Assembly (NCBI GenBank): GCA_034401135.1
Contig: JAWZSP010000002.1
Span: 930,001 to 994,000 of the forward strand
Direction of reading: 5' to 3'
Length of the DNA: 64,000 bases
Source: Volutella citrinella
Taxonomy: Eukaryota; Ascomycota; Sordariomycetes; Hypocreales; Nectriaceae
Shown: positions 1-64,000 of the stretch, piece after piece
Position numbering within the stretch: position 1 is the stretch's first letter
Layout: each line of letters begins with the position of its first letter
Notes under the pieces: generated by a model
Told to the model about the DNA's origin: nothing
Seen by the model: the letters and a program-made list of their open reading frames with translations, nothing else
Databases searched by the model: none
Program-made: the position numbers and the translations under genes

Positions 1-717
1 ATGTCGACCGTTCAAGATGCAAAGAACCGCAAAACTAGCCGTTGATACGAATCATTGCTTCTTTTGCTTGTAATATTACAATGCTCAGACATGTTGGCTT
101 CTAGAGCTAATAGTGTCCGAGGGGCATGAAGCGAGGCCAAATTCAGCAAGCACAAGAACCTCTTGTAGGGCTGGCTCAGGCTAGTTGTGGACGTCGGGAC
201 ATGTCCACTAACAAACCTGTCCGATGCTCCTGTTTAGGGGCGCTTTGACCTCAGCACGCCTATCCGATGAATTGGATGACACTGCTCGAACTGGTCTGTG
301 CATGCTGTGCCAAGTCTGGGGGTTTAGTCTGACAGCCAACAGCAATAAGCTTATCACCCACGTGGACTACACCCTTCATGGCTGCGCCCACCCAACGGGG
401 CTCTGCCAACCCGTTGATGATCAGCAAGACCATGATAACCCGGACTTAACGTTCACTTCGCCGCCATGCGGATATCGCAGGATTCTCAGTCGACAGACTC
501 TCACTGAAGGACCTGTGCCCTGTTCCTTCTCCTCGTCTTGTGGCATCTGTCAGCATTGATCGGCACATGAAGACTAAGAGAACCCATCTCGTGCCCTGAC
601 TCAAATGGCATATAAGATCGATGAGCCGCGTCATGTCTCCTCAATTAGCAACCCACTCCTTAAGACAAGCACACCAACTCAGACAAGCACCTCGGTTCTC
701 TACCACAGGAAGCAACC
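1..717. other. Left-edge stretch without a recognisable gene
   Basis: I see no gene here. The first 45 bases read as a short open frame ending in TGA and could be the tail of a gene lying to the left, but 14 codons are too few to judge. The last part before 718 is presumably the promoter of the secreted protein gene that follows. Confidence 0.5.
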
Positions 718-2457
718 ATGCGTCTCAACGCGTTTCTCCTCATTGCCCCCTTGCTCCAGGGAGGCACCCTCGCCCGCGTCGTGGATACTACAACCCCAGA
801 GATGCGAACGGCCAACTACGGCAGCCGCATCCAGCCGTGCGACAAGCAGTGCCCCAAGGGCATGAGCAACACCGACTGCTTCAAGTTCAAGGCCAAGACT
901 TGCTGGAAGGCCATCTCGGCCGCCAAGTGCACCAACCCGGCCATCGAGGACGCCGAGATTCACCCCTCGAAGCGCTGGAACGCAGTCTATGGCAACCAGA
1001 TGTGGCAGAACCTGACTCTTTGGTGGGCCTATGAGCAGAAGACTGCCAAGCTCCCGTTTGCGCGCTGGATCGTACGGCGGTCCCTGTTTTTATTTTTCTG
1101 GTAGTATTGTGCTGACGTTTTCCCAGAGCAACAAGATCCACGGCGACGAGAACATGAACTGCCAAAGCCTTGGGCCGAACAATGGATGCACCGAGACTGC
1201 GCAGTGCGATGACACCAAGTATGCTGGTATGTCGCTCACTGCCAAACTACAATGGACTAGACAATGCTAATTTGGTGCCTCAGCTGGCTATCTTGCACTC
1301 AACTCTCTCACTGTTTTGAACAATGTACGTCAACTGCCCTCGGGCTCATGTACCGCTCTGACATTCAGCAGATGATTTGGACTTTCCGCGAGGCTCTGTA
1401 CGAGGCCAAGTCCGACGTCGAGTCCAACATCCCCATCTTCAGCTCCGTTTTCGCGCCAATGGATGCCCCAAGCCTCGGGGCCGCTGTCATCATCGACATT
1501 GCCACCATGGGCTTCCTCGTCGCAGCTGCACCCATCTGGAACGGAGTAACAAAGTCCCTCCCGTTCATGCGGAGGCCTGAGTGGGGTAACGTCGACCCCA
1601 ATGGATGGGCCAAGGACACGGTCAACGGCATGGTCACTTCTGGGCTCACACTCACCAAGGACCTCCTGCCTGCTCAGGCAGCTGCCGTCGCGGACAAGGA
1701 TCTCGCAGCCCGCCTCGGGGCGGTTATTCAGGCATGGGCTATGAGCGCCAGCAAATATTCCGAGTACATCTTCTCGGGCAAAGGGACGGCGTTGTCAGAC
1801 TTGGAGGGCATGATTCTGGATGGCAAGCTCTCTGCCTCGCCGTATGCCAAGAGCGGACCAACCGGCAAAGAGGGAGGCGACCTTAGCACCGAATCGCTCA
1901 AGGAGAAGGCCAAGAAAGCCATCTATGCGGACCTGATCCCTCGAGCTTGGGCTCTATCTAACCTCCCCCTTGGCCCTGTTATTCTCAAGTCCAAGGGTTG
2001 CGACAAAAAAGTCGCCGACCTTCCCGACAAATCCAGGCAGAAGTACGGTGTTTGCATCGATGGGGTCATGTACGTTCTTTCCAGCGCCCCCAGCCCTAAG
2101 AAGCACTGCAAGTACATTGGAGACGTGGCTTCCTGCGTCGATGACTTCCAGGACCTCCCCGGTGCTGATCAGCTCGACGGCAAGAAGTGGGGTGGCCTCA
2201 CGGTCAAGGAAATTGTCCGCGGGTCGGTCGCAACCTTCAAGAAGAACGGCGAAAAGAACAGGAAGAAGCCCAGACTGTCTGACAAGGAACTGTCCAACCC
2301 TGACACGATCAAGAAGTTTGTGGAGAAGGGTTTCGACAATGCGGGCGTCTTCACTATTCCCGTCTGCTCACCGTTTGAGGCCTTTAGGAACTGGGGCGGT
2401 GCCTTTACATCGGGAAAGATGCACGCTGGATACCCTTGCAACAAGCTGGTTGACTGA
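718..2457 (+). CDS. Secreted hypothetical protein, cysteine-containing
   Basis: Four exons fit: 718-1071, 1127-1226, 1284-1324 and 1369-2457. The introns carry GTACGG, GTATGT and GTACGT donors and CAG acceptors, and all joins keep frame. The protein starts with a hydrophobic signal peptide (MRLNAFLLIAPLLQGG), then a cysteine-rich N-terminal part (QPCDKQCPKG, KTCWKAI, MNCQS, NGCTETAQC), then a longer domain with a hydrophobic stretch near GAAVIIDIATMGFLVAAAP. The C-terminus has more cysteines (SKGCDKK, YGVCIDG, KHCKYIG, ASCVDDF, PVCSPF, YPCNKL). It is most likely an extracellular, disulfide-bonded protein. I do not recognise the family with certainty; it resembles large uncharacterised secreted proteins common in plant- and insect-associated ascomycetes. 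Intron 3 is very short (44 nt), so that junction is the weakest part of the model. Confidence 0.7.
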
Positions 2458-5400
2458 GGGCGTTGGATAGTTCGCAGGTAGCATGTGCATCATGCAATGT
2501 TAAGAGTGAGGTGCTTTTGGGGGCTTCACAGCAATTTTAGCGTTAGCTGGGTGGGGCCTTGGCCTCGGGCTTTCGATGACACAGTGCAATTACTTAGTGT
2601 GTATAGATAGACGCACGGTCTCTTTTAGAGCTACGAAATTGACAACTGTTTTCAAGGGCATTTTCCAACAAATGGATAGCTAATGAAGAGCAGGAATGGG
2701 AAAATAGTCTAGGAATTGAGCCCGTCATCGGGAGCGGGTGACTTTTCTAATCTCAGTGCGCCTGCGGAAACAACGATCCATCCGCTGGCATTGGTGATGC
2801 GAAAAGGGGGGAAGAGGCATTAAAAAAAAGGACTGGCCCTTTCTATTTCTCATGCGGCGGGTTGGGTATATTCCCTCGCCTCAATATCTGACATGGCGGC
2901 GTCCGGGGTGGGATTGAACTTGAGCGAAACACAAAACGTGATGAAGCTGAGGCTGGGAGGCATAAACGTGAAGACGTCCTGGGGCGACATGGTCCACACC
3001 AGCGAAACCACTGCGATGGTGACAAGGACGCTAGTGAATATGACTAGAAGGAAGCTAAAATTCTTATTTCAGCCACACATTAATGAGAACTCATGGTTAC
3101 AGATTTGACCTACAGCTTGCTTCGGCTTGGCGACTCTTTTGGTACTTGCTGGTAGAGGTATGGGCAGTACAGCGTCACCCAAACACCAAAGACCCTAGTG
3201 CCCCGCCGTCAGACAAATCCACAGTGCATCGCATTTCTCGGGAGCCCCCTACCACCAACTAGCGGATGCGTGGAGCGATGGTTCACACCTCACACCCACC
3301 CAGATGAGAATGCAGGCCAAAAAGCAGATTCCCCGTACTAGAGGCCGGGAAGTGTGATGCGCCATGCCGGTAGTCAAGAAGTAGTCGAATAATTCTAGAC
3401 AAATTCGAGCCAAATAGCCAGCCGTGCCAGATTGCGGGCACAAGTCTGCATCAATGAAGCGCAGAGACTTGGTGCGGCCGTGTGGCGGCTGCGATGATAC
3501 AAAAAGTCAAAAGTAAACACCAGCGACGAATTATCACGGGGCCGACTTGTCGACCAGGGAATTTCCTGAATGAGGAATGTTCAAAGGAGAGAGTGGGGTT
3601 AGCGGCGGCCCTTTTATATGGGAAAAAAGTGCTGGGGGGCGCCGAAGCGTTTGAAAACGACCATGTCCAACAGTCCAAAATTCTCAAACTCATGTTGATA
3701 TGAGGTGATACTATCAGAGAGAAGAAAAAGAGGCCATGGTTGAATTGAACATTTGAACATGACCCGTTTCGCCAGTGGACAATTGGAGGGACTCGAAGCT
3801 GGTATGTGCGGACTTGGTGGAATTGCGCACGAGCGTGCAAGAACCGACCAAAACATCACTTAGCAATCGGCGCGTGTAGGACACCGGGCAAAGAAAAAAA
3901 TGGCAATGGCGATTGCATTGACTACTTGATTTAATTCTACAATCAGCGGAGACATTGCTAATAGCAAGCGGACTGGAGTGTTTGTTATGCCGAGGAATTC
4001 GGACTTGGTCGATTACAAGTTCGTTACGTAGTACACATGGCCTTGCGAAATGTGTGCTGCAACGAGTCAGCGATCCACTAACTACACTTTACAAAAACCA
4101 ACAGGTAATTGCGCGCCCTTTGCCAGCGTAAAATGCGTGGTAATTTACTGCAACTCTTCAGCGGCCAAACAAGCAAAAGAAGATGGCGGGTTTGGGAGAG
4201 CAAAATGGGAGAAGAGGCCGCCAACTGTGAGAAATCAGGCAGCCAGCATGTCAACCAACGGCGGCCAACAAGCGGCCGCCGCCGCCAGAGTTGGGGAGTT
4301 TGCAATGCCCCCCGACTGTGAAGCAGGCCATTTTCTCTCAATGTCCCCTTTCTCGTCCCCTGCCTCAACCAAATGACAATGGCCAAATGGTGTATTTAGT
4401 TGGCTACTCTAATTGCCCTTGCACAACCGATACGTGGTATTCGCTCTGGTGCGTCAAACGGCCCCGACTTTCCGCTTGTTTGCTCTGCCCCAAAATTAGC
4501 GATTTCGCCACTAAGTCCAATTCCTGGACTTGCACACATCTTTCTACTTAATTCGAGTATCTGCATGGCGACAAAAACCCCGTTCCTCCTGGAGATTTTT
4601 TATTAGTTGCCAATTTTCAGCTAACGGCCTATAATCCCCCCCGCATTATGTGCTCAATTACACTGGGCCTCATGCGTGAGGAACATATGGATCTCTTGAT
4701 GCTTGCATTATGGAAAGACGCGACGCGGGAATAGCAAACCGCCATTAAGTCAGACCAGAATATTTGCCCAAGTTCTTAAAATAGTGTATCTCAGCTTGAA
4801 AAATTGTTCATGCATGAGATTGCTTTACCTCTAGCGTGAACATAGTTCTGGTACATGCTCTCTATACTATTCCCTGGGTTCCGCACCTCGATTAAGACAT
4901 AGTTTTCTAGTGGGTGGCCTGCTCCGACCATGGAATTCTTGGTATGCTCACACAAAGAGGCTGAGCTGGGCGTATCCATTGTTGCATCGTAGCCGGGCTC
5001 CATTGTAGGCAAGACCATATCGTGAAGCATGCGCCTGAGTTGGAAGGCATGCGTCGCGCAACTTCTTTCATTTTACAGCCGGGACAGACCTATGAGAGGC
5101 TGCGGATGCTCGCAGAAGACTATTTATACTTCGGCTCCTTCCTTGGCTGAGATTTGCAACTCTGCGTCAAGTCGCATTCATACCGCTCGTGGGTTGTGAA
5201 TAGCTTCACCCACCGACACAACCTCAGTTGGCAAGAAAGACGAGCATAGTTCTTTACCTCAATTTAGCGTCGCTGGGGTCAATGGGTGGCCAAACTAGAG
5301 CCGCTCAGCCAGGGCAGGCTTCGGGCCAGCCAGAACTCCGCCAGTGATCAGCAGTTGGTCCGTCCGTACAAGAATGCAGCTGACGGGAACCAATTCGACC

Positions 5401-5840
5401 TCGCAGTAGGCCTGCAGCCATTGCTCCCATATCAGAGGCCAGTCGTTTCAAGACCGTCTCCCGCCACCCTGGCACGGCGCGTAGTCCTGCGAAGGTCAGA
5501 GTCTGTAGACCGAAGCGCGATGACTACATTCCCATTTGTTCCCTGCGCTAGCCTCTGTGCTGCGGGCGCCAAGTGAAACGAGACCACCAGCGGCCACCTG
5601 GTGGCCTGGCCAGTGGCCGGGCCAGCCCCTGCATATCGGTTAGAGCAAATAACGAATAATTCTGCTGCGCCGTAGTGAGCTCCAATCTGGTCGGTACCAG
5701 GTCAATTAGAAGATATATTTGCAACAAGTTTGCTCACCATGTTGACTACGGAGTTATTGTTTACTTGGATTATAAACCAATCTTCAATTTCGAGACCCTG
5801 CATACCTTTTCAATTTCTCCACCAAGTTCCTATCTTTATC
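2458..5840. other. Long intergenic region with one coding-like scrap
   Basis: About 3.4 kb without a convincing complete gene. On the minus strand at about 2850-3060 roughly 70 codons read as a hydrophobic helix followed by a polar tail, without a start codon; see findings. The rest has AT-rich tracts and only short unrelated frames. The right end must contain the promoter of the dynamin-like gene at 5841. Confidence 0.5.
2850..3060 (-). pseudogene. Possible remnant: C-terminal membrane-protein fragment
   Basis: Minus-strand reading from about 3060 down to the stop at about 2850 gives a hydrophobic run (FLLVIFTSVLVTIAVVSLVW) followed by a segment containing MSPQDVFTFMPP and a polar end EAREYTQPAA. 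An in-frame stop lies just upstream and there is no ATG at the head. It is either the last exon of a gene whose upstream exons I cannot place, or a remnant. The family is not recognised. Confidence 0.25.
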
Positions 5841-8577
5841 ATGGCTGCTGGATTCAGCCGCAAGCCCTTTTCTTCCCTTGTCAGCACTAGTTCGGGGGTC
5901 TCACTCGAATCAACGAAGCTGTCAGAGCTCTTCATGCCCAGGGCTCGAGAGCTTTATGAACTCAGCGGAGTGCTACAGAAGTACAAGATCACTACGGGCA
6001 TTGAGACACCTCAGATCATCGTGATCGGAGAACGTTCGGCGGGGAAGACAGCCGTTCTGGAAGCAATCTCGGGGGTACCGTTTCCAAATGGCTTGCCCGA
6101 AGGCATCGAAACCCAGGGTGAAGGGGTTTCATCCGACCTGTCTACGCGATTTGCAACTGAGCTCACTTTCCGACCATCGAAGAATTCCATGTTTACGGTT
6201 CGGAAAAAGGATGCAGCTGGCTCAACAGCAACCTTGCCATCTTCCAGCGACGTTCTCTACGGGGAGACTTGTGGCTTGCTGAACGCGCAAGCCGAAAAGT
6301 TCATCAAAAAAATGAATTTCCCTGCTAGCGCGAATGGGTTCTCTCAGGACGTTCTCTCCATAGAAGTCAGCGACCTAAGGGCGGATCATTTGACTATTGT
6401 CGACCTCCCAGGATTGCCAAAGACTCGCTTGGGATCGCAAGTCCCCCAGGAGGAAATGTTCATTGACGAGCTTGTGCACAGCTACACACGCAAGAGGAAT
6501 ACAATAATACTTCTCGTCGTGGCGGCTGATGAGACACTCCACGATTCCGAGGCACTTCGAGTGGCTCAAGAGACAGGATTGCCATGTATAGGCGTAATCA
6601 CCAAACCTGACCTCGCTGCACGGCGACCAAACTCGGTACGAGAACTGAGCCGGTTGATAAACAGGAAGAAAACCGTGCGTTCTTACCCTCAGTTTGATTG
6701 GCATGTGGTTTTCAACAAGGACGCACTACCTTCCGACCAGAGTTCGAATGGCTCGCAGTTTCTCCAAATGAGTTCGAAAGACTTCTTCCAGTCGACTAGC
6801 TGGTCTTCAGCCTCGCCAGCCCACCGTGGCATCGAGAATTTGCGGCGAAAGGTGCGCGATGCTTGTTACACTTGTGTGTGCGAAACACTGCCGACAACGA
6901 TTAGCGAGATTAAGGAACAAATACGAAACCGAGACGAGCAGCTTGACCGATCGGGACCTGTGATTTCGGCCGACCGCGAGATGAGGATGTTCCTGCTCAA
7001 CGTGTCTGAGGGCTTCCAAAGGCTTTTCCGTGACGCAATAAACGGCCCGTACGTTGACGAGTTCTTCATGGGTCCATGCGAAGATGGGAGGAAACTGAGG
7101 GAGCAAGTGTGCGTTTTGAATTGGGCTTTTAGCCAACTCCTGAAGAGGACTGCTTCGAATCCGTTTTCCTCTACAGTCCGCGACCATCCACCGGAAGCAA
7201 TAGCCGGCAACCATGCGAGTACGATTGAGCGGCTCGGGTATCTGAGGTTTCCGGCGCCCGCCAAACTTGATCGAAAAGCAATCATATCCCGGTTCATGAA
7301 AATGCCCGTGTCCAGCTTGAAACGCAATCCAAGTCGTTCTACCCTCAACCAGCTGGCAGATCAGTTGGTCCAAGAGAGGACCAAGCGATGGAAGGAGATG
7401 GCAAGCCACCACATCGTGGCCGTGCTGCATGTGGTAAAAATGTTCATCAAGAGCGCAATTTGCCATTTTGTTGCACCGCCTGGATATCTAGTCACAAGGA
7501 AGAAGCTCCTAGTCAAGCACTTCATGGAGCCCTTTGCTCGAGAGACAAAAGCGGCTCTTTTGGACAAGCTGGAAGAGATATGGCGTCCATACTCCCCGGG
7601 CTACAAGGCCTCACTGGGCGTAGTGGGACTCAACCTGGATTCCATTTGTGGCCTGTCCGAGACAGAGTCACAAGGGACCGAAGAAACAGACTGGGATGAC
7701 TCAGAGGACATTGAAGGGGCATCAAGCGCAACTGGGAGCATGTACTTGGATAGCGAACTTGCCATTGACTGCGACAACGTCATTCACATGGCAAACACCA
7801 AGTACGAGGTAAGTACACTCATGTCACTCTTCAACACTGATGCTAACCTTACAAGTCATACCGTCTTGTTTTCACTCAGAACGTTATCAACTTGGCAATC
7901 GAGAACTGCCTTGTTAGCCGTATTCCGTCGGTCATCACTGCCGCCAAGGTGATGCAGATGGCGCCAGAAGACGTGAGGGACTTGATGGTGGAATCCGCAG
8001 ACTCGGTGCCAAACCGGCACCAGCTTCAAGTTGAAATCGATACTTTGAGGGGTTATTTGGAAATATGTCGGTTACATTGTCCTCTAGAGACAACAGGTAC
8101 GTGGCACCAAACCGTTTGAGCCATCTCCAGAAGACTAATAGTAGTACAGAGGAGATTCACAACGTCAATGCAACCCGATTCACGCCTTCCGTTACCCCGG
8201 ACCTCGACGGCAGTTCTCTCTCACCTGAATCCAGGTCTGAGTCGGAAACTAGTGGCCAATCTTCATCTGTTTTTCGTCAATCAGCACCAACTGGTGGCAA
8301 GTCGGGAATATCAATTGCGGACAGTAAGGTGGAAAAGAAGGGACAAACCAGTCGAGTGGCAACAGTGGCAGACACTCACCGCATAGCACAGCAACAACCA
8401 AAGCCAAGGGGAATCCCAAAGTTGGCGAATCCAGCCACGACGCCCCCAAGAGCTGGTCGGGTCTCGGCTGCCTCGGCTTCCTACTCGCTTCCATTGCATC
8501 CCAAGCAGGAAGAATCATCAACATCAGATACAGGGCTCTTGACGCCAATCTGTAGCCCGCAAGGCTCTTCAAGATAG
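5841..8577 (+). CDS. Dynamin-like GTPase (Mx-type), copy 1
   Basis: Three exons: 5841-7808, 7880-8096 and 8150-8577, giving about 870 residues. The start chosen is the MAAGFSRKP methionine; an in-frame ATG 37 codons upstream gives an implausible leader. The GTPase domain has P-loop GERSAGKT (about 62-69), DLPG (about 187) and TKPD (about 253). A stalk-like helical region follows. Exon 2 encodes a GED-like segment (NVINLAIENC...VMQMAPEDVRDLM), and the last exon a Ser/Thr/Pro-rich, probably disordered tail. Family knowledge: such proteins self-assemble on membranes and hydrolyse GTP. Filamentous fungi have many Mx-like paralogues besides Vps1 and Dnm1, mostly of unknown role. A related gene lies directly downstream in the same orientation with introns at matching positions, indicating tandem duplication. 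Confidence 0.88.
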
Positions 8578-9709
8578 TATGAGAAATTGACTGGATCTTG
8601 GATTTGTCACCCTCACTCAGTTGGTCTTTTGGATCTAGTGGTCATCGCTGGGCTGGTGCTGGCCCCTCCGTGATTGAGAGAAACAATTTCATAAAATGAG
8701 GTAGCTCAGGATGACTGATCAGTGATATACTTTATTCATCAGGAACTCACACGCGGGGACAGAAAGGTGCAGTTATAAAGGGCAAGATGCAATTAGTGTG
8801 CTTCGAGCCTCAGACTCCGTAGAAAGGCTGAACATCTGAACATCTGAATCACCATCATCGATAGTCCCAGTATACTGCCCTTTAGCATTCCAACACGTCT
8901 GTAATCTCCATCCCAAGCACACCAGAGCACGAAGATTTGTTTCATTATTTAATAAAGATATGGGTGACGCCACAAGGAGCGTTGTCTTATCAGCGGAATG
9001 GAGCACGAGTTGAGCTGAGGGGAAGAGGCTGTGGATTGGCCGGTACCGCGTTGGCCTACCCCTGGTAGCGGCTACGTTACACTCGCTAGTAGAATTTAGT
9101 CCTTGAGCCTGTTTCGGGTGCCACCCAACTCAAAGGCCATGTATGGTAAGCCAGCTGTGTGTTTCACGCCCATTTTCGGACCACCCCCCCGCGACATGCG
9201 GGCGTTGCATTGAGAAGGTGTGGTGAAATGGGTACACTCCTCATTTTTCAAGCCGTTTCTGTACCCTCTTCTGGATATCTCGACATACTTCCACGGGTGG
9301 CATATTGAAACTTGTTGATGAGCGTGCTAAACACGCTTTCATCCGCCTCACTGGTCGGACTTAGCCCGCAGTTTTATGCCCTCTGCTTGTCTTTATTTCC
9401 GGCTAGCAGCTTGACATGGGGGAAGCTCCGGGCTTGCAGAGGTACTCAGCCGTCTTGTGGGCGCGAAATGAAACCAGCGGCGGCCTGGCCTTGGGCCTGC
9501 ATAAGAGTTGGGACCAACAACAAGCAGCCAACGGCCAACGGCCTTCTCTAAAAATAGCCACTTCGTCGGCTCCAGGCAGGATTGTCGGGTGTCTCATTTC
9601 CTCCAAGCTCCCCTTCTCTACAAACTCTTGTGGCTAGGTCCCCGAACGTCCCCTTTTGCTTTACCCTGATACCCTGCCCAATACAACCATCAACTCTGAA
9701 CTTATTCAA
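8578..9709. other. Spacer between the two dynamin-like genes
   Basis: About 1.1 kb with no supported gene. It should hold the terminator of copy 1 and the promoter of copy 2. Short frames on both strands lack any recognisable motif. Confidence 0.5.
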
Positions 9710-12635
9710 ATGAGTGTTTCATTCAGTTTCACGGCTTTGCAGGAGCTCAATTCACCCGAGACTCGTGCACTCCATGACCTGAGCGATAGCCTGAGCAGCT
9801 GCGGCGTGCGCAAAATCGTCAACCTGCCCCAAATTGTTGTTGTTGGATCACCATCCGCCGGGAAATCCTCTGTCCTCGAGGCAATCTCCCGTGTCAAGTT
9901 TCCCGTCGATAGTGGCGTCTGTACGCGCTTTCCCACTGAACTCGTACTGCGACAGGCCAAGGAGAACCGAGTCGACGTGAACGTGACATTCGCAAACCGG
10001 ACCAAGTCGTTCCAGAGAACAAATTTTGACGAAAATGACCTTCTCGATATTATTCACGAAGCGAAAGACTCCATGGGGCTTCTTTCAGAGAGCACGGACT
10101 GCTCAAAGAATGTTTTGCGCCTCGAGATTCGTGTTGAGGGTCCTCGCTTGTATCCACTGACTCTCGTTGATCTGCCAGGCATCTTTCAGTCAGAGACGGA
10201 AACACAGTCGCTGGAAGACGAAGACAAGGAGTTGTTAGATGATCTTGTGTTTGACTACATGCGGCAGCGCAACAGCATCATCCTGGTGGTGATCTCGACT
10301 GATGATGACCTGGAAAATCACGTCGCCCTCCGCAAGGTCAAGGAGATTGACAAGGATATGAAGCGATCAATTGGCGTCATTACCAAGCCTGACCTCACTC
10401 ATTCCGGTTCAGCTCGAGAGGAGCTATACATTCGAGTGGCAAAGAACCAGGAGCGTGCGAACAGGCTTCAGCTCGGCTGGCACGTGCTGCGCAACAGGGC
10501 GGACGACCAGACAAGCCTTGAAGACCGTGACGACATCGAGAAGGAGTTCTTCGACAGTGGTACCTGGGCCTCTGTCCCCCCACAGGACCGGGGCGTTGCC
10601 AGCCTTCGTGAAAAGCTCAGCCGCGTCCTGTACAACCACATCCACCACAGCCTGCCTACTGTCATCGGGGACACCAAGGCCAGGCTCAAGGAGTGCCAGA
10701 GTGAGCTTTCTAGATTGGGTGCTTCGAGATCCACCGAACAAGATCTGCGAAACTTCCTATTCACGGTATCCGGCGAATTCCAAAGGCTTGCGCGCGATGG
10801 CGTCAATGGCCGCTACACGGACGAGTTTTTCGGGGGTCTCAATACCGATAATCGCAAGCTCAGGGCAGATCTGCGCCTCTTCAACAGAGCTCTCGACTAT
10901 ACTCTTTCCACCCTCGGTTCGGAGAAGTCCATCGTCTCATCAAACTTTGCTGAGCTAAAAGCCAAGGCACCACCAGAGTACCTTGAGGAGTTTCTTGACG
11001 ATTGGGGTTATCATCACTTCCCCACTCCGAAAGCTGTCAAGCGAGATGACCTGAGCGACGATCTGAAAGCCTACGCGGCAATCAACCAAGGTCGTCAATT
11101 CCCCGGTTCCGCAAGCGATGAGCTTGCCATCCAGCTCTTCCAGTCTCAAGCACAGCCATGGAAAAACATTGCCGCCCAACACATTGAAAACGTCAGTATC
11201 CAGGCCAAAGTGTTCGTTAAAGAAATTTTCCGCCACGTCATCGGCCCTTCCCAGTCGGATAGAACAATGGAAGCGATTCTATTGTTATGTGTCGACCCCT
11301 TCTTCGATGATAAAGAGAAAGTTTTGGATGCAAAGATGGAAGAACTACTGCGACCATACTCACAGGGGTACGGCGTTGCGTTGGATGCCGAGTTTCGTCA
11401 ATTAATGTCAACTCGCGTCGGAGATCGCGGAGACGAACAAGATAAGGCTGGGAATCGCCAAAAATCAGCAGCAGATCATCCGGACGACAGCGAATTCGGT
11501 GTCGAAAGGGTTATTGACATGATGCAAATCCATTACAACGTACGTAGCGACTCATCTTTATTTTTATCTTGGACATTACTAACCGTTTCAGATGTCTCGT
11601 CGTACATTCACAGAAAACGTCATCAGTCTCGCCATTGAGGGCTGTCTTATCCGCGACATTCCAAACATCCTCACGCCCAGCAAAGTGAACGACATGAACT
11701 TGGAGAGGTTGAACGAACTAGCAGCTGAATCCAAGGAAACACAGTTGCGTCGAGATCACCTTCAAGGGGAGGTTGACATACTGCGCGAGGGACTAGCCCG
11801 ATGCCGACAGTACAAGCTTTGGGGCATCACAGGTGGGTCAACATAATTCAAACGGTCGAGGGAGGCTGCTAACGTCTGGATAGCGGTCCCGGTACTCTCC
11901 GGGAAGCCTCAAACCTGTTTTTGTCGCACTACGAAGCCCGAGTCGAGTCCCGTTGCTGCTACTGAAGAACCAAAACAGGCACCAGGGAAACCAACTTCCA
12001 CGTCTCAGCAGGGGGCCACGAGTGGAGGTATTTCGCAATCAATTCAGCAGCCAGCCCCTGAGTCTAAGCAATATACTATTCCTGGAGGTCTGAAATCAGC
12101 TCAGCAACAAGCCTCCGTGCCTCAGCCGGGGGCCACTACTGGAATTCCTTTTCATGGTCCGCAGTCAACTCAACAACCAGGATCTACGTCTCAAGAAGGG
12201 ATGATTATCCAGAGGAGTCCTTTTGGTCTGATATCAACCCAAGAACCAGTGTCTGCTTCTCAGCAGGAGGCCACTACTGGAAGCCCTTGGTATCTTCCGC
12301 GATCGGCGGAACAACCACTGCCCCCTTTTGGACAAGTGCCCGCACCGCGTGGGTTTGCATCCAGGCGCCAACCGCAAGCATCCTCTTTCGGTTCGAGTGT
12401 GTTTGGACAAACACCCACTTCTGGTTCAGAATCGTTTGACGACGAGCCCGAACAGCCAGTATCCTCCTTCGGGTCGGGATTGTTTGGCTCGAAGACACAG
12501 CAGCAAGCACCTTCCGGGGTATCTGGAACCAGGCTTCACGCCACCGCAAACATGCCGGGTGGCTTTCCGTCAACAAAGGCTGAAGCTCAATCTTTTGCCC
12601 AGCAGTCCCCGCTCGCGAAGAAAATGACCAGTTGA
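9710..12635 (+). CDS. Dynamin-like GTPase (Mx-type), copy 2, with FG/Gln-rich tail
   Basis: Exons 9710-11539, 11592-11832 and 11884-12635 give about 940 residues. Start is MSVSFSFTALQEL. GTPase motifs are GSPSAGKS (about 45-52), DLPG (about 154) and TKPD (about 225). A stalk follows, then a GED-like segment in exon 2 (FTENVISLAIEGCLIRDIPNIL). Both introns sit at the same places and phases as in the upstream paralogue: phase 0 just before the GED-like part and phase 1 just after it. The last exon differs sharply. It encodes about 250 residues of Gln/Ser/Thr/Pro-rich sequence with imperfect repeats of the type QPGATTG..STQQPGSTSQ, then several FG motifs (SSFGSSVFGQ, SSFGSGLFG) resembling nucleoporin FG segments. 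A nuclear-pore or condensate role is only inference. Confidence 0.87.
11990..12490 (+). repeat. Imperfect amino-acid repeats and FG motifs in the GTPase tail
   Basis: The tail contains several imperfect units of roughly 22-26 residues built on GAT[TS]G and [ST]QQ or [ST]QEP (around 12020, 12130, 12170, 12240 and 12270). These are followed by clustered FG dipeptides between about 12380 and 12490. Direct DNA similarity between units is low, so the repeat is visible mainly at protein level. Confidence 0.5.
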
Positions 12636-13047
12636 TGGCCTTGAAATCAATGAAGAACATTTCAATGGGCTACGTTGCTGGTATAGCCATGAAATAACGG
12701 GCTAAGGGCTTCTTTCTCTCAATTACCGTAGTCTATGCATTGAATTGTATGAGTATTTCCCGCGCCATGGTCTAGGGTACCCATCACGCTCAAGTTGTGA
12801 TGATTGATTACTGCTGTTGGATTACATGAGAAATGGCACTGCGTATTCTCTTTTCTGATGCTGGCTGTTCCAAAGACGGTAAATGAGGCATCCTCGATTG
12901 TGCTCGCCAGTTGAGGGTAATCTCCAACCGCAGATTGTTGATAGCTGACACGGTCCCGAATGATCCGACGCAAGTCAAGAAAGATCAAGTATTATGTTAT
13001 CAACCACTCAACGACAAACGACAGGTTAAGACGCTTATTATGTTGCC
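12636..13047. other. Short intergenic spacer
   Basis: No gene seen. It contains the end of the GTPase transcript and presumably the promoter of the kinase-like gene at 13048. Confidence 0.5.
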
Positions 13048-15132
13048 ATGGCTTCCAGTGAGTCGGAAGCCAGCTTCGCAAGGCTGACATGTGGAGACAA
13101 TATTGGCGACAGTTCAGCGACAGCCGAGCCAAAGCTGCCTTGCCGATCGCCTGGCCCCTCCAACCCTGCCACGCCATCAGCGGCAATAAATATAGGGCAT
13201 CTCATTCTCAATGTTGCCCTAGACAATGCTTGCTGCACGCCGGATTGGGATCTAGTAGGCGGAATATACTCTCTAGCACTTCCCAGAGAGTGGCCCCCCA
13301 ACGGCTATTCGACCAACATGACAGGAGTACATCAAACCCCAGGAAACGCCGCGCCGCCCGCAACCAATACCAGCCACCAAACCGCCGAGGACGAGCAATG
13401 CGGCGCAAAAGAGCCTCTAGATGGAGTACCCGACGCTGAAGAGACAGCAGATGACTTCGACAGCCTCCAGACCCTGCTCCGCGAGGCCCTCCACGAAGCC
13501 GGCGACCGGTACCCCAAGGCCTTCATCCCCAAGGGCGACCTCGACCAGCTGGTCAACCATCAGCGTGCCCACGCCGAACTCTCGAGGTTGGGCATCAGCG
13601 CACCGCGAAGCACAAGCGCATTGGCGAGCGAGATTACGGGGCCAAGGCCACGAATCAGAATCTTTGCGATCCTAGTCCTCCTCGGTCGCGCGGATGCTAT
13701 CGTGGACATCGTCGAAGGGCTCCTCTGGGACGGGAACCTGCCTTTTGTCCGCGGGGAAAGTGGAAAAGACTTAGCTGTCATCAGTAGCCGCCCCGGAAAT
13801 GCCATAGAGGCCTTCTCAGGCTGGCCCGAGGATCTGCTCGGTGGGTTCCTCAGCTACCAGAGTCAGATTGCTGCGCCCGAGTTCAGGTTGGACCCCAACA
13901 TGTCGGCACCTGAAATGGCTACCCAAAAGTCCATCGTATTGCCAGAAAACACAATTCTCCCTCTTAAGGAATGCGAATGCATAGGTGGCTACGGGGAGGA
14001 GGGGAGGGAGAAGCACAGAGTCAGATTCCACCCGCAACATGTTTCCGGCCCGGTATGTCGTCTTCCTTCAGTAATCGCCCTGGCATCGCATGTCGTAACA
14101 GAACGAACAGCGCCGGAGAATTCCAACTGACAATGCTCAGGTTCCTAGCAAAGCCCACTACCTCATCAACCAGATCCCCGTCGTCGAGGGCCGCTCCTTG
14201 GACCTGAACCTGCCCATCCTGCTGCATCTCTACAATCTGGGCAATCCACAGTTCGCACAGCCACTACTGGCAATGTCAGTCGGACAAACCCATTCCCTAG
14301 TTTTCCCTTACCCTCGTGGAAATTTAATCACCCTATTTGTGACACATCCCCACCCTCCTGCAAAACATCGAGACTATGCCACCAACTCCTGGTTCTCTAA
14401 AAGATGCCTGGGCTTAGTCGAAGGGCTTTACTATATCCATGTACGTGGGAGGACAATCAACGGCGGCCCACTGCTACATGGAAATATTAGTGCAGAAAGC
14501 ATCCTTTGGTTCGACGACGACGTGTCTGACGGCGGGCTTATTGTGGCTGGCTCGCTCACAATTGCGGATTTTGAGCCGTCTGTTCTTCTGCGCAAGCAGA
14601 GACCGGTGGAGTATCTGGCCCCGGAGAGCACAAACGGCACTACCGAGCTACAAAGCTCTGATGTTTGGGCGATGGGTTGTGTTCTGTTGGAGCTTGTCAC
14701 ATGGTATCTCACAGGTGATAAAGGGGTGGTGACATTCGCCAAGAACAGGGCCTGGGAAACTCCGGTTCAAGCGGGCGACGCGAAATCCCAACGAGAAAGA
14801 GAAAGGTTCTTCACGTCCAAAACATTCGACTGGTCGCTTGATTTTAGCGGTCAAACCCGGTTAAAGGAATCGGTTCATGCTGTGAGTAATGCTTCGTGTG
14901 CTTGCACGCCGTCAGAACTAACTGAGGCACAACGCAGATGATTGAGGCGTTGCGCCAGCATCGCAACTGCTCTTATTTCATATCAGACTTACTGAATCTA
15001 TTGAAGAAAGCATTTCTTCAGATTGAACCAAAGAATAGGGCAACTATGTCGCAGATTCTTAGTGACATGGACGCATTGTACCGGAAGGGCCAAGCGAAGC
15101 CTGAGTATCTCTTGGATATGGATGTGATGTGA
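13048..15132 (+). CDS. Protein kinase-like protein, probable pseudokinase
   Basis: Exons 13048-14052, 14141-14881 and 14938-15132 join in frame to about 646 residues. The first 300 residues form a fungal-specific region (LQTLLREALHEAGDRYPKAF, then IFAILVLLGRADAIVDIVEG) that I cannot assign. The C-terminal half resembles a protein kinase: a degenerate Gly-rich loop (GGYGEEG), a catalytic-loop equivalent HGNISAESIL (about 447), a DFE in place of DFG (about 477), an intact APE in LAPES (about 494), an F-helix-like SSDVWAMGCVLLELVTW, and a final helical end. The catalytic Asp of HRD is Asn, and the Gly of DFG is Glu. No clear VAIK lysine is visible. A scaffold or allosteric role is inferred rather than phosphotransfer. 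It lies just downstream of the two GTPase genes in the same direction. Confidence 0.72.
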
Positions 15133-17209
15133 TGGTAGGCCAGGATCAATTACCATATTAGGAGAGTGAGTTCCGAAACAACTGCCAGCAATATGCTTGT
15201 AAGGATAGAGAGGGTGACACAAAGCGAGAGCATAGCAATGTGACCCAATATGCGAACAATTAAACTCGTCTCGTGGCCAGCTCCTCAGCGGGGCAGCGCA
15301 ACCCTTAGTCCCTTGGGTAACAAGTCTGTGACTTAAAGTTCGAGTCGAATCCAGGCAGCGGCACGGAGCCACCGGGACGGGACGGGATCGGCAAAACGGC
15401 GTCGATCGGGAGGTGGGCGAGGCTTTTTGAGATAGGGCCCGTGAAACAAGCGGCGGGAGGCTATTTCGTCGACGCGGTGTGTTACAGAAAACCTCCAATG
15501 CATGCCATGTCAACAAGCGGCAGCCGCGCTGTGACACCTCCCCGCGGGCATTGACGCTCACCTGCGCGATGCTGGAGACGCCGCCAGCAGACAACCCGCC
15601 GCAGGGTCCAGCTGCACGGGATTTACGCGACGCTGCGGGAGCGCGGTAAGCTAATGTACTTTGTCGGTCGATTCGTGCGGGATGCTGGGATGCGGCGGGT
15701 GCTGTGTCCACTCACAAAAGTCACGCACGTGAAGATGCTGGACTTTGGGCGTCGGTGCGCCTACTATCGGTCGGTTGTGGGCATGGCAAGCATGGGTGGT
15801 CGTCGGAGCAGGAATGCCGTCATTGGCGAACAGTGAGTGGCGATTTGCCCCTCCAGTCGAGAGGCCGCTCACTCGGGAGTCGCGGCGGTCGGGCGATTGG
15901 GCAACGGCAACCAGCGCCGGCAGAGGCAGCCCATGCTAAAGATGGAATCGACCCGTGTCAACGGAAATTGGTGGGACAGTAGCTCAGCAACGCCAGCCGG
16001 AAGCCACTGGCTCTATCAATGCCACCAAAACCCAGCAACCGGATGCTCTGTCCAACCAAGTGGTGCCAAGCATGATATCCAGCACACCATACATCTGCTT
16101 GCACATGCGTCGACTTATAGTACATGACGCGACCTGTCCGCGGGGCCGTGTCTCGCGAGTGGCCTAGTACAGAAGCGTACAGCAGCGCACATGCACGCTA
16201 CAGTAGTTGAGACACAGGGAAGCGAGGGCGACTTCCCAGGAAGCCAGTCAACAATCAATCGGCTGGGCACCAGTGGGAGCGACGACAGTGACGCCAGTGG
16301 CCACTGGCCCAGGTGAGCGCAGGCTATCGCCGCCCAGTACGCTGGGTGAGTGTGGTCCAATCGCGGCCCCGCTCCTGGTGAAATCTGCCTTGAGCATACC
16401 CTGTCGCTGCGTCTTGATTTGTCGAGAACGTGGGTGGATCGCCGTCTCGTCTCGTGAACTCGGAATGGCCAGCAGGCGGCGGCGAAGAAGAGCTGGAGAA
16501 GCTGCAGGGAACAGCAGGATGCTGGAAACAAATGGGCAAACAGTGCATGCAGTGGTAGTAATATGGGGCGGCCGTGACTCTTCGCTCCTGTCCCTTTTTT
16601 TCCTCCATATCGTGTTTCCTTCCCGCCGCCCGTACCCGGTAATCACTCCTTCCCGTCGCAACCTCTGCCCCATCCCATGCCTCTGGAAGGTGTGCGCGCT
16701 GGTGTGTGTCATCCCCTCCTTCCCCGTCGTCAATGGAACTCGAGCCGCCCCTCTAGAGCGCCGCCGTCTGTGCAATTGTTTTTTCCCTCGTCGCATCCCC
16801 CGCGTCCTACTCTCCTCCCATCGCACTCTCATCCTACTCGCCTTCTCACTCCACCACACCTTGCATCCTAGGTCGCGGCGCGCCTCGTTGTCACACCTCA
16901 GCCGGCCTTGTTTTTCGGATCCGCTTTCCTAGTCGCGCTCGCACTTGCTTCTATCTTTGGCTTTCCGGTCACTGGCGCAACGGCCCAGCGGCAGCCCACT
17001 TGGAGCACCAGCGGCGCCCCATGTGAAAGCATCGCCATCCACCACCCACTTCACGGTCGCACCTCCCCTCCTCCCGCCGTTCGCCTTCGACTCACCACTG
17101 CCAGACCGACGGCGAGCACGACAAAGCCGGCAACAACTGACGGCAAGAAATCGTCGACTGCCCGCAACAGAAGCCAACGCGACGCTGGCTTCTGCGTCCG
17201 TCCGCCGGC
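15133..17209. other. Long upstream region of the BTB gene
   Basis: About 2 kb without a supported gene. Frames of 60-240 codons occur on both strands but read as low-complexity or arginine-rich sequence without motifs. The last 600 bases become strongly pyrimidine-rich, as is usual for fungal promoters and 5' leaders. Confidence 0.45.
16590..16880 (+). promoter_or_regulatory. CT-rich promoter/leader tract
   Basis: The plus strand here is dominated by C and T runs. Pyrimidine-rich tracts close to transcription starts are common in filamentous ascomycetes. It lies about 330-620 bases upstream of the BTB start codon. Assignment as core promoter or leader is inference. Confidence 0.3.
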
Positions 17210-18886
17210 ATGGTCTCCCAGCTCGAGCTACCGCTGGCGCCCGCGCCCCCTCCCCCAACACAGACAGCCTCGTCCCTCTCCCGACGCGGTCCCTCCTCCG
17301 TTGCCTCGCGCCCAAGCCTATCCCGCACCCGCCGATACAATCGATCCCACACTGGTGCTGGCGGTGGTTCATCCTCGTCGAACCCCTTCTCGCCACAGAA
17401 CGAGTTCCCGGTCTTTGTCAACAGCGGTGATGTCGAGATCATCATCCGCGCCCAGGATACGCCCACCGTGCAGAACCGCTATCTACTGCATCGCCACACT
17501 CTGACTCGCTCCAGTGGCTTCTTTGAAACCAGTACCTCCCCCGAATGGTCTCGGGCCCCCAATCGTGCTCTTCCTGCTGGCAACGAAGTCTCGCGAATCG
17601 GTCCGGATGGCAAGCCCGCGCCCGTCGAGGGACCGGGAGAGGGCATGCCGAGGAAAAAATGGCGATATGAGCTCGACCACGGCTCTGACAACAATGAAAT
17701 CCCCATGCTCGTCCAACGCGACGAGCCCCGTGACAAGCACGGGCAGTCCCTCTTCGGGCCTGGATCGACAACCGACCTCGGGGCCGGTTCTGTCCCGGCG
17801 GCCAACTCCGGCAGCTACCGGCCCTCGCACGGTCGCCCCAGGGCCCATTCGAGATCTGTGTCATCAAACACCCCGGCTCCCTCCAACAGCTTCTTCCGTT
17901 CTGTCGCCAACCTCACTCTAACGTCATCTGCTGCCGCCAAGGGCCAGCCACCCCCGCCTCCGCTGTCCCAGGCAGACCAAGACCTTCTCCGCGATTACGA
18001 TAACCTCTTTCGCATCTTCTACAACTATCCTCCCGTGCTTGATGGCGTCAACGTCGCCGATGCCTATGTCCAATGCAAGACCCTACTAGTGCTCGCCGAC
18101 CAATACGATGCCCTTGCCGTCGTCGGCCCCCGGGTTGACCATCACATGCTGCAGTTCCAATCCCGGCTGTGGCGACAAATCGCAAAGTACCCTGTCTCGT
18201 ACCTCCGCCTAGGTTATCTCGCCCGGTCCAAGGTCATCTTCCAGGAGGCCCTCATCCATGTCGTCGGCCAGTGGCCCATTGGTGAGCGGAGCATTCGAAC
18301 CAACTTGCCCGAGGCCGTGCTGGATCTCATTGAGGACAAGGTTGATGAGCTGGAGGAGACTGTCAGCCGTGTCGAGGGCCGACTCTTTCGTCTGACACTC
18401 ACCACCGGGCGAGGCGAGCGTGTCGCTCCACACACGAACTATCTCGACTGGCTGGCTTTGAGTCTGTTTCGCCAGTGGCTCGCTGACCACACGTCTCCAC
18501 AGCCACCCCCTCCGTCAGACACACGCCGTCGTTCTTCCTCTCGTGACGGTCGCTCCGCTCCACTACCACCACCTGCCCCCCCGTTGGCCGCTGTTGGCCG
18601 CACCTACAGAACTCTCGGGACGGCGAATCCAGCAACATTCCTGGGCCACGAAGAGTGCAAGCGATTCCTCAAGCTCACGCCAGACTGGTACACGCGGGAG
18701 AACATGCGGCGGTTCGAGCGGCGCATCGACGAGCTCAAGAGCATGGCTCGCGAAATCGTGCGCCCTCTGATGAGCAGCAGCCTCGAGCTGGACATGAGCA
18801 GCTCCAGCCGAGCCGTAGAAGGCGTCACGTACCTGACTTGCACGTCCATTGGCAGCCGGGATCTGCCGTGGGACCTGGACGACTAA
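17210..18886 (+). CDS. BTB/POZ-like domain protein
   Basis: A single exon of 558 residues. After a Ser/Pro-rich N-terminus, residues about 65-120 (FPVFVNSGDVEIIIRA...NRYLLHRHTLTRSSGFFE) match the start of a fungal BTB fold. A disordered insert of about 150 residues splits the domain, which resumes at about 255 (DYDNLFRIFYNYPPVLDGV..VADAYVQCKTLLVLADQYDAL). A helical region and a Pro/Ser-rich linker follow, then a C-terminal block ending PWDLDD. Split BTB proteins of this kind are widespread in Pezizomycotina and are thought to mediate protein-protein contacts, sometimes as cullin-3 adaptors; that role is inference here. Its transcript is convergent with the next gene. Confidence 0.75.
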   Translation: MVSQLELPLAPAPPPPTQTASSLSRRGPSSVASRPSLSRTRRYNRSHTGAGGGSSSSNPFSPQNEFPVFVNSGDVEIIIRAQDTPTVQNRYLLHRHTLTRSSGFFETSTSPEWSRAPNRALPAGNEVSRIGPDGKPAPVEGPGEGMPRKKWRYELDHGSDNNEIPMLVQRDEPRDKHGQSLFGPGSTTDLGAGSVPAANSGSYRPSHGRPRAHSRSVSSNTPAPSNSFFRSVANLTLTSSAAAKGQPPPPPLSQADQDLLRDYDNLFRIFYNYPPVLDGVNVADAYVQCKTLLVLADQYDALAVVGPRVDHHMLQFQSRLWRQIAKYPVSYLRLGYLARSKVIFQEALIHVVGQWPIGERSIRTNLPEAVLDLIEDKVDELEETVSRVEGRLFRLTLTTGRGERVAPHTNYLDWLALSLFRQWLADHTSPQPPPPSDTRRRSSSRDGRSAPLPPPAPPLAAVGRTYRTLGTANPATFLGHEECKRFLKLTPDWYTRENMRRFERRIDELKSMAREIVRPLMSSSLELDMSSSSRAVEGVTYLTCTSIGSRDLPWDLDD

Positions 18887-19561
18887 TTTAGTTCGCGATT
18901 CCGGCGACTGTTACGAATGCATGACAAATCTTTATGATGCAGCTTCTATTGGGACATGTGTTGTTTTTGCTTTCTCTTCTGCGTGTATTACGATCTACGA
19001 CGATATCCGAGGAACAGTTTTTGGGAGGATCTTTGTTGGATTGTTGACATCAGGACTACGCGGCCTGTTTATGACTGATGCGCTCCGGAGCCGCTGCAGA
19101 TACCCCCTGGATGAGCTAGGCTGATGCCTGCCAGAGTTTTCTGTCTTTGACGATGTTCTTTCCGGTGCTTTGGGGGATGATTGGGCTTGATTGTGCGAGA
19201 TTGATGTTTAGGATGGTTTATATAGACGTGACCGAAAGATGGGTTTGGATCGGTCTTATGAGTCATGCAATAATAACGAGGAGCTGCGCTTCTCAACTTT
19301 AACAGCGTTGAGCCATTGGATGGCGTTGATGTGAAGCGTTGGGTCATCAAGTCATGTTTCTTTGCCATTGCTGTTACTATCTTGTTTCATTATGCTACCC
19401 AGAGCAACCCGTAAAATCATGATTCGTACAAAGCTAACCGTGCTAGGGGATTCATTCATTAATTGATGCGAACGCCAAACCCACGAATATTTCCATAACG
19501 ACCGTTGTAATCCCCAGCGATTAGTTGATGCTTGTCTGGGCCTATATGTCCTTGACTCCGC
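18887..19561. other. Convergent 3' region
   Basis: The space between two convergent genes, made of their 3' untranslated parts. No gene or clear structured element seen. Confidence 0.5.
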
Positions 19562-21915
19562 TCACATGTCGGCCTTGCCTTTTGTTTCACTGCCAATCAG
19601 CACTTCCTGGTCACCAGACACGGTGTTGATGTCTAGACGGGAATGCCCCTCGCCCTTTTCTCCGCGCAGGCGGCGGCCGTACATGCTGCCGATGTCCCGG
19701 GAGCCCATGTAGCTGGGCTCGAGGGTGACGCCGTCGCCGCGGACCAACTGGGTGCCCGAGATTGTCTGGGCGAAGATGCGGCCGGTCCACGAAGCCGGGT
19801 AGACCAGGTTGACGCGGCCGCTGATGGACTTGTGGTTGGACTTGAGCAGGCCGAGGGAGGGGTTCCCGACGGCGGAGCCCTTGAAGCGGTCCTCGGGCGG
19901 TAGGTAGATGATGGGGTCGTCGGGCGAGGCGGGCGGGATGTTGCGGTTAAGTGGCGGGAGGCTCGTCCAGAGCGGCTCGAGGAGGACGAGGTGGGTGTCG
20001 CCGCTCTTTGTGTCGGTGAGGAGCGAGGGGCCCGATGAGGAGGGCCAGTCGCGGAGCAGGGACGAGTCGAGGACGGGCCACAGCCTGAGACGCAGGTCGC
20101 CGGACTGTGAGGTAAAGGTGGCGCTGGACGTGGACGCCAGCTCGGCGGCGATGTCGCCCGAGGCCGTCGAGACGTCGACGATGTAGTCGCGCGGAGGGAA
20201 CGCGCGGTCCGGGCGCTTGGCGGCGGCAGCCCGGTCGAGGGGTTCCTTGAGGGAGACGTGGCCCGAGACGGAATGCACGCTGAGGGAGGCCGAGGCGACG
20301 TGCTTGGGGTCCGCGGGCTTGGGCCCGACGTCGACGCTCACGTCCCCGGACGCCGTCTGGATGTGCAGTAGATCGTAGAGCGGGAACCAGCCGTCGACGG
20401 CGCCGCTCATGGTGTTGATGCGGATCTCGCGCGAGCTGAAGGCATACGGCAGGACGACCGGGTCATCATCATCGTAGCCGTCCTTAGCGCGCGGGACCGA
20501 GACGCCGCCGGCCACGGTGTCGACCCGGAAGCCCTCAACGGCAGCCATGCGCAGGCCCTCTGCGACATTGACATCAAGATGCGTAGTGTTAATGCGCAGC
20601 GAGTTGAGGATGGAGTCGCGCGGCACGCGGAGAGTGACGCGCAGCTGGATGCAGGGCGCCAGACGGGCAGAGTCCCAGGGGACGCGGCGCGGGACGGCGA
20701 GCGACACGCTCTGGACGTCGCGGTCGTAGTCGAGCCCGAGACTGAGCGAGTCGTGGTTCTTGATCAGCTCGATGTCGGCCTGGCCCGGGTTGGACACGTC
20801 GTCGGGCTGGAGTATGATCTCGCCCCAGACGCGGGGCTGCCACCCGCTGGCCGGGGTGTGGTCATCTTCGGCGTAGAACTCCTCGATGATGAGGTCCTTG
20901 GCCGAGCGGAATTGCAGCGTCGTTGTTGACTTGTGGTACCACTTCTCGCCGTTGAGGCAGCCGGCGGGCGGGTCCCACTGCAGCCTCTGGTCGCTGGGGT
21001 TGGAGGGGCCGGAGGGAGGTTCCTGGACGGGATCCTCGTCTTCGGGATCGGGGGCCTATTGTATGTCGTGTTTAGTATATGGTGTTTCGCACACCATGAT
21101 GTCATCTCACTCACATGGGGATGCGATGGCCGCATAGTGAAGCCCGACAAGACCATGAAGAATATCGACAGCACGAGGAGCGTGCCCAGAACGGACCGCG
21201 CTCTTTTTCTCACAGCTTGTCCGTTGTTGGCACACGAGGCGCGGAACCGCTGCCACCGGGTCGGGGCCGGGGCATCGGGGGGTGGCCCGCCCATGGACTC
21301 GGGCTCGCGCGGCATAAGGCGCTGCTGCTCTTCGGGGAGGCCCATGGTGGACGGTGACGGGCCAAAGGTTGCGTAGCCGGTCGGGCGGTCTTGAACTGGT
21401 GAGCGTGGTGAATATGCGGGCGGAGCGTCGCTTGGATGGGAGATGAGGGCCGTGTTGACGTCCGGCGCGGATCGGGGTGTTGTAACGGCAGCGGAGGATA
21501 AAGAAGCGGAGATGGACTGGGTGGACTGCGAGGGCTGGTAGCGGAACGAGGCGGCTTCTTCAACGCTGCGGCGGTGCTGGTACGAGGAAAGCGAGACGGT
21601 GCCCTGATGGCGCGGGCTTGACGCGGTGGCGGGAGCGTTGCCCGTGACGGCGTTTGTATTTAAGGTGCGCTCATACTCGGCCTCGCGGGCCTTTGCGCCA
21701 TCGGGCGGCAGGCTGGGATCGGCGACCAGCACGGGCGGGATGTGTGGCACGGCGCCCGGGGCGTGGGACGTTGAGGATAGAGCTGACGACGTGTGGTCCG
21801 GGGACGACGCGTGGAAGTAGCCGTCGGCTGGCGAGAGGGCGTCGTCGTCGTCGGAGAGGTCCTCGGCCGAGTATAAGTTGTCTGAGTAGGGCGCTGGCAT
21901 GGTGATGATGGCCAA
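19562..21915 (-). CDS. Single-pass membrane protein with repeated S-G beta motifs (DUF4097-like)
   Basis: Exons 21915-21115 and 21055-19562 (minus), intron 21056-21114 with GTGAGT donor and AATAG acceptor, giving about 764 residues. A second ATG five codons in is an alternative start. The N-terminal 235 residues are Ser/Pro-rich and probably cytosolic. One transmembrane helix (VLGTLLVLSIFFMVLSGF) lies at about 240-258. The C-terminal half has at least eight S-G-[DHRT] motifs followed by alternating hydrophobic residues (SGDVSVDV, SGHVSLKE, SGDIAAEL, SGDLRLRL, SGRVNLVY, SGDQEVLI), the look of a DUF4097-type right-handed beta fold. Topology suggests the beta domain faces the lumen or wall. The function of these fungal proteins is not known to me. 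Confidence 0.75.
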
Positions 21916-23118
21916 TGACGGTGGATGACGAGCTGGATGATGGCCAATGGCAGCAGAGGGCAGCTACGATGTTTCACAGGGTTTGTGGTGTCTGCGTGCT
22001 GGTCCGATTGGTGATGCTGTCGTGAACGCGGATGCTCGTCTGGGCTACGGCGACGGCAGCCTAGACTACAGCGACCTGCCCACTCGAGCGACCGACTGAT
22101 GGCGTACGCGGCAGACGGTGCGAAGATGCAGCAGCCAAGGAGTGCGAGAAGCGAGGAGTGTATACGCGAAGAATGGCGAGTGCCGTAAGAGGTCGAGGAG
22201 GAGAGGAGGAGGGGAAGACAGGCTGCGAACAGAGATGGCGAAAACGGCTGGCTGGGGGTGGTGTCATCCGCCGGCGCCGGTATAGGCTGGACTGGGATGG
22301 GATGGGATGGGAGTGACCCGGCAGTAGGGCTGGCTGCTCGCTTGTCCAATCTCGGGGTCTGTGTCGACTCGAAGATCTCTTTGCCGTTGCTTGTGATACA
22401 AATGATGGATTCTGGTGGTGCATGTCCCGCCATCCACCCTCTGCGATGCCGCAATCGCCTCACAATGCTCCCCTCGCCACCCCAACGGCACATCCCCGAC
22501 CAGCATGACTCTCCAATGTCCCCTCCATCTGCGAAAAATGCAGCGTGCAGCAGACGAGCATCCCATCCCCCCGGTCTTCCCACTTACAAAAGTGCCTGTC
22601 GCTCGCGTCCTCACTTCCCTGATTGGGCAGCCCCGCTCTAATACCTCCGTCCCCTCTTCTCGGTCCTCTGTCCCCGTTATCAATTCATCCACCTAAATTG
22701 ATTGCAACAGCCTCAGTCGCCACCAGCCCTACGCAGACTTCTTATCGCTACAGCCGGGATATGGCAAATGGCCCACCCGTCCCCGCACTCGGCCGATCAG
22801 TTCCTCCCAGAGCCTGCAGAGGGCACGTAAGCCGCTAGGCCATCCTATGCAGGGCCGCGAGGCGGTGACGAGGCTTGCGATTCGTAAAAGCACGTCGAAT
22901 ACGCGGCCCGGTGCACTGTGGGTGTTGGCTTCGTCATGGGCTGCAAGTCGCTCATCCATCTTGCGTCCTCTCCCGCCATCTACGACTGTTTGCTGCAATT
23001 GTCAACTACTGTACGTTACCACAGTCATGCCATTTTAACAAAGATGGGAAGTGATTTCTTAAGACTTCCCAACATTACATCTTCCTGTTCAAATGCCATC
23101 TGATAGGCACTCGAGGGG
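21916..23118. other. Intergenic region
   Basis: About 1.2 kb including the promoter of the minus-strand membrane protein gene. A short GGGAT microsatellite lies near 22293-22315. Long frames on both strands (for example on the minus strand through 21660-22580) are Pro/Arg/Ser/Thr-rich and motif-free, so I do not call them. Confidence 0.45.
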
Positions 23119-23136
23119 TCTCATCATCCATGAGCT

Positions 23137-23930
23137 CCCATCTTGAGCAAATCTTGCGACATCATATGAGATTCAGGCATACACGGCTCATGCCTCTGTC
23201 CCCATTGATCCAGTAGAAACCTACATTTTCGCTTCAGCGCCAGAAGGGGATGATATCCTTTATGTCCCGGCCTTCGTTTGCTATGGTCGGCAGGTAGCGC
23301 AGGTTGACACAGGCATGAGTCCCCAGCGTCGAATCCCGAGCCTCCGTGCTTGTGTAATCGGTCCGCACTCCGCGCTGTATTTCATGCCATGCCTGTGACC
23401 GATGCAGCTTTCTGGTCGCCTCAGGGTACGTGAACCAACCTCGAGCACAAGACAGGCTCGAAAGCCAAGACGCTGTCAGATGTACACATCGTCCGCTCGA
23501 TCAAAGCTAGCAGTAAAGAGGCTGTAATCTGCTTTCTCGACAACTCCGTCCACATCGTGCAGGGTCGGCCTGAGACCTGGAGATAAAAGCTCCCCGACCA
23601 TGCAACTGTGCTGGCTATCAGATTCGCCGATCCGTACAACGCCATCAATGCGACCATTGCTAGAAACCTGGGTCTATGCGGCGCCGGCTATATGCTGTCA
23701 ACTGCCCTGGTCCTCTTGGGTATAGCGCTGGGCCTAGCGGACATCTTGCTCCATCCAACATGCCCAACACTTCTAACGCCGCCTTAGCACTTGCTGCGCA
23801 GGCCTTTGAAGGATTGAACGAGCTGAAGAAGACTGTTGAAGAATCGAAAGAGCGTACGGGAGAGGAGTCCGAGTCCGGCATTCAGTCGTATATCGCTCGA
23901 CAGGTCCAGAAGCTCGTCAAGGGTCGGAAA
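23137..23930 (+). pseudogene. Degraded plus-strand gene with frame breaks
   Basis: Three plus-strand segments look coding but sit in different frames. About 23137-23400 includes YEIQAYTAHASVPIDPVETY and ILYVPAFVCYGRQVAQ. About 23434-23790 includes LSDVHIVRSIKASSKEAVIC and a hydrophobic segment GYMLSTALVLLGIALGLADI. About 23757-23930 includes ALAAQAFEGLNELKKTVEES. An in-frame TGA at 23431, a TAA near 23584 and at least two frame changes separate or interrupt them. A spliced gene cannot be excluded, but I could not build one without stops. The 3' part overlaps the end of the minus-strand F-box frame. The family is unknown. Confidence 0.4.
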
Positions 23931-24422
23931 GTGCGGTGCTGCGCCAGTTACCGGGTAGAACCGGTCATTGTCGAAGGCCCATGCCCTTTGCCGGTACATG
24001 TATAGGTACTCCCGAGGTGGGAAGACGGCAGTGGCCTTGGAGGGGTAGTCCTCGACAAAGAGCAGTAGTCTGCTATGTAGTCTCTCCAGTTTCGTGATGA
24101 GCCTTATGTCGTTTGTTTTGAACGGATCGGGCAGCTTTTGATCTTCCCATGTTTCGAGAAGGCCGAGCAGTGCGACCAGAACATCCGTGGACCTATTTGA
24201 GGGAAGGGGTGACAGAAATAGAATGAGCGCCATGGAATCCTGCATCATGGAGTCATCAAGGTCGCTGGTAATCAACGTCCGTGATATCGTCGATTTGGAT
24301 ACTGCAAACTGCTCTAGCATGGCGGGCGAGGCTTGGATAAGCGAGAGCATATGACGTCTGGATCGAAGGTGCATGAAAACTTCAATACGAAGTTCTGGGG
24401 GCAGCTGTTGGCAGGGGTCCAT
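23784..24422 (-). CDS. F-box protein, 3' end doubtful
   Basis: Minus-strand frame of 212 codons starting MDPCQQLPPELRIEVFMHL, a typical fungal F-box beginning (LPPELRIEVFMHLRSRRHMLSLIQASP at about 7-33). It continues with a helical region and the block YRQRAWAFDNDRFYPVTGA, seen in many fungal F-box proteins. The stop at 23784 comes early compared with relatives, usually above 350 residues. Its last 50 codons overlap sequence that reads better as coding on the plus strand. I suspect the gene is truncated and fused by chance to a neighbouring remnant. If functional it would be a substrate adaptor for an SCF ubiquitin ligase. Confidence 0.5.
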   Translation of the reverse strand: MDPCQQLPPELRIEVFMHLRSRRHMLSLIQASPAMLEQFAVSKSTISRTLITSDLDDSMMQDSMALILFLSPLPSNRSTDVLVALLGLLETWEDQKLPDPFKTNDIRLITKLERLHSRLLLFVEDYPSKATAVFPPREYLYMYRQRAWAFDNDRFYPVTGAAPHFPTLDELLDLSSDIRLNAGLGLLSRTLFRFFNSLLQLVQSFKGLRSKC

Positions 24423-25241
24423 CTTGAACGTGATCCTGCGAAGCTGGTGTTAAATTGCTTGTCTTCAAGGGGCTGAGTCTCAAAGGATCTAGATGGTTCG
24501 GTAGTCGCTGCGGACGATAGGTGTCGGATTGTTGGTTGCGTTAGATGAAGAAGGGGGGGGGTTTTGGGCTGGTCGGTTCCATTATATAGGCATAGGTAGA
24601 TCGATTCGGAGAAAGCCACAGCTAAGCCTTGGGGATTCTCCGACTAAAAAGTTTGATGGTCACAAAAGGGTGCGGACCTTGTTGTCCGTACGGGACCACC
24701 ATCGTATTTTCCTGCATTCCGTGAATCTTGAGGACCTTGATAGGCGAGGAAGCCTTCTGGTTGCTGCACCCATCGTTTTGGTTGTGGCCCTTACTAAACT
24801 GTAAATTGGCTAAGGTCAGGATCGGATCATATTAGGCCAAGATTGGATCACATCAGGTCGTAGGTCTGGATCATGAGATTGTATTAGCCAATGGGCATCT
24901 CGTCCCTCTTGCTTTTTGATGCAGGATGCTCTTTCGCGCTTGGTTCGCCTGGTCGAGCCGACATCCTGACCCTCATTGAGCAGGAGCAAGCCACCAGCAA
25001 ATGATTAAACTCTAATTTCTTTGACCATCTCCTAGAAAACGGCTCACAGGCAGAGATTCAGAATCCAAGTGAAAACAAACATCATCACGCAGCCTCGAAA
25101 TCTTGGCCCAAACATCCATCATATCGCAGTTTTTGAACCCGGTAGAGCTTCAGCATCCTGATGTTTGGTATTCCCACCCATACAAATTTGTTTTTATTTT
25201 TCTTTTGGCCACGCCAATTTCGATCAAACTCCCACGCCACC
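24423..25241. other. Intergenic region with one arm of an inverted repeat
   Basis: No gene supported. It contains the repeat arm at 24821-24850 and neighbouring sequence with recurring GGATC/GATTGG words. Confidence 0.45.
24821..24850 (+). repeat. Inverted repeat arm A
   Basis: The reverse complement of this arm matches 26585-26613 with an identical 15-base core (TGGCCTAATATGATC). Over the matching 27 bases all mismatches are C/T or G/A. The two arms are in opposite orientation about 1.74 kb apart and enclose the broken F-box/GIY-YIG-like locus. Confidence 0.5.
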
Positions 25242-25722
25242 ATGTCTATCGCCAGCCTGACAGCCAACGATCGAGACCATCTCAACGAGATGGGGTTTCT
25301 GCCGCTCGATGCCAACGCCCGACGCTGCCCGAGCGGATGCCGATGCCGTACCAAACTCTAGCTGTGCGTGTCTCTGCCGTGGCTGTCCTCAACAGGAACT
25401 TATGTCAATGATGAATCAAGTCGAAGCCAAAATGAGTCGAAGCCTCTTCCTAGAGCTTCCCTATGACATTCATCGGTGTATCCTAGAACACCTACCCTTG
25501 GTTGAGCAGTTCTTGCTCTCCCGCACATGCAAGGCCACGAGAGCCATCACGTTGCATGGCTGGAGCACCGCGTCTCAGCAGCATGGGCCAAGTCACTTTT
25601 ATTGCAGTGGTCCATGTGGGACTTTTGGTGTTGTCCCCCCTCCCATGCGCCAACAATTCGGTGACACCCTATGGCGAGAGACACGATTGATTCAGAGGTT
25701 TCAACGACGATTCGCAAAATAA
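25242..25722 (+). pseudogene. F-box gene fragment, broken locus (5' part)
   Basis: A well-placed ATG at 25242 (CACCATG) opens a short frame that ends at 25361. A second frame from 25402 encodes an F-box (RSLFLELPYDIHRCILEHLP followed by EQFLLSRTCKATRAI) and ends at a TAA at 25720. The two could be joined by an intron from 25348 to about 25420, but its acceptor would be an unusual AAG. After 25722 coding-like sequence continues in another frame. Either an intron structure I cannot solve or a frameshift explains this; I favour decay. Confidence 0.45.
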
Positions 25723-25765
25723 AAAGATACGTTTTACAACGAAAGCGGGGGAGCCATGCCGGCAA

Positions 25766-26487
25766 ATGCGAAAGGGCTCGGGACGCCGCGATTCCAAAGA
25801 CATACAATCACGAAGCGCCACCGTACTCCATGCCAACGACAAATTCTTCCGCAGTCAAACACACATCAAGCATATCCAAGGCTGGCTCAAGCAAAATTTC
25901 CCTCTGGATTCTAGCGAAAACACAGCCAATGAAGGAACCAAAAACTCTATCTGCAATCAACGTCTACCGGCGAAGTCTTTGCACTCTGAGAATGCCGGCC
26001 ACCCTCTCGCTCTGATGGTCTGTTCCTCCGAGATCGATGGACTGAACATAGGGGGATGCAGTGGTTCAACTCTGAGCCGCCACCAGCATCCTTCTTTACC
26101 AATTTACCAGATGTCCCGGCTGAGAAGTCTTGGGCCATTTATAGCCTCTGGTTTGTCAAGTCTCGCAAAGCGTCTCGGCTATACTGTGGCTCTGGGACCA
26201 ATGCTGTTCATAGTGTTGACACTCGGCTCAAGTGCTACAAGCCTGACGGCAGAGCCCTCCCACGGTTCGTCAAAAAGGCCTTTGAGGACGGGTTTACCCT
26301 ATCCCATGCTGGTCTCTTATGCTGGGCAGCGAATCCACCCTCTGGCCTAGTGGCACGGCTGCGCGCTAGATTCCTCCTACTGGAAGCATGGTTCACTATT
26401 TTCTTTCACGCATGCATCCCAATGATGACCGACATATACGTCGAGGGATTCGTTCGTTGGCGCAGGAGCAAGTCATGGCCAGAATGA
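25766..26487 (+). pseudogene. GIY-YIG-like fragment, broken locus (3' part)
   Basis: Frame 2 from 25766 to about 26040 reads as a plausible linker (HIKHIQGWLKQNFPLDS, HPLALMVCSSEIDGLNIG). From 26056 frame 1 continues as SWAIYSLWFVKSRKASRLYCGSGTNAVHSVDTRLKCY and ends at 26487. The pattern Y-x-L-W...R-L-Y-C-G-S-G-T followed by a conserved Arg and Tyr resembles fungal GIY-YIG-like domains (inference from motif shape). The frame change near 26040-26056 and the break at 25722 argue for a decayed gene. Confidence 0.4.
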
Positions 26488-26506
26488 TGGAACTCCAATG
26501 TTTTCT

Positions 26507-26613
26507 AGTCTAATCCGATCCTGGCCCTAACGTAATCCAATCCATTCCTACCGCAATCTGATCTGATCCGAAACTACTAGTAACGTCCAATCCTGGCCTA
26601 ATATGATCTAATC
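26507..26613 (+). repeat. Inverted repeat arm B, degenerate internal repeats
   Basis: The part at 26585-26613 pairs with the arm at 24821-24850. A second partial copy of the unit (AATCCGATCCTGGCCCTAA) lies at 26512-26532, so this arm looks like a small tandem array of the same degenerate unit. It resembles the end of an old transposable element or duplicated flank. Confidence 0.45.
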
Positions 26614-27534
26614 CAGTCTTTACGCCCATCCACCGTTTGGCATCGGCAGGCTTCCTTGCCTATCAGGGTCCTCGAGGCTGGCAGAGAAACGTGCCACTCT
26701 CCTGGAGCACCCCGTGTGGCAAATGGGGTTACATAAATTTGAGCAGTCGCCGGACGCTTGGGGGTTTCATCGTCCAGGCGCGTCGGAACACCCTCGAATG
26801 GCTGGATCTGGCTGGCACAATGCGTGCTGCGATGTAGGCGCAGCCATGAGGCGAAAGGCTCGCCCACATCAAGTCGCGCCCAGGGATAGGCGGAGACCAA
26901 TTCGCTTGTATTTCAGTGGTTGTCGGGTCTCGGCCTTCTTGCAGGCCCGTTGCCGACTGGGATGTCGACTGGAATGGCTCCCCCAAGTACAGCACGCAGC
27001 CTTCGCGATCTCTTTGGGTCGATGTGTGACAGGTTTCGTGCTCTCGCCTATGATACTTCATTAATAAATACGCCAGCCACTCACAATCTTCTGGCAACAG
27101 ATCAGGGACGACCACACACCGCTCTCGACAGGATTAGAGAAGAGACCCCCGGCATAGGGTCGGTAGGTGGCGCTAGGAGGAAAGAAAGGCAGATGAGGAG
27201 CCTGCTGTCGATGATGCACCTAAAGACGCCCCCAAACCCAAGACTGCCACCCTTATGTCGGAGAAGCATGATAACGATGGCTTTGCGTTTAGCTTCGGTT
27301 TCTTTAAGAGCTGCGCTCTCGGGCTGGCTAGGTCGTCCGTCCGCGGTGTTGAGCCTGTTGACTGCCAAACCGGTTCGGGTCGGTTCGGGGATTGGCCGCC
27401 ATGAGTGCGCCACCACATGATGGCTCGCAGGCCGATTCGCGAGATAAGAACAACGCTTCCCAGCATTGAAAGAGAAGCAACAAGATTAGATGATAGGAAA
27501 TCAACTCAGTAGCATACCAACGAGAATCCACAAC
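26614..27534. other. Region with possible coding scraps upstream of the P450 gene
   Basis: No complete gene. One plus-strand segment (about 26680-26860) and another (about 27175-27402, with DEEPAVDDAPKDAPKPKT and FAFSFGFFKSC, ending at a TGA) look protein-like but lack starts and are cut by upstream stops. The last 100 bases contain the P450 promoter and leader. Confidence 0.35.
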
Positions 27535-29769
27535 ATGGCCTGCCCATTTGCCAACCCCAGTCGCCTGTTCCACGACCTGGCCACCACACGCAGCCGCCCG
27601 GGCATCGAATACGACGACAAGCTCTGCGGCTTCGTCGTCTCGCGATACGATGACATTGTATCTGTCCTAGACCGGCCAGAAATCTTCAGCTCGCGGCCGA
27701 CCGTGCCAGAGTTTCCGGCGCAGGTCAAGGACATCTTCGCTAACAAAGTCCCCGACAAGGGCACGTTGCTGGCCTGGGACAACCCTGACCACGACCGGTT
27801 GCGCAAGAGCGTGGCCTCCTTCTTCGTGCCGCGCCGTCTCAAGAGGTTCGAGCCCATGTTGCGTGAGACTGCGCACAGCTTGATCGATGGTTTTGTCGGA
27901 AAAGGTAGTGTCGAGATCAAGGAGGCCTTTGCTCTTCCGCTGCCGCTGCGCTCTATTATTGCCATCGCTGGGCTGGAGCCTGCGCGGTGGGAGTGGATAG
28001 GCCGTTGTCTGTCGCTGTTTGGGGGAATCACCAAGACGAACGAGGAGCTGGACATTCAGCAGAGAGTGCAGGACGTGCTGGATCTGCATGACTACGTCGC
28101 CGGGGTTATTGAGCAGCGCAAGACGGACAGGAGAGACGATCTCATCAGCCACATTTGGAACGAGCGCGACGCCGGGCATGTGCAGATGACTGACTATGAG
28201 CACCTGGCCATGATCCCCGGGCTGCTTCTGGCTGGACACGAGACGACGACCAACTTCCTCTCCATGAGTATTGCCCACCTCTTGCACTACAAACTCTGGG
28301 ACGATGTGTCAAAGAGCGATGAGACGCGGCGCATGGCCATTGAGGAGCTGCTGCGCTACGAGTCTCCCATCACGGGCATGAGGCGCCTCGTCACCGCCGA
28401 AACGACCATCGGCGGCACGACCATGAGCCCTGGTGACATGCTCTTCGTGGCCTATAACTCGGGCAGCCGCGACGAGGCCAAGTTCCCGGCTGCCGACCGC
28501 ATCGATATTGCGCGCCGCCAGCAGCAGCGTACCACGCAGCAGCACCTCGGCTTTGGGCGCGGCATCCACGCCTGTCTGGGCGCCCCGTTTGCTCGGCTAT
28601 TGTTGTGTATTGAGCTGGCCGTGATTCGGGAGCGGCTGCCCAACCTGAGGCTGGTGACGCCGCACGACGAGATTCCTTACCTCGAGGGCCGTGAGGGACG
28701 AGGCGTAGAGGGCGTGGTGCTTGCGTGGGATCCCACAACTACGAGTGACGACCCGTTGAGGAGTTCCAGATTGAGAGGGACAGACGCCATCGTGGCTGCT
28801 ACTCCCAACACGCGAGACCAGCAGATGCACGTAAAGGGCGTAGAAGCCATTGCTAGCAACGTGCTCAAGATACGGCTACAAGCTGCCACAGCTGACACAA
28901 ACGTGGTCGAGTGGACTCCCGGCGCGCACATCGATGTTAAGGTGGGAGACTTTGGGTTCCGCCAGTACTCGCTCTGCTCCAGCCCGGCCAACCGGCGACA
29001 GCTTGAGATTGCGGTGCTCCGGGAAGCAAATGGTAGCGCCTCTAATCATCTACACGAAAGTCTCAAGGCGGGAGACAATCTAGTCATTCGCGGCCCGCGG
29101 AACAATTTCACCTTTGAGCCCGGGGCGAAGAGGACAATTCTCATAGCTGGTGGTATCGGCATCACGCCCATCATGCCCATGGCTGCAGCTGCGGCGGCTA
29201 CTAGAGCGAACTACAATCTATACTATCTCGGCAGCTCGCGGAAGGGCATGGCTTTTACCAATGAGCTGCTGGAGGCGCACGGCGACCGCTTAACGGTCTG
29301 GGCGAGCGACGAGCACGACGGCAAGCGGTTCGGGCTGGAGTCGCTTCTGCGGGCCGCGCCGTTAGACGGTCTCCGTGTCTATTGCTGCGGGCCCGGCCGC
29401 CTCATGGACGCGGTCCAAGAAGCCATGTCGGAGGCGCCGCTCGGCGTGGTGCACGTTGAGCGCTTCTCCAACGCCTCGGCTGGCCTCGATGCCGACAACA
29501 CGGCCTTTGACGTCGTCATGGCCCGCAGCGGCCGCACGCTACACGTTCCCGAAGACAAGTCTGTGCTGGACGTGGTCAACGAGGCGGGCGCCGATGTCAT
29601 GTCAACCTGCAACAAGGGCTTGTGCGGGACGTGCGAGGTGACGGTGGTGGATGGGCTGGTCGAGCATCGGGATGCCGTCTTGACGTCGCTGGAGAAGGCC
29701 CAGGGCGCGACTATGATGCCGTGTGTGTCCCGGTGCCGAGGGAAGAAGCTGGCGCTGGATCTGTGGTAG
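27535..29769 (+). CDS. Self-sufficient cytochrome P450 fused to FAD/FMN reductase and 2Fe-2S ferredoxin (class VII, CYP116B-like)
   Basis: An intronless 744-residue protein. Start is ATGGCCTGCCCA (CACAACATGG context); an in-frame ATG 15 codons upstream is less likely. The P450 domain (about 1-400) lacks an N-terminal membrane anchor. It has the I-helix AGHETTTN (about 232), an ExxR at EELLR (about 267) and the heme loop LGFGRGIHACLG (about 340) with its Cys ligand. The reductase domain has FRQYSLCSSP (flavin), GGIGITP (pyridine nucleotide) and CCGPGRL. The C-terminal plant-type ferredoxin has CNKGLCGTC and a later CVSRC. This is the domain order of bacterial P450-PFOR enzymes, which hydroxylate substrates with NAD(P)H and no separate partner. 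Compact soluble form, no introns and bacterial-type family suggest horizontal acquisition. It is followed by a transporter and a regulator. Confidence 0.92.
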   Translation: MACPFANPSRLFHDLATTRSRPGIEYDDKLCGFVVSRYDDIVSVLDRPEIFSSRPTVPEFPAQVKDIFANKVPDKGTLLAWDNPDHDRLRKSVASFFVPRRLKRFEPMLRETAHSLIDGFVGKGSVEIKEAFALPLPLRSIIAIAGLEPARWEWIGRCLSLFGGITKTNEELDIQQRVQDVLDLHDYVAGVIEQRKTDRRDDLISHIWNERDAGHVQMTDYEHLAMIPGLLLAGHETTTNFLSMSIAHLLHYKLWDDVSKSDETRRMAIEELLRYESPITGMRRLVTAETTIGGTTMSPGDMLFVAYNSGSRDEAKFPAADRIDIARRQQQRTTQQHLGFGRGIHACLGAPFARLLLCIELAVIRERLPNLRLVTPHDEIPYLEGREGRGVEGVVLAWDPTTTSDDPLRSSRLRGTDAIVAATPNTRDQQMHVKGVEAIASNVLKIRLQAATADTNVVEWTPGAHIDVKVGDFGFRQYSLCSSPANRRQLEIAVLREANGSASNHLHESLKAGDNLVIRGPRNNFTFEPGAKRTILIAGGIGITPIMPMAAAAAATRANYNLYYLGSSRKGMAFTNELLEAHGDRLTVWASDEHDGKRFGLESLLRAAPLDGLRVYCCGPGRLMDAVQEAMSEAPLGVVHVERFSNASAGLDADNTAFDVVMARSGRTLHVPEDKSVLDVVNEAGADVMSTCNKGLCGTCEVTVVDGLVEHRDAVLTSLEKAQGATMMPCVSRCRGKKLALDLW

Positions 29770-30288
29770 TTGGACTTTTCATCGTGTTTCCCGAGAAGTC
29801 GAATCCATCAATGGAGAACCGTTGGGCACATAAGAAACTCGGCTCATCGTTGGCTTGTAATTAGATGCCGGTCGGCAAAGTACATCCACCCAATCAAAGA
29901 CGGACTGCACGGAGAGCGAGAGTTCAGGCTAGCGTGCTTGAAGCGATATTGTATCCCATTGGATCAAACTCAAGGTCGAGCGTTGTTGGCGTCTCCGACC
30001 CGTAAAAACGCCACCTGAATGCGACGCTAGCTGTGCCGAACCGAGAGCTACCCCAGCTTTGTCGGTCCCCCGCACGCCGTCACATCTCGGCTGGGGCCAA
30101 AGCTACACCTCATCGCCAGCTTACATATTGCCAGGGTACGGCTCGGAAGGCAGTTCGAAACCATTGCGATGTTACCTTCGGCTGGCTGAAGGCCACGACT
30201 ATATAACCCCCCCTCCCTCTGCCCCTGGTGTTATCCGTTTCCTCACCTCGAGGCATCGCGATCCTCTCGCACCCTCGCCAGACTCACC
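29770..30288. other. Promoter region of the MFS gene
   Basis: No gene. It contains the P450 3' end and the transporter promoter, including a TATA element. Confidence 0.5.
30200..30206 (+). promoter_or_regulatory. TATA box of the MFS gene
   Basis: TATATAA lies 83 bases upstream of the transporter start codon and is followed by a C-rich tract, a spacing typical of a fungal TATA element with a short leader. Confidence 0.45.
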
Positions 30289-32003
30289 ATGTCCGACCCC
30301 GGCAAGCCCAATGTCAACGCCGACATTGACCATGTAGAAGACCCTAAGCTTGGCCTCGAGGCCGGCCATGGGAAGGATGGCGGGCACATCGAGGGTAACG
30401 CCCTGCTCTTTGACAAGCAGGGCCAGGTCCGCAAGATCCCCGTGCCGTCGGCAGACCCCAACGACCCGCTCAACTTCCGCTCCTGGGAAAAGTACGGCAT
30501 CGTCTTCTGCTGCTGCTGGTTCTCCATCATGGGTCTCTCCATGGCCAGCGGCCTAGGCGCCATCCTCAATGTGTTTTTCGAAATGTACCTGCCCCAGGGG
30601 TACACGCCTGACGAGATTGTCTTTCTCATCACGCTGCCGACACTGTGTATCGGACTGGGTGAGTTGTGCTGTCTCTAGGCGGAGTTTTCATACAAAGAAC
30701 ACCCAACTGACATGTCATTCAAGGAAACTATCTGATTCTCCCCCTGTCCCTGGCATTTGGCCGTCGCCCCGTCTTCCTCATCTCCATGGTGATCCTCCTT
30801 GGCGCCACCATCGGCGCAGCACTGCAAAACAGCTATGACGGACACCTGGCTGCACGAGTCATCCAAGGCCTCGCCACGGGCACGTCAGAGTCCCTACTAC
30901 CCCTGATGCTGACCGAGGTCACCTTCCTACACCAGCGATCCCGCGTCTTCGGCCTGTATTGGATGGTGCAGAACGCCCTCAGCTCGACAATCAACCTGGC
31001 GTCGTCGTACCTCAACGCCGACCTGGGCTGGCGGTGGTACTACTGGGTCTTCGTCATTACCGTCGCCGCCGGCCTCGTCTTCGCTTTCTTCCTCGCCCTC
31101 GAGACCCAGTTCACCCGTCCGGCCGCCAGCCTCGACGGCCAGCTCGTCTTCACCGACGAGTTTGGTGTGACGCGCATCATCCCGGACTCGGAGGCCCAGG
31201 ACTACCTCGAGAGCATGCGCCGCGAGGGCATGTCGCTGCCCGACGCTGAAGAGGGCGCGTCGACGACCAGGAAGACCTTCGTCGAGCGCATCAAGCCGTG
31301 GTCGCCCGTACAGCCCCAGCCGCTGCGCATCATGGTCCTGAGCTGGGTCCACATGGCGCAGAGCCTGAGCTCGCCCGGCATCCTGTACTCGGTCCTGACG
31401 TCGTCCATCGTCCTGGGCTGCGGCGTGGGCGTGTCCCTGACGTACAATGCCGTGCTGATGCAAAACTACCACTGGCACGCAAAGGACATTGGGCTCATCA
31501 ACGTCGGCGGCGTCATCGGCGCCATCCTCGGCATGCTGTACTGCACGTTCCTCGGCGAGCCCTTTGTCATGTGGATGGCGCGCCGCAACCGCGGAGTCCA
31601 CACGCCCGAGCACCACCTCCTGACCATGATCCCCCCCGCCATCGTCGGCGTGGCCATGCTGCTGCTGTACGGCTTCACCGCGGACGGCGGGCCCTCGTGG
31701 TGGGCGCCGTATCTCGGCTGGACCTTCTTCCAGTACTCCTTCACGGCCATCATCATCGTTTCGACGACGTTTGCGTCCGAGGCTGCCCCTAAGCACCCGG
31801 GCCCGGCGCTGGTTGTTGTTGTGGGGACCAAGAACATTGTCTCGTTTGGCGTCACGTACGGGCTGACGCCCATGGTCGCGATCCACGGCTACAAGTGGGC
31901 GTTTGGTGTTTTGGCGGGCATCTTTGGGGGCATCTTTTTGCTTGGCATCCCTGTGTATATACTGAATCCGAAGTGGCGCCAGTACATGCTAAACAAGAAG
32001 TAG
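30289..32003 (+). CDS. MFS transporter
   Basis: Exons 30289-30658 and 30724-32003 give 549 residues. The intron (30659-30723) has donor GTGAGT, and translation resumes as GNYLILPLSLAFGRRPVFL. The cytosolic N-terminus includes DPNDPLNFRSWEKYG, typical of fungal MFS proteins of the drug:H+ antiporter and related families. Transmembrane segments follow, with the loop motif AFGRRP after TM2, GTSESLLPLMLTE in the TM4-5 region, a large central loop and further helices up to a short basic tail. It lies 520 bases downstream of the self-sufficient P450 in the same direction and upstream of a regulator. Export of a P450 product or uptake of its substrate is inferred. Substrate unknown. Confidence 0.85.
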
Positions 32004-32846
32004 AGCAGGGCAGTGGCGGTCACAGGAGGCGATGCTGTTTTTGGTGTCGTGGCTTCGACCGAGTTTGAGATTGTGCGGCTGGTCAAGTCTGTAGAGCCAG
32101 AGCAGGTAAATGAATGCCTACCTAGTCATCAAGTTTCCGGGTACTGGCCCTCGACATGTGATACTGAGTGCCGATGTCGTCTCTGGCTCACGCTGCTATT
32201 CTTGGCTGTGGCTTGGTCCCCTCAGCATGGATGAGATGGGATTTCAAGGATGTGCATCGGCAGGGAACCGAAATGATGGGGCTCCCGAGCAACTGGGTAG
32301 GGCAGCGCAGCTTGGCACCATATGCGGCTTAGCGTGCGACCACCCTGCCAGCTGATTTTAGGGAACCGGAAAGTCTGAAACTGTGATATGTCGTCAATGC
32401 CCTGCCTCACTGCAGCCCCAATGATGCCACGGGTCAAGCCAAGACTGTGGGACGGGTCCCTAAGTTCCCTTTTGGCCAATCATCAGCCCTATGTTTGCCA
32501 ATTTCCCTGGCTCGGCCGCAGCAGAGAGCTTGACGATCGCTAGAGGGCCAGACGCCCCAGACAGATGGGGCCCACTAGTTCCCTCCCTGGGCCATGGCGC
32601 GCTGCGCTAGGCCGGTTCAGGAATCAGAATGCGCCTCTGAACCGAGCTGCAGAAGGTGCGCCCCAACGGTCAAGGCTGATGCAGTGGAGTGCCAATGACA
32701 ACGTCGACACCTTCCCTGGCCATCGAAATTGTGTCCGCATTCAAGATTGCAGGTTTTCCTTCTGCATATATAGCAATGGTTACACATCCCGTCTCCCGTC
32801 TCACGGGAAAGACATCCCAATTCAACGCACCCATCTGCCGTACACA
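32004..32846. other. Spacer and promoter of the Zn2Cys6 regulator
   Basis: About 840 bases without a supported gene, holding the transporter 3' end and the regulator promoter. Confidence 0.5.
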
Positions 32847-34500
32847 ATGCCAGGAGTTCCCAGAAGCCGTGGCTGCGAGGCCTGTCGCCAGCGCAAGAAG
32901 AGGGCGCGCGATCCCACCCCATATCGGCTTCAGATGGCGACTAACATCAGTCGCAGTGCGATCTCGGTAAACCATCTTGCGGACGATGCATCAAGATTGG
33001 CATTGCCTGCGTCGGCAGCGGCGTCAGGCGCTTCAAGTTCCAGAACGAGGCCTTCCAGGTCGTCGACGGCAAGACTGTCGACAAACCTTCACCAAGTACC
33101 ATCGCAGACGCTCGCAGCTCTTCCGTCACGGCCTCTGCCTTGACGCCATCCCCGGAGCTTCGGCCCGTCCCCAGTCCAGTCTCCAGTAAACGCAGGTCTT
33201 TGCTGGCGCAACAGCTCTCGTCCATCCTCGAGCTGGAAGATCTCGCATATCACATGTGCGCTTACGGCGGCTTCCTACAAGATCTACCGAGCCGAGTCGG
33301 CCTCAACCCCACCCTCGATGCAGCCGTCGCAGCCTTCATTGCTGCTTTCGAGGCCTTGCGGCGACCAGAAGCCAAGGTTGACGCCCTGGGTCGGTATGGT
33401 TCTGCACTGACAGCCATGAGGGAGTCATTGCAAAACCTCGACATAGCGTGCACGGCGGATAATATGATAGCCTGCTACCTACTGCAAATCTGTTTTGTAA
33501 GGGCCAATCCATCCTTTTGTGGGCTTAATTGGCTGCTTGAATGTCTCCTAACCACGAGTTCACTTTCTAGGACTGGATTGGACACGATGGTGATCCCAAC
33601 GCATTAGTTTTTCATGGAGGTGGGCAAATGCAGATGTTTCTTCTGAGGGAGAGCATTTCTCGAGGCCTCCTGTCCACATACAGCCCAGATTTACTAATGG
33701 CGATCTGCTCAAATATTGTAAGCCAACTTGAGAATTCGAAGACCATTACATGCTAATAGTAGTTGAAACAGGTCCTAGAAAGCTACACAAATCCAAACAT
33801 TCAACTCGACACATGGTTCTGGGGCATTGTCGACCAATACACGCTAGCGAGCCCCAAGCGGCCCGGATATACGTCGACCATGGACCTCCGCATGCTCTCC
33901 GACATAGCATACCTCCTCCGCCGACCCGTGGGAAACATCGACCTGATCCACGGAATCTACGACCTCCTCCTCCAAGACCACTACGAGATCAAGGAGGCGG
34001 CACGCAAGTCCTCCTTCGAGGCCGCCAGCTCGACAGCAACGAAGGAAACCAAATGGCGCAGTGTCATACACGACGTTGAGCACGGAAAGTTCCTGACGGC
34101 CGCAATGCTGCTGAATCGGGTTCTCCGTGCCGTCGACGGCAGTCCGACGCTCGAGCACCAGAGCTTCGAGTTCGTCGACGAGACCATCTCGTTCGCCAAG
34201 AAGCTGTGCCTGGTAGGCCCGCTGGCGGCTGGCTTCGGGGCCAAGACACTAAGGCCAGTCATGGCGACCATGATTGAGAACCATCAGGTATCCGTGGCCA
34301 ACTCGGTGCTGTACGAGTGCGAGCGCAACTTTGGCGGGCCTACGACGCTGGTGCCCTGGATCCGCGAGGGCTTCCGCCACATCGACGGCGCGCTCCGGTA
34401 CCACCCCGGCGGGCAGATCGACCCGGCCCTGGTGCTGGTAGGCGGCGTGGAGCAAGGGGCCAGCTTCGGCGGGAACGACGCGAGGTGTGTTATACTATAG
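32847..34500 (+). CDS. Zn2Cys6 transcription factor with split zinc cluster
   Basis: Exons 32847-32903, 32957-33496, 33571-33717 and 33772-34500 give about 490 residues. Exon 1 ends inside the zinc cluster (GCEACRQRKKR) and exon 2 resumes with CDLGKPSCGRCIKIGIAC. Together they make the full Cx2Cx6Cx6Cx2Cx6C pattern, then a basic linker (GSGVRRFKFQNEAFQVV). The first intron (32904-32956) begins with GC rather than GT but has CTAAC and CAG at its 3' side. The other two introns are canonical. The C-terminal region resembles the fungal-specific trans_2 type (LAYHMCAYGGFLQDLP; WGIVDQYTLAS; LHPLA is not present). Position next to the P450 and MFS genes suggests a pathway-specific regulator. Retaining intron 1 would destroy the DNA-binding domain. 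Confidence 0.82.
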
Positions 34501-34614
34501 ACATGGTGGCAGCGACAGAGTCGAAATCAAATACCCGGCCGTCCTCGGACTGCTACATCAGCACCAGCTTCTGACCAACCACCACCTCTACCTGTGATCC
34601 ACAGATTTCTCCCG

Positions 34615-35506
34615 TTATGATAGCTCATGTCGAGTCGCTGGCGTCGGTGACGTTCCTGGCAGCTCGTATTGCGGTGATGTATACGTTGGGGCGTCGACCT
34701 CTACCGCCCCAGGTGACGACTTCTTCTCAATGGCGGCAACCTCGTGGATGGCAGTGCTTGCGGCTTCCGGCGCGTTGTCTCCTCCCGGAGCTTCGGCATT
34801 CTTCTCCTGCCTCTTCGTCTTCCACACCAGGAAACCAATGTATGCAATAACGCCAAAGATGAGCGGGATGCCCACACCGAGGCCGACGCCAAGTCCAATG
34901 GCGAGGCTGTTGGACTGGCCAGACTCCTTCGACTTGTTCGCATTGCCGTCTGCAGCCTTGGTGTTCTGTGCCAGGTCCCCAGATGCCGCATCAGAGCCGG
35001 TCCCGATCAATATGGTGCCACCCGTGGCGCCTGGCCTCCCCGTGTTTGCTGGCTTAGCTGCGCCTCCTCCGGTGCCCGTGGCCGAGCCCGTCCTGGACGC
35101 TGTGTCGCCTGCTCGCCCGCCGGATGGGGACGCCGTGCACTCAAACGTCTTTGGCAGCTCGACCAGGACAGAGCCGCAGAGGTCGCGGGGCACCGCGTAG
35201 GCGTTGTCGTACTCTTCCTTCTTGCAGTTTGCCTCGACGCAACACGCAACGCTGTTGTGGAACTCGGAATGCTCGCAGGCGCACTGGGGGCCGAAAGAGT
35301 TGGGGCAGTCGCCGATGTTGGTGTAGGCAAAGCATCCTCTCTGTCAGTAGACATGCGGTCAGTTTGGTATGCGACTCTCAACTCCACGTCGTCGCAGAGA
35401 CTGCGGGGGCAGGGAACCAACATACTGCGCAGGCCACGGCGGTGGCTTGGTGTGTCGTGCGGATGAGGCTCGCAAGGGCAACGGCAGAGACGGCGAGACG
35501 CATCAT
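34615..35506 (-). CDS. CFEM-like single-pass membrane protein 1
   Basis: Exons 35506-35426 and 35340-34615 (minus), intron 35341-35425, about 268 residues. A signal peptide (MMRLAVSAVALASLI) is followed by a cysteine-rich domain: GCFAYTNIGDCPNSFGPQCAC, then ACCVEANC, LCGSVLV and TFEC, a spacing close to CFEM domains. A Gly/Ser/Thr-rich linker leads to a transmembrane helix rich in glycine (LAIGLGVGLGVGIPLIFGVI), then the basic stop-transfer WKTKRQ and a cytosolic tail. CFEM proteins act at the fungal surface in haem/iron capture, adhesion or signalling. This one is anchored by a helix rather than an evident GPI signal. A paralogue with the same helix lies 0.8 kb upstream in the direction of transcription. 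Confidence 0.72.
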
Positions 35507-36259
35507 GGTTCAATGTTTTTCGTATCCGCAGTGGCGCATGTGCAGACGGACGGCCTTTCGATAGACGGCGCACGGTAGTGGCGCAATAGGGGTAGAAGTA
35601 TCAGAGCCAGCCCAGGTGGCGCACCTCTTACCCGGCTTCCGAAAGATTCTCTTCAACTACCTCTCCGTGAGGAGGCGTCGTTTCGGGCGCAGCTATCGGC
35701 GAGCACTGGCCATTGGGTTGCTGTGGAGAGGACATAAGCTCAAGGAAACGCGGGCTTGGATTACGCCGAGGGCCAGTGGGAGCAAGGCTTGCCATTGCCG
35801 TCGTTCGATGGATTGGCAAGCGTTCTGGTTGGGGTATAGTGTACAGGGATGCAGGGTCGTCTCGCAGCTCTCGCTTGCCTTAGCTTCGTCTCAGGGCGTT
35901 GAAGTCTCGAGTCGACAGGGCAGATGCATGGAGCTCGTGCTTATTCGTCTGAGACTTGGGCGCTGCGTGTCAAGGCGAATATGGGGGCCACGCTCCAGCT
36001 GTCTGCTTGTCAGCCGTTGGCACGGTGCGAGTCTCAATATCCTTGAAGACGAGCGATTGGCTTCCTGCATCATGGATGTGCGGGAGCTTATTTACGCGAC
36101 ACACTCAAACAGTAAGCTTATCGTGGTGGTAGGTCCATGCATCATCGCCGACCCGTTAAAATAGGGCTGACGGTCCACAAAAGTCATCGATTCATCCAGA
36201 ACGGTAGCTCAAGGCTTTTCTGCTATCCTGTGAGCGGCAAAATACATACTATTGCAAAA
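35507..36259. other. Spacer between the two CFEM-like genes
   Basis: About 750 bases; promoter of the downstream minus-strand gene and 3' end of the other. No further gene supported. Confidence 0.5.
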
Positions 36260-37080
36260 TCATAGGAGTTGATGTCGAACCGGTGGCTCTGTTCCTTGCA
36301 ACTCGCGTGCAGGCTCCGCCGTTGCCGTTGCCGCAGGAAGCTCGGCTGGAGGAGACGGCGGCTTCACCAGCTCAAACTCTGCCTTAGTGCTCTGTGAGCG
36401 ACTCTCTCGCGCATCCTTTCTCTTCGTCTTCCATACCACGAGGCCGACGCAGGCCAGCACGCCCAGCATCAGCGGGATACCGACCCCAAGACCCACGCCC
36501 AAGCCGATGGCAAGTCCGTTGTTCGATGCGCCGCCGCCCCTGTTCCCTGTGGTCTCTGGTCCGGCCGAAATGGTCGGGTCTGACTTCTGCATCGAGATTG
36601 TTGTCTTCATTCCTGTTTCCGTTGCCACTGGCGCCATGCTGCCGATGGTGGTTGAGGTGGCCTCGCAAGTGGCTCCAAGGGTGGACAGGCCGACGCCAAT
36701 ATCCGGACACATGGTCTCGAGGGCCACCCACGCGTCGCTCTGCTGCGTCGCCTCTCGACAAGCAGATCTGATACAGCACCATAGCTGTGTCCCGTGATCG
36801 GTGCCGGCACAGCCAGGTGTGGATATGTGCCTGCTGCATTCTTGCTGGACGAGATTGTCAGCACTCACGGGCATCCAGTCAGTCGGCGCTTCCAAGGCAG
36901 ACGTACCACACACGTTGGCGCCGCTACCACCAGGCTCGTCGAGGTTCTGCGCGAAGGATTCCCCGGGTTTGGCAGCGGTACCAGGCCTTGGCCATCCTTC
37001 CTGTTCTCCTGGCCCGAGGCTGGCGGCGCAAACCCCACGAGGATGGCCGCGATCGCCGCCGCAAGCAAGACACTCCGCAT
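36260..37080 (-). CDS. CFEM-like single-pass membrane protein 2
   Basis: Exons 37080-36907 and 36844-36260 (minus), intron 36845-36906 with GTACGT donor, GCTGAC branch and CAG acceptor; about 252 residues. Signal peptide MRSVLLAAAIAAILVGFAPPASG. The cysteine-rich part joins across the intron: TCV|QECSRHISTPGC, then LWCCIRSAC, ETMCPD and GATC. A Thr/Ser-rich linker, the transmembrane helix LAIGLGVGLGVGIPLMLGVL, the stop-transfer WKTKRKD and a Pro/Ala-rich tail follow. The helix and the intron position (between signal and cysteine region) match the neighbouring paralogue, while the cysteine domains have diverged. A role at the cell surface is inferred. Confidence 0.68.
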
Positions 37081-37720
37081 CGTTGCCGTCCGCGCAGGCG
37101 CACAGGGCTGAGGGGTCGTGCAATGCAAATCAGCCTGGGCTATCTACGGGGCGGGACGCCATCTTAACGGCCAGGCTCGCGTGCGGAGGCTCCATCACAC
37201 GTAATGTTCAGCTGGGCGTTTTGTGGCTTCTCTGAGTCGTCCGTCTGCAGCCACCTCCAGAGGCCATTGGGCTGGGCTGGGTGGCTTGCCTAGCTGCTAC
37301 GGAGATGGCGGCAGAACAGAAGACAGTATGATCATCATCTTCAAGAATGGTGACAACACCAGGCACACATCTTGAGATAATTGAATGCTCCGAGCTGACA
37401 GCATCCGGATTGTGCGCAAAGTATACTCTTAGATTAGTCCGGCGGCGTGCACTTAACAGCTAACGGGGTAAGTTGGAGCGAGAACTGGTCAGTTGCCGAC
37501 GGTTGTGAATCACTACTCGCACGCAATTACAATCACAGAGCCGCGAATCCACAGGCAGTATTATTATGCGCTATTCTTGACCCGGCCAACACCCCAACAC
37601 CGGGGACAGTCGGTCACAGCATGACATCGAAGCTTGACATGGTCCCCAGCAGTAAGATTATATAAACAAGTCGAAAGTATCCCCTCGCCAGGCAGACCCA
37701 ACCAATCCCGAACCCGCAGT
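37081..37720. other. Intergenic spacer
   Basis: No gene supported between the CFEM-like gene and the PAN-like gene; promoter of the former and 3' region of the latter. Confidence 0.5.
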
Positions 37721-38383
37721 CTAGAAGATGATATCGGTGCACTCCATGCAGCGGGCGTCATACCAGATGTTGGGGTTGCCGGCCGCGTAGTTGATACTGA
37801 GCGTCTTGGCGGCGCGGTTGAACTTGTAGCAGCGCATCCACTCGGGGCGGCTGTCAAAGTCGACGGACAGACAGCCCTCGCTCTGGTGGCACCACTGGAC
37901 GCACTCCTTTGCATTTGCGACGACGAGGATGCCGTCGTGCTTGTCCGTCGGGGTGTTTGAGCGCCAGCCGGTGCGGCCACAGACGGCGTCGTCCTTTGTG
38001 GCCTCGATCTTGCACGTCTTGTCGTAGTAGAAGAAGGCGGCGCCCGGGTTCTTGACCTTGATGTCCATCTCCTTGAGCGGCCACTGGTACAGCCGGCACA
38101 GGTTCTTGGCCGTCTCCCAGCCCGTCGACATGCAGCCGGCGCGGGTGTTGCACCAGTCGATGCACGCCTGCTGCGAGGCCACCACCTTGTACTCGAGCGT
38201 CGACTTATGGTCAAGGCTGCCGATCCAGCCGCCGCGGCCGCAGATGGCGTCGCCTGGCACGTCGTATAGAGTGCAGCGGTCGAGGCAGCGGTCGCCGATG
38301 CCGGGGAGCTCGACGATGGGGGCCGTGGCCGAGGTGCTGGCAGCAAAGGCCGCGAGGGCCGTGATGAGGGTCGAGGAGCGCAT
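37721..38383 (-). CDS. Secreted protein with two PAN/apple-like modules
   Basis: Single exon, 220 residues, start MRSSTLITALAAFAASTSATA (signal peptide). An ATG eight codons upstream would place charged residues before the signal, so I prefer the inner one. Two modules repeat a similar layout: ICGRGGWIGSLD...QQACIDWCNTRAGCMSTGW...CRLYQW at about 47-110, and VCGRTGWRSNT...AKECVQWCHQSEGCLSVDF...CYKF at about 135-200. Cys-x2-Trp-Cys and Gly-Cys spacing with a following aromatic is the PAN/apple signature. PAN modules bind carbohydrate or protein; extracellular action is inferred from the signal peptide. Third in a row of minus-strand surface or secreted protein genes. Confidence 0.75.
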   Translation of the reverse strand: MRSSTLITALAAFAASTSATAPIVELPGIGDRCLDRCTLYDVPGDAICGRGGWIGSLDHKSTLEYKVVASQQACIDWCNTRAGCMSTGWETAKNLCRLYQWPLKEMDIKVKNPGAAFFYYDKTCKIEATKDDAVCGRTGWRSNTPTDKHDGILVVANAKECVQWCHQSEGCLSVDFDSRPEWMRCYKFNRAAKTLSINYAAGNPNIWYDARCMECTDIIF

Positions 38384-39947
38384 CTTGAGATCGGTGGGAT
38401 GTAACAAACGAATGGATGGACGAGAGTTCGCTGCGGAGGGAGGGCAGTCCCGAGGAAAGGCTCTGTAGTGCGTTTATATTCCGTACTCTGGATACGCTGC
38501 GGAGAACAGGCTATGGCCCTTGGATATTCCCCGTCCCAATCATCCCGTAGACACCTCATCAACTCCTGCACGCAGTCAGCGCCAAGATTGCTATCCTTGG
38601 CGCCCAGTCAGGTGGCCCCCTCTGTGCCTGCTCGGGCTGGTGTTGTCAAACCATGTCTGACGGATTCCGATAGTCTTTGGCGCCGCCTTACTTTTGTTTG
38701 CGCCCATGGGCTTGGCTGTATGGAGCCCGTCGCCGCTGGCCTGGGACGAGTGGAGGTGGCGCCTTTTAGTCGACACGCCGCGGGCTTTTCGGTGGCCTGC
38801 CGGCAGCCACAACTGGTGGAGGCCGTTTGGCGCCGGCTCAGCATCATCAAGGCCGGGTGGTATTCTTCGGCTCGTCGGGGGTGTCCGTGTGCAGATGGGA
38901 GAGAGCACAAGGCCTGAACATCCCTGGCGAGTAGGGCTGAATCTCTCGATGCATCTCCAAGTCTCCATGGATCCCCGCTTCCTCCTACATCAGTACACTT
39001 TCTATCGCACAGCCCAGCACTGTCTACCCTCCCATCTAGAAGGCATGCTCTATGTCCATGAAATACCGTCTTTTATGACGCGCTGTGATGGTCAGCTAGC
39101 GCTATTAATGCTTAGTGCCGCCAGCCCTTCACCACTACGAGGATCCCCCTCTACGCCGTCACAACAACATGGCCCTGCCAAGACAATAGCGGCGTTGTGC
39201 GCTGTCCAACGGGACGCTGGCCGTGAGGTTTCTGCCCCGCTGTGCCCCTGACTCCACTGAGCCTAAGTGTCAACCAAACGTTGCCATCAGTTCCTGGTAA
39301 TTCTTCTCAGTGGGGGGAGAATAGGCTTGTCCAGTTATTATGCTGCCGCTGTAAAATAACTCAGTCCTACCAAATAGACTACTTCGCGCCATAAAAGGAT
39401 CAGGACGCGGGATAGAGCTATTCCTAGTTCCTGCTCTCAGCTCCCCAACGTCAAGTCCAGCCACACGTTAGTATTGGGGAAATTATCATGCAGTAGCCGC
39501 TATCCGTGGGGTGGCATGGTATGCACTAGTACTACAATTGGCGAGGCCCCTGGCGTAGCATTTCCTCCGTAGTGCGGCCAAGATCTGCTTCTTGGCTAGT
39601 TTGCGGTGTGTTTCTCTAGCAAACGACGCCTCCGAGGAGGAGCTAATTCAAATAACCCCGGAACTGACTTGTTGGTCAAGCTTCGTGTGTAGCATCCGAT
39701 GGTGGCGCCCCTGACAGTCGGAGGGAGTGAAAACCAATTTGATGTTAACCATGAGAAACAGCATCGCAACTCTACAGAAGCACCCTGGACCGATTGAGAT
39801 TCAAACAGCCAACTAGCTACTTTACGAAATAAGACCATCGATAATGTCATTAGTAGCACAGCATTTGATGTGAATTGAGCTTTCCGGCTGGATCCAACAA
39901 CCATTGACAAACGTCTAGGGTAACAAGGCCCACTCAATTCTCCCATC
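38384..39947. other. Intergenic region
   Basis: About 1.6 kb without a supported gene. Several frames of 60-185 codons occur but contain no motif and unnatural composition. Confidence 0.45.
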
Positions 39948-41974
39948 TCACATCCCACCGGGAAGCCATACCGTTTTATTCCACTCTGCAAACGTCAATC
40001 CCGGATCCAACCTGAGTTTCAGATTCAAGTCCTCAGGTCCAACCTTCTTCGTCGAGCGCCTTCCATCCCAGCAATGATCCTTGAAGCATCGTCGGCATTG
40101 CCCTGGCATCTTCATGTCCACGCGCTTCAGACTCCTCTTGATCACCGCGCACGCCAGGCACGACGGCCAGTTACGGTCAATTTTACCGTTTCCGTACGTC
40201 GCCAGCTGGAAGGCGTTTTCTAGAGTCACATCGAGCTGCTGATCAGTGAACGAGTCCTTCATGTACGAAAAGTTGGAGTACGCTGTCCAGGGGGAGTTGG
40301 GCAAGTAGAGAACGAGGGGCGTGTCGTCGTCGGCATCGCAGCCGAAGAATGTGGGCTGTCGATTGAGATGTTGGGTCACCATGGTCGCCACGTCGGGGAT
40401 CTCTGGGAACGGGATTTTCCCCTGTTCTGCTGCCCGAGCCGTATCTGCAACTTTTGTCAGCTAGTGGCTCCGCGTGCTCGACTGATGATTGCCATCGTAC
40501 TTTTCAGGGTTGTTCCATTCACCCACGAGTTGGGCGCCTCTGAAGACGCCTCATATATAATGACCAAGTCGACCTGGCGATCCGGGACAATCAGAGGCCG
40601 GATTGGATTCGTCTCTCCCGATAAGCTTCCGTCCACCTGCACACGTTAGAAACTCTCTCTAGACCCTGCAAGCCGTAACCTACCAGCAAAAGTTCCGAGA
40701 CACGGTCCATGGCGGCATTATAGCCCTCGAAAGGGTTCGGCACCGTTGCCCACAGAGATTCGTTAAAGGTGTTACCGAAGGTCGAGGCTGTTTCATTGAC
40801 AAGCTGGACCAGGGGATTGCTTCTCTGGCTGCTCGGGATAGGAATGTCTTGAAGCGAATCCCTTTTGGCAAATATTGGGATGTTGTAGAAGTCGTCGATG
40901 AACCAAGCTGTGAATGCATCGGCAGTCGATCCTTGAATAAAGGACATCTTGTCGAAGCCTCGGACACATTGGCTCGAGTTGCTCGGCTTCCCGTTCTTCA
41001 TGGCCGTCCCTAGCCACTTGGTGGGCATAAAACCCTGTACCCGGCCTCCCAGCCAGCTGCCAAACTCAAAAGGAGTGACTTCGTAGGATGTCAGCTTGAA
41101 GCCTCCGGGCCCGGGGTACATGAGCTTTCCAATCTCTGGAGAAACGCCGGGAATGACCTCCGCCAAGGCTATGATGGGCATCGGCGCATCTGCCGAGGCG
41201 AACGCTGCCGCCTTCGTGGCAATGTCTGAATAGTCGCGGTACTTCCAGTCTTTGGGCAGCCAGGTAGCCCAGAATTGCCCAAAGGTATCGACTACGGAGA
41301 TGGGGAAGCCGGCTTCGGCTTTGGCTCCGGCATTTTCAAAAATGCCTTCGAAATACTCGGTGGTGTTTCCCGTCGGCCCTCTGATGTAGGAAACTGAAAA
41401 GTTGCTCTCTTTCCTGACGACCTGAGTCGTGCTAAAGTCACTGGCTGCACTGTTGTCCTATCAGCAACGGCCGGGGGGAGTATACGAGTCCACATCACGT
41501 ACATGAGGGCAACCGTCACGGCGCCTCCGCCGCTGAGGCCGCTAATGTATGACAAGATTTGCGTCAGTCCTCCAGTTCGAGCCTCTCTTGCTCCCCGGTA
41601 GCGAGAATCAAACGCCTGCCAGATGCCCAGCCCCCCCATGCCCGACTGGGTGCCTCCACCGGATATAGAGAGCCCCACGGTGGGCGCCTTGGTGGAATCT
41701 TGCTTCAGGCGATGCATGTACTCCGAAACGCTGAATTCAGAGACACCTACCAATCGAAGGTATTCCTCCAGATGGGGAATCATCTTCTCGGCTCTCTGGC
41801 AGCGCCACGCGCTCTCAGCTGCTGATAGACCCTAGACATGGTTAGTTGGGCAATTTTTCCGACTCGCGGGGTTTGGCACACATGAGCATTCCGAACCCTC
41901 AAATGTGACGGGCAGTGTGTGTAAACCGGTGCATAGGGGCTGGCTCCGTGTTGATCTCCGCTGACGGTCAGGCT
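39948..41974 (-). CDS. Lysophospholipase / phospholipase B, N-terminal exon not located
   Basis: Minus-strand exons 41974-41882, 41831-41503, 41449-40684, 40636-40501 and 40444-39948 join in frame to 606 residues. The first exon begins at an acceptor (TTCTAG) without a start codon, so a short signal-peptide exon upstream is missing. Family signs: YTHCPS...LSAAESAW near the N-terminus, an SGGGTQSGMGG loop, the nucleophile elbow SGLSGGG, the Asp in VDGS, and the cysteine-rich end (NWPSCLACAVIKRS, CRRCFKDHCWDG) typical of fungal PLB enzymes, which release fatty acids from phospholipids and lysophospholipids, usually outside the cell. In most relatives the first loop reads SGGGxR; here the Arg position is Gln. 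The two introns 41832-41881 and 40637-40683 are short but consensus-like. Confidence 0.85.
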
Positions 41975-43633
41975 CTAGAATAGCAATCGAAGATGCTTGA
42001 CTCCGCCTTTGAGAGCCTGATAGCCGACAAAGCTCCCCTCCTCTTTGGGTTTAAATTCCAAGGAGGGCATCCGTTTCTGCCGCGGCTTCTCGGCTTGGCC
42101 GCTTGTCCAATTGAAGAAGTGGGTGGCTGATTCTGAAGCCAAAGCTGGTATTTGGAGTTGTGAGAATAGCAAGTCATGTCATGGAACTTATGCCGCCGTC
42201 GGAAGTGCCGGGAGGGAGACAAGTGTGGCATCCATAGTGATCGCGCCCATCATGCTGCTAACAGTAAAAGCTTCCCAAATTCTCCCTATAGGGCTGGCAG
42301 CAGGGTCGGGGCCGAAATTCTATGGAAATCACCGAGACGCCGATTTGGTTTGGTTTGAGTTTTGGTGGCTGGAAGCGCTCGTCGCTAGGAAAGTCACGAA
42401 TCCGAGAACCCGGCCTCTCGTCGACGATGACGCCGAGATGTGTTAAGACTAACCTTGCCGACGGCTGATGCGACCGCTTTGTATTATATAGCTGTTGCAG
42501 GTCTTGTCGGAAGTTCGAAGTCGAGCCTTTGACGATGTAAAAAAGGCACTTTGATCAAGTGTTGTATGGTCATGTTTTCACATTCAATCTCAGTATTCCT
42601 TGCCCTGGCGCTGGCTCTTGATAGCGTCGTGACTCCAAGGTCACTGCCAGCCGCTGCTGCCTCCAACACGGATGAACGTGCTTCCAGAAGCTCTTCCCTA
42701 CCTTTGGGGCGAAGCTGGGGACTGCTGTGGGATACTCAGCGCATCGCCTGCAAGGGTCTCCAGAGTACGAGTTTGCCGATTTCGTAGAAGCGTTACTGTG
42801 GTCGCCGCTTGATGGAACAGTTGCCAAGTGCAGCTGAGTTCTGCAAATAGTAGTGGTTCCTAGAATTTATTGTTGGCAAGGTCTGGCACCGTGGTTGGTG
42901 CTTTGCCGGATGTTGAAGGGCGTGGCGGAGATCAAGAGGCCTCCTGAGCGAGCATACGACGGGACATGGGGTTGTGATACCAGTTTCGCATGAGGGAAGA
43001 ATAATCAGACATGGTGGTGTTACAATTGTTGGTTGGGCAAGGGTGTTTTATCGAGCCGAGGTATCGCGAAAGAAAAAAAAGAGATGAGATGTGGCGCAGC
43101 TATAATTATTAATTAACCGACAGTTTCTTCAGGTCAAGTTTGACAGGCCGCCCTTTGCGTAATAACTGGGAATCGCGGCATTGATCAGTGGATCAGTGGC
43201 GCCAAATGAGTGAATCGGTACGCCGGAGCGAATCAGGCACAGGCGAACGGTGGCGGCTCCACGATGAATGAGGCAGGGCCACGGTGACGGCGGCGCGGGG
43301 CGGGCCATGTCGCCAAGTACGAGTCTCGGATCACGTGCCGAATTGCTTGGCTCAGTGGCGGACGGGGGGCAGGCGGCGCACGCAGCACCTGCAGCCACTG
43401 GCTGGTGGCAGGTGCGGTGCGCGCGGGCGGCGTCAACGGATGGCGGCACGCAGCACAGCCACTCAGGCCTCAGCTGTCGAGGGGAGGGGGGCCGCCAACA
43501 AAAGGGCCAAGTCAAAATAATCTCATCCCCCTCTGGCGGGAGGCCCGTTGCCAGATGAGTCCCTTGGCGCGTCCAAATCCGCCGCTGACGCTGGTGATTT
43601 ACCATCCGCCGCCGCGAAACCCGAGCAGCAGCC
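41975..43633. other. Intergenic region
   Basis: Must contain the missing first exon and promoter of the phospholipase B gene. One candidate start is the minus-strand ATG pair near 42258, which opens a short hydrophobic frame. Also here is a 26-codon frame at 42932-43012. Toward 43630 the sequence becomes GC-rich, as promoter of the next gene. Confidence 0.4.
42932..43012 (-). CDS. Possible small peptide of 26 residues
   Basis: A strong start context (CACCACCATGTC) opens a minus-strand frame of 26 codons, beginning MSDYSSLMRNWYHNP and ending LAQEAS before TGA. The peptide is polar with aromatic and methionine residues. It could be a real micropeptide, a first exon, or chance. I know no relative. 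Confidence 0.25.
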   Translation of the reverse strand: MSDYSSLMRNWYHNPMSRRMLAQEAS

Positions 43634-45149
43634 ATGGCCAACACAAAGGAGAATGAAGGCGAGAAGGCCGAGAGGAAGCGCGACATTGTCGGCGACATGC
43701 TGTACGTCTGCGCCCTTTTCCCCCTGCTCTTCGCTACAGCGGCCCCGCGAGAAGCCCCTACTCGCGCGCACCCGTTCCCCTGCTGCCCACACCGCCGCCA
43801 CCTAACATCCACCACCGGTTCGCCCCATGCTGCGAACCCGTCCTTCCCAAATGCTCTCTGCTGGCTTCTGTATGCTCACCGCGGAATGATAGGAAGAAGA
43901 ACCTCGCCAAAGGCGAATTGGCTCTCAAGCATGCCGTCGGCCTCGGCGCGACCTCCAACGTAGTCCCCCTCGCGCCCCCAGTGTACGATGGCCCCCCGCG
44001 CATGGTCGAGGTCGGCTGGCATCCCGTCGGCGGCCTCGCCGGCAAGTGGTTTGCTGAGCAGACGGGCCTGGGCAAGATGATCACCGAGAAGACCAATGAC
44101 TACCCCGATCCCACGCAGCACTGGGCCGTCCTCGTCGGCGGCTATGCCCACCAGCTGTGGATGGTGAGTTCCGTCAAGGCCTGAGTCGAGGACAGCTGAG
44201 GGCGGCTGACCCACATTCAAAAGGATGAAAACTTCGACGTCATCTACACCAACGCCGTAGTCGTCCCTGAGGAGTGGCGCACATTTCAGGTTGGCGAAAC
44301 TCGCTTCAATGACGACGCCATCCGACGCACTGGTATGTTTTGTCCTTCACTCTCCCGCGTACAGCTGCCAGTCTGACCAGCGGCAAAACAGGTGAACAAG
44401 TCATCAACAAGATCCGGGAGACCCAGCCTGGATACAATCTCATCAGCAATAACTGCCAGACCTATGTGCTTCAGCTTCTAGATGCCATCAAGGCTGGTGC
44501 CCAGAAGGAGTTCGGCACCACCCTGGCCGTCTACGATCGACTGACTGGTCCCGGTGCCGTCATGGATCTCTTTGACCAGAAGCAGGATCAGAACTCACAG
44601 GACGGACAACAAGCACTACCTGCTCCGCCAAGCCAGGAAGGCGTGACGCCGCCTCCAGGCCAGCCGCAATATGCTCCACCACCGGGACAACAACCATATA
44701 CTCCTCCACCCGGTCAGCCGCAATATGCGCCGCCCCCTGGCCAACAACAGCAGTACACTCCTCCGCCGGGTCAACCGCCGTATGCATATCCGCCGCCTGG
44801 CCAACAGCCATATTATCCCCCTCCCGGTCAGCCGTACACGCCGCCGCCCAGCCAGCCATACTACCCCCCGCCTGGGCAGCAAGCAATGCCCCCCGGGCTC
44901 CAAGCCATCCCTCCCCCGTCCGGCCAGCAAAACTACCCGCCTCCGGCTGGGCAGCCACCTGCGCAGGCACACGGCTACAGCCAAACCGTGTCTTTTGCGC
45001 AGCAGCTGATGCACGACAACACCACCCAGCTCAAGACAAGCGATCAAGCCAGAGGAGGCCCCGACGGAGGCGACGGCAAGGAGGGCAAGGAGGGCAAGAA
45101 GAAGAGCGGCATGCTTTCTCGTTTCTTCTCTTCAAAGAAGGACAAGTAG
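43634..45149 (+). CDS. LRAT/NlpC-like fold protein with PPPGQ repeat tail
   Basis: Exons 43634-43701, 43893-44163, 44224-44332 and 44392-45149 give about 401 residues. Introns are 191, 60 and 59 nt and all joins keep frame. After a charged N-terminus (MANTKENEGEKAERKRDIVGDML) comes a domain with HWAVLVGGY (His near 98) and NLISNNCQTYVLQLLD (Cys near 170), the His...Asn-Cys arrangement of papain-like NlpC/P60-LRAT or PPPDE folds. Catalysis (acyl transfer or thiol hydrolysis) is possible but unproven. From about residue 230 at least seven PPPGQ units with Tyr form a flexible tail, ending in a basic stretch (KEGKEGKKKSG). Such Pro-Gln-Tyr tails often mediate membrane or protein association. Confidence 0.72.
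44650..44900 (+). repeat. PPPGQ-coding tandem repeat
   Basis: In-frame imperfect repeats, 12-27 bases per unit, encoding PPPGQPQYA, PPPGQQPYT and similar. Unit boundaries vary, suggesting slippage. They lie within the last exon of the LRAT-like gene. Confidence 0.7.
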
Positions 45150-45652
45150 ACGTGGAACGCTCGAGTCCACAGCCTAGCTTCGCATTTGCAGCATTCTGGA
45201 GGTAGTGGGTTTTATATACTCTATAGACCGAGAGTTGGTATTTGACGTGTCTTACGATGACGAGCCGTTAGTAGATGATATCATTTGAGAATTATTATAA
45301 GTTCTTGTTCCATATCGCTGTTGCTCTGCGTAATAGAAGTGAGATTGGGTCAATCCTGAGCGGTGTCTTTGCGGAACACTCCAATTGGAGGTAGATTGGC
45401 CACCGGAATGCGAGCAGAATGAACGATTTTAGGAGCATGACACTGCAGAAAGCGCTTCTTCATGTATTTGTAGATTATGATGAGGTTTTTTTCTTAAGAG
45501 TAATGACAGCAACGCCTCAGACCCCGATCACAGAATCTGGGGTGCCCAGAGAGTCAGGGAAAATAGATTGACCATACCACGATAACACAGGGGCGAGCCT
45601 AAGGCACAACTCTGTTTCTCCGACCCAAGACTAGATCACTACTTCCCAAGAC
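45150..45652. other. Convergent 3' region
   Basis: Between two convergent genes. No gene seen. Confidence 0.5.
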
Positions 45653-45973
45653 TTAACCCGATTTTCTGAAAAACATGAAACTGACATTGTTGTGAATAAT
45701 GCCATCCTGGAGCCCTTTGTCAGCAAGCTCCTTGAGCGGCTCCGCATAGTCAGACGACATCAAGTCGATGGTCGCCTCGTCGTAGTCATTGCTAACGGCG
45801 TGAAGCTCGACCTTGCAGTTGGGGTCCGTGAGGATCACAGAGCGGCTCTTTGTGACGGTGACCCATCGCTGGCCGTCGACGGCGCCCTGCGGCAGGTACT
45901 TTTCGATGAGCTCCTTGCAGTCTTCCTTCATGGTTCCTTTGTCTAGATGGTGTGGGAAGTAGAGAGTAGGCAT
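45653..45973 (-). CDS. Small hypothetical protein, 106 residues
   Basis: Single minus-strand exon starting MPTLYFPHHLDKGTMKEDCK and ending FMFFRKSG. It is soluble, without signal or membrane helix, with regular alternation suggesting a small alpha/beta fold (RWVTVTKSRSVILTD; KVELHAVSNDYDEAT). I do not recognise the family. Codon choice and balanced composition support a real gene. Confidence 0.55.
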   Translation of the reverse strand: MPTLYFPHHLDKGTMKEDCKELIEKYLPQGAVDGQRWVTVTKSRSVILTDPNCKVELHAVSNDYDEATIDLMSSDYAEPLKELADKGLQDGIIHNNVSFMFFRKSG

Positions 45974-47226
45974 AATCTAGGACGGATTTTGGAGCTGGTA
46001 TAAGCTGGTGAGCGGTGATAGGGGTTGTTTGGTCTTGTGCCGGTGACGAAGCGTAGGGTTTCGATGAGGAGGAGTGAGGATTTTTATATGAACAGGTGAA
46101 GCTCCCCGGAGCTGTCTATTGATAGAAAGTCGCACGTCTTTAAACATGTGATTGCGTCAAGTGGCGTCTTGCAATGATTCACGCGACGTGTTGAGTTGTA
46201 CAGTCACTTGCCAGACCGACCTGCGGCACGGTAGTCGCGCCAGGTGGCAGAGGGGCATGAGGACGAAGCTTTGGCAAGTAGATTATGAAACTGGAAGGAA
46301 CTACTGTCTGTGCATGGCGAGGTCTATTGTAAAATGTATGACCTCTGATCCGCCAGCATCTGAGTTGAACCTATGGAGTCAAAGTGCAGGTGTCGATAGG
46401 AAACGTTGACGATGTCATGGTGGATGTACGATATAGGTCTGTCTTGGCCGCACTGGATGAGCTGGATGTCACATCCGATATATGTTACACCTGAGAGCCG
46501 TCACGCACAATACGTGCCTGCATGCGACCGGCTGTCCAGGGAAGCCTGCGATGCCGAGTGACCTTCGTGCCGCGGCAGATGATTCATGGCCAAGAGCGCT
46601 GTCTGCAATACTAGTACATGGCGCACCTCCTACTTGCATCCTGCATTTGCCGATACTCTCAGACAAGCTTGAGGGTATCACTGAGAGTTGGGAGGGTGTC
46701 TATCATACGACTCCACGTAGGCGTGTCTCGGGAGAATTGCGGAATTGAGTTGCAATGTAGTGAGATGCAGCTTCGGTAATACCTCATATCAGTCGGACGG
46801 AGATGATTGCGACGGGCTTAGGGTGCTGGCCCATTATTTGCCTGGAGCTTGGCCACAGCCCCTGTGTCTCCATGATACGACACCTCCATAAGTCATTGTC
46901 CAAATTCGTATTCAATGTCAATTCGATTACTGAACAGCTTTGTGTAATATGCGTCGCCGACTGTGCAAAATCAGCTTTCAATTCCCTCACTGCGTGCTAT
47001 CGGAGTACCCATAGAGATGCGCCAAGTACTAGTAGTGGACCCTTCATAGTTTGGTTTGGTGTTGGTGATGCTTTTGGGCTAGTGCGCTTGTCTCCGTTCT
47101 CCATCAAAAAGACGAGTATGTGCAGCTCGGATGAGACTCTGCCCGCCTGGGGATGCTTGTGACACAAAAAGAATACCTTTCAAAAGCACAAAAAAAGGAA
47201 TTGACTGTTGGACAGCCATTGGTTTG
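45974..47226. other. Intergenic region
   Basis: About 1.25 kb with the promoter of the small gene on its left. No further protein gene is supported; the right end carries the Pol III terminator of the tRNA gene. Confidence 0.5.
47190..47196 (-). terminator. Pol III T-run downstream of tRNA-Phe
   Basis: Seven A on the plus strand, i.e. seven T on the transcribed-sense minus strand, 30 bases past the tRNA 3' end. A run of this length is an efficient RNA polymerase III stop. Confidence 0.6.
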
Positions 47227-47356
47227 TGCGGTTTGTGTGGATCGAACACACGACCTTCAGATCTTCAGTCTGACGCTCTCTGTGAAAGATTGTTAGACTT
47301 GAGTGGGCTGGAGTTTTGATGAGAAGATTCTCTTACCCCAACTGAGCTAAACCCGC
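47227..47356 (-). tRNA. trnF(GAA): tRNA-Phe (GAA) interrupted in the D-loop
   Basis: Minus strand. Exon parts 47356-47337 (20 nt) and 47279-47227 (53 nt) make a 73-nt cloverleaf: acceptor GCGGGTT with AAACCGC, D-arm GCTC..GAGC, anticodon stem TCAGA/TCTGA with loop CTGAAGA (anticodon GAA), variable AGGTC, T-arm GTGTG TTCGATC CACAC, discriminator A. The only mispair seen is G5 opposite A68. Box A (TAGCTCAGTTGG) and box B (GTTCGATCC) are intact. A 57-nt insert separates nucleotides 20 and 21 of the D-loop. There is no insert at the canonical 37/38 intron site. If functional, transcripts need a non-canonical splicing step; otherwise this is a disrupted copy. Confidence 0.88.
47280..47336 (-). other. 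57-nt spliceosomal-like intron inside tRNA-Phe
   Basis: On the minus strand it begins GTAAGA, contains CTAAC 13 nt before the 3' end (counted from the branch A), and ends TTTCACAG. These are the same signals and length as the protein-coding introns in this window. A 5-bp hairpin (GAGAA-TC-TTCTC) lies next to the donor. Exact excision restores the tRNA. No clean target-site duplication is visible. Confidence 0.7.
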
Positions 47357-47643
47357 TTGTTGGAACCCGGCCGTTGTAAAATTCATTATGTTGACTGGCT
47401 GCAATGAAAGCGGTCGTTTTTCGAGATGGCTACTGCACAGCCCAGCACGATTCGACCATTGTGCTATTCAACAATATACATTGGGTCTTTGGAATGTTCC
47501 TTCTCCTGTTCTTATTCCTCTGCTATCCATTCAGTCAGAACGATACCCGGGCTGAGATCAGACCATGCACGCCTCGCCTCGGCTATCTCCCAACTGCCGG
47601 CCCCACTCGGAACCTTCAACCATGACCTCTTCCTCCCATCAAC

Positions 47644-49308
47644 ATGTCGCCAGAGCAGTATCCATTCGACCTCGGCTCCTACAAGCGAGCCGTGTCCACT
47701 ACAAACCCCGACAGCCAGACGTGGTTTGATCGCGGGCTCGTGTGGGCATATGCATTCAACCACGAGGAGTCCGTCTTCTGCTTCGAGCAGGCCGTCTCCT
47801 CCGATGCCGACTGCGCCATGGCTTACTGGGGCCTGGCCTACAGCCTGGGTCCCAACTACAACAAGCCGTGGGACTTCTTTGACGACAAGGACCTGGCTGA
47901 CGTTGTGCAGCGTGGCCATCGGGCTGCCCAGACGGCGCTGACGAAGCTGTCGCTCTGCACGCCAGTTGAGCAGGCAATCATCGAGGCGGTCCAGCATCGG
48001 TATCCCCAGGACAAGCCCGCGGAGGACTGCTCGTCGTGGAACCAGGGCTATTCCGATGCGATGGGAGCAGTGTATCGCCAGTTCCCAGATGACCTCGAGG
48101 TCGTCACTCTGTATGCCGACGCGCTGATGAACCGGAAGCCGTGGCAGCTGTGGGATCTCAAGACGGGGAAGCCAAACGAAGGAGCCCGGACGCTTGAAAT
48201 CAAGTCGGTGATTGACCACGGCCTGACGCTCAACGGGGCACTGCAGCATCCTGGACTGCTGCACTTGTACATCCACCTGATGGAAATGTCTCCCTCGCCC
48301 GAGTCCGCGCTCCCGACTGCCAACCACCTCCGGGGGCTCGTCCCCGACGGAGGGCATCTGCACCACATGCCCACCCACCTGGACGTGCTGTGCGGACACT
48401 ACCAGGCCGCCATCGACTCCAACTCGGACGCCATCGTCGCCGACAACAGGTATCTGTCCAAAGCCGGCCCGCTGAACTTCTACACCCTCTACCGGTGCCA
48501 CGACATGCACTTCCGCGTGTACGCAGCCATGTTCGCCGGCAAGTTTGGCGTGTGCCGCCAGACGGTGGGCGAGCTAGAGGGCACGGTTCCTGATGACCTG
48601 CTCCGGATCGAATCTCCGCCCATGGCAGACTGGCTGGAGGCTTTTCTGTCGCTGCGGACGCACATCCTCATCCGGTTCGGCCGATGGGGGGATCTCATTG
48701 ACGCGGCACTGCCCAAGGACCAAGCCCTGCACTGCATGACCACCGCCGTCATGATTTACGGCAAGGCCGTCGCTTTCGCCGCCACTGGCAGAGTCGCGGA
48801 GGCGGAGGAGCAGCGAGCAAAGTTCCATCAATCCGCCAAGCAGGTTCCCGCCTCGCGCACCCTGTTCAACAACACGTGCGTCGACATCCTCCGGGTAGCC
48901 GAGTCCATGCTGGACGGCGAGCTAGACTATCGCCGGGAGAACTACGACGTCGCCTTCGACCACCTCCGCGAAGCCATCCGCCGCGAGGACAACCTGCCCT
49001 ATGACGAGCCGTGGGGCTGGATGCAACCCTCGCGCCATGCGTACGGGGCGCTGCTGCTGGAGCAGGGCCACCTGGACGAGGCACTCGGGGTGTACAAGGC
49101 TGATCTGGGGATGGACGATAGCCTGCCGAGGGCCCTGCGACGCCCCAATAACGTCTGGGCGCTGCACGGGGCGCACGAATGTCTGGTCAAGCTCGGCCGA
49201 GAGTCGGAGGCTCGGGAGATCCAAGGGCCCCTCAAGACCGCAATGGCGGCGGCGGATGTCCCGGTGTACGCCTCGTGTTATTGCAGGCTGCAACAGGGAT
49301 GCTGCTGA
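47644..49308 (+). CDS. TPR-containing protein
   Basis: Single exon of 554 residues starting MSPEQYPFDLGSYKRAVST. Helical tetratricopeptide-like repeats recur through the protein: TWFDRGLVWAYAFNHEESVFCFEQAVSSD near the N-terminus, ALMNRKPWQLWD, HYQAAIDSNSDAIVAD, FDHLREAIRREDNL and YGALLLEQGHLDEALGVYKADL near the C-terminus. The W-x-x-G..Y and final A-x-x-A patterns support TPR. No signal or membrane helix. A cytosolic scaffold is the general family role; partners are unknown. The divergent tRNA gene lies 290 bases upstream. Confidence 0.78.
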   Translation: MSPEQYPFDLGSYKRAVSTTNPDSQTWFDRGLVWAYAFNHEESVFCFEQAVSSDADCAMAYWGLAYSLGPNYNKPWDFFDDKDLADVVQRGHRAAQTALTKLSLCTPVEQAIIEAVQHRYPQDKPAEDCSSWNQGYSDAMGAVYRQFPDDLEVVTLYADALMNRKPWQLWDLKTGKPNEGARTLEIKSVIDHGLTLNGALQHPGLLHLYIHLMEMSPSPESALPTANHLRGLVPDGGHLHHMPTHLDVLCGHYQAAIDSNSDAIVADNRYLSKAGPLNFYTLYRCHDMHFRVYAAMFAGKFGVCRQTVGELEGTVPDDLLRIESPPMADWLEAFLSLRTHILIRFGRWGDLIDAALPKDQALHCMTTAVMIYGKAVAFAATGRVAEAEEQRAKFHQSAKQVPASRTLFNNTCVDILRVAESMLDGELDYRRENYDVAFDHLREAIRREDNLPYDEPWGWMQPSRHAYGALLLEQGHLDEALGVYKADLGMDDSLPRALRRPNNVWALHGAHECLVKLGRESEAREIQGPLKTAMAAADVPVYASCYCRLQQGCC

Positions 49309-49801
49309 GAGTGGAGTGTAAGTGTGGTGATGATAGGCAGACCATAGGACGGCATTGACAGATAATATAGAGTTTGATATAGTATAATGTAGTCCCTGTC
49401 CGCCCACTCAGCACCGTCTGGTGACCTGCAGCGGAGCCAGTCATGCCGCAGAATGGAGTTGGTATCCAAGACTATCCATGGAGAACTCTGGGGGGGAGGG
49501 CCCTGCCAAGCAGCGAAGTAACACTGGACCCAAAAACATGGCGGAGAATATTCCTTCCGTCGAATCGGTGGCGTGCTAGCGCTCTCGGGCCAGCTCTAAA
49601 TAGGATAACGGGCCTCGAGTCCTCCGTTGGTAGCAGTCCAAATTAGGAAGGATATGCCTTCTCCGAGAGAAGCTATCCGCGCGAATGGATAGTTGGGGTT
49701 GGTGGGACATGATCATGTATATGTAGGAATGCCTTGCCCAGGTCAATGGCCGCTAGATGAAGATTCACGCTGGTCAGCCATCTCCGACTCCAACAACCAC
49801 C
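49309..49801. other. Intergenic region
   Basis: Same-strand spacer with the promoter of the beta-helix gene. No gene seen. Confidence 0.5.
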
Positions 49802-50869
49802 ATGTTCCGGCTCTCATCTCTCCTCACCGCTGCCCTCGCCCTCGTCGGCGCCGTCAACGCCGCGTGCGGTGACGGCAGCGCCCAAGCGACGGTGACGGGC
49901 TCGGGCACCTTCACGGCGACCGTCAACGGCGCCAATGCCTACACGGGCAGCGACTACCGACTCGCCATCCAGACAGCTCTCGACCGCATCAGCAGCGGCC
50001 AGCGCGTCGTGGTGCGAGCATCAGGCAACCTGGGCGCAAACACCCTCACCGTCACCAGCGGCAAGACGTTCGAGGTCTGCGGCACCATCAACGCCTCCCT
50101 GCGCAGCGGCCGCGGCGCCATCGAGATTACCAACCAGAACGACGTCAAGATCCCGTACCTGCGCATGACGGGCAACCCCTACTTTGGCCTGCGCATCTCG
50201 GGCACGCGCAACCTGCAGCTGGGCGAGATCACCATGAACCTGAGCGGCGGGCTCGGCATCCGCTTCGACAGGGACGCCGCGTTCAACTACAACGTCAAGA
50301 TGGGCACTGTTACGGTCACGGGCGCGGGCAGCCACGCCGTCGAGCTGTGGAACATTGACGGCATCAACATCGACGCCGTCAAGGCGCGCGACGTCGGCGA
50401 GTGTGGCCTCCTGATGCAGAAGACGACAAATGGCTGGGTCGGCCTCGTCGAGGGGAACAACGTCGCCACTGGCACTGGCTACGCGACGCTGCGATTCGCA
50501 AACAACAATGGCCAGTTGGCCGATGGGTCGTACACAAAGACGAACATCTGGGTCGACAAGGTGTACTCGCGCGGGGGTGGCCGCGGCATCTTCTGCGTCT
50601 CCATGTCGGGCGCCGCCGAGATCAAGAACATTGACCTGGCTAACAACGGCGGCGACTCGGTCCTCATCGAGAACTGCTATAACCTGGCCATTCGTGAGGG
50701 TAAGGTCAATGGCGGTGGCAACATCCGCGTCGCTGCTCGCTCCGAGTTTCCCAACACGAGCGGCATCTTCTTCCGCTCAGAGGTCATTGGCACGACGGTG
50801 CTGGAGCGCCCGTGTGCCGATAACATTGTTTGGGACCTTCGTGGGAGCCCCAAGAAGCAGGTCTGCTAG
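49802..50869 (+). CDS. Secreted right-handed beta-helix protein (pectin-lyase-like fold)
   Basis: Single exon, 355 residues, start MFRLSSLLTAALALVGAVNA (signal peptide). An in-frame ATG 15 codons upstream would bury the signal. The mature part has beta-helix rungs with repeated polar-hydrophobic alternation and Asn/Gly turns: NTLTVTSGKTFEVCGTINAS, GAIEITNQNDVKIPYLRMTG, LRISGTRNLQLGEITMN, HAVELWNIDGINIDAVKARD, IKNIDLANNGGDSVLIENCYN. A Cys near the start and one at the C-terminus could stabilise the fold. The layout is that of pectate lyase or glycoside-hydrolase-28-like fungal proteins, but I cannot identify catalytic residues, so the substrate is open. Confidence 0.78.
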   Translation: MFRLSSLLTAALALVGAVNAACGDGSAQATVTGSGTFTATVNGANAYTGSDYRLAIQTALDRISSGQRVVVRASGNLGANTLTVTSGKTFEVCGTINASLRSGRGAIEITNQNDVKIPYLRMTGNPYFGLRISGTRNLQLGEITMNLSGGLGIRFDRDAAFNYNVKMGTVTVTGAGSHAVELWNIDGINIDAVKARDVGECGLLMQKTTNGWVGLVEGNNVATGTGYATLRFANNNGQLADGSYTKTNIWVDKVYSRGGGRGIFCVSMSGAAEIKNIDLANNGGDSVLIENCYNLAIREGKVNGGGNIRVAARSEFPNTSGIFFRSEVIGTTVLERPCADNIVWDLRGSPKKQVC

Positions 50870-51094
50870 GTGGCCGGGAAGAAAAAGCGTGTATCTTATT
50901 CTGCAGGCGGATTTGTGCGAATTTCCGGGACCCATATCTCTGATATACATTGATCATGGCCCTCGAGCATGTGTCCCACTTCTTGATCTTCAAGGACGCA
51001 TCCAGAATATAGCTGAAACTCTCTCGTATCAAGGCAATTCCTTTGGAGCTTGCTCACTTTCGATTTCCACAATCCTCCATTTCCTCACCAGATA

Positions 51095-53280
51095 CTAAGG
51101 CTGCATCCCCATGTCCATGAGGAGCAGGCTCTCCAGATCCGCATCGTAGTAGTCGTTCATCTGCATCTCAAACGGATCCCACGGCACCATGCCACCCAGG
51201 CCCATGACAGTCCCCTGGCCCGTCGAAAACACGCCCTGACCTGTGGCCATGTCGCTGCTCTCCAGTTCTTCCGCTGGCATGCGTAGGCCAGCAGCCGCCT
51301 GGAGGCCGACTGCCTCCTGCTGCTCATCCTCGTTCTGGGTTTCGGATATCTGCGCTATCAGCGAATGCCGACTACCCAGCTGCTGTCTCGAGAGGTCTCG
51401 CGGCGGGCTCGGGGCCCTCGATGACGGCAGGGTAAGGTCCCACGCCAGCGCGTTGATGACCTGCTGCGCGTCGTTGTAGCACTTGTCCGCCCTGTTGTGC
51501 TTCAGCCCCGCGCAGAGCTGCAGGCCCTCGTCCAGCTTCGTCTTCAGGTCGGGCACCGAGTCTGGGCCGTCTTCCGGGAGCATGTGGCGCAGATGCAGCA
51601 CGATTTGCGCAACTTGGTACACGGATACCGTCAGTGATATGTCGGCCTGGTCTCCCAGCGGGTTCGTGGCCTCGAGGCTCCAGATTTCGGACCAGAACTT
51701 GCACAGGTCGATGGCCTTTTTCAGGCAGGACCGCTGGCAGAAGGCAACAAAGTCGGGTGGTGTCTTGGCCAGTGCATCCTTGGAGCAAGACTCCCGCAGT
51801 CCCGGGATGCAGAATCGGTAGAGGTCGCAGTAGCACTGCATCCACGTGTTGTGGAGGCAGATGTACTCGCCGGAGTCGTCCGAGTGAACCATCAGGAGAA
51901 GACGTTGCGGCGTGAGCTTGAGTTCTTCCAGTAGAGTCTGTTCGAACCGGTCCAGTCTGAGCTGCAGTTCGTCTATTTTCTCCCTCGTGAGGAACGGACT
52001 CTCTCCGGTTCTCCTAACGCCCTTAGTGTGCCTGTCTTGATGTTAGCCAACGCCCTTACACTCCAACATGGAGGGGTATGGCCTGACCTGAGGATGCCGT
52101 CACGTATAGCAAGCAACTTCAGCTGGAAGCAATATATATCCATACCCGGTCTATTGTCGACAACTTCATCTTGGAGAAAGCACGACTGCGAGGGCAGGCC
52201 TCTCTGGAAGCTCTTTTCGTCGGACGGCAGCCGTATGTGCACCCTTTCCACCGGACACACGGCCAGATCCTCCAGGCCTCCCCCGAAAATACGATCGAGG
52301 TAGTAGCAGCACCACACCAGCCGCCTATGTGACTCCTGCACGACGTGGTCCTGGTGGTCGCTCTCGTAGTTGAGCCGCATCGTGAAGATGTGCCTGGCAA
52401 CCAGGGGCAGCAGATTCCACACCTGGCCAAATTGGCCGGCCTTGTAGCGGAAGCACATGACGAGTGTGAGGGTCCAGACGTTGCCTATCGCGTTCAAGCC
52501 AATGTTTGCTAGGATGTGGCTCTGCACTTCCGTGATGCACGTCCGGGCAACCCGGCGATCCTCGGGGGTGCCGCTGTCGTAGAGTCCAATGGCCACGATG
52601 GTCTTGAGGAGCGTAGGATCAAGCTTCCCCTTGCTCCATTCGGCGAGTATCGTGGGCTTGTGCAAGAATCCGCCGAGAGGGGCCGTGTTTGTATCGAAAT
52701 ATGCGTTAATGGATTTCCGAATCGTGGGCTTGTCAACGAAGAAATCGGTCCCGGATGGTAAGACGGAGCCGGGCGACGGCGTCATGGATACATCGCTGCT
52801 GTACGGATGGGACATGGTCCGGTCACCCAGCGGCTCTCGAGGTGGCAGCAGCATGGTTCGCGGTGCCGCTCCAGGATTCTCGCATGATAGACCTTTGCTA
52901 GCACACCTGTCGCAAGGCACTCTGCCCGAGCACTTGGCCTTGACAGCGCGGCAGCTGTGACATGCCTGTCTGGATCGCTTGCGCTTCGTGCCGGTCTTTG
53001 TCAGTTCGATGGACACATCGTCTTCTGGGCTCGGACTGGGAGAAGAACGACCATAGGAGCACGGCAGCCGGAGCCTGATGCAAGCGCCGCAACAGGACCC
53101 AGTCCGATCACACTTGACCTTTCTCGTGCGGCACTGGTTGCATGATGGTATCGTTCGGGGTGGTGCCGAGTGGTTTACAGTACCAGAGGATACAATTCCG
53201 GGTGAGAGAGTGGTTTGATGTGCCAGTTGTGTCTGATACGATGGGCGCCGATCCGCACCCTGCTCCAGCGACGACGACAT
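51095..53280 (-). CDS. Transcription factor with two Zn2Cys6 clusters
   Basis: Exons 53280-52088 and 52031-51095 (minus), intron 52032-52087 with CTAAC branch; about 709 residues. Start MSSSLEQGADRRPSYQ; upstream in-frame codons only translate an AGACC repeat array. The first cluster is CNQCRTRKVKCDRTGSCCGACIRLRLPC in two parts, with an extra Cys (CDRTGSCC). The second is CHSCRAVKAKCSGRVPC followed by DRCASKGLSC. A fungal_trans-type middle region follows (FFVDKPTIRKSINAYFDTN, RHIFTMRLNYE, ESHRRLVWCCYYLDRIFGGG). Two clusters in one protein occur in a minority of fungal regulators and may recognise longer or composite sites. Its neighbour genes are a sugar transporter and a sulfatase, so regulation of that pair is a reasonable inference. 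Confidence 0.85.
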
Positions 53281-53372
53281 GTTGACGTGCAGGGAAGGGA
53301 CTGGACACAAGAGGCTGGCCGCGCATCCGCCGACGGTCGGCGGATAAGAGCAGGCGTAGGATTGCCCCAGGT

Positions 53373-53411
53373 GACCAGACCAACCAGACCAGACCAGACC
53401 AGACCAGACCA
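53373..53411. repeat. AGACC pentanucleotide array
   Basis: About seven copies of a CCAGA/AGACC unit with one interruption, upstream of the double-zinc-cluster regulator gene, within its leader or promoter. Confidence 0.65.
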
Positions 53412-53893
53412 ATACTAGCGGAAGCTAAGCAAGGATGGGTCCGGGGAGACTATACCGTTCTCCACCGGGCTCATGCCATTACCTTGCATTGCGTCAATGA
53501 TGGGCCTAATGTCGCAATGTGACTCGTATGGGTCCTGGGGAGCGGGAAAGCTGTAAATTACAAAGGCCAGGGAGCCAATTGGCCGAGTTGGAAGAGTTTC
53601 TTGTGCTCAGCTGGACTCATGTCGCCCACGGCAGGTGGCGGAAGCGGTGGGGCCGGGACTCACCGGTCGAGAACCAGGGGGTGATTGTAAGGCCAATGCA
53701 TCAACGAATAATTCATTTTCCTCTATTCTACATCATAAAATAATGGGAATGGGATCGATAGGTTCAGATTGTGGTATATTGACAAGATTTCAAGGATAGA
53801 TAGCTTCTCATAGACGAGATACGAGACTAGATAGGTAGATACCATGAGGCCCCCAGCAAGATAGCTTGAAATCCTCCCTCGCCAGCGTGAGTA
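53412..53893. other. Intergenic region
   Basis: Between the regulator and the transporter, both on the minus strand: promoter of the former, 3' end of the latter. No gene seen. Confidence 0.5.
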
Positions 53894-55611
53894 TTATACC
53901 GTCTTCTCTACATGCGCAGTAGCCTTGGCCTTGACGCTGCCCGTCTCAACATCGCTCTTGTAGTCATCCCCTTCGCGGTGCAGCTCGCCCTCCATCATGT
54001 GGCTGGCATCAGTGCTGCCAAACTTCCGCACGGAGATGCCCTGGTTGAAGAGATAATCGACCTGTTCCAGCGTCTTTCCCTTGCATTCGGGAATGCAAAA
54101 GTATGTAAAGACGGCCGCGGCAGCCGTGACGGCGCCAAAGATGAAGCCCACCTTGCCGCCCAGGTTGGCATAGTCGGGGAATACCAGGTAGGGGATGGAG
54201 AAGTTGACGGCGAAACTGATTTCACAAGTTAGCTAAGTATGGTATGACTGCACCATGGAAACATACTTGAGGCAAACATTAATGGTGAAGCCCAGGCGAG
54301 AGGTCACATCTCGCAGGCGGAGCGAGGTGACTTCAGTGGCCACCACATATGTCATGGGACCGAAGCCAATAGAGAAGCCCAGGTTGAATATGATAATCAT
54401 GACGACGGTTCCTATCATTCTCTCCCTCGATACGGGCTTCTGGACACCCAGGCCGGCCATTGTCAGCAATGCGCCCATCAAGACGGCAGCCGACGTGAAG
54501 AACAGCTTGCGTCGTCCAACCTTGTCCACAATGGAAAGGCAAACCACCATGCAGATGACACCGACAAGAGAGCTCATCAGAGTAAACAGCTGCGGGTTCA
54601 TGATGCCAAGCGAGCGGACAAACACGCCGCCATACTGCGACGAGAACGCCTGACCAGTGGCCTGCTGGAAGAAGTTGAGGCCAACAACAATGGCTGTGCG
54701 CTTGAGGTTGATTCCCTTGAACATCTCCAGCCAGCTCCCCTGCTCAGATTCGTTCTCCAGACCAAACTGGAGCTCCTGGAACTCCTTGTCAATGTCCTCC
54801 TGCGAGACGGTGCCCTCGCGTAGGCGGACGAGCATGGCCTTGGCCTCTTCGACGCGGTTCTTCCGGAGCAGCCAGCGGGGTGACTCTGGGATGAACCAGA
54901 TGCTGGCGGCGACGAATGTGGGGACGAGGTAGAAGAGCCCGTAGGGAATCCGGTACGAGCGGCTATCGCGGAAGCCTTGGCTGGTGCCGAAGCAGATGAT
55001 GTTGATGACCATGCCGCCGCAGGCCAGGGAGAATTGGTACGTGCCGACGATGAAGCCGCGCACAGGAGCGGGGACTATGACAAGTCAGATCTCGAATGTA
55101 ATCGCGTTATTCGATGTCATTTACCAATCTCGGACTGGAAGATGGGAACCACCGACAGCTCCATGCCAACGTAGACGTAGTTTAGGATTCGGGCGGCCAT
55201 TATCTGCTCCCTGGACTTGGCTGTCACAACAATGGTGGCAGTTCCAAGGGCGTAGATGCTCATGGCGAACATGCACCAGCGTCGACCGAACCGCGAGGAG
55301 ACCATGCTGCCGATGATGACGCCTGGAGACGAATGTTAGTTACCCAGCAGACACTGGGATCATATGAGCTTACCAGCAGCAAAACCAATGTAGTTGAGGC
55401 TGTTGAACAGGGCCAGCCAGTCGGATGGCAGAATCCACTTCTTCGTCTTTGCGTTGTAGACGCCAAAGTCCTTGGTGAAGGAGTCCATGGCCTGTGTTGT
55501 GGCAAAGGCCTGGTTGTCGAAGCCATAGTTGAAGGTGGACACGGCGACGACGATGACGGCCATCAACAGCGTCCTGTTGAAGTGCTGCGCCTTGTCCCCA
55601 AAGATGGTCAT
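53894..55611 (-). CDS. Sugar transporter (MFS)
   Basis: Exons 55611-55374, 55322-55125, 55074-54267 and 54215-53894 (minus) give 521 residues, with canonical introns of 50-51 nt. Start MTIFGDKAQHFNRT. Family motifs: SRFGRRW after TM2, PESPRWLLRKNR at the end of TM6, FNLGFSIGFGP, VDKVGRRKLF after TM8, and PECKGKTLEQVDYLF after TM12. This is the fungal sugar-porter layout, proton-coupled at the plasma membrane. Several relatives carry disaccharides or sugar acids; the substrate here is unknown. It is divergent from a sulfatase and downstream of a dual-cluster regulator, which fits uptake of a sulfated or esterified compound. Confidence 0.87.
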
Positions 55612-56205
55612 GTTGGTGTTTGAGTATTTCTCGGTGTTGAAGATGCGGTGCAATGGAAGCCGTTTCACGTCGAGGGCCGTGGATGTTAAGTACTTTTCCC
55701 GGCCTGGGACCGGAACGGCAGCCCTCGCGAGTTAATCAAGCACGACTCCATCCACGGGCCACGCTCGCATCCTGGGAAGACATCTGGACCGTCGCCCTGG
55801 GGAGAGAAGCTTATCCCCATGGGGAGAGAGGACGAACCCCGGATCCACACTGGGGCTGGTGGGGTGGATCCCTCGGCGGATGTTGTCGGTGGCTATCCGG
55901 CACCCACTCTAAGTGACTTCCGGGCCCGAGCCAATGGCATCCGCCGAGATGGCCAACACCAACCGGAGTCACCGGACACGACCCGGTCAAGGCAGCGAAT
56001 TGCATCGGAATATGATGACTTATAACAGCCAACCAAACAAGGCCAATTGAGCTGTCGACGTTTGATTCAGACGACCCTCATCACCAACTTCTCTTCCTTG
56101 GTGTCGTGGGCTGGACCATCTCCCTATACCATACTCTTCAAAGTTCAAGCTCCCCTTCATACCTCCTCAAACCTCTTCAAACCTCCTATTCCAACTTCCT
56201 CAGAC
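55612..56205. promoter_or_regulatory. Divergent promoter of transporter and sulfatase
   Basis: A 594-base bidirectional region. It is rich in CGG/CCG triplets between about 55700 and 56000, the half-site of Zn2Cys6 factors. Near the sulfatase start there is an imperfect CCTCCTCAAA/CCTCTTCAAA repeat and a pyrimidine-rich leader. Confidence 0.55.
55964..55974. promoter_or_regulatory. Candidate Zn2Cys6 operator CGG-N5-CCG
   Basis: CGG AGTCA CCG, an inverted CGG pair with five bases between, in the middle of the divergent promoter. Such sites are typical of zinc-cluster dimers. Assignment to the neighbouring regulator is inference. Confidence 0.35.
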
Positions 56206-57786
56206 ATGAGCGTCCACAAGCTCCCCCCAAAGCCCCTCCCCCTCAAGGGCGTAGACTCCAAGAATGGCGACAAGCTCCCCAACTATGTCATCTTCATGCC
56301 CGACCAGCTCCGATACGACTCCCTGGGCTGCACCACCGACGGCTCTTCAGGCGTCAAGACCCCCAACATTGACGCCTTCCGCCACCGCGCAACCCTCTTC
56401 ACCAGCTGCTACCTCCAGGCGTCCGTGTGCTCGCAGTCGCGGTGCAGCATGTTCACCGGCACGTACCCCCACGTCAGCGGCCACCGCAGCCTCGAGAACC
56501 TCATCAAGCCGTGGGAGCCCAACGTGCTGCGGAGTCTCAAGGAGAATGGATACCACGTCGCCTGTCTGGCCCCCCGCGGCGATACCTTTGCACCCCAGGT
56601 CACCGAGATGAGTGTCTCCGAGTACGGCTTCCTTGAGACGCCCGAGTTCCAGCCCAGGTTCAACAACTCCAAACCCCCAGAGCCCACCCAGGAGGAGAAA
56701 GACAGCGTCTGGGGCCGGCTGTTCTACCGCGGCCTACGCAACGCCTCCCAGGCTGTCGATTATGACGAGGCCGTCGTGCGGTCTGCCCTCAAGTGGCTCG
56801 ACTGCCCCCCCGACGACAAGCCCTGGGTCCTGTTCATGCCGCTCATCTTCCCGCATTGCCCGTTCCAGGTCGAGGAGCCCTACTTTTCCATGTACGACCG
56901 CGACAAGATGTCCGGCGTCGTCTCCAAGCCCGAAGACAAGACGGGCTACGAGCCTCGCTACATGAAGGTCATCCGCGAGCGGTACGGCACCGGCAGGGCC
57001 ACCGACGACATCTGGCGCGAGATCAAGGCCACCTACTTCGGCATGATCACCCGCCTCGACGACCAGTTCGGCCGCATCATGGCCAAGATTGACGACCACG
57101 GCCTGTGGGACGACACCGTCACCATGTTCTTCACCGACCACGGCGAGTACCTCGGCGACCACGGCCTCATCGAGAAGTGGCCCTCGGGCCTGTCCGAGAC
57201 GCTGGTCAAGGAGCCGCTCATCATCGGCGGCGCCGGCCTCCCAGAGGGCAAGACGGTCGACGCCCTCACCGAGATGGTCGACCTCGTGCCCACCATGCTC
57301 GAGATGTCGGGCATCGGCGAGTACTTCCCCCACAATGGCAAGTCGTGGATCCCCCTGCTCACCGGCGATACCACCGAGCACAAGCAGTACGCCTTCTCCG
57401 AGGGCGGCTTCCTGACGTCCGAGGAGCCCCTGCTCGAGCAGGCACCCTACCCCTACGACATCAAGGCCGGCCTGCAGCACGAGGACACGACGCTCGTCGG
57501 CAAGGCCATCTCGCTGCGAGACCGCGAGTACACGTACGTCCAGCGTCTATACGAGCCCTGCGAGCTGTACCACCGCGCCAGCGACCCCCACGAGATGCAC
57601 AACCTGGCCGCCGTGCCAGAGCACGCCGAGCGCGTCGCAAAGTATGAAAAGGCTATACTGTACTTCCTCTTTGATACCAGCGACTATCTTCCCTGGAAGA
57701 AGGATACCCGCTTCCCCGAGGTCACTCTGAAGAGCCCCAAGGAGCAGATGGAGGAGCGTCTTAAGAAGGTGCCCAAGGTAGCATAG
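56206..57786 (+). CDS. Cys-type sulfatase
   Basis: Single exon, 526 residues, start MSVHKLPPKPLPLKGV. Metal-site signature FMPDQLRYDSLGC near the N-terminus, the modification loop SVCSQSRCSMFTGTYPH (about 84-100), HCPFQVEEPYFSMY, ITRLDDQFGRIM and the second metal motif FTDHGEYLGDHG (about 305-317). The catalytic Cys and the Arg two residues past the Ser are kept, but the usual Pro of CxPSR is Gln. Family members hydrolyse sulfate esters after Cys is oxidised to formylglycine. Lack of a signal peptide suggests a cytosolic enzyme acting on imported sulfate esters, in line with the divergent transporter gene. A phosphonate/phosphate ester substrate is an alternative. Confidence 0.88.
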   Translation: MSVHKLPPKPLPLKGVDSKNGDKLPNYVIFMPDQLRYDSLGCTTDGSSGVKTPNIDAFRHRATLFTSCYLQASVCSQSRCSMFTGTYPHVSGHRSLENLIKPWEPNVLRSLKENGYHVACLAPRGDTFAPQVTEMSVSEYGFLETPEFQPRFNNSKPPEPTQEEKDSVWGRLFYRGLRNASQAVDYDEAVVRSALKWLDCPPDDKPWVLFMPLIFPHCPFQVEEPYFSMYDRDKMSGVVSKPEDKTGYEPRYMKVIRERYGTGRATDDIWREIKATYFGMITRLDDQFGRIMAKIDDHGLWDDTVTMFFTDHGEYLGDHGLIEKWPSGLSETLVKEPLIIGGAGLPEGKTVDALTEMVDLVPTMLEMSGIGEYFPHNGKSWIPLLTGDTTEHKQYAFSEGGFLTSEEPLLEQAPYPYDIKAGLQHEDTTLVGKAISLRDREYTYVQRLYEPCELYHRASDPHEMHNLAAVPEHAERVAKYEKAILYFLFDTSDYLPWKKDTRFPEVTLKSPKEQMEERLKKVPKVA

Positions 57787-58403
57787 ATGTGAACATGACT
57801 GTGATGAAATTAGTAGAATGATAAAATGTAAAGGAACTCACTCAAGATAGTCTCACAACAGCAAGCATCACGTTCAACTGCGCAAGAAGACAACTGAATC
57901 ATTCCTCACGGTGTGATTCCACTCTGTACCTAGCCTCGCCCCTTGTGCTGGAGCCCATCTCTATCTCAACAAAATAAAGTCATGACCGCCCTAGCCTATA
58001 TCTATCCCCTACTCCCGCTTCCGAAATCCACTGATAAAAAATTACAATTGGGAAAGGACTGAGGTGGTCGAGGAGCGTCACTGGTCCGGTCCCCCCGCCA
58101 GCTTTGCGTCGTTGCGGTTGAGCCTTCTTGTTCCCTCCAATGCTGATATTTCTCTTCCCAAACGCCAGATAAGCCGTAAGCTGTGATAACGCTACGCCAT
58201 CCAATGTCCTAGTTTCCTGCTGTTACTGAAAAAGGCCGTAAACATATTCAATGTGTGAAATTGCGAGGTGCTGTGTGCGTGTTGGTATGTAATGCGTTGG
58301 GTTTGGCGCCTGAGCGCCGTGTTGTTGTATCGAGGTGGCAGTGTTGCGGCTGTGACCCGGCCGTGATTAAGACGACGTAGCTTTGTACATGCGACGCCCC
58401 GCG
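57787..58403. other. Convergent 3' region
   Basis: 3' ends of the sulfatase and the mitochondrial carrier genes. No gene seen. Confidence 0.5.
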
Positions 58404-60936
58404 CTAATGGAGTCCGAGCATACGCTTCGAGTTCTCGTACACCATCCATGTAATGCTCAGCGCCGGCGCGACCTTGAGAAGGTTCGGAGTCAGGCCCTTG
58501 TACAGACCACGATAGCCTTCTCGCTGGATCGTCTTTGTCGTCACATCCCATATTCCCGTGTAAGTGTCTCGGTGCATGGCTGTGCCTTGCGTCTGCAGAC
58601 GAGTCCGAACAACGTTGAGGGGATACACGACAGTCGCACCAAAAGCGCCGGATGAGGCACCGATAATGCCGGTGGCTACATTGCCGACTTCGACGTCGTC
58701 CTCGTGGACATTCGTCTTCTTGGCGAGGTAAGACTTGTACGACTTCTTCAGGAACTCAAACATTCCCATGTCAATCGCGCTATACGGAAACATTCCAACG
58801 AGGCCCATGGTCAAGCCCCGGTATGCGGCGGCAACACCTCCATCAGCGTACATCTTAACCGCTGTCTGGCGGACGAGGGCGGCGCCCTTCAGACCATCCT
58901 TCACCGTCTCGCACTGGAGACGGAATTTGAGCGTATCGAGGGGGTAGACACAGGCCCTGTGCGCGTGTCAGTCGTTGCTTGCTTGCTCATCGGGCAGCAG
59001 CGTCTGGACTCACTGTGCAATTATACCTGCCACACCGCCAGCAGTGAACTTGGAATAAGAGCTAATCTTCTTGGGGTCCCCGTGGCCCTCCAGATTAGCG
59101 AGGGCTCGCTTCGCGGCTTCGTACGAGCCAAACTTGATGGCCGTCTCGGGCATGATCTTGACGACATTGAGTCCATTTCCTAACGACTTAGTCAATACGG
59201 CGCAAAGGACCGTCGGAGGACTACTAAGCACCCACCTGCAAAGAAGCTGCGGATGCCGCCAGACTTGAATAGCTCTGTCACGGCATTGTTAAACGGCCGC
59301 GCCGCATTCCTTAGGGCGGCGAGAGGCCGTCCCTGCTGGAGGGCAGCAATCGCCGTCTCAGAACTGCTACTAGTATTGACGAGCAAGTAGACCTTTAGAC
59401 GATCGAGGGGCGCCGTGGCTGTCCGCGACACCCCGCCGGCGATGGCACCCGCAAGGAAGTAACCTGGATCAGGAACAAAGTCGGTCAGTGAAAACTTCTT
59501 GTGCTCCTTTGGAACTCCAATAGAGGACTGTTCCTGAGTGCCAGCGCCGAAGTCTTCCAGCGTAAGCTCGAGATCATCATCGTCGGCTGTGGAGTCGATG
59601 GCCGTGGAGTAGCCGAGGGCAGCGGCGGCCTGCATCGTTCTCGTCTGTTTTAGGGGCGTATCGAGGGTGTCTTGGGTCGTCGGCTGATCCGGAGGGAGTT
59701 GGGTGGCATCGGTAGGACTCCTGGGAGGTTCGGCGGGAAATGCGACGCGCAAAAGAGAACCGAACAGAGTGATGAACAGTGAGCGAAAGTGGTCCATACC
59801 TAGACCCTCTAATGTCTCCTCGCTGACAATCGAGTCACCCTCTGGGGTCACGCTGACCACAGAACAGTAGAAGGACAGGACGGCATGTAGGTGCGAGTCG
59901 TGTTCATGGGGCGGCATGAACAGCAGGAAGTTCCTGGGGCAGAGAGGGTCAGCATGGTTGCGAGCGACCTCGAGATGGCAATGCAATCGCAGTCGCAGCG
60001 GTGCTATTGAAAAGAGGGCGAATCGCATCCCGATGGAGCTAAGCTTGGCACATGACGTTATGCGTAGTAGCTCCCCGCCAGGTGACCCAGCCTGATAATC
60101 ATGACCAACAGCTGAGGGTCAGGTAGATGGAAACAATACTCGTGGGAGGGCCCCTCCGGATGCGATTGAAGAGAAAAATGGACGACGAAAGGAGTGGGCA
60201 TGTGGACTAACCTCCACTCGTCAAAGCTGACGAAACCATCGTTGTTGAGATCCATGTCGTTAAAAAACTCGTTTAATCGGCGTTTGGACACGATCAGGCC
60301 GGCCCCCTTGAAGGCCTCATGCAACTCGGCCTTATCGAGCTTGCCGTTGCCATCCTTGTCGATAGCCCGGAACAGGGCAAACAGCTGGCGCTCGGCCTGC
60401 TCGACGAATTTGCGGAATTCTGTCACCCGGGCGGTTCTCGTCAGCGGTCTGTGAGGGAGGTGCGGAGATGCTCGGCTCCTCGGCTCGTGCAGGATTGGGC
60501 GGAAGGGGATAAAAAAAAGATAAAGCGATGGAGGCCGGCAGCATCAAATGCAGCGTGCGTGTGTTTGCGAGGGAGCGGGCGTCGTCGGTAGGGACTTACC
60601 GTCGTATTGGATCTTGCCGTCGCGGTTCTGGTCGACCTTTTCGAACATGCGCTTCAGCATGTCGTCGGCGTTTTGCATGGCTGTAGAGTGAGGACGGCGA
60701 CGTCAGCATGGGAACAGATGCACGAAGCAGCGCAGGCGTTTGGCATCCGGGACCGAGGCGGGTGTATGCTCACGGTGGTCGATTCGGCGCAGGCCCTTTT
60801 GCATGCCCTTGAGGTCGAGCTCGCCCGTGTGGCCGGGCTCGAGGCTCACCCAGAGCTCCTCGACGCGGGCATCCCGCTCGTTCTGCGACTCTGCGAACCC
60901 GTGCCCGACATCGCTGACCAGCTCGGACACTTTCAT
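58404..60936 (-). CDS. sal1: Ca2+-regulated mitochondrial carrier (SCaMC/SAL1 type)
   Basis: Exons 60936-60774, 60680-60600, 60419-60212, 59933-59236, 59179-59014 and 58956-58404 (minus) give 622 residues. The N-terminal half has EF-hand loops: a degenerate first (EPGHTGELDLKG), then DQNRDGKIQYDE, DKDGNGKLDKAE and DLNNDGFVSFDE. A linker of about 150 residues, acidic near its end, leads to three carrier repeats with PLDRLKVYLLV, PLDTLKFRLQ and PLNVVRTRLQ. This is the layout of ATP-Mg/phosphate carriers of the inner mitochondrial membrane, activated by Ca2+. The linker carries an unusually long disordered piece (AEPPRSPTDATQLPPDQPTT). Exon joins are all in frame. Confidence 0.9.
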
Positions 60937-61974
60937 GGCATCTCTCGAGGGTGGCAGGTTCGTCTCGGGTCGTCTCGTGTCTCGATCTGTGGCAGCCAGC
61001 TAGCTGAGCTGTGGAGGGAAGAGGCGGCGCAAGCTGGGTCGGGCGCGTGTCACGAGGAGCTGCTCATGGCTAGGCGGCTTGTCCGGTCGGTCGAGTATTC
61101 GAAGCAGCAGACAAGCAGGCGGACGGACCGGCGGCGACGATGATGCGGAGAGAGTGCTTTCTTGCTGGGCTGGTGATGCAGCTGGAAGAAGCGCCAATTG
61201 AGTGCCGGAGGCTTCGTAGGGACAAAATCGCCAATTGCCGTCGGGGTGGAACAAGGGCCAGGGGACACGGAAGGAAACAGGGAATTTGCGCTAGAAAGCT
61301 CAGCTCAGCGATCAAATCAGCGTCATTGCATTATGCCTAGCGCACCGGCTGGACCCGCTGTCCGCTGAACCCCTCGCCTTGGGTCGGCTCAACATGCCCA
61401 GGGCAACTATTTTTTTTTCCTGCGAGGCTAGTGATGCGCAAGAATGGACGCTTGAAAATGAAAAGAAAAATACCAGGGCGCTTCTGCAATACTTGCATGT
61501 TGTGGTACCACCCGTTGCCGCCGCAAAACTGTTGGTGTTGGTCCCTGGTCCTCTCGCTCACTCCAGACTGGCGACCCGTTCCGGCGCGGAGGTCGGGTGC
61601 CGTCGACTTGCCACCCACTACGGATAAATGCCACACGGATTACGCCCCAGTTTCTCGGAGAATGACTGAAAGATAAGGTAGCCAGGCCTGAAGCAGGTTT
61701 GCGCACGCTGTTGTATCCGTGGCTGGAGCCGTGGCGTCAGCCCGCCGATAAGCCATCCGATCCCTGTCCCACCTTATCGCCCCGCTCGCAGCCTTGCCTG
61801 CCAGCCACATTCTCGCCGATGCAGGCGCTCAGCCTCGCTGTTTCTAAACTCCGGCCGCTTCTCTCCTCACATCATCATCCGCGGCGCGGCATCAACCCTC
61901 AAACATCCCCGCGCATCGCACGCCCGGCCGTTTCCCGCAGACAGAGGCGCCTCTAGGCCCCATTCTGGAGCGCA
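60937..61974. other. Divergent promoter region of carrier and cyclin C
   Basis: About 1.04 kb between divergent starts. No gene supported; GC-rich. Confidence 0.5.
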
Positions 61975-63000
61975 ATGTCGGCCAATTACTGGGAGTCAAC
62001 CCAGCGCCGCCACTGGCAGTTCACGAAGGAGCAGCTAGCGACGATGCGCCAGAAGCTCGAGGACGAGAATGCCGACCTCGTGCGCATGTTCGCCCTGCCG
62101 TTGCACCGGCATCTGAACATCTACTTTAACCAGCGTAATTGATTGCCCTGCCAGCCGCATCCCCCTCCTCTAGCGCCGCACAGCTGACCCGGCACCTCTC
62201 CAGAACTCATCCGATTAGCCAAGCGCCTCTCGATCCGCCAGCAATCCATATCCACCGCCCAGGTCTACATGAAACGATTCTACACGAAGGTCGAGATCCG
62301 ACGCACGAACCCCTACCTCGTTATGGCCACGGCGCTCTACCTCGCTTGCAAGATGGAGGAATCGCCCCAGCACATCCGACTGATCGTTACCGAGGCCCGC
62401 CAGCTGTGGCAGGACGTGCTCACAATTGACACGTCCAAGCTCGGCGAGTGCGAGTTCTTCCTCATCTCCGAGATGAGCTCCCAACTCATCGTCCACCAAC
62501 CCTACCGCACCGTCACCGCCCTGCGCTCCGACCTCTTTCTCGTCGAGGAGGAGGTCCAGCTCGCCCGCTCCGTCATCAACGACCACTACATGACCGACCT
62601 GCCCTTACTATACCCCCCGCACACCATCGCCCTGGTCGCCATCTTGCTGGCGCTAGTCCTCCGACCTAACAACTCGGTGCCCGGCCAGACTTCATCCGGC
62701 GCGGCAGCGGCAGCCGGTCTTGCCGCGGCACAAGCGGCACTGAGCCAGGCACAAGGGCGAGCAGCTGGCGGCATCCCGGAGATGGGCGGAGGAGAGACCA
62801 AGGAAAAGCAGACAGAGGTGCGCGTGGCTAGAGTCCAGCGATTTGCTGCCTGGCTTGCTGAGAGCAACGTTGACATTGCCTCCATGGTGGATGCCACCCA
62901 GGAGATCATCTCCTTCTACGAGTGTTACGAGCAATACAATGACAAAATGACGCGAGAGCAGATACACAGGTTCGTCAAGGCTCGTAATCTGGACAAGTAG
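61975..63000 (+). CDS. ssn8: Cyclin C, RNA polymerase II Mediator kinase-module subunit
   Basis: Exons 61975-62134 and 62204-63000 give 318 residues. N-terminus MSANYWESTQRRHWQFTKEQL is the hallmark of fungal cyclin C (Ssn8/Srb11). The cyclin box follows: RQQSISTAQVYMKRFYTKVEIRRTNPYLVMATALYLACKMEE, split by the intron a little upstream. Second fold: FLVEEEVQLARSVINDHYMTD and YPPHTIALVAILLALVL. A low-complexity insert rich in Ala/Gln/Gly lies at about 225-265. The conserved tail EIISFYECYEQYNDKMTREQIHRFVKAR ends the protein. It pairs with Cdk8 (Ssn3) to regulate transcription through Mediator. Confidence 0.95.
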
Positions 63001-63421
63001 CTGCGGCTGGGAAATGGGGCCCAAATTGGGCTCACATGGTTTATGAGGTACATCATACATGAGGCTATGGAGTAGGAGGAATGGCATACATATGGGGGTG
63101 CATCAAGCATCTGGGTTGGTGTTTGGCGTTTCATGTGGCATGTATAGCGAGTATTACAAGACAAATATTTAACTGGATTTTGGGGCACCGTCCTATGGCG
63201 CTTTTAGCCTCCTTTCGCCCCTGGCAGCAAAGAGTTTATGAAAGCAAAGACCATGTTCTCAACTTTTACTGCTTCTCCCTTAGATGCCTTCCAGTCTTCC
63301 TGTTTGACTATCCCACATCGAAGTTCTCTCATCTATTCAACGGCATCATATGCTCGACAAACTCCCAGAATATTCATTCATTTGGTTTCGCATCATGCCT
63401 CCCTCGACTTCAATACCCGCG
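63001..63421. other. Convergent 3' region
   Basis: Between cyclin C and the minus-strand gene at the right edge. No gene seen. Confidence 0.5.
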
Positions 63422-64000
63422 TCACTCCGTCTGAAACGAACCCTCTCTAAAGCCAAACTTTCTTCTCAGCCGTCTAGCCAGGATGAGAAGACGGTACCCT
63501 TCAATATGCGATTGATGCGGCCTGTGCAGAGTGATGGCCTGTCGCTCGGCCAAGCTCTCTGGAGGAACAAAGGTGTACACCGAACCTTGCTTTGGCAGGA
63601 CGTAAAATCCGAGCTCTGCCATGGCGGTCTCAAAGGATGCCCAACTGACGGATCCACGCGATTCACCCTTTTTAAACAGGGTTGAGAATGTGTTGGCAGT
63701 TGGCTGGGATACAGTAAACTTGGGCACCAGAGATGTCGCTTCCTCTGGGGCGTCTGCTCCCCCCTGTGTCACAATGTCGAAGGCTGACGAGTGATCCGGG
63801 CGAGTCTTTTCCTTGAGTCTTCGCTCCTCTACCCGCTGCTTCGTTGAGGTTTCAGGTATGGGGAACGGGGCTGGAGTTGCCTTTTCTCCTTTTTCGAGAC
63901 GTTCCTTGTGCTGTTGATACTCGGCCTGGAGATTGGCGAAGCACTCAGCAGCCAGATCATGATACAGGTGGCCCAGGGTTGTTCCGGTCTTCTCCATCAT
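63422..64000 (-). CDS. C-terminal part of a fungal conserved protein (HicA-like end), cut by window edge
   Basis: Minus-strand frame of at least 192 codons, open to the window end, so the 5' part is missing or begins at the edge (two Met codons at 64000-63995). It holds a charged helical region (QQHKERLEKGEKATPA, RVEERRLKEKTRPDH), then the conserved block SWASFETAMAELGFYVLPKQ, GSVYTFVPP and ITLHRPHQSHIEGYRLLILA. The shape of this end (helix, GF, beta strands, HRPH) recalls the double-stranded-RNA-binding-like HicA fold; this is inference from pattern only. The family is common in Hypocreales and usually belongs to much longer proteins. Confidence 0.65.
   Translation of the reverse strand: MMEKTGTTLGHLYHDLAAECFANLQAEYQQHKERLEKGEKATPAPFPIPETSTKQRVEERRLKEKTRPDHSSAFDIVTQGGADAPEEATSLVPKFTVSQPTANTFSTLFKKGESRGSVSWASFETAMAELGFYVLPKQGSVYTFVPPESLAERQAITLHRPHQSHIEGYRLLILARRLRRKFGFREGSFQTE

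Follow-up and report, generated by a model that had tools for sequence, protein, structure and literature searches.

Spliceosomal-type introns in at least ten tRNA genes of the fungus Volutella citrinella

A tRNA-Phe(GAA) gene of Volutella citrinella was found to be interrupted in its D loop by an insert with the splice-site and branch-site motifs of a spliceosomal intron, and inserts of the same type were found in at least ten tRNA genes of this genome: four of tRNA-Phe, two of tRNA-Cys, one of tRNA-Thr(CGT) and three of elongator tRNA-Met. The gene lies in a stretch of 64,000 nucleotides (contig JAWZSP010000002.1, positions 930,001 to 994,000), here called the window, and the genome searched was the 45.1-Mb assembly of 26 contigs. 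Of two proteins encoded in the window, one matched Fusarium best (76% identity) and the other Verticillium (68% over half of the query), with named Hypocreales next, in line with a Sordariomycete close to Hypocreales or Glomerellales. Judging from the sequences, we estimate at roughly 85% the probability that the locus is a working RNA polymerase III gene for tRNA-Phe with a U2-type intron removed by the spliceosome, and that it is one of a wider class. The mRNA splicing machinery would probably have to remove the inserts before these tRNAs can work. The first-pass annotation had treated the tRNA-Phe insert as a single oddity, a view superseded by the set of at least ten genes. It had also left a choice between an RNA polymerase III transcript processed by an unusual route and a disabled gene copy; the former is favoured here, and the comparison of the copies and of their exons makes the latter unlikely.

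The tRNA-Phe gene of the window and its copies

The tRNA-Phe(GAA) gene is located on the minus strand at 47356-47227 and is interrupted by a 57-nt insert between G20 and A21. Exon 1 (tRNA positions 1-20; 47337..47356, 20 nt) includes the A box TAGCTCAGTTGG (47338-47349), and exon 2 (positions 21-73; 47227..47279, 53 nt) includes the anticodon GAA (47264-47266) and the B box (47238-47248). The insert (47280..47336; GTAAGA...TCTAACAATCTTTCACAG) starts with the 5' splice site GTAAGA (47331..47336), contains the branch-site motif CTAAC (47292..47296), the fourth letter of which is the branch A, followed by 13 nt up to the intron end, and terminates with the 3' splice site AG (47280..47281) in the context CACAG. 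Its boundary can be drawn in two equivalent registers that differ by one G, GT-AG being one of them. A run of seven T (47190..47196) on the same strand is likely to be the RNA polymerase III terminator, and T-runs of at least 5 were also found 3' of the other nine genes, that is downstream of all ten intron-bearing ones. The position, length and motifs which the first-pass annotation had assigned to the insert were exact. Its claim that removal of the insert gives a 73-nt tRNA-Phe with intact D, anticodon and T arms was confirmed as well, since the joined exons form a 73-nt cloverleaf in which these arms are complete; the acceptor stem, which that claim did not concern, has a single mismatch, G5.A68. 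With the cloverleaf, the GAA anticodon, the A and B boxes and the T-run, the locus has what a functional gene would be expected to have. Mismatches at acceptor position 5-68 were observed in three tRNAs: G.A in this tRNA-Phe (47227-47356), C.A in the divergent tRNA-Phe L060 and T.C in tRNA-Thr(CGT).

Such genes can be missed or misnamed by tRNA annotation. ARAGORN run without introns detected no tRNA in the window; with introns allowed, it named the tRNA-Phe gene tRNA-Glu and the most divergent of its copies tRNA-Ser. The Rfam tRNA model scored the gene at 22.2 bits, the cut-off being 29. Since a tRNA-Phe is misnamed as tRNA-Glu by ARAGORN, the phenomenon may be commoner than has been noticed.

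With a 151-nt query that included the whole insert, two loci were matched on contig C2 and two on C5, the latter 271 bases apart. Every one of the four tRNA-Phe genes detected with this body has the insert, always at the same site. Both exons are identical in the four copies (0/73 differences in 6/6 pairs), whereas the inserts show 3, 5, 6, 17, 19 and 19 pairwise differences over 57-61 aligned columns, and the 60 bases upstream show 25-34 differences over 64-67 columns. What is kept in the variable introns is GTAAG(A/T), CTAAC and the AG end. In L004, the fourth and most divergent copy, the insert is 54 nt long and has GTAAGT, TCTAAC and TTAG. Because the other three introns are close to one another (3-6 of 57), the contrast between exons and introns comes mostly from this copy. 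An assembly error as the source of the insert was ruled out because the arrangement recurs at four loci, spread over two contigs, where the exons are identical and the inserts differ.

No uninterrupted copy was found by BLAST of the spliced tRNA-Phe sequence against the whole genome at E up to 10, and a pattern for exon 2 with up to 3 mismatches matched the four tRNA-Phe genes, four tRNA-Cys genes and nothing else. A pattern permitting an intron at position 37/38 detected a fifth nuclear tRNA-Phe(GAA) gene, L060 (contig C5, pattern match at 4310244-4310287, minus strand), with a canonical 16-nt 37/38 intron. Its body is very different, its anticodon arm is the same as in the four copies, its acceptor stem contains the mismatch C5.A68, and it is possibly a chimaeric or recruited tRNA. 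As to intact tRNA-Phe genes elsewhere in the genome, which the first-pass annotation had proposed to look for as a sign that the window copy is disrupted, none with the same body lacks the insert, and the divergent L060 has the normal 37/38 intron. The existence of L060 means that the supply of tRNA-Phe may not rest wholly on the four insert-bearing genes. These genes are therefore not proven indispensable; their exons are not decaying, and the selection that probably acts on them is suggested by their conservation and not by need.

The idea that the insert might have introner-like copies elsewhere was not supported at this search sensitivity, since the 151-nt query matched the four tRNA-Phe loci only. 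Near-identical copies at many unrelated sites, as expected of introners, were not seen with the tRNA-Phe insert, the only one queried, in a search that could miss diverged copies. Stretches of tRNA-Phe had no match in genome_contigs, and stretches of tRNA-Phe or tRNA-Met had none in viral_contigs, both being collections poor in fungi. In contig C16, clusters of tRNA genes repeat about every 37.6 kb, and such clusters recur in C26 and at the beginning of C10; they are probably mitochondrial DNA left in several contigs, and the tRNA-Phe genes in these presumed mitochondrial clusters are ordinary.

Inserts in tRNA-Cys, tRNA-Thr(CGT) and elongator tRNA-Met genes

Two of the four tRNA-Cys genes found, L039 on contig C1 and L040 on C2, have inserts of 58 and 59 nt at 24|25 with the pattern GTATG...CTAAC...CAG. 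Two copies on C1 (L013 being a locus of this kind) have no insert. The exons of the intron-bearing pair differ at 2/72 positions and the introns at 17/60. The two exon changes are T5.G68 versus C5-G68 and one base of the D loop. A compensated stem pair was also seen, A29-T41 in the intron-bearing genes and G29-C41 in the intronless ones, and all the exon changes are structure-keeping.

The tRNA-Thr(CGT) gene L081 (contig C2: 3333480-3333720) has a 51-nt insert, similarly at 24|25, with GTGAGT...CTAAC...TAG. As a single copy it stands outside the comparison of exon and intron divergence. With the acceptor mismatch T5.C68, the gene is possibly weak or in decay.

All three elongator tRNA-Met genes found (L083 and L084 on contig C3, L085 on C4) have an insert of 54-55 nt at C34|A35, inside the anticodon CAT. 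We take these genes to be elongator tRNA-Met because of the CAT obtained after joining and their likeness to yeast tRNA-Met. The pattern of the first intron is GTTRGT...CTAAC...CAG. Three nucleotides downstream of it is a second intron, of 25-26 nt at 37/38, with an inner hairpin TGATC/GATCA in one copy and TGGCC/GGTCA in two. The two introns are of different types, so that one tRNA would need both splicing machines. The exons are the same in all copies (0/74 differences in 3/3 pairs), while their first introns show 18-22 differences over 57 columns. Two other readings of this arrangement were rejected. If the whole insert were one long 37/38 intron, C34 would be joined to the 3' exon and the anticodon arm would have 14 nt instead of 17 (by eye). 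A pairing of TATGA with TCATA between anticodon and intron, considered as a sign that the spliceosome acts first, is not feasible because the two pieces are 1 nt apart and unable to pair.

BLAST of the spliced tRNA-Met sequence at E up to 10 gave three loci only, each as a two-piece match, and no uninterrupted elongator tRNA-Met gene. Of the arguments for removal of such introns, this absence is the strongest. It has to be read with the fact that BLAST missed L060, so that an equally divergent uninterrupted elongator tRNA-Met gene could have escaped.

Splice motifs, pattern searches and alternative explanations

The ten inserts are 51-59 nt long, start with GT, have G at +5, contain CTAAC and end with AG, with 10-13 nt following the branch A. 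Their 5' sites are GTAAGA (three times), GTAAGT, GTATGA, GTATGG, GTGAGT, GTTAGT (twice) and GTTGGT; GT-AG ends with a 5' splice site of the fungal kind were found in 10/10, and so was CTAAC at a normal distance from the 3' end. An excerpt of PMC5832005 gives RCTRAY, located 6-36 nt from the acceptor, as the fungal branch-site pattern, and the inserts fit it except that in 7/10 a T precedes CTAAC where R is expected. As CTAAC was the search word for the tRNA-Thr and tRNA-Met genes, this motif is built in for them; independent support in these two families is provided by the GT and AG ends, by the junctions at those ends that restore a tRNA and by the intron lengths. The tRNA-Phe and tRNA-Cys genes were located by exon or by the original finding, not via CTAAC. 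The full grammar (GTNNG, CTAAC whose A lies 10-13 nt from the end, AG, total length 51-59 nt) was matched by 10 of 1,688,040 segments in 94 kb on both strands, where the ten include the four tRNA-Phe genes and the 10-13 spacing was set after seeing the data. A chance origin of this grammar in the tRNA-Phe insert is unlikely. A de novo scan for mRNA introns gave 172 raw candidates, of which 48, at 29 distinct 5' sites, passed the GC3 filter; eight of the 29 sites had the branch motif and a length of 51-80 nt. This gives a hint that the local mRNA introns look like the tRNA inserts, the scan being too noisy for a matrix.

Conserved exons together with variable introns were found for tRNA-Phe, tRNA-Met and tRNA-Cys. 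The contrast between exons and introns in the tRNA-Phe and tRNA-Met pairs gave Fisher p values from 0.08 to 7e-10, for pairs that are not independent. Since the exons are unchanged or changed in a pair-keeping way while the inserts diverge, the exons appear to evolve as tRNA and the inserts as introns.

The word patterns used for finding further genes were in each case rarer than in the reversed control. An A box followed by GTAAG occurred at 14 places (58 in the control), namely the four tRNA-Phe genes and 10 places that are not tRNA. The combination of A box, GTANG and CTAAC occurred at 24 places (63 in the control), comprising four tRNA-Phe genes, two tRNA-Cys genes and 18 places not tRNA-like by eye. 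The wider CTAAC pattern, the source of the tRNA-Thr and tRNA-Met genes, matched 160 places (479 in the control), 100 of which were listed, and a narrower follow-up pattern matched 51, all listed (152 in the control). Among these 51, 29 were read as tRNA genes, namely the 10 intron-bearing ones, seven tRNA-Gln, 10 tRNA-Glu, one tRNA-Ser and one intronless tRNA-Cys; the other 22 are not tRNA by eye (L082, L086 and L088 were fetched). CTGAC was tried as the branch motif and rejected: it gave 71 places, below the reversed control, and none was tRNA by eye. As the counts are lower than in the reversed controls, word frequency is no argument, and it is the tRNA context that carries the case. The search with RF00005 scored 63 of 1,061 candidates and the tRNA census is therefore incomplete; introns 3' of the B box, other branch motifs and other B boxes were incompletely covered. 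A cluster of tRNA-Glu(CTC)-like genes was observed on both strands of contig C3 at 976697-982316 (L089 is one of them), with apparent 37/38 introns that differ in sequence.

Two alternatives to removal by the spliceosome deserve weighing, and we consider both very improbable. According to the first, they are introns of the tRNA type in unusual places, and the tRNA splicing endonuclease cuts them via a bulge-helix-bulge as in the red alga Cyanidioschyzon or in archaea. Introns of this kind outside 37/38, including D-loop ones with bulge-helix-bulge motifs, are described in an excerpt of PMC3978253. Some pairing is also available: in a simple test at offsets 0-4 and 1-5, exon and intron ends paired over 3-5 bp in 9/10 genes (TGGG with TTCA or CTTA in the four tRNA-Phe copies), and a pairing of GTTG with CAAT at a distance of 7-9 nt from the 3' cut is possible in 4/4 tRNA-Phe copies. 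However, the inserts lie at 20|21, 24|25 and 34|35 and not at 37/38, the position expected of endonuclease introns in nuclear genes. Shuffled introns reached at least 3 bp in 1,791 of 2,000 cases, so that pairings of 3-5 bp say little, and four hand-picked canonical 37/38 introns reached 6-8 bp, compared with 0-5 bp across the ten genes. No convincing bulge-helix-bulge thus emerged from this test. Moreover, the best pairing, 5 bp in the tRNA-Cys gene L039, is missing in its paralogue L040, the tRNA-Thr gene has none, and GTNNG, CTAAC and AG in all ten inserts are not predicted by the endonuclease model.

The second alternative, to which we give just as little credence, is that intron-like elements inserted into tRNA genes and disabled them, the tRNAs being supplied by other genes. 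Possible suppliers do exist, namely L060 with its normal 37/38 intron and the two intronless tRNA-Cys genes. Pseudogenes would nevertheless hardly show exons that stay unchanged while the inserts diverge, as in the four tRNA-Phe and three tRNA-Met copies, or exon changes that keep base pairs, as in tRNA-Cys; in addition, no uninterrupted elongator tRNA-Met gene was found with the spliced query and no dispersed copies of the tRNA-Phe insert with the 151-nt one. Least credible is retention of the insert in the RNA, as a tolerated enlargement of the D loop or because other RNAs are the products of the loci. The length of D loops is variable and tRNA-Phe has intact T and anticodon arms, but inserts retained in the D stem of tRNA-Cys and tRNA-Thr or in the anticodon of tRNA-Met would destroy the tRNA, and the splice motifs are kept while the remaining insert sequence changes.

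Proposed processing, origin and comparison with known systems

If the inserts are removed by the spliceosome, the internal A and B boxes, intact on either side of the insert, would direct transcription of the tRNA-Phe gene by RNA polymerase III, and transcription would stop at the T-run. The insert could then be recognized like an mRNA intron by its GTAAGA, the CTAAC branch site and CAG, and its removal would restore the D arm before the tRNA matures, with folding and end processing following splicing. In the tRNA-Met precursor the 37/38 intron would be removed as well, presumably by the tRNA splicing endonuclease. We also consider it likely that these genes represent an obligatory second route of tRNA splicing, in which RNA polymerase III pre-tRNAs of at least four families are cut by the spliceosome, at three positions or more, and the anticodon of elongator tRNA-Met is restored by it; all elongator tRNA-Met and most tRNA-Phe gene copies would then depend on the spliceosome.

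In the textbook view, the introns of tRNAs and those of mRNAs are handled by two separate machines. If the spliceosome cuts tRNA introns, translation in this fungus would rely on it directly through tRNA supply, beyond its role for mRNAs, and the spliceosome would be able to act on RNA polymerase III pre-tRNAs. The genes would also provide cases of intron gain in short RNAs whose structure is known, and these gains could be dated among relatives. As the insertion sites differ by family and their contexts (GGG|A, GAG|C, GTG|C and CTC|A) are unlike, at least three separate gains are likely. Speculatively, the introns may have originated by reverse splicing into an RNA that was then copied back into the gene. 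The ancestral tRNA-Phe probably had a 37/38 intron, as in Neurospora, and reverse splicing into the mature tRNA-Phe would explain why the four copies gained a D-loop intron and have none at 37/38.

In searches of an open-licence library of papers, no title or opening of an abstract announced spliceosomal introns in tRNA genes, a provisional result since subscription journals are mostly outside this literature. Similarly, no spliceosomal tRNA introns were reported in the excerpts of yeast-genome papers within that literature, and an excerpt of one of them (PMC5499181) treats spliceosomal introns as belonging to RNA polymerase II transcripts and keeps tRNA introns separate. As far as we have seen, the kind of intron is known, and what is new is the tRNA host, the number of families and the position inside the anticodon.

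The canonical 37/38 introns likewise interrupt tRNA genes and are present in this genome too, in the tRNA-Phe L060, in tRNA-Lys and others (detected by ARAGORN) and in elongator tRNA-Met and tRNA-Glu (read by eye). The new introns differ from them in their sites (20|21, 24|25 and 34|35), in their spliceosomal motifs and in having no exon-intron helix like that of the four canonical introns tested in this genome. In common with the new introns, those of Cyanidioschyzon merolae and archaea occupy the D loop and other places in tRNA genes; in the excerpt of PMC3978253 they are tied to the bulge-helix-bulge, whereas no helix above the level of shuffled introns was found here.

Closer parallels come from other small RNAs of fungi. 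According to an excerpt of PMC5832005, frequent interruption by introns is known for no small structured RNAs other than U3 and U6. The fungal U3 introns described there, common in Pezizomycotina, are ordinary spliceosomal introns whose host is a small structured RNA, and paralogues with and without the intron coexist in one genome, like those of tRNA-Cys here; the host in that case is a snoRNA and not a tRNA. For U6, a Trichoderma promoter 'with 1st intron' appears in an excerpted table of PMC9518982.

In the genome analysed here, the U6 snRNA gene L059 (1353-1562 of this locus; contig C4, match at 4224003-4224062) has two spliceosomal-type introns, of 50 nt with CTGAC and of 56 nt with GTCCGT and CTAAT, one of which lies directly 5' of ACAGAGA. 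After joining, ACAGAGA and the U6 core that follows it are kept. Two U6-like genes, L057 (C2: 4256403-4256508) and L058 (C3: 5044332-5044432), are intronless and have GCATTTCCCC in place of the GCATGGCCCC of L059. Spliceosomal introns in fungal U6 snRNA genes were reportedly described by Canzler and co-workers in 2016, in a paper whose title is said to speak of multiple insertions. The U6 introns are analogous to those of the tRNA genes in that their host is a short, structured RNA which RNA polymerase III normally transcribes, with two of them in a U6 gene of this very genome. They differ in that the host here is tRNA, that at least four families and three sites are involved, and that the tRNA processing route is still required.
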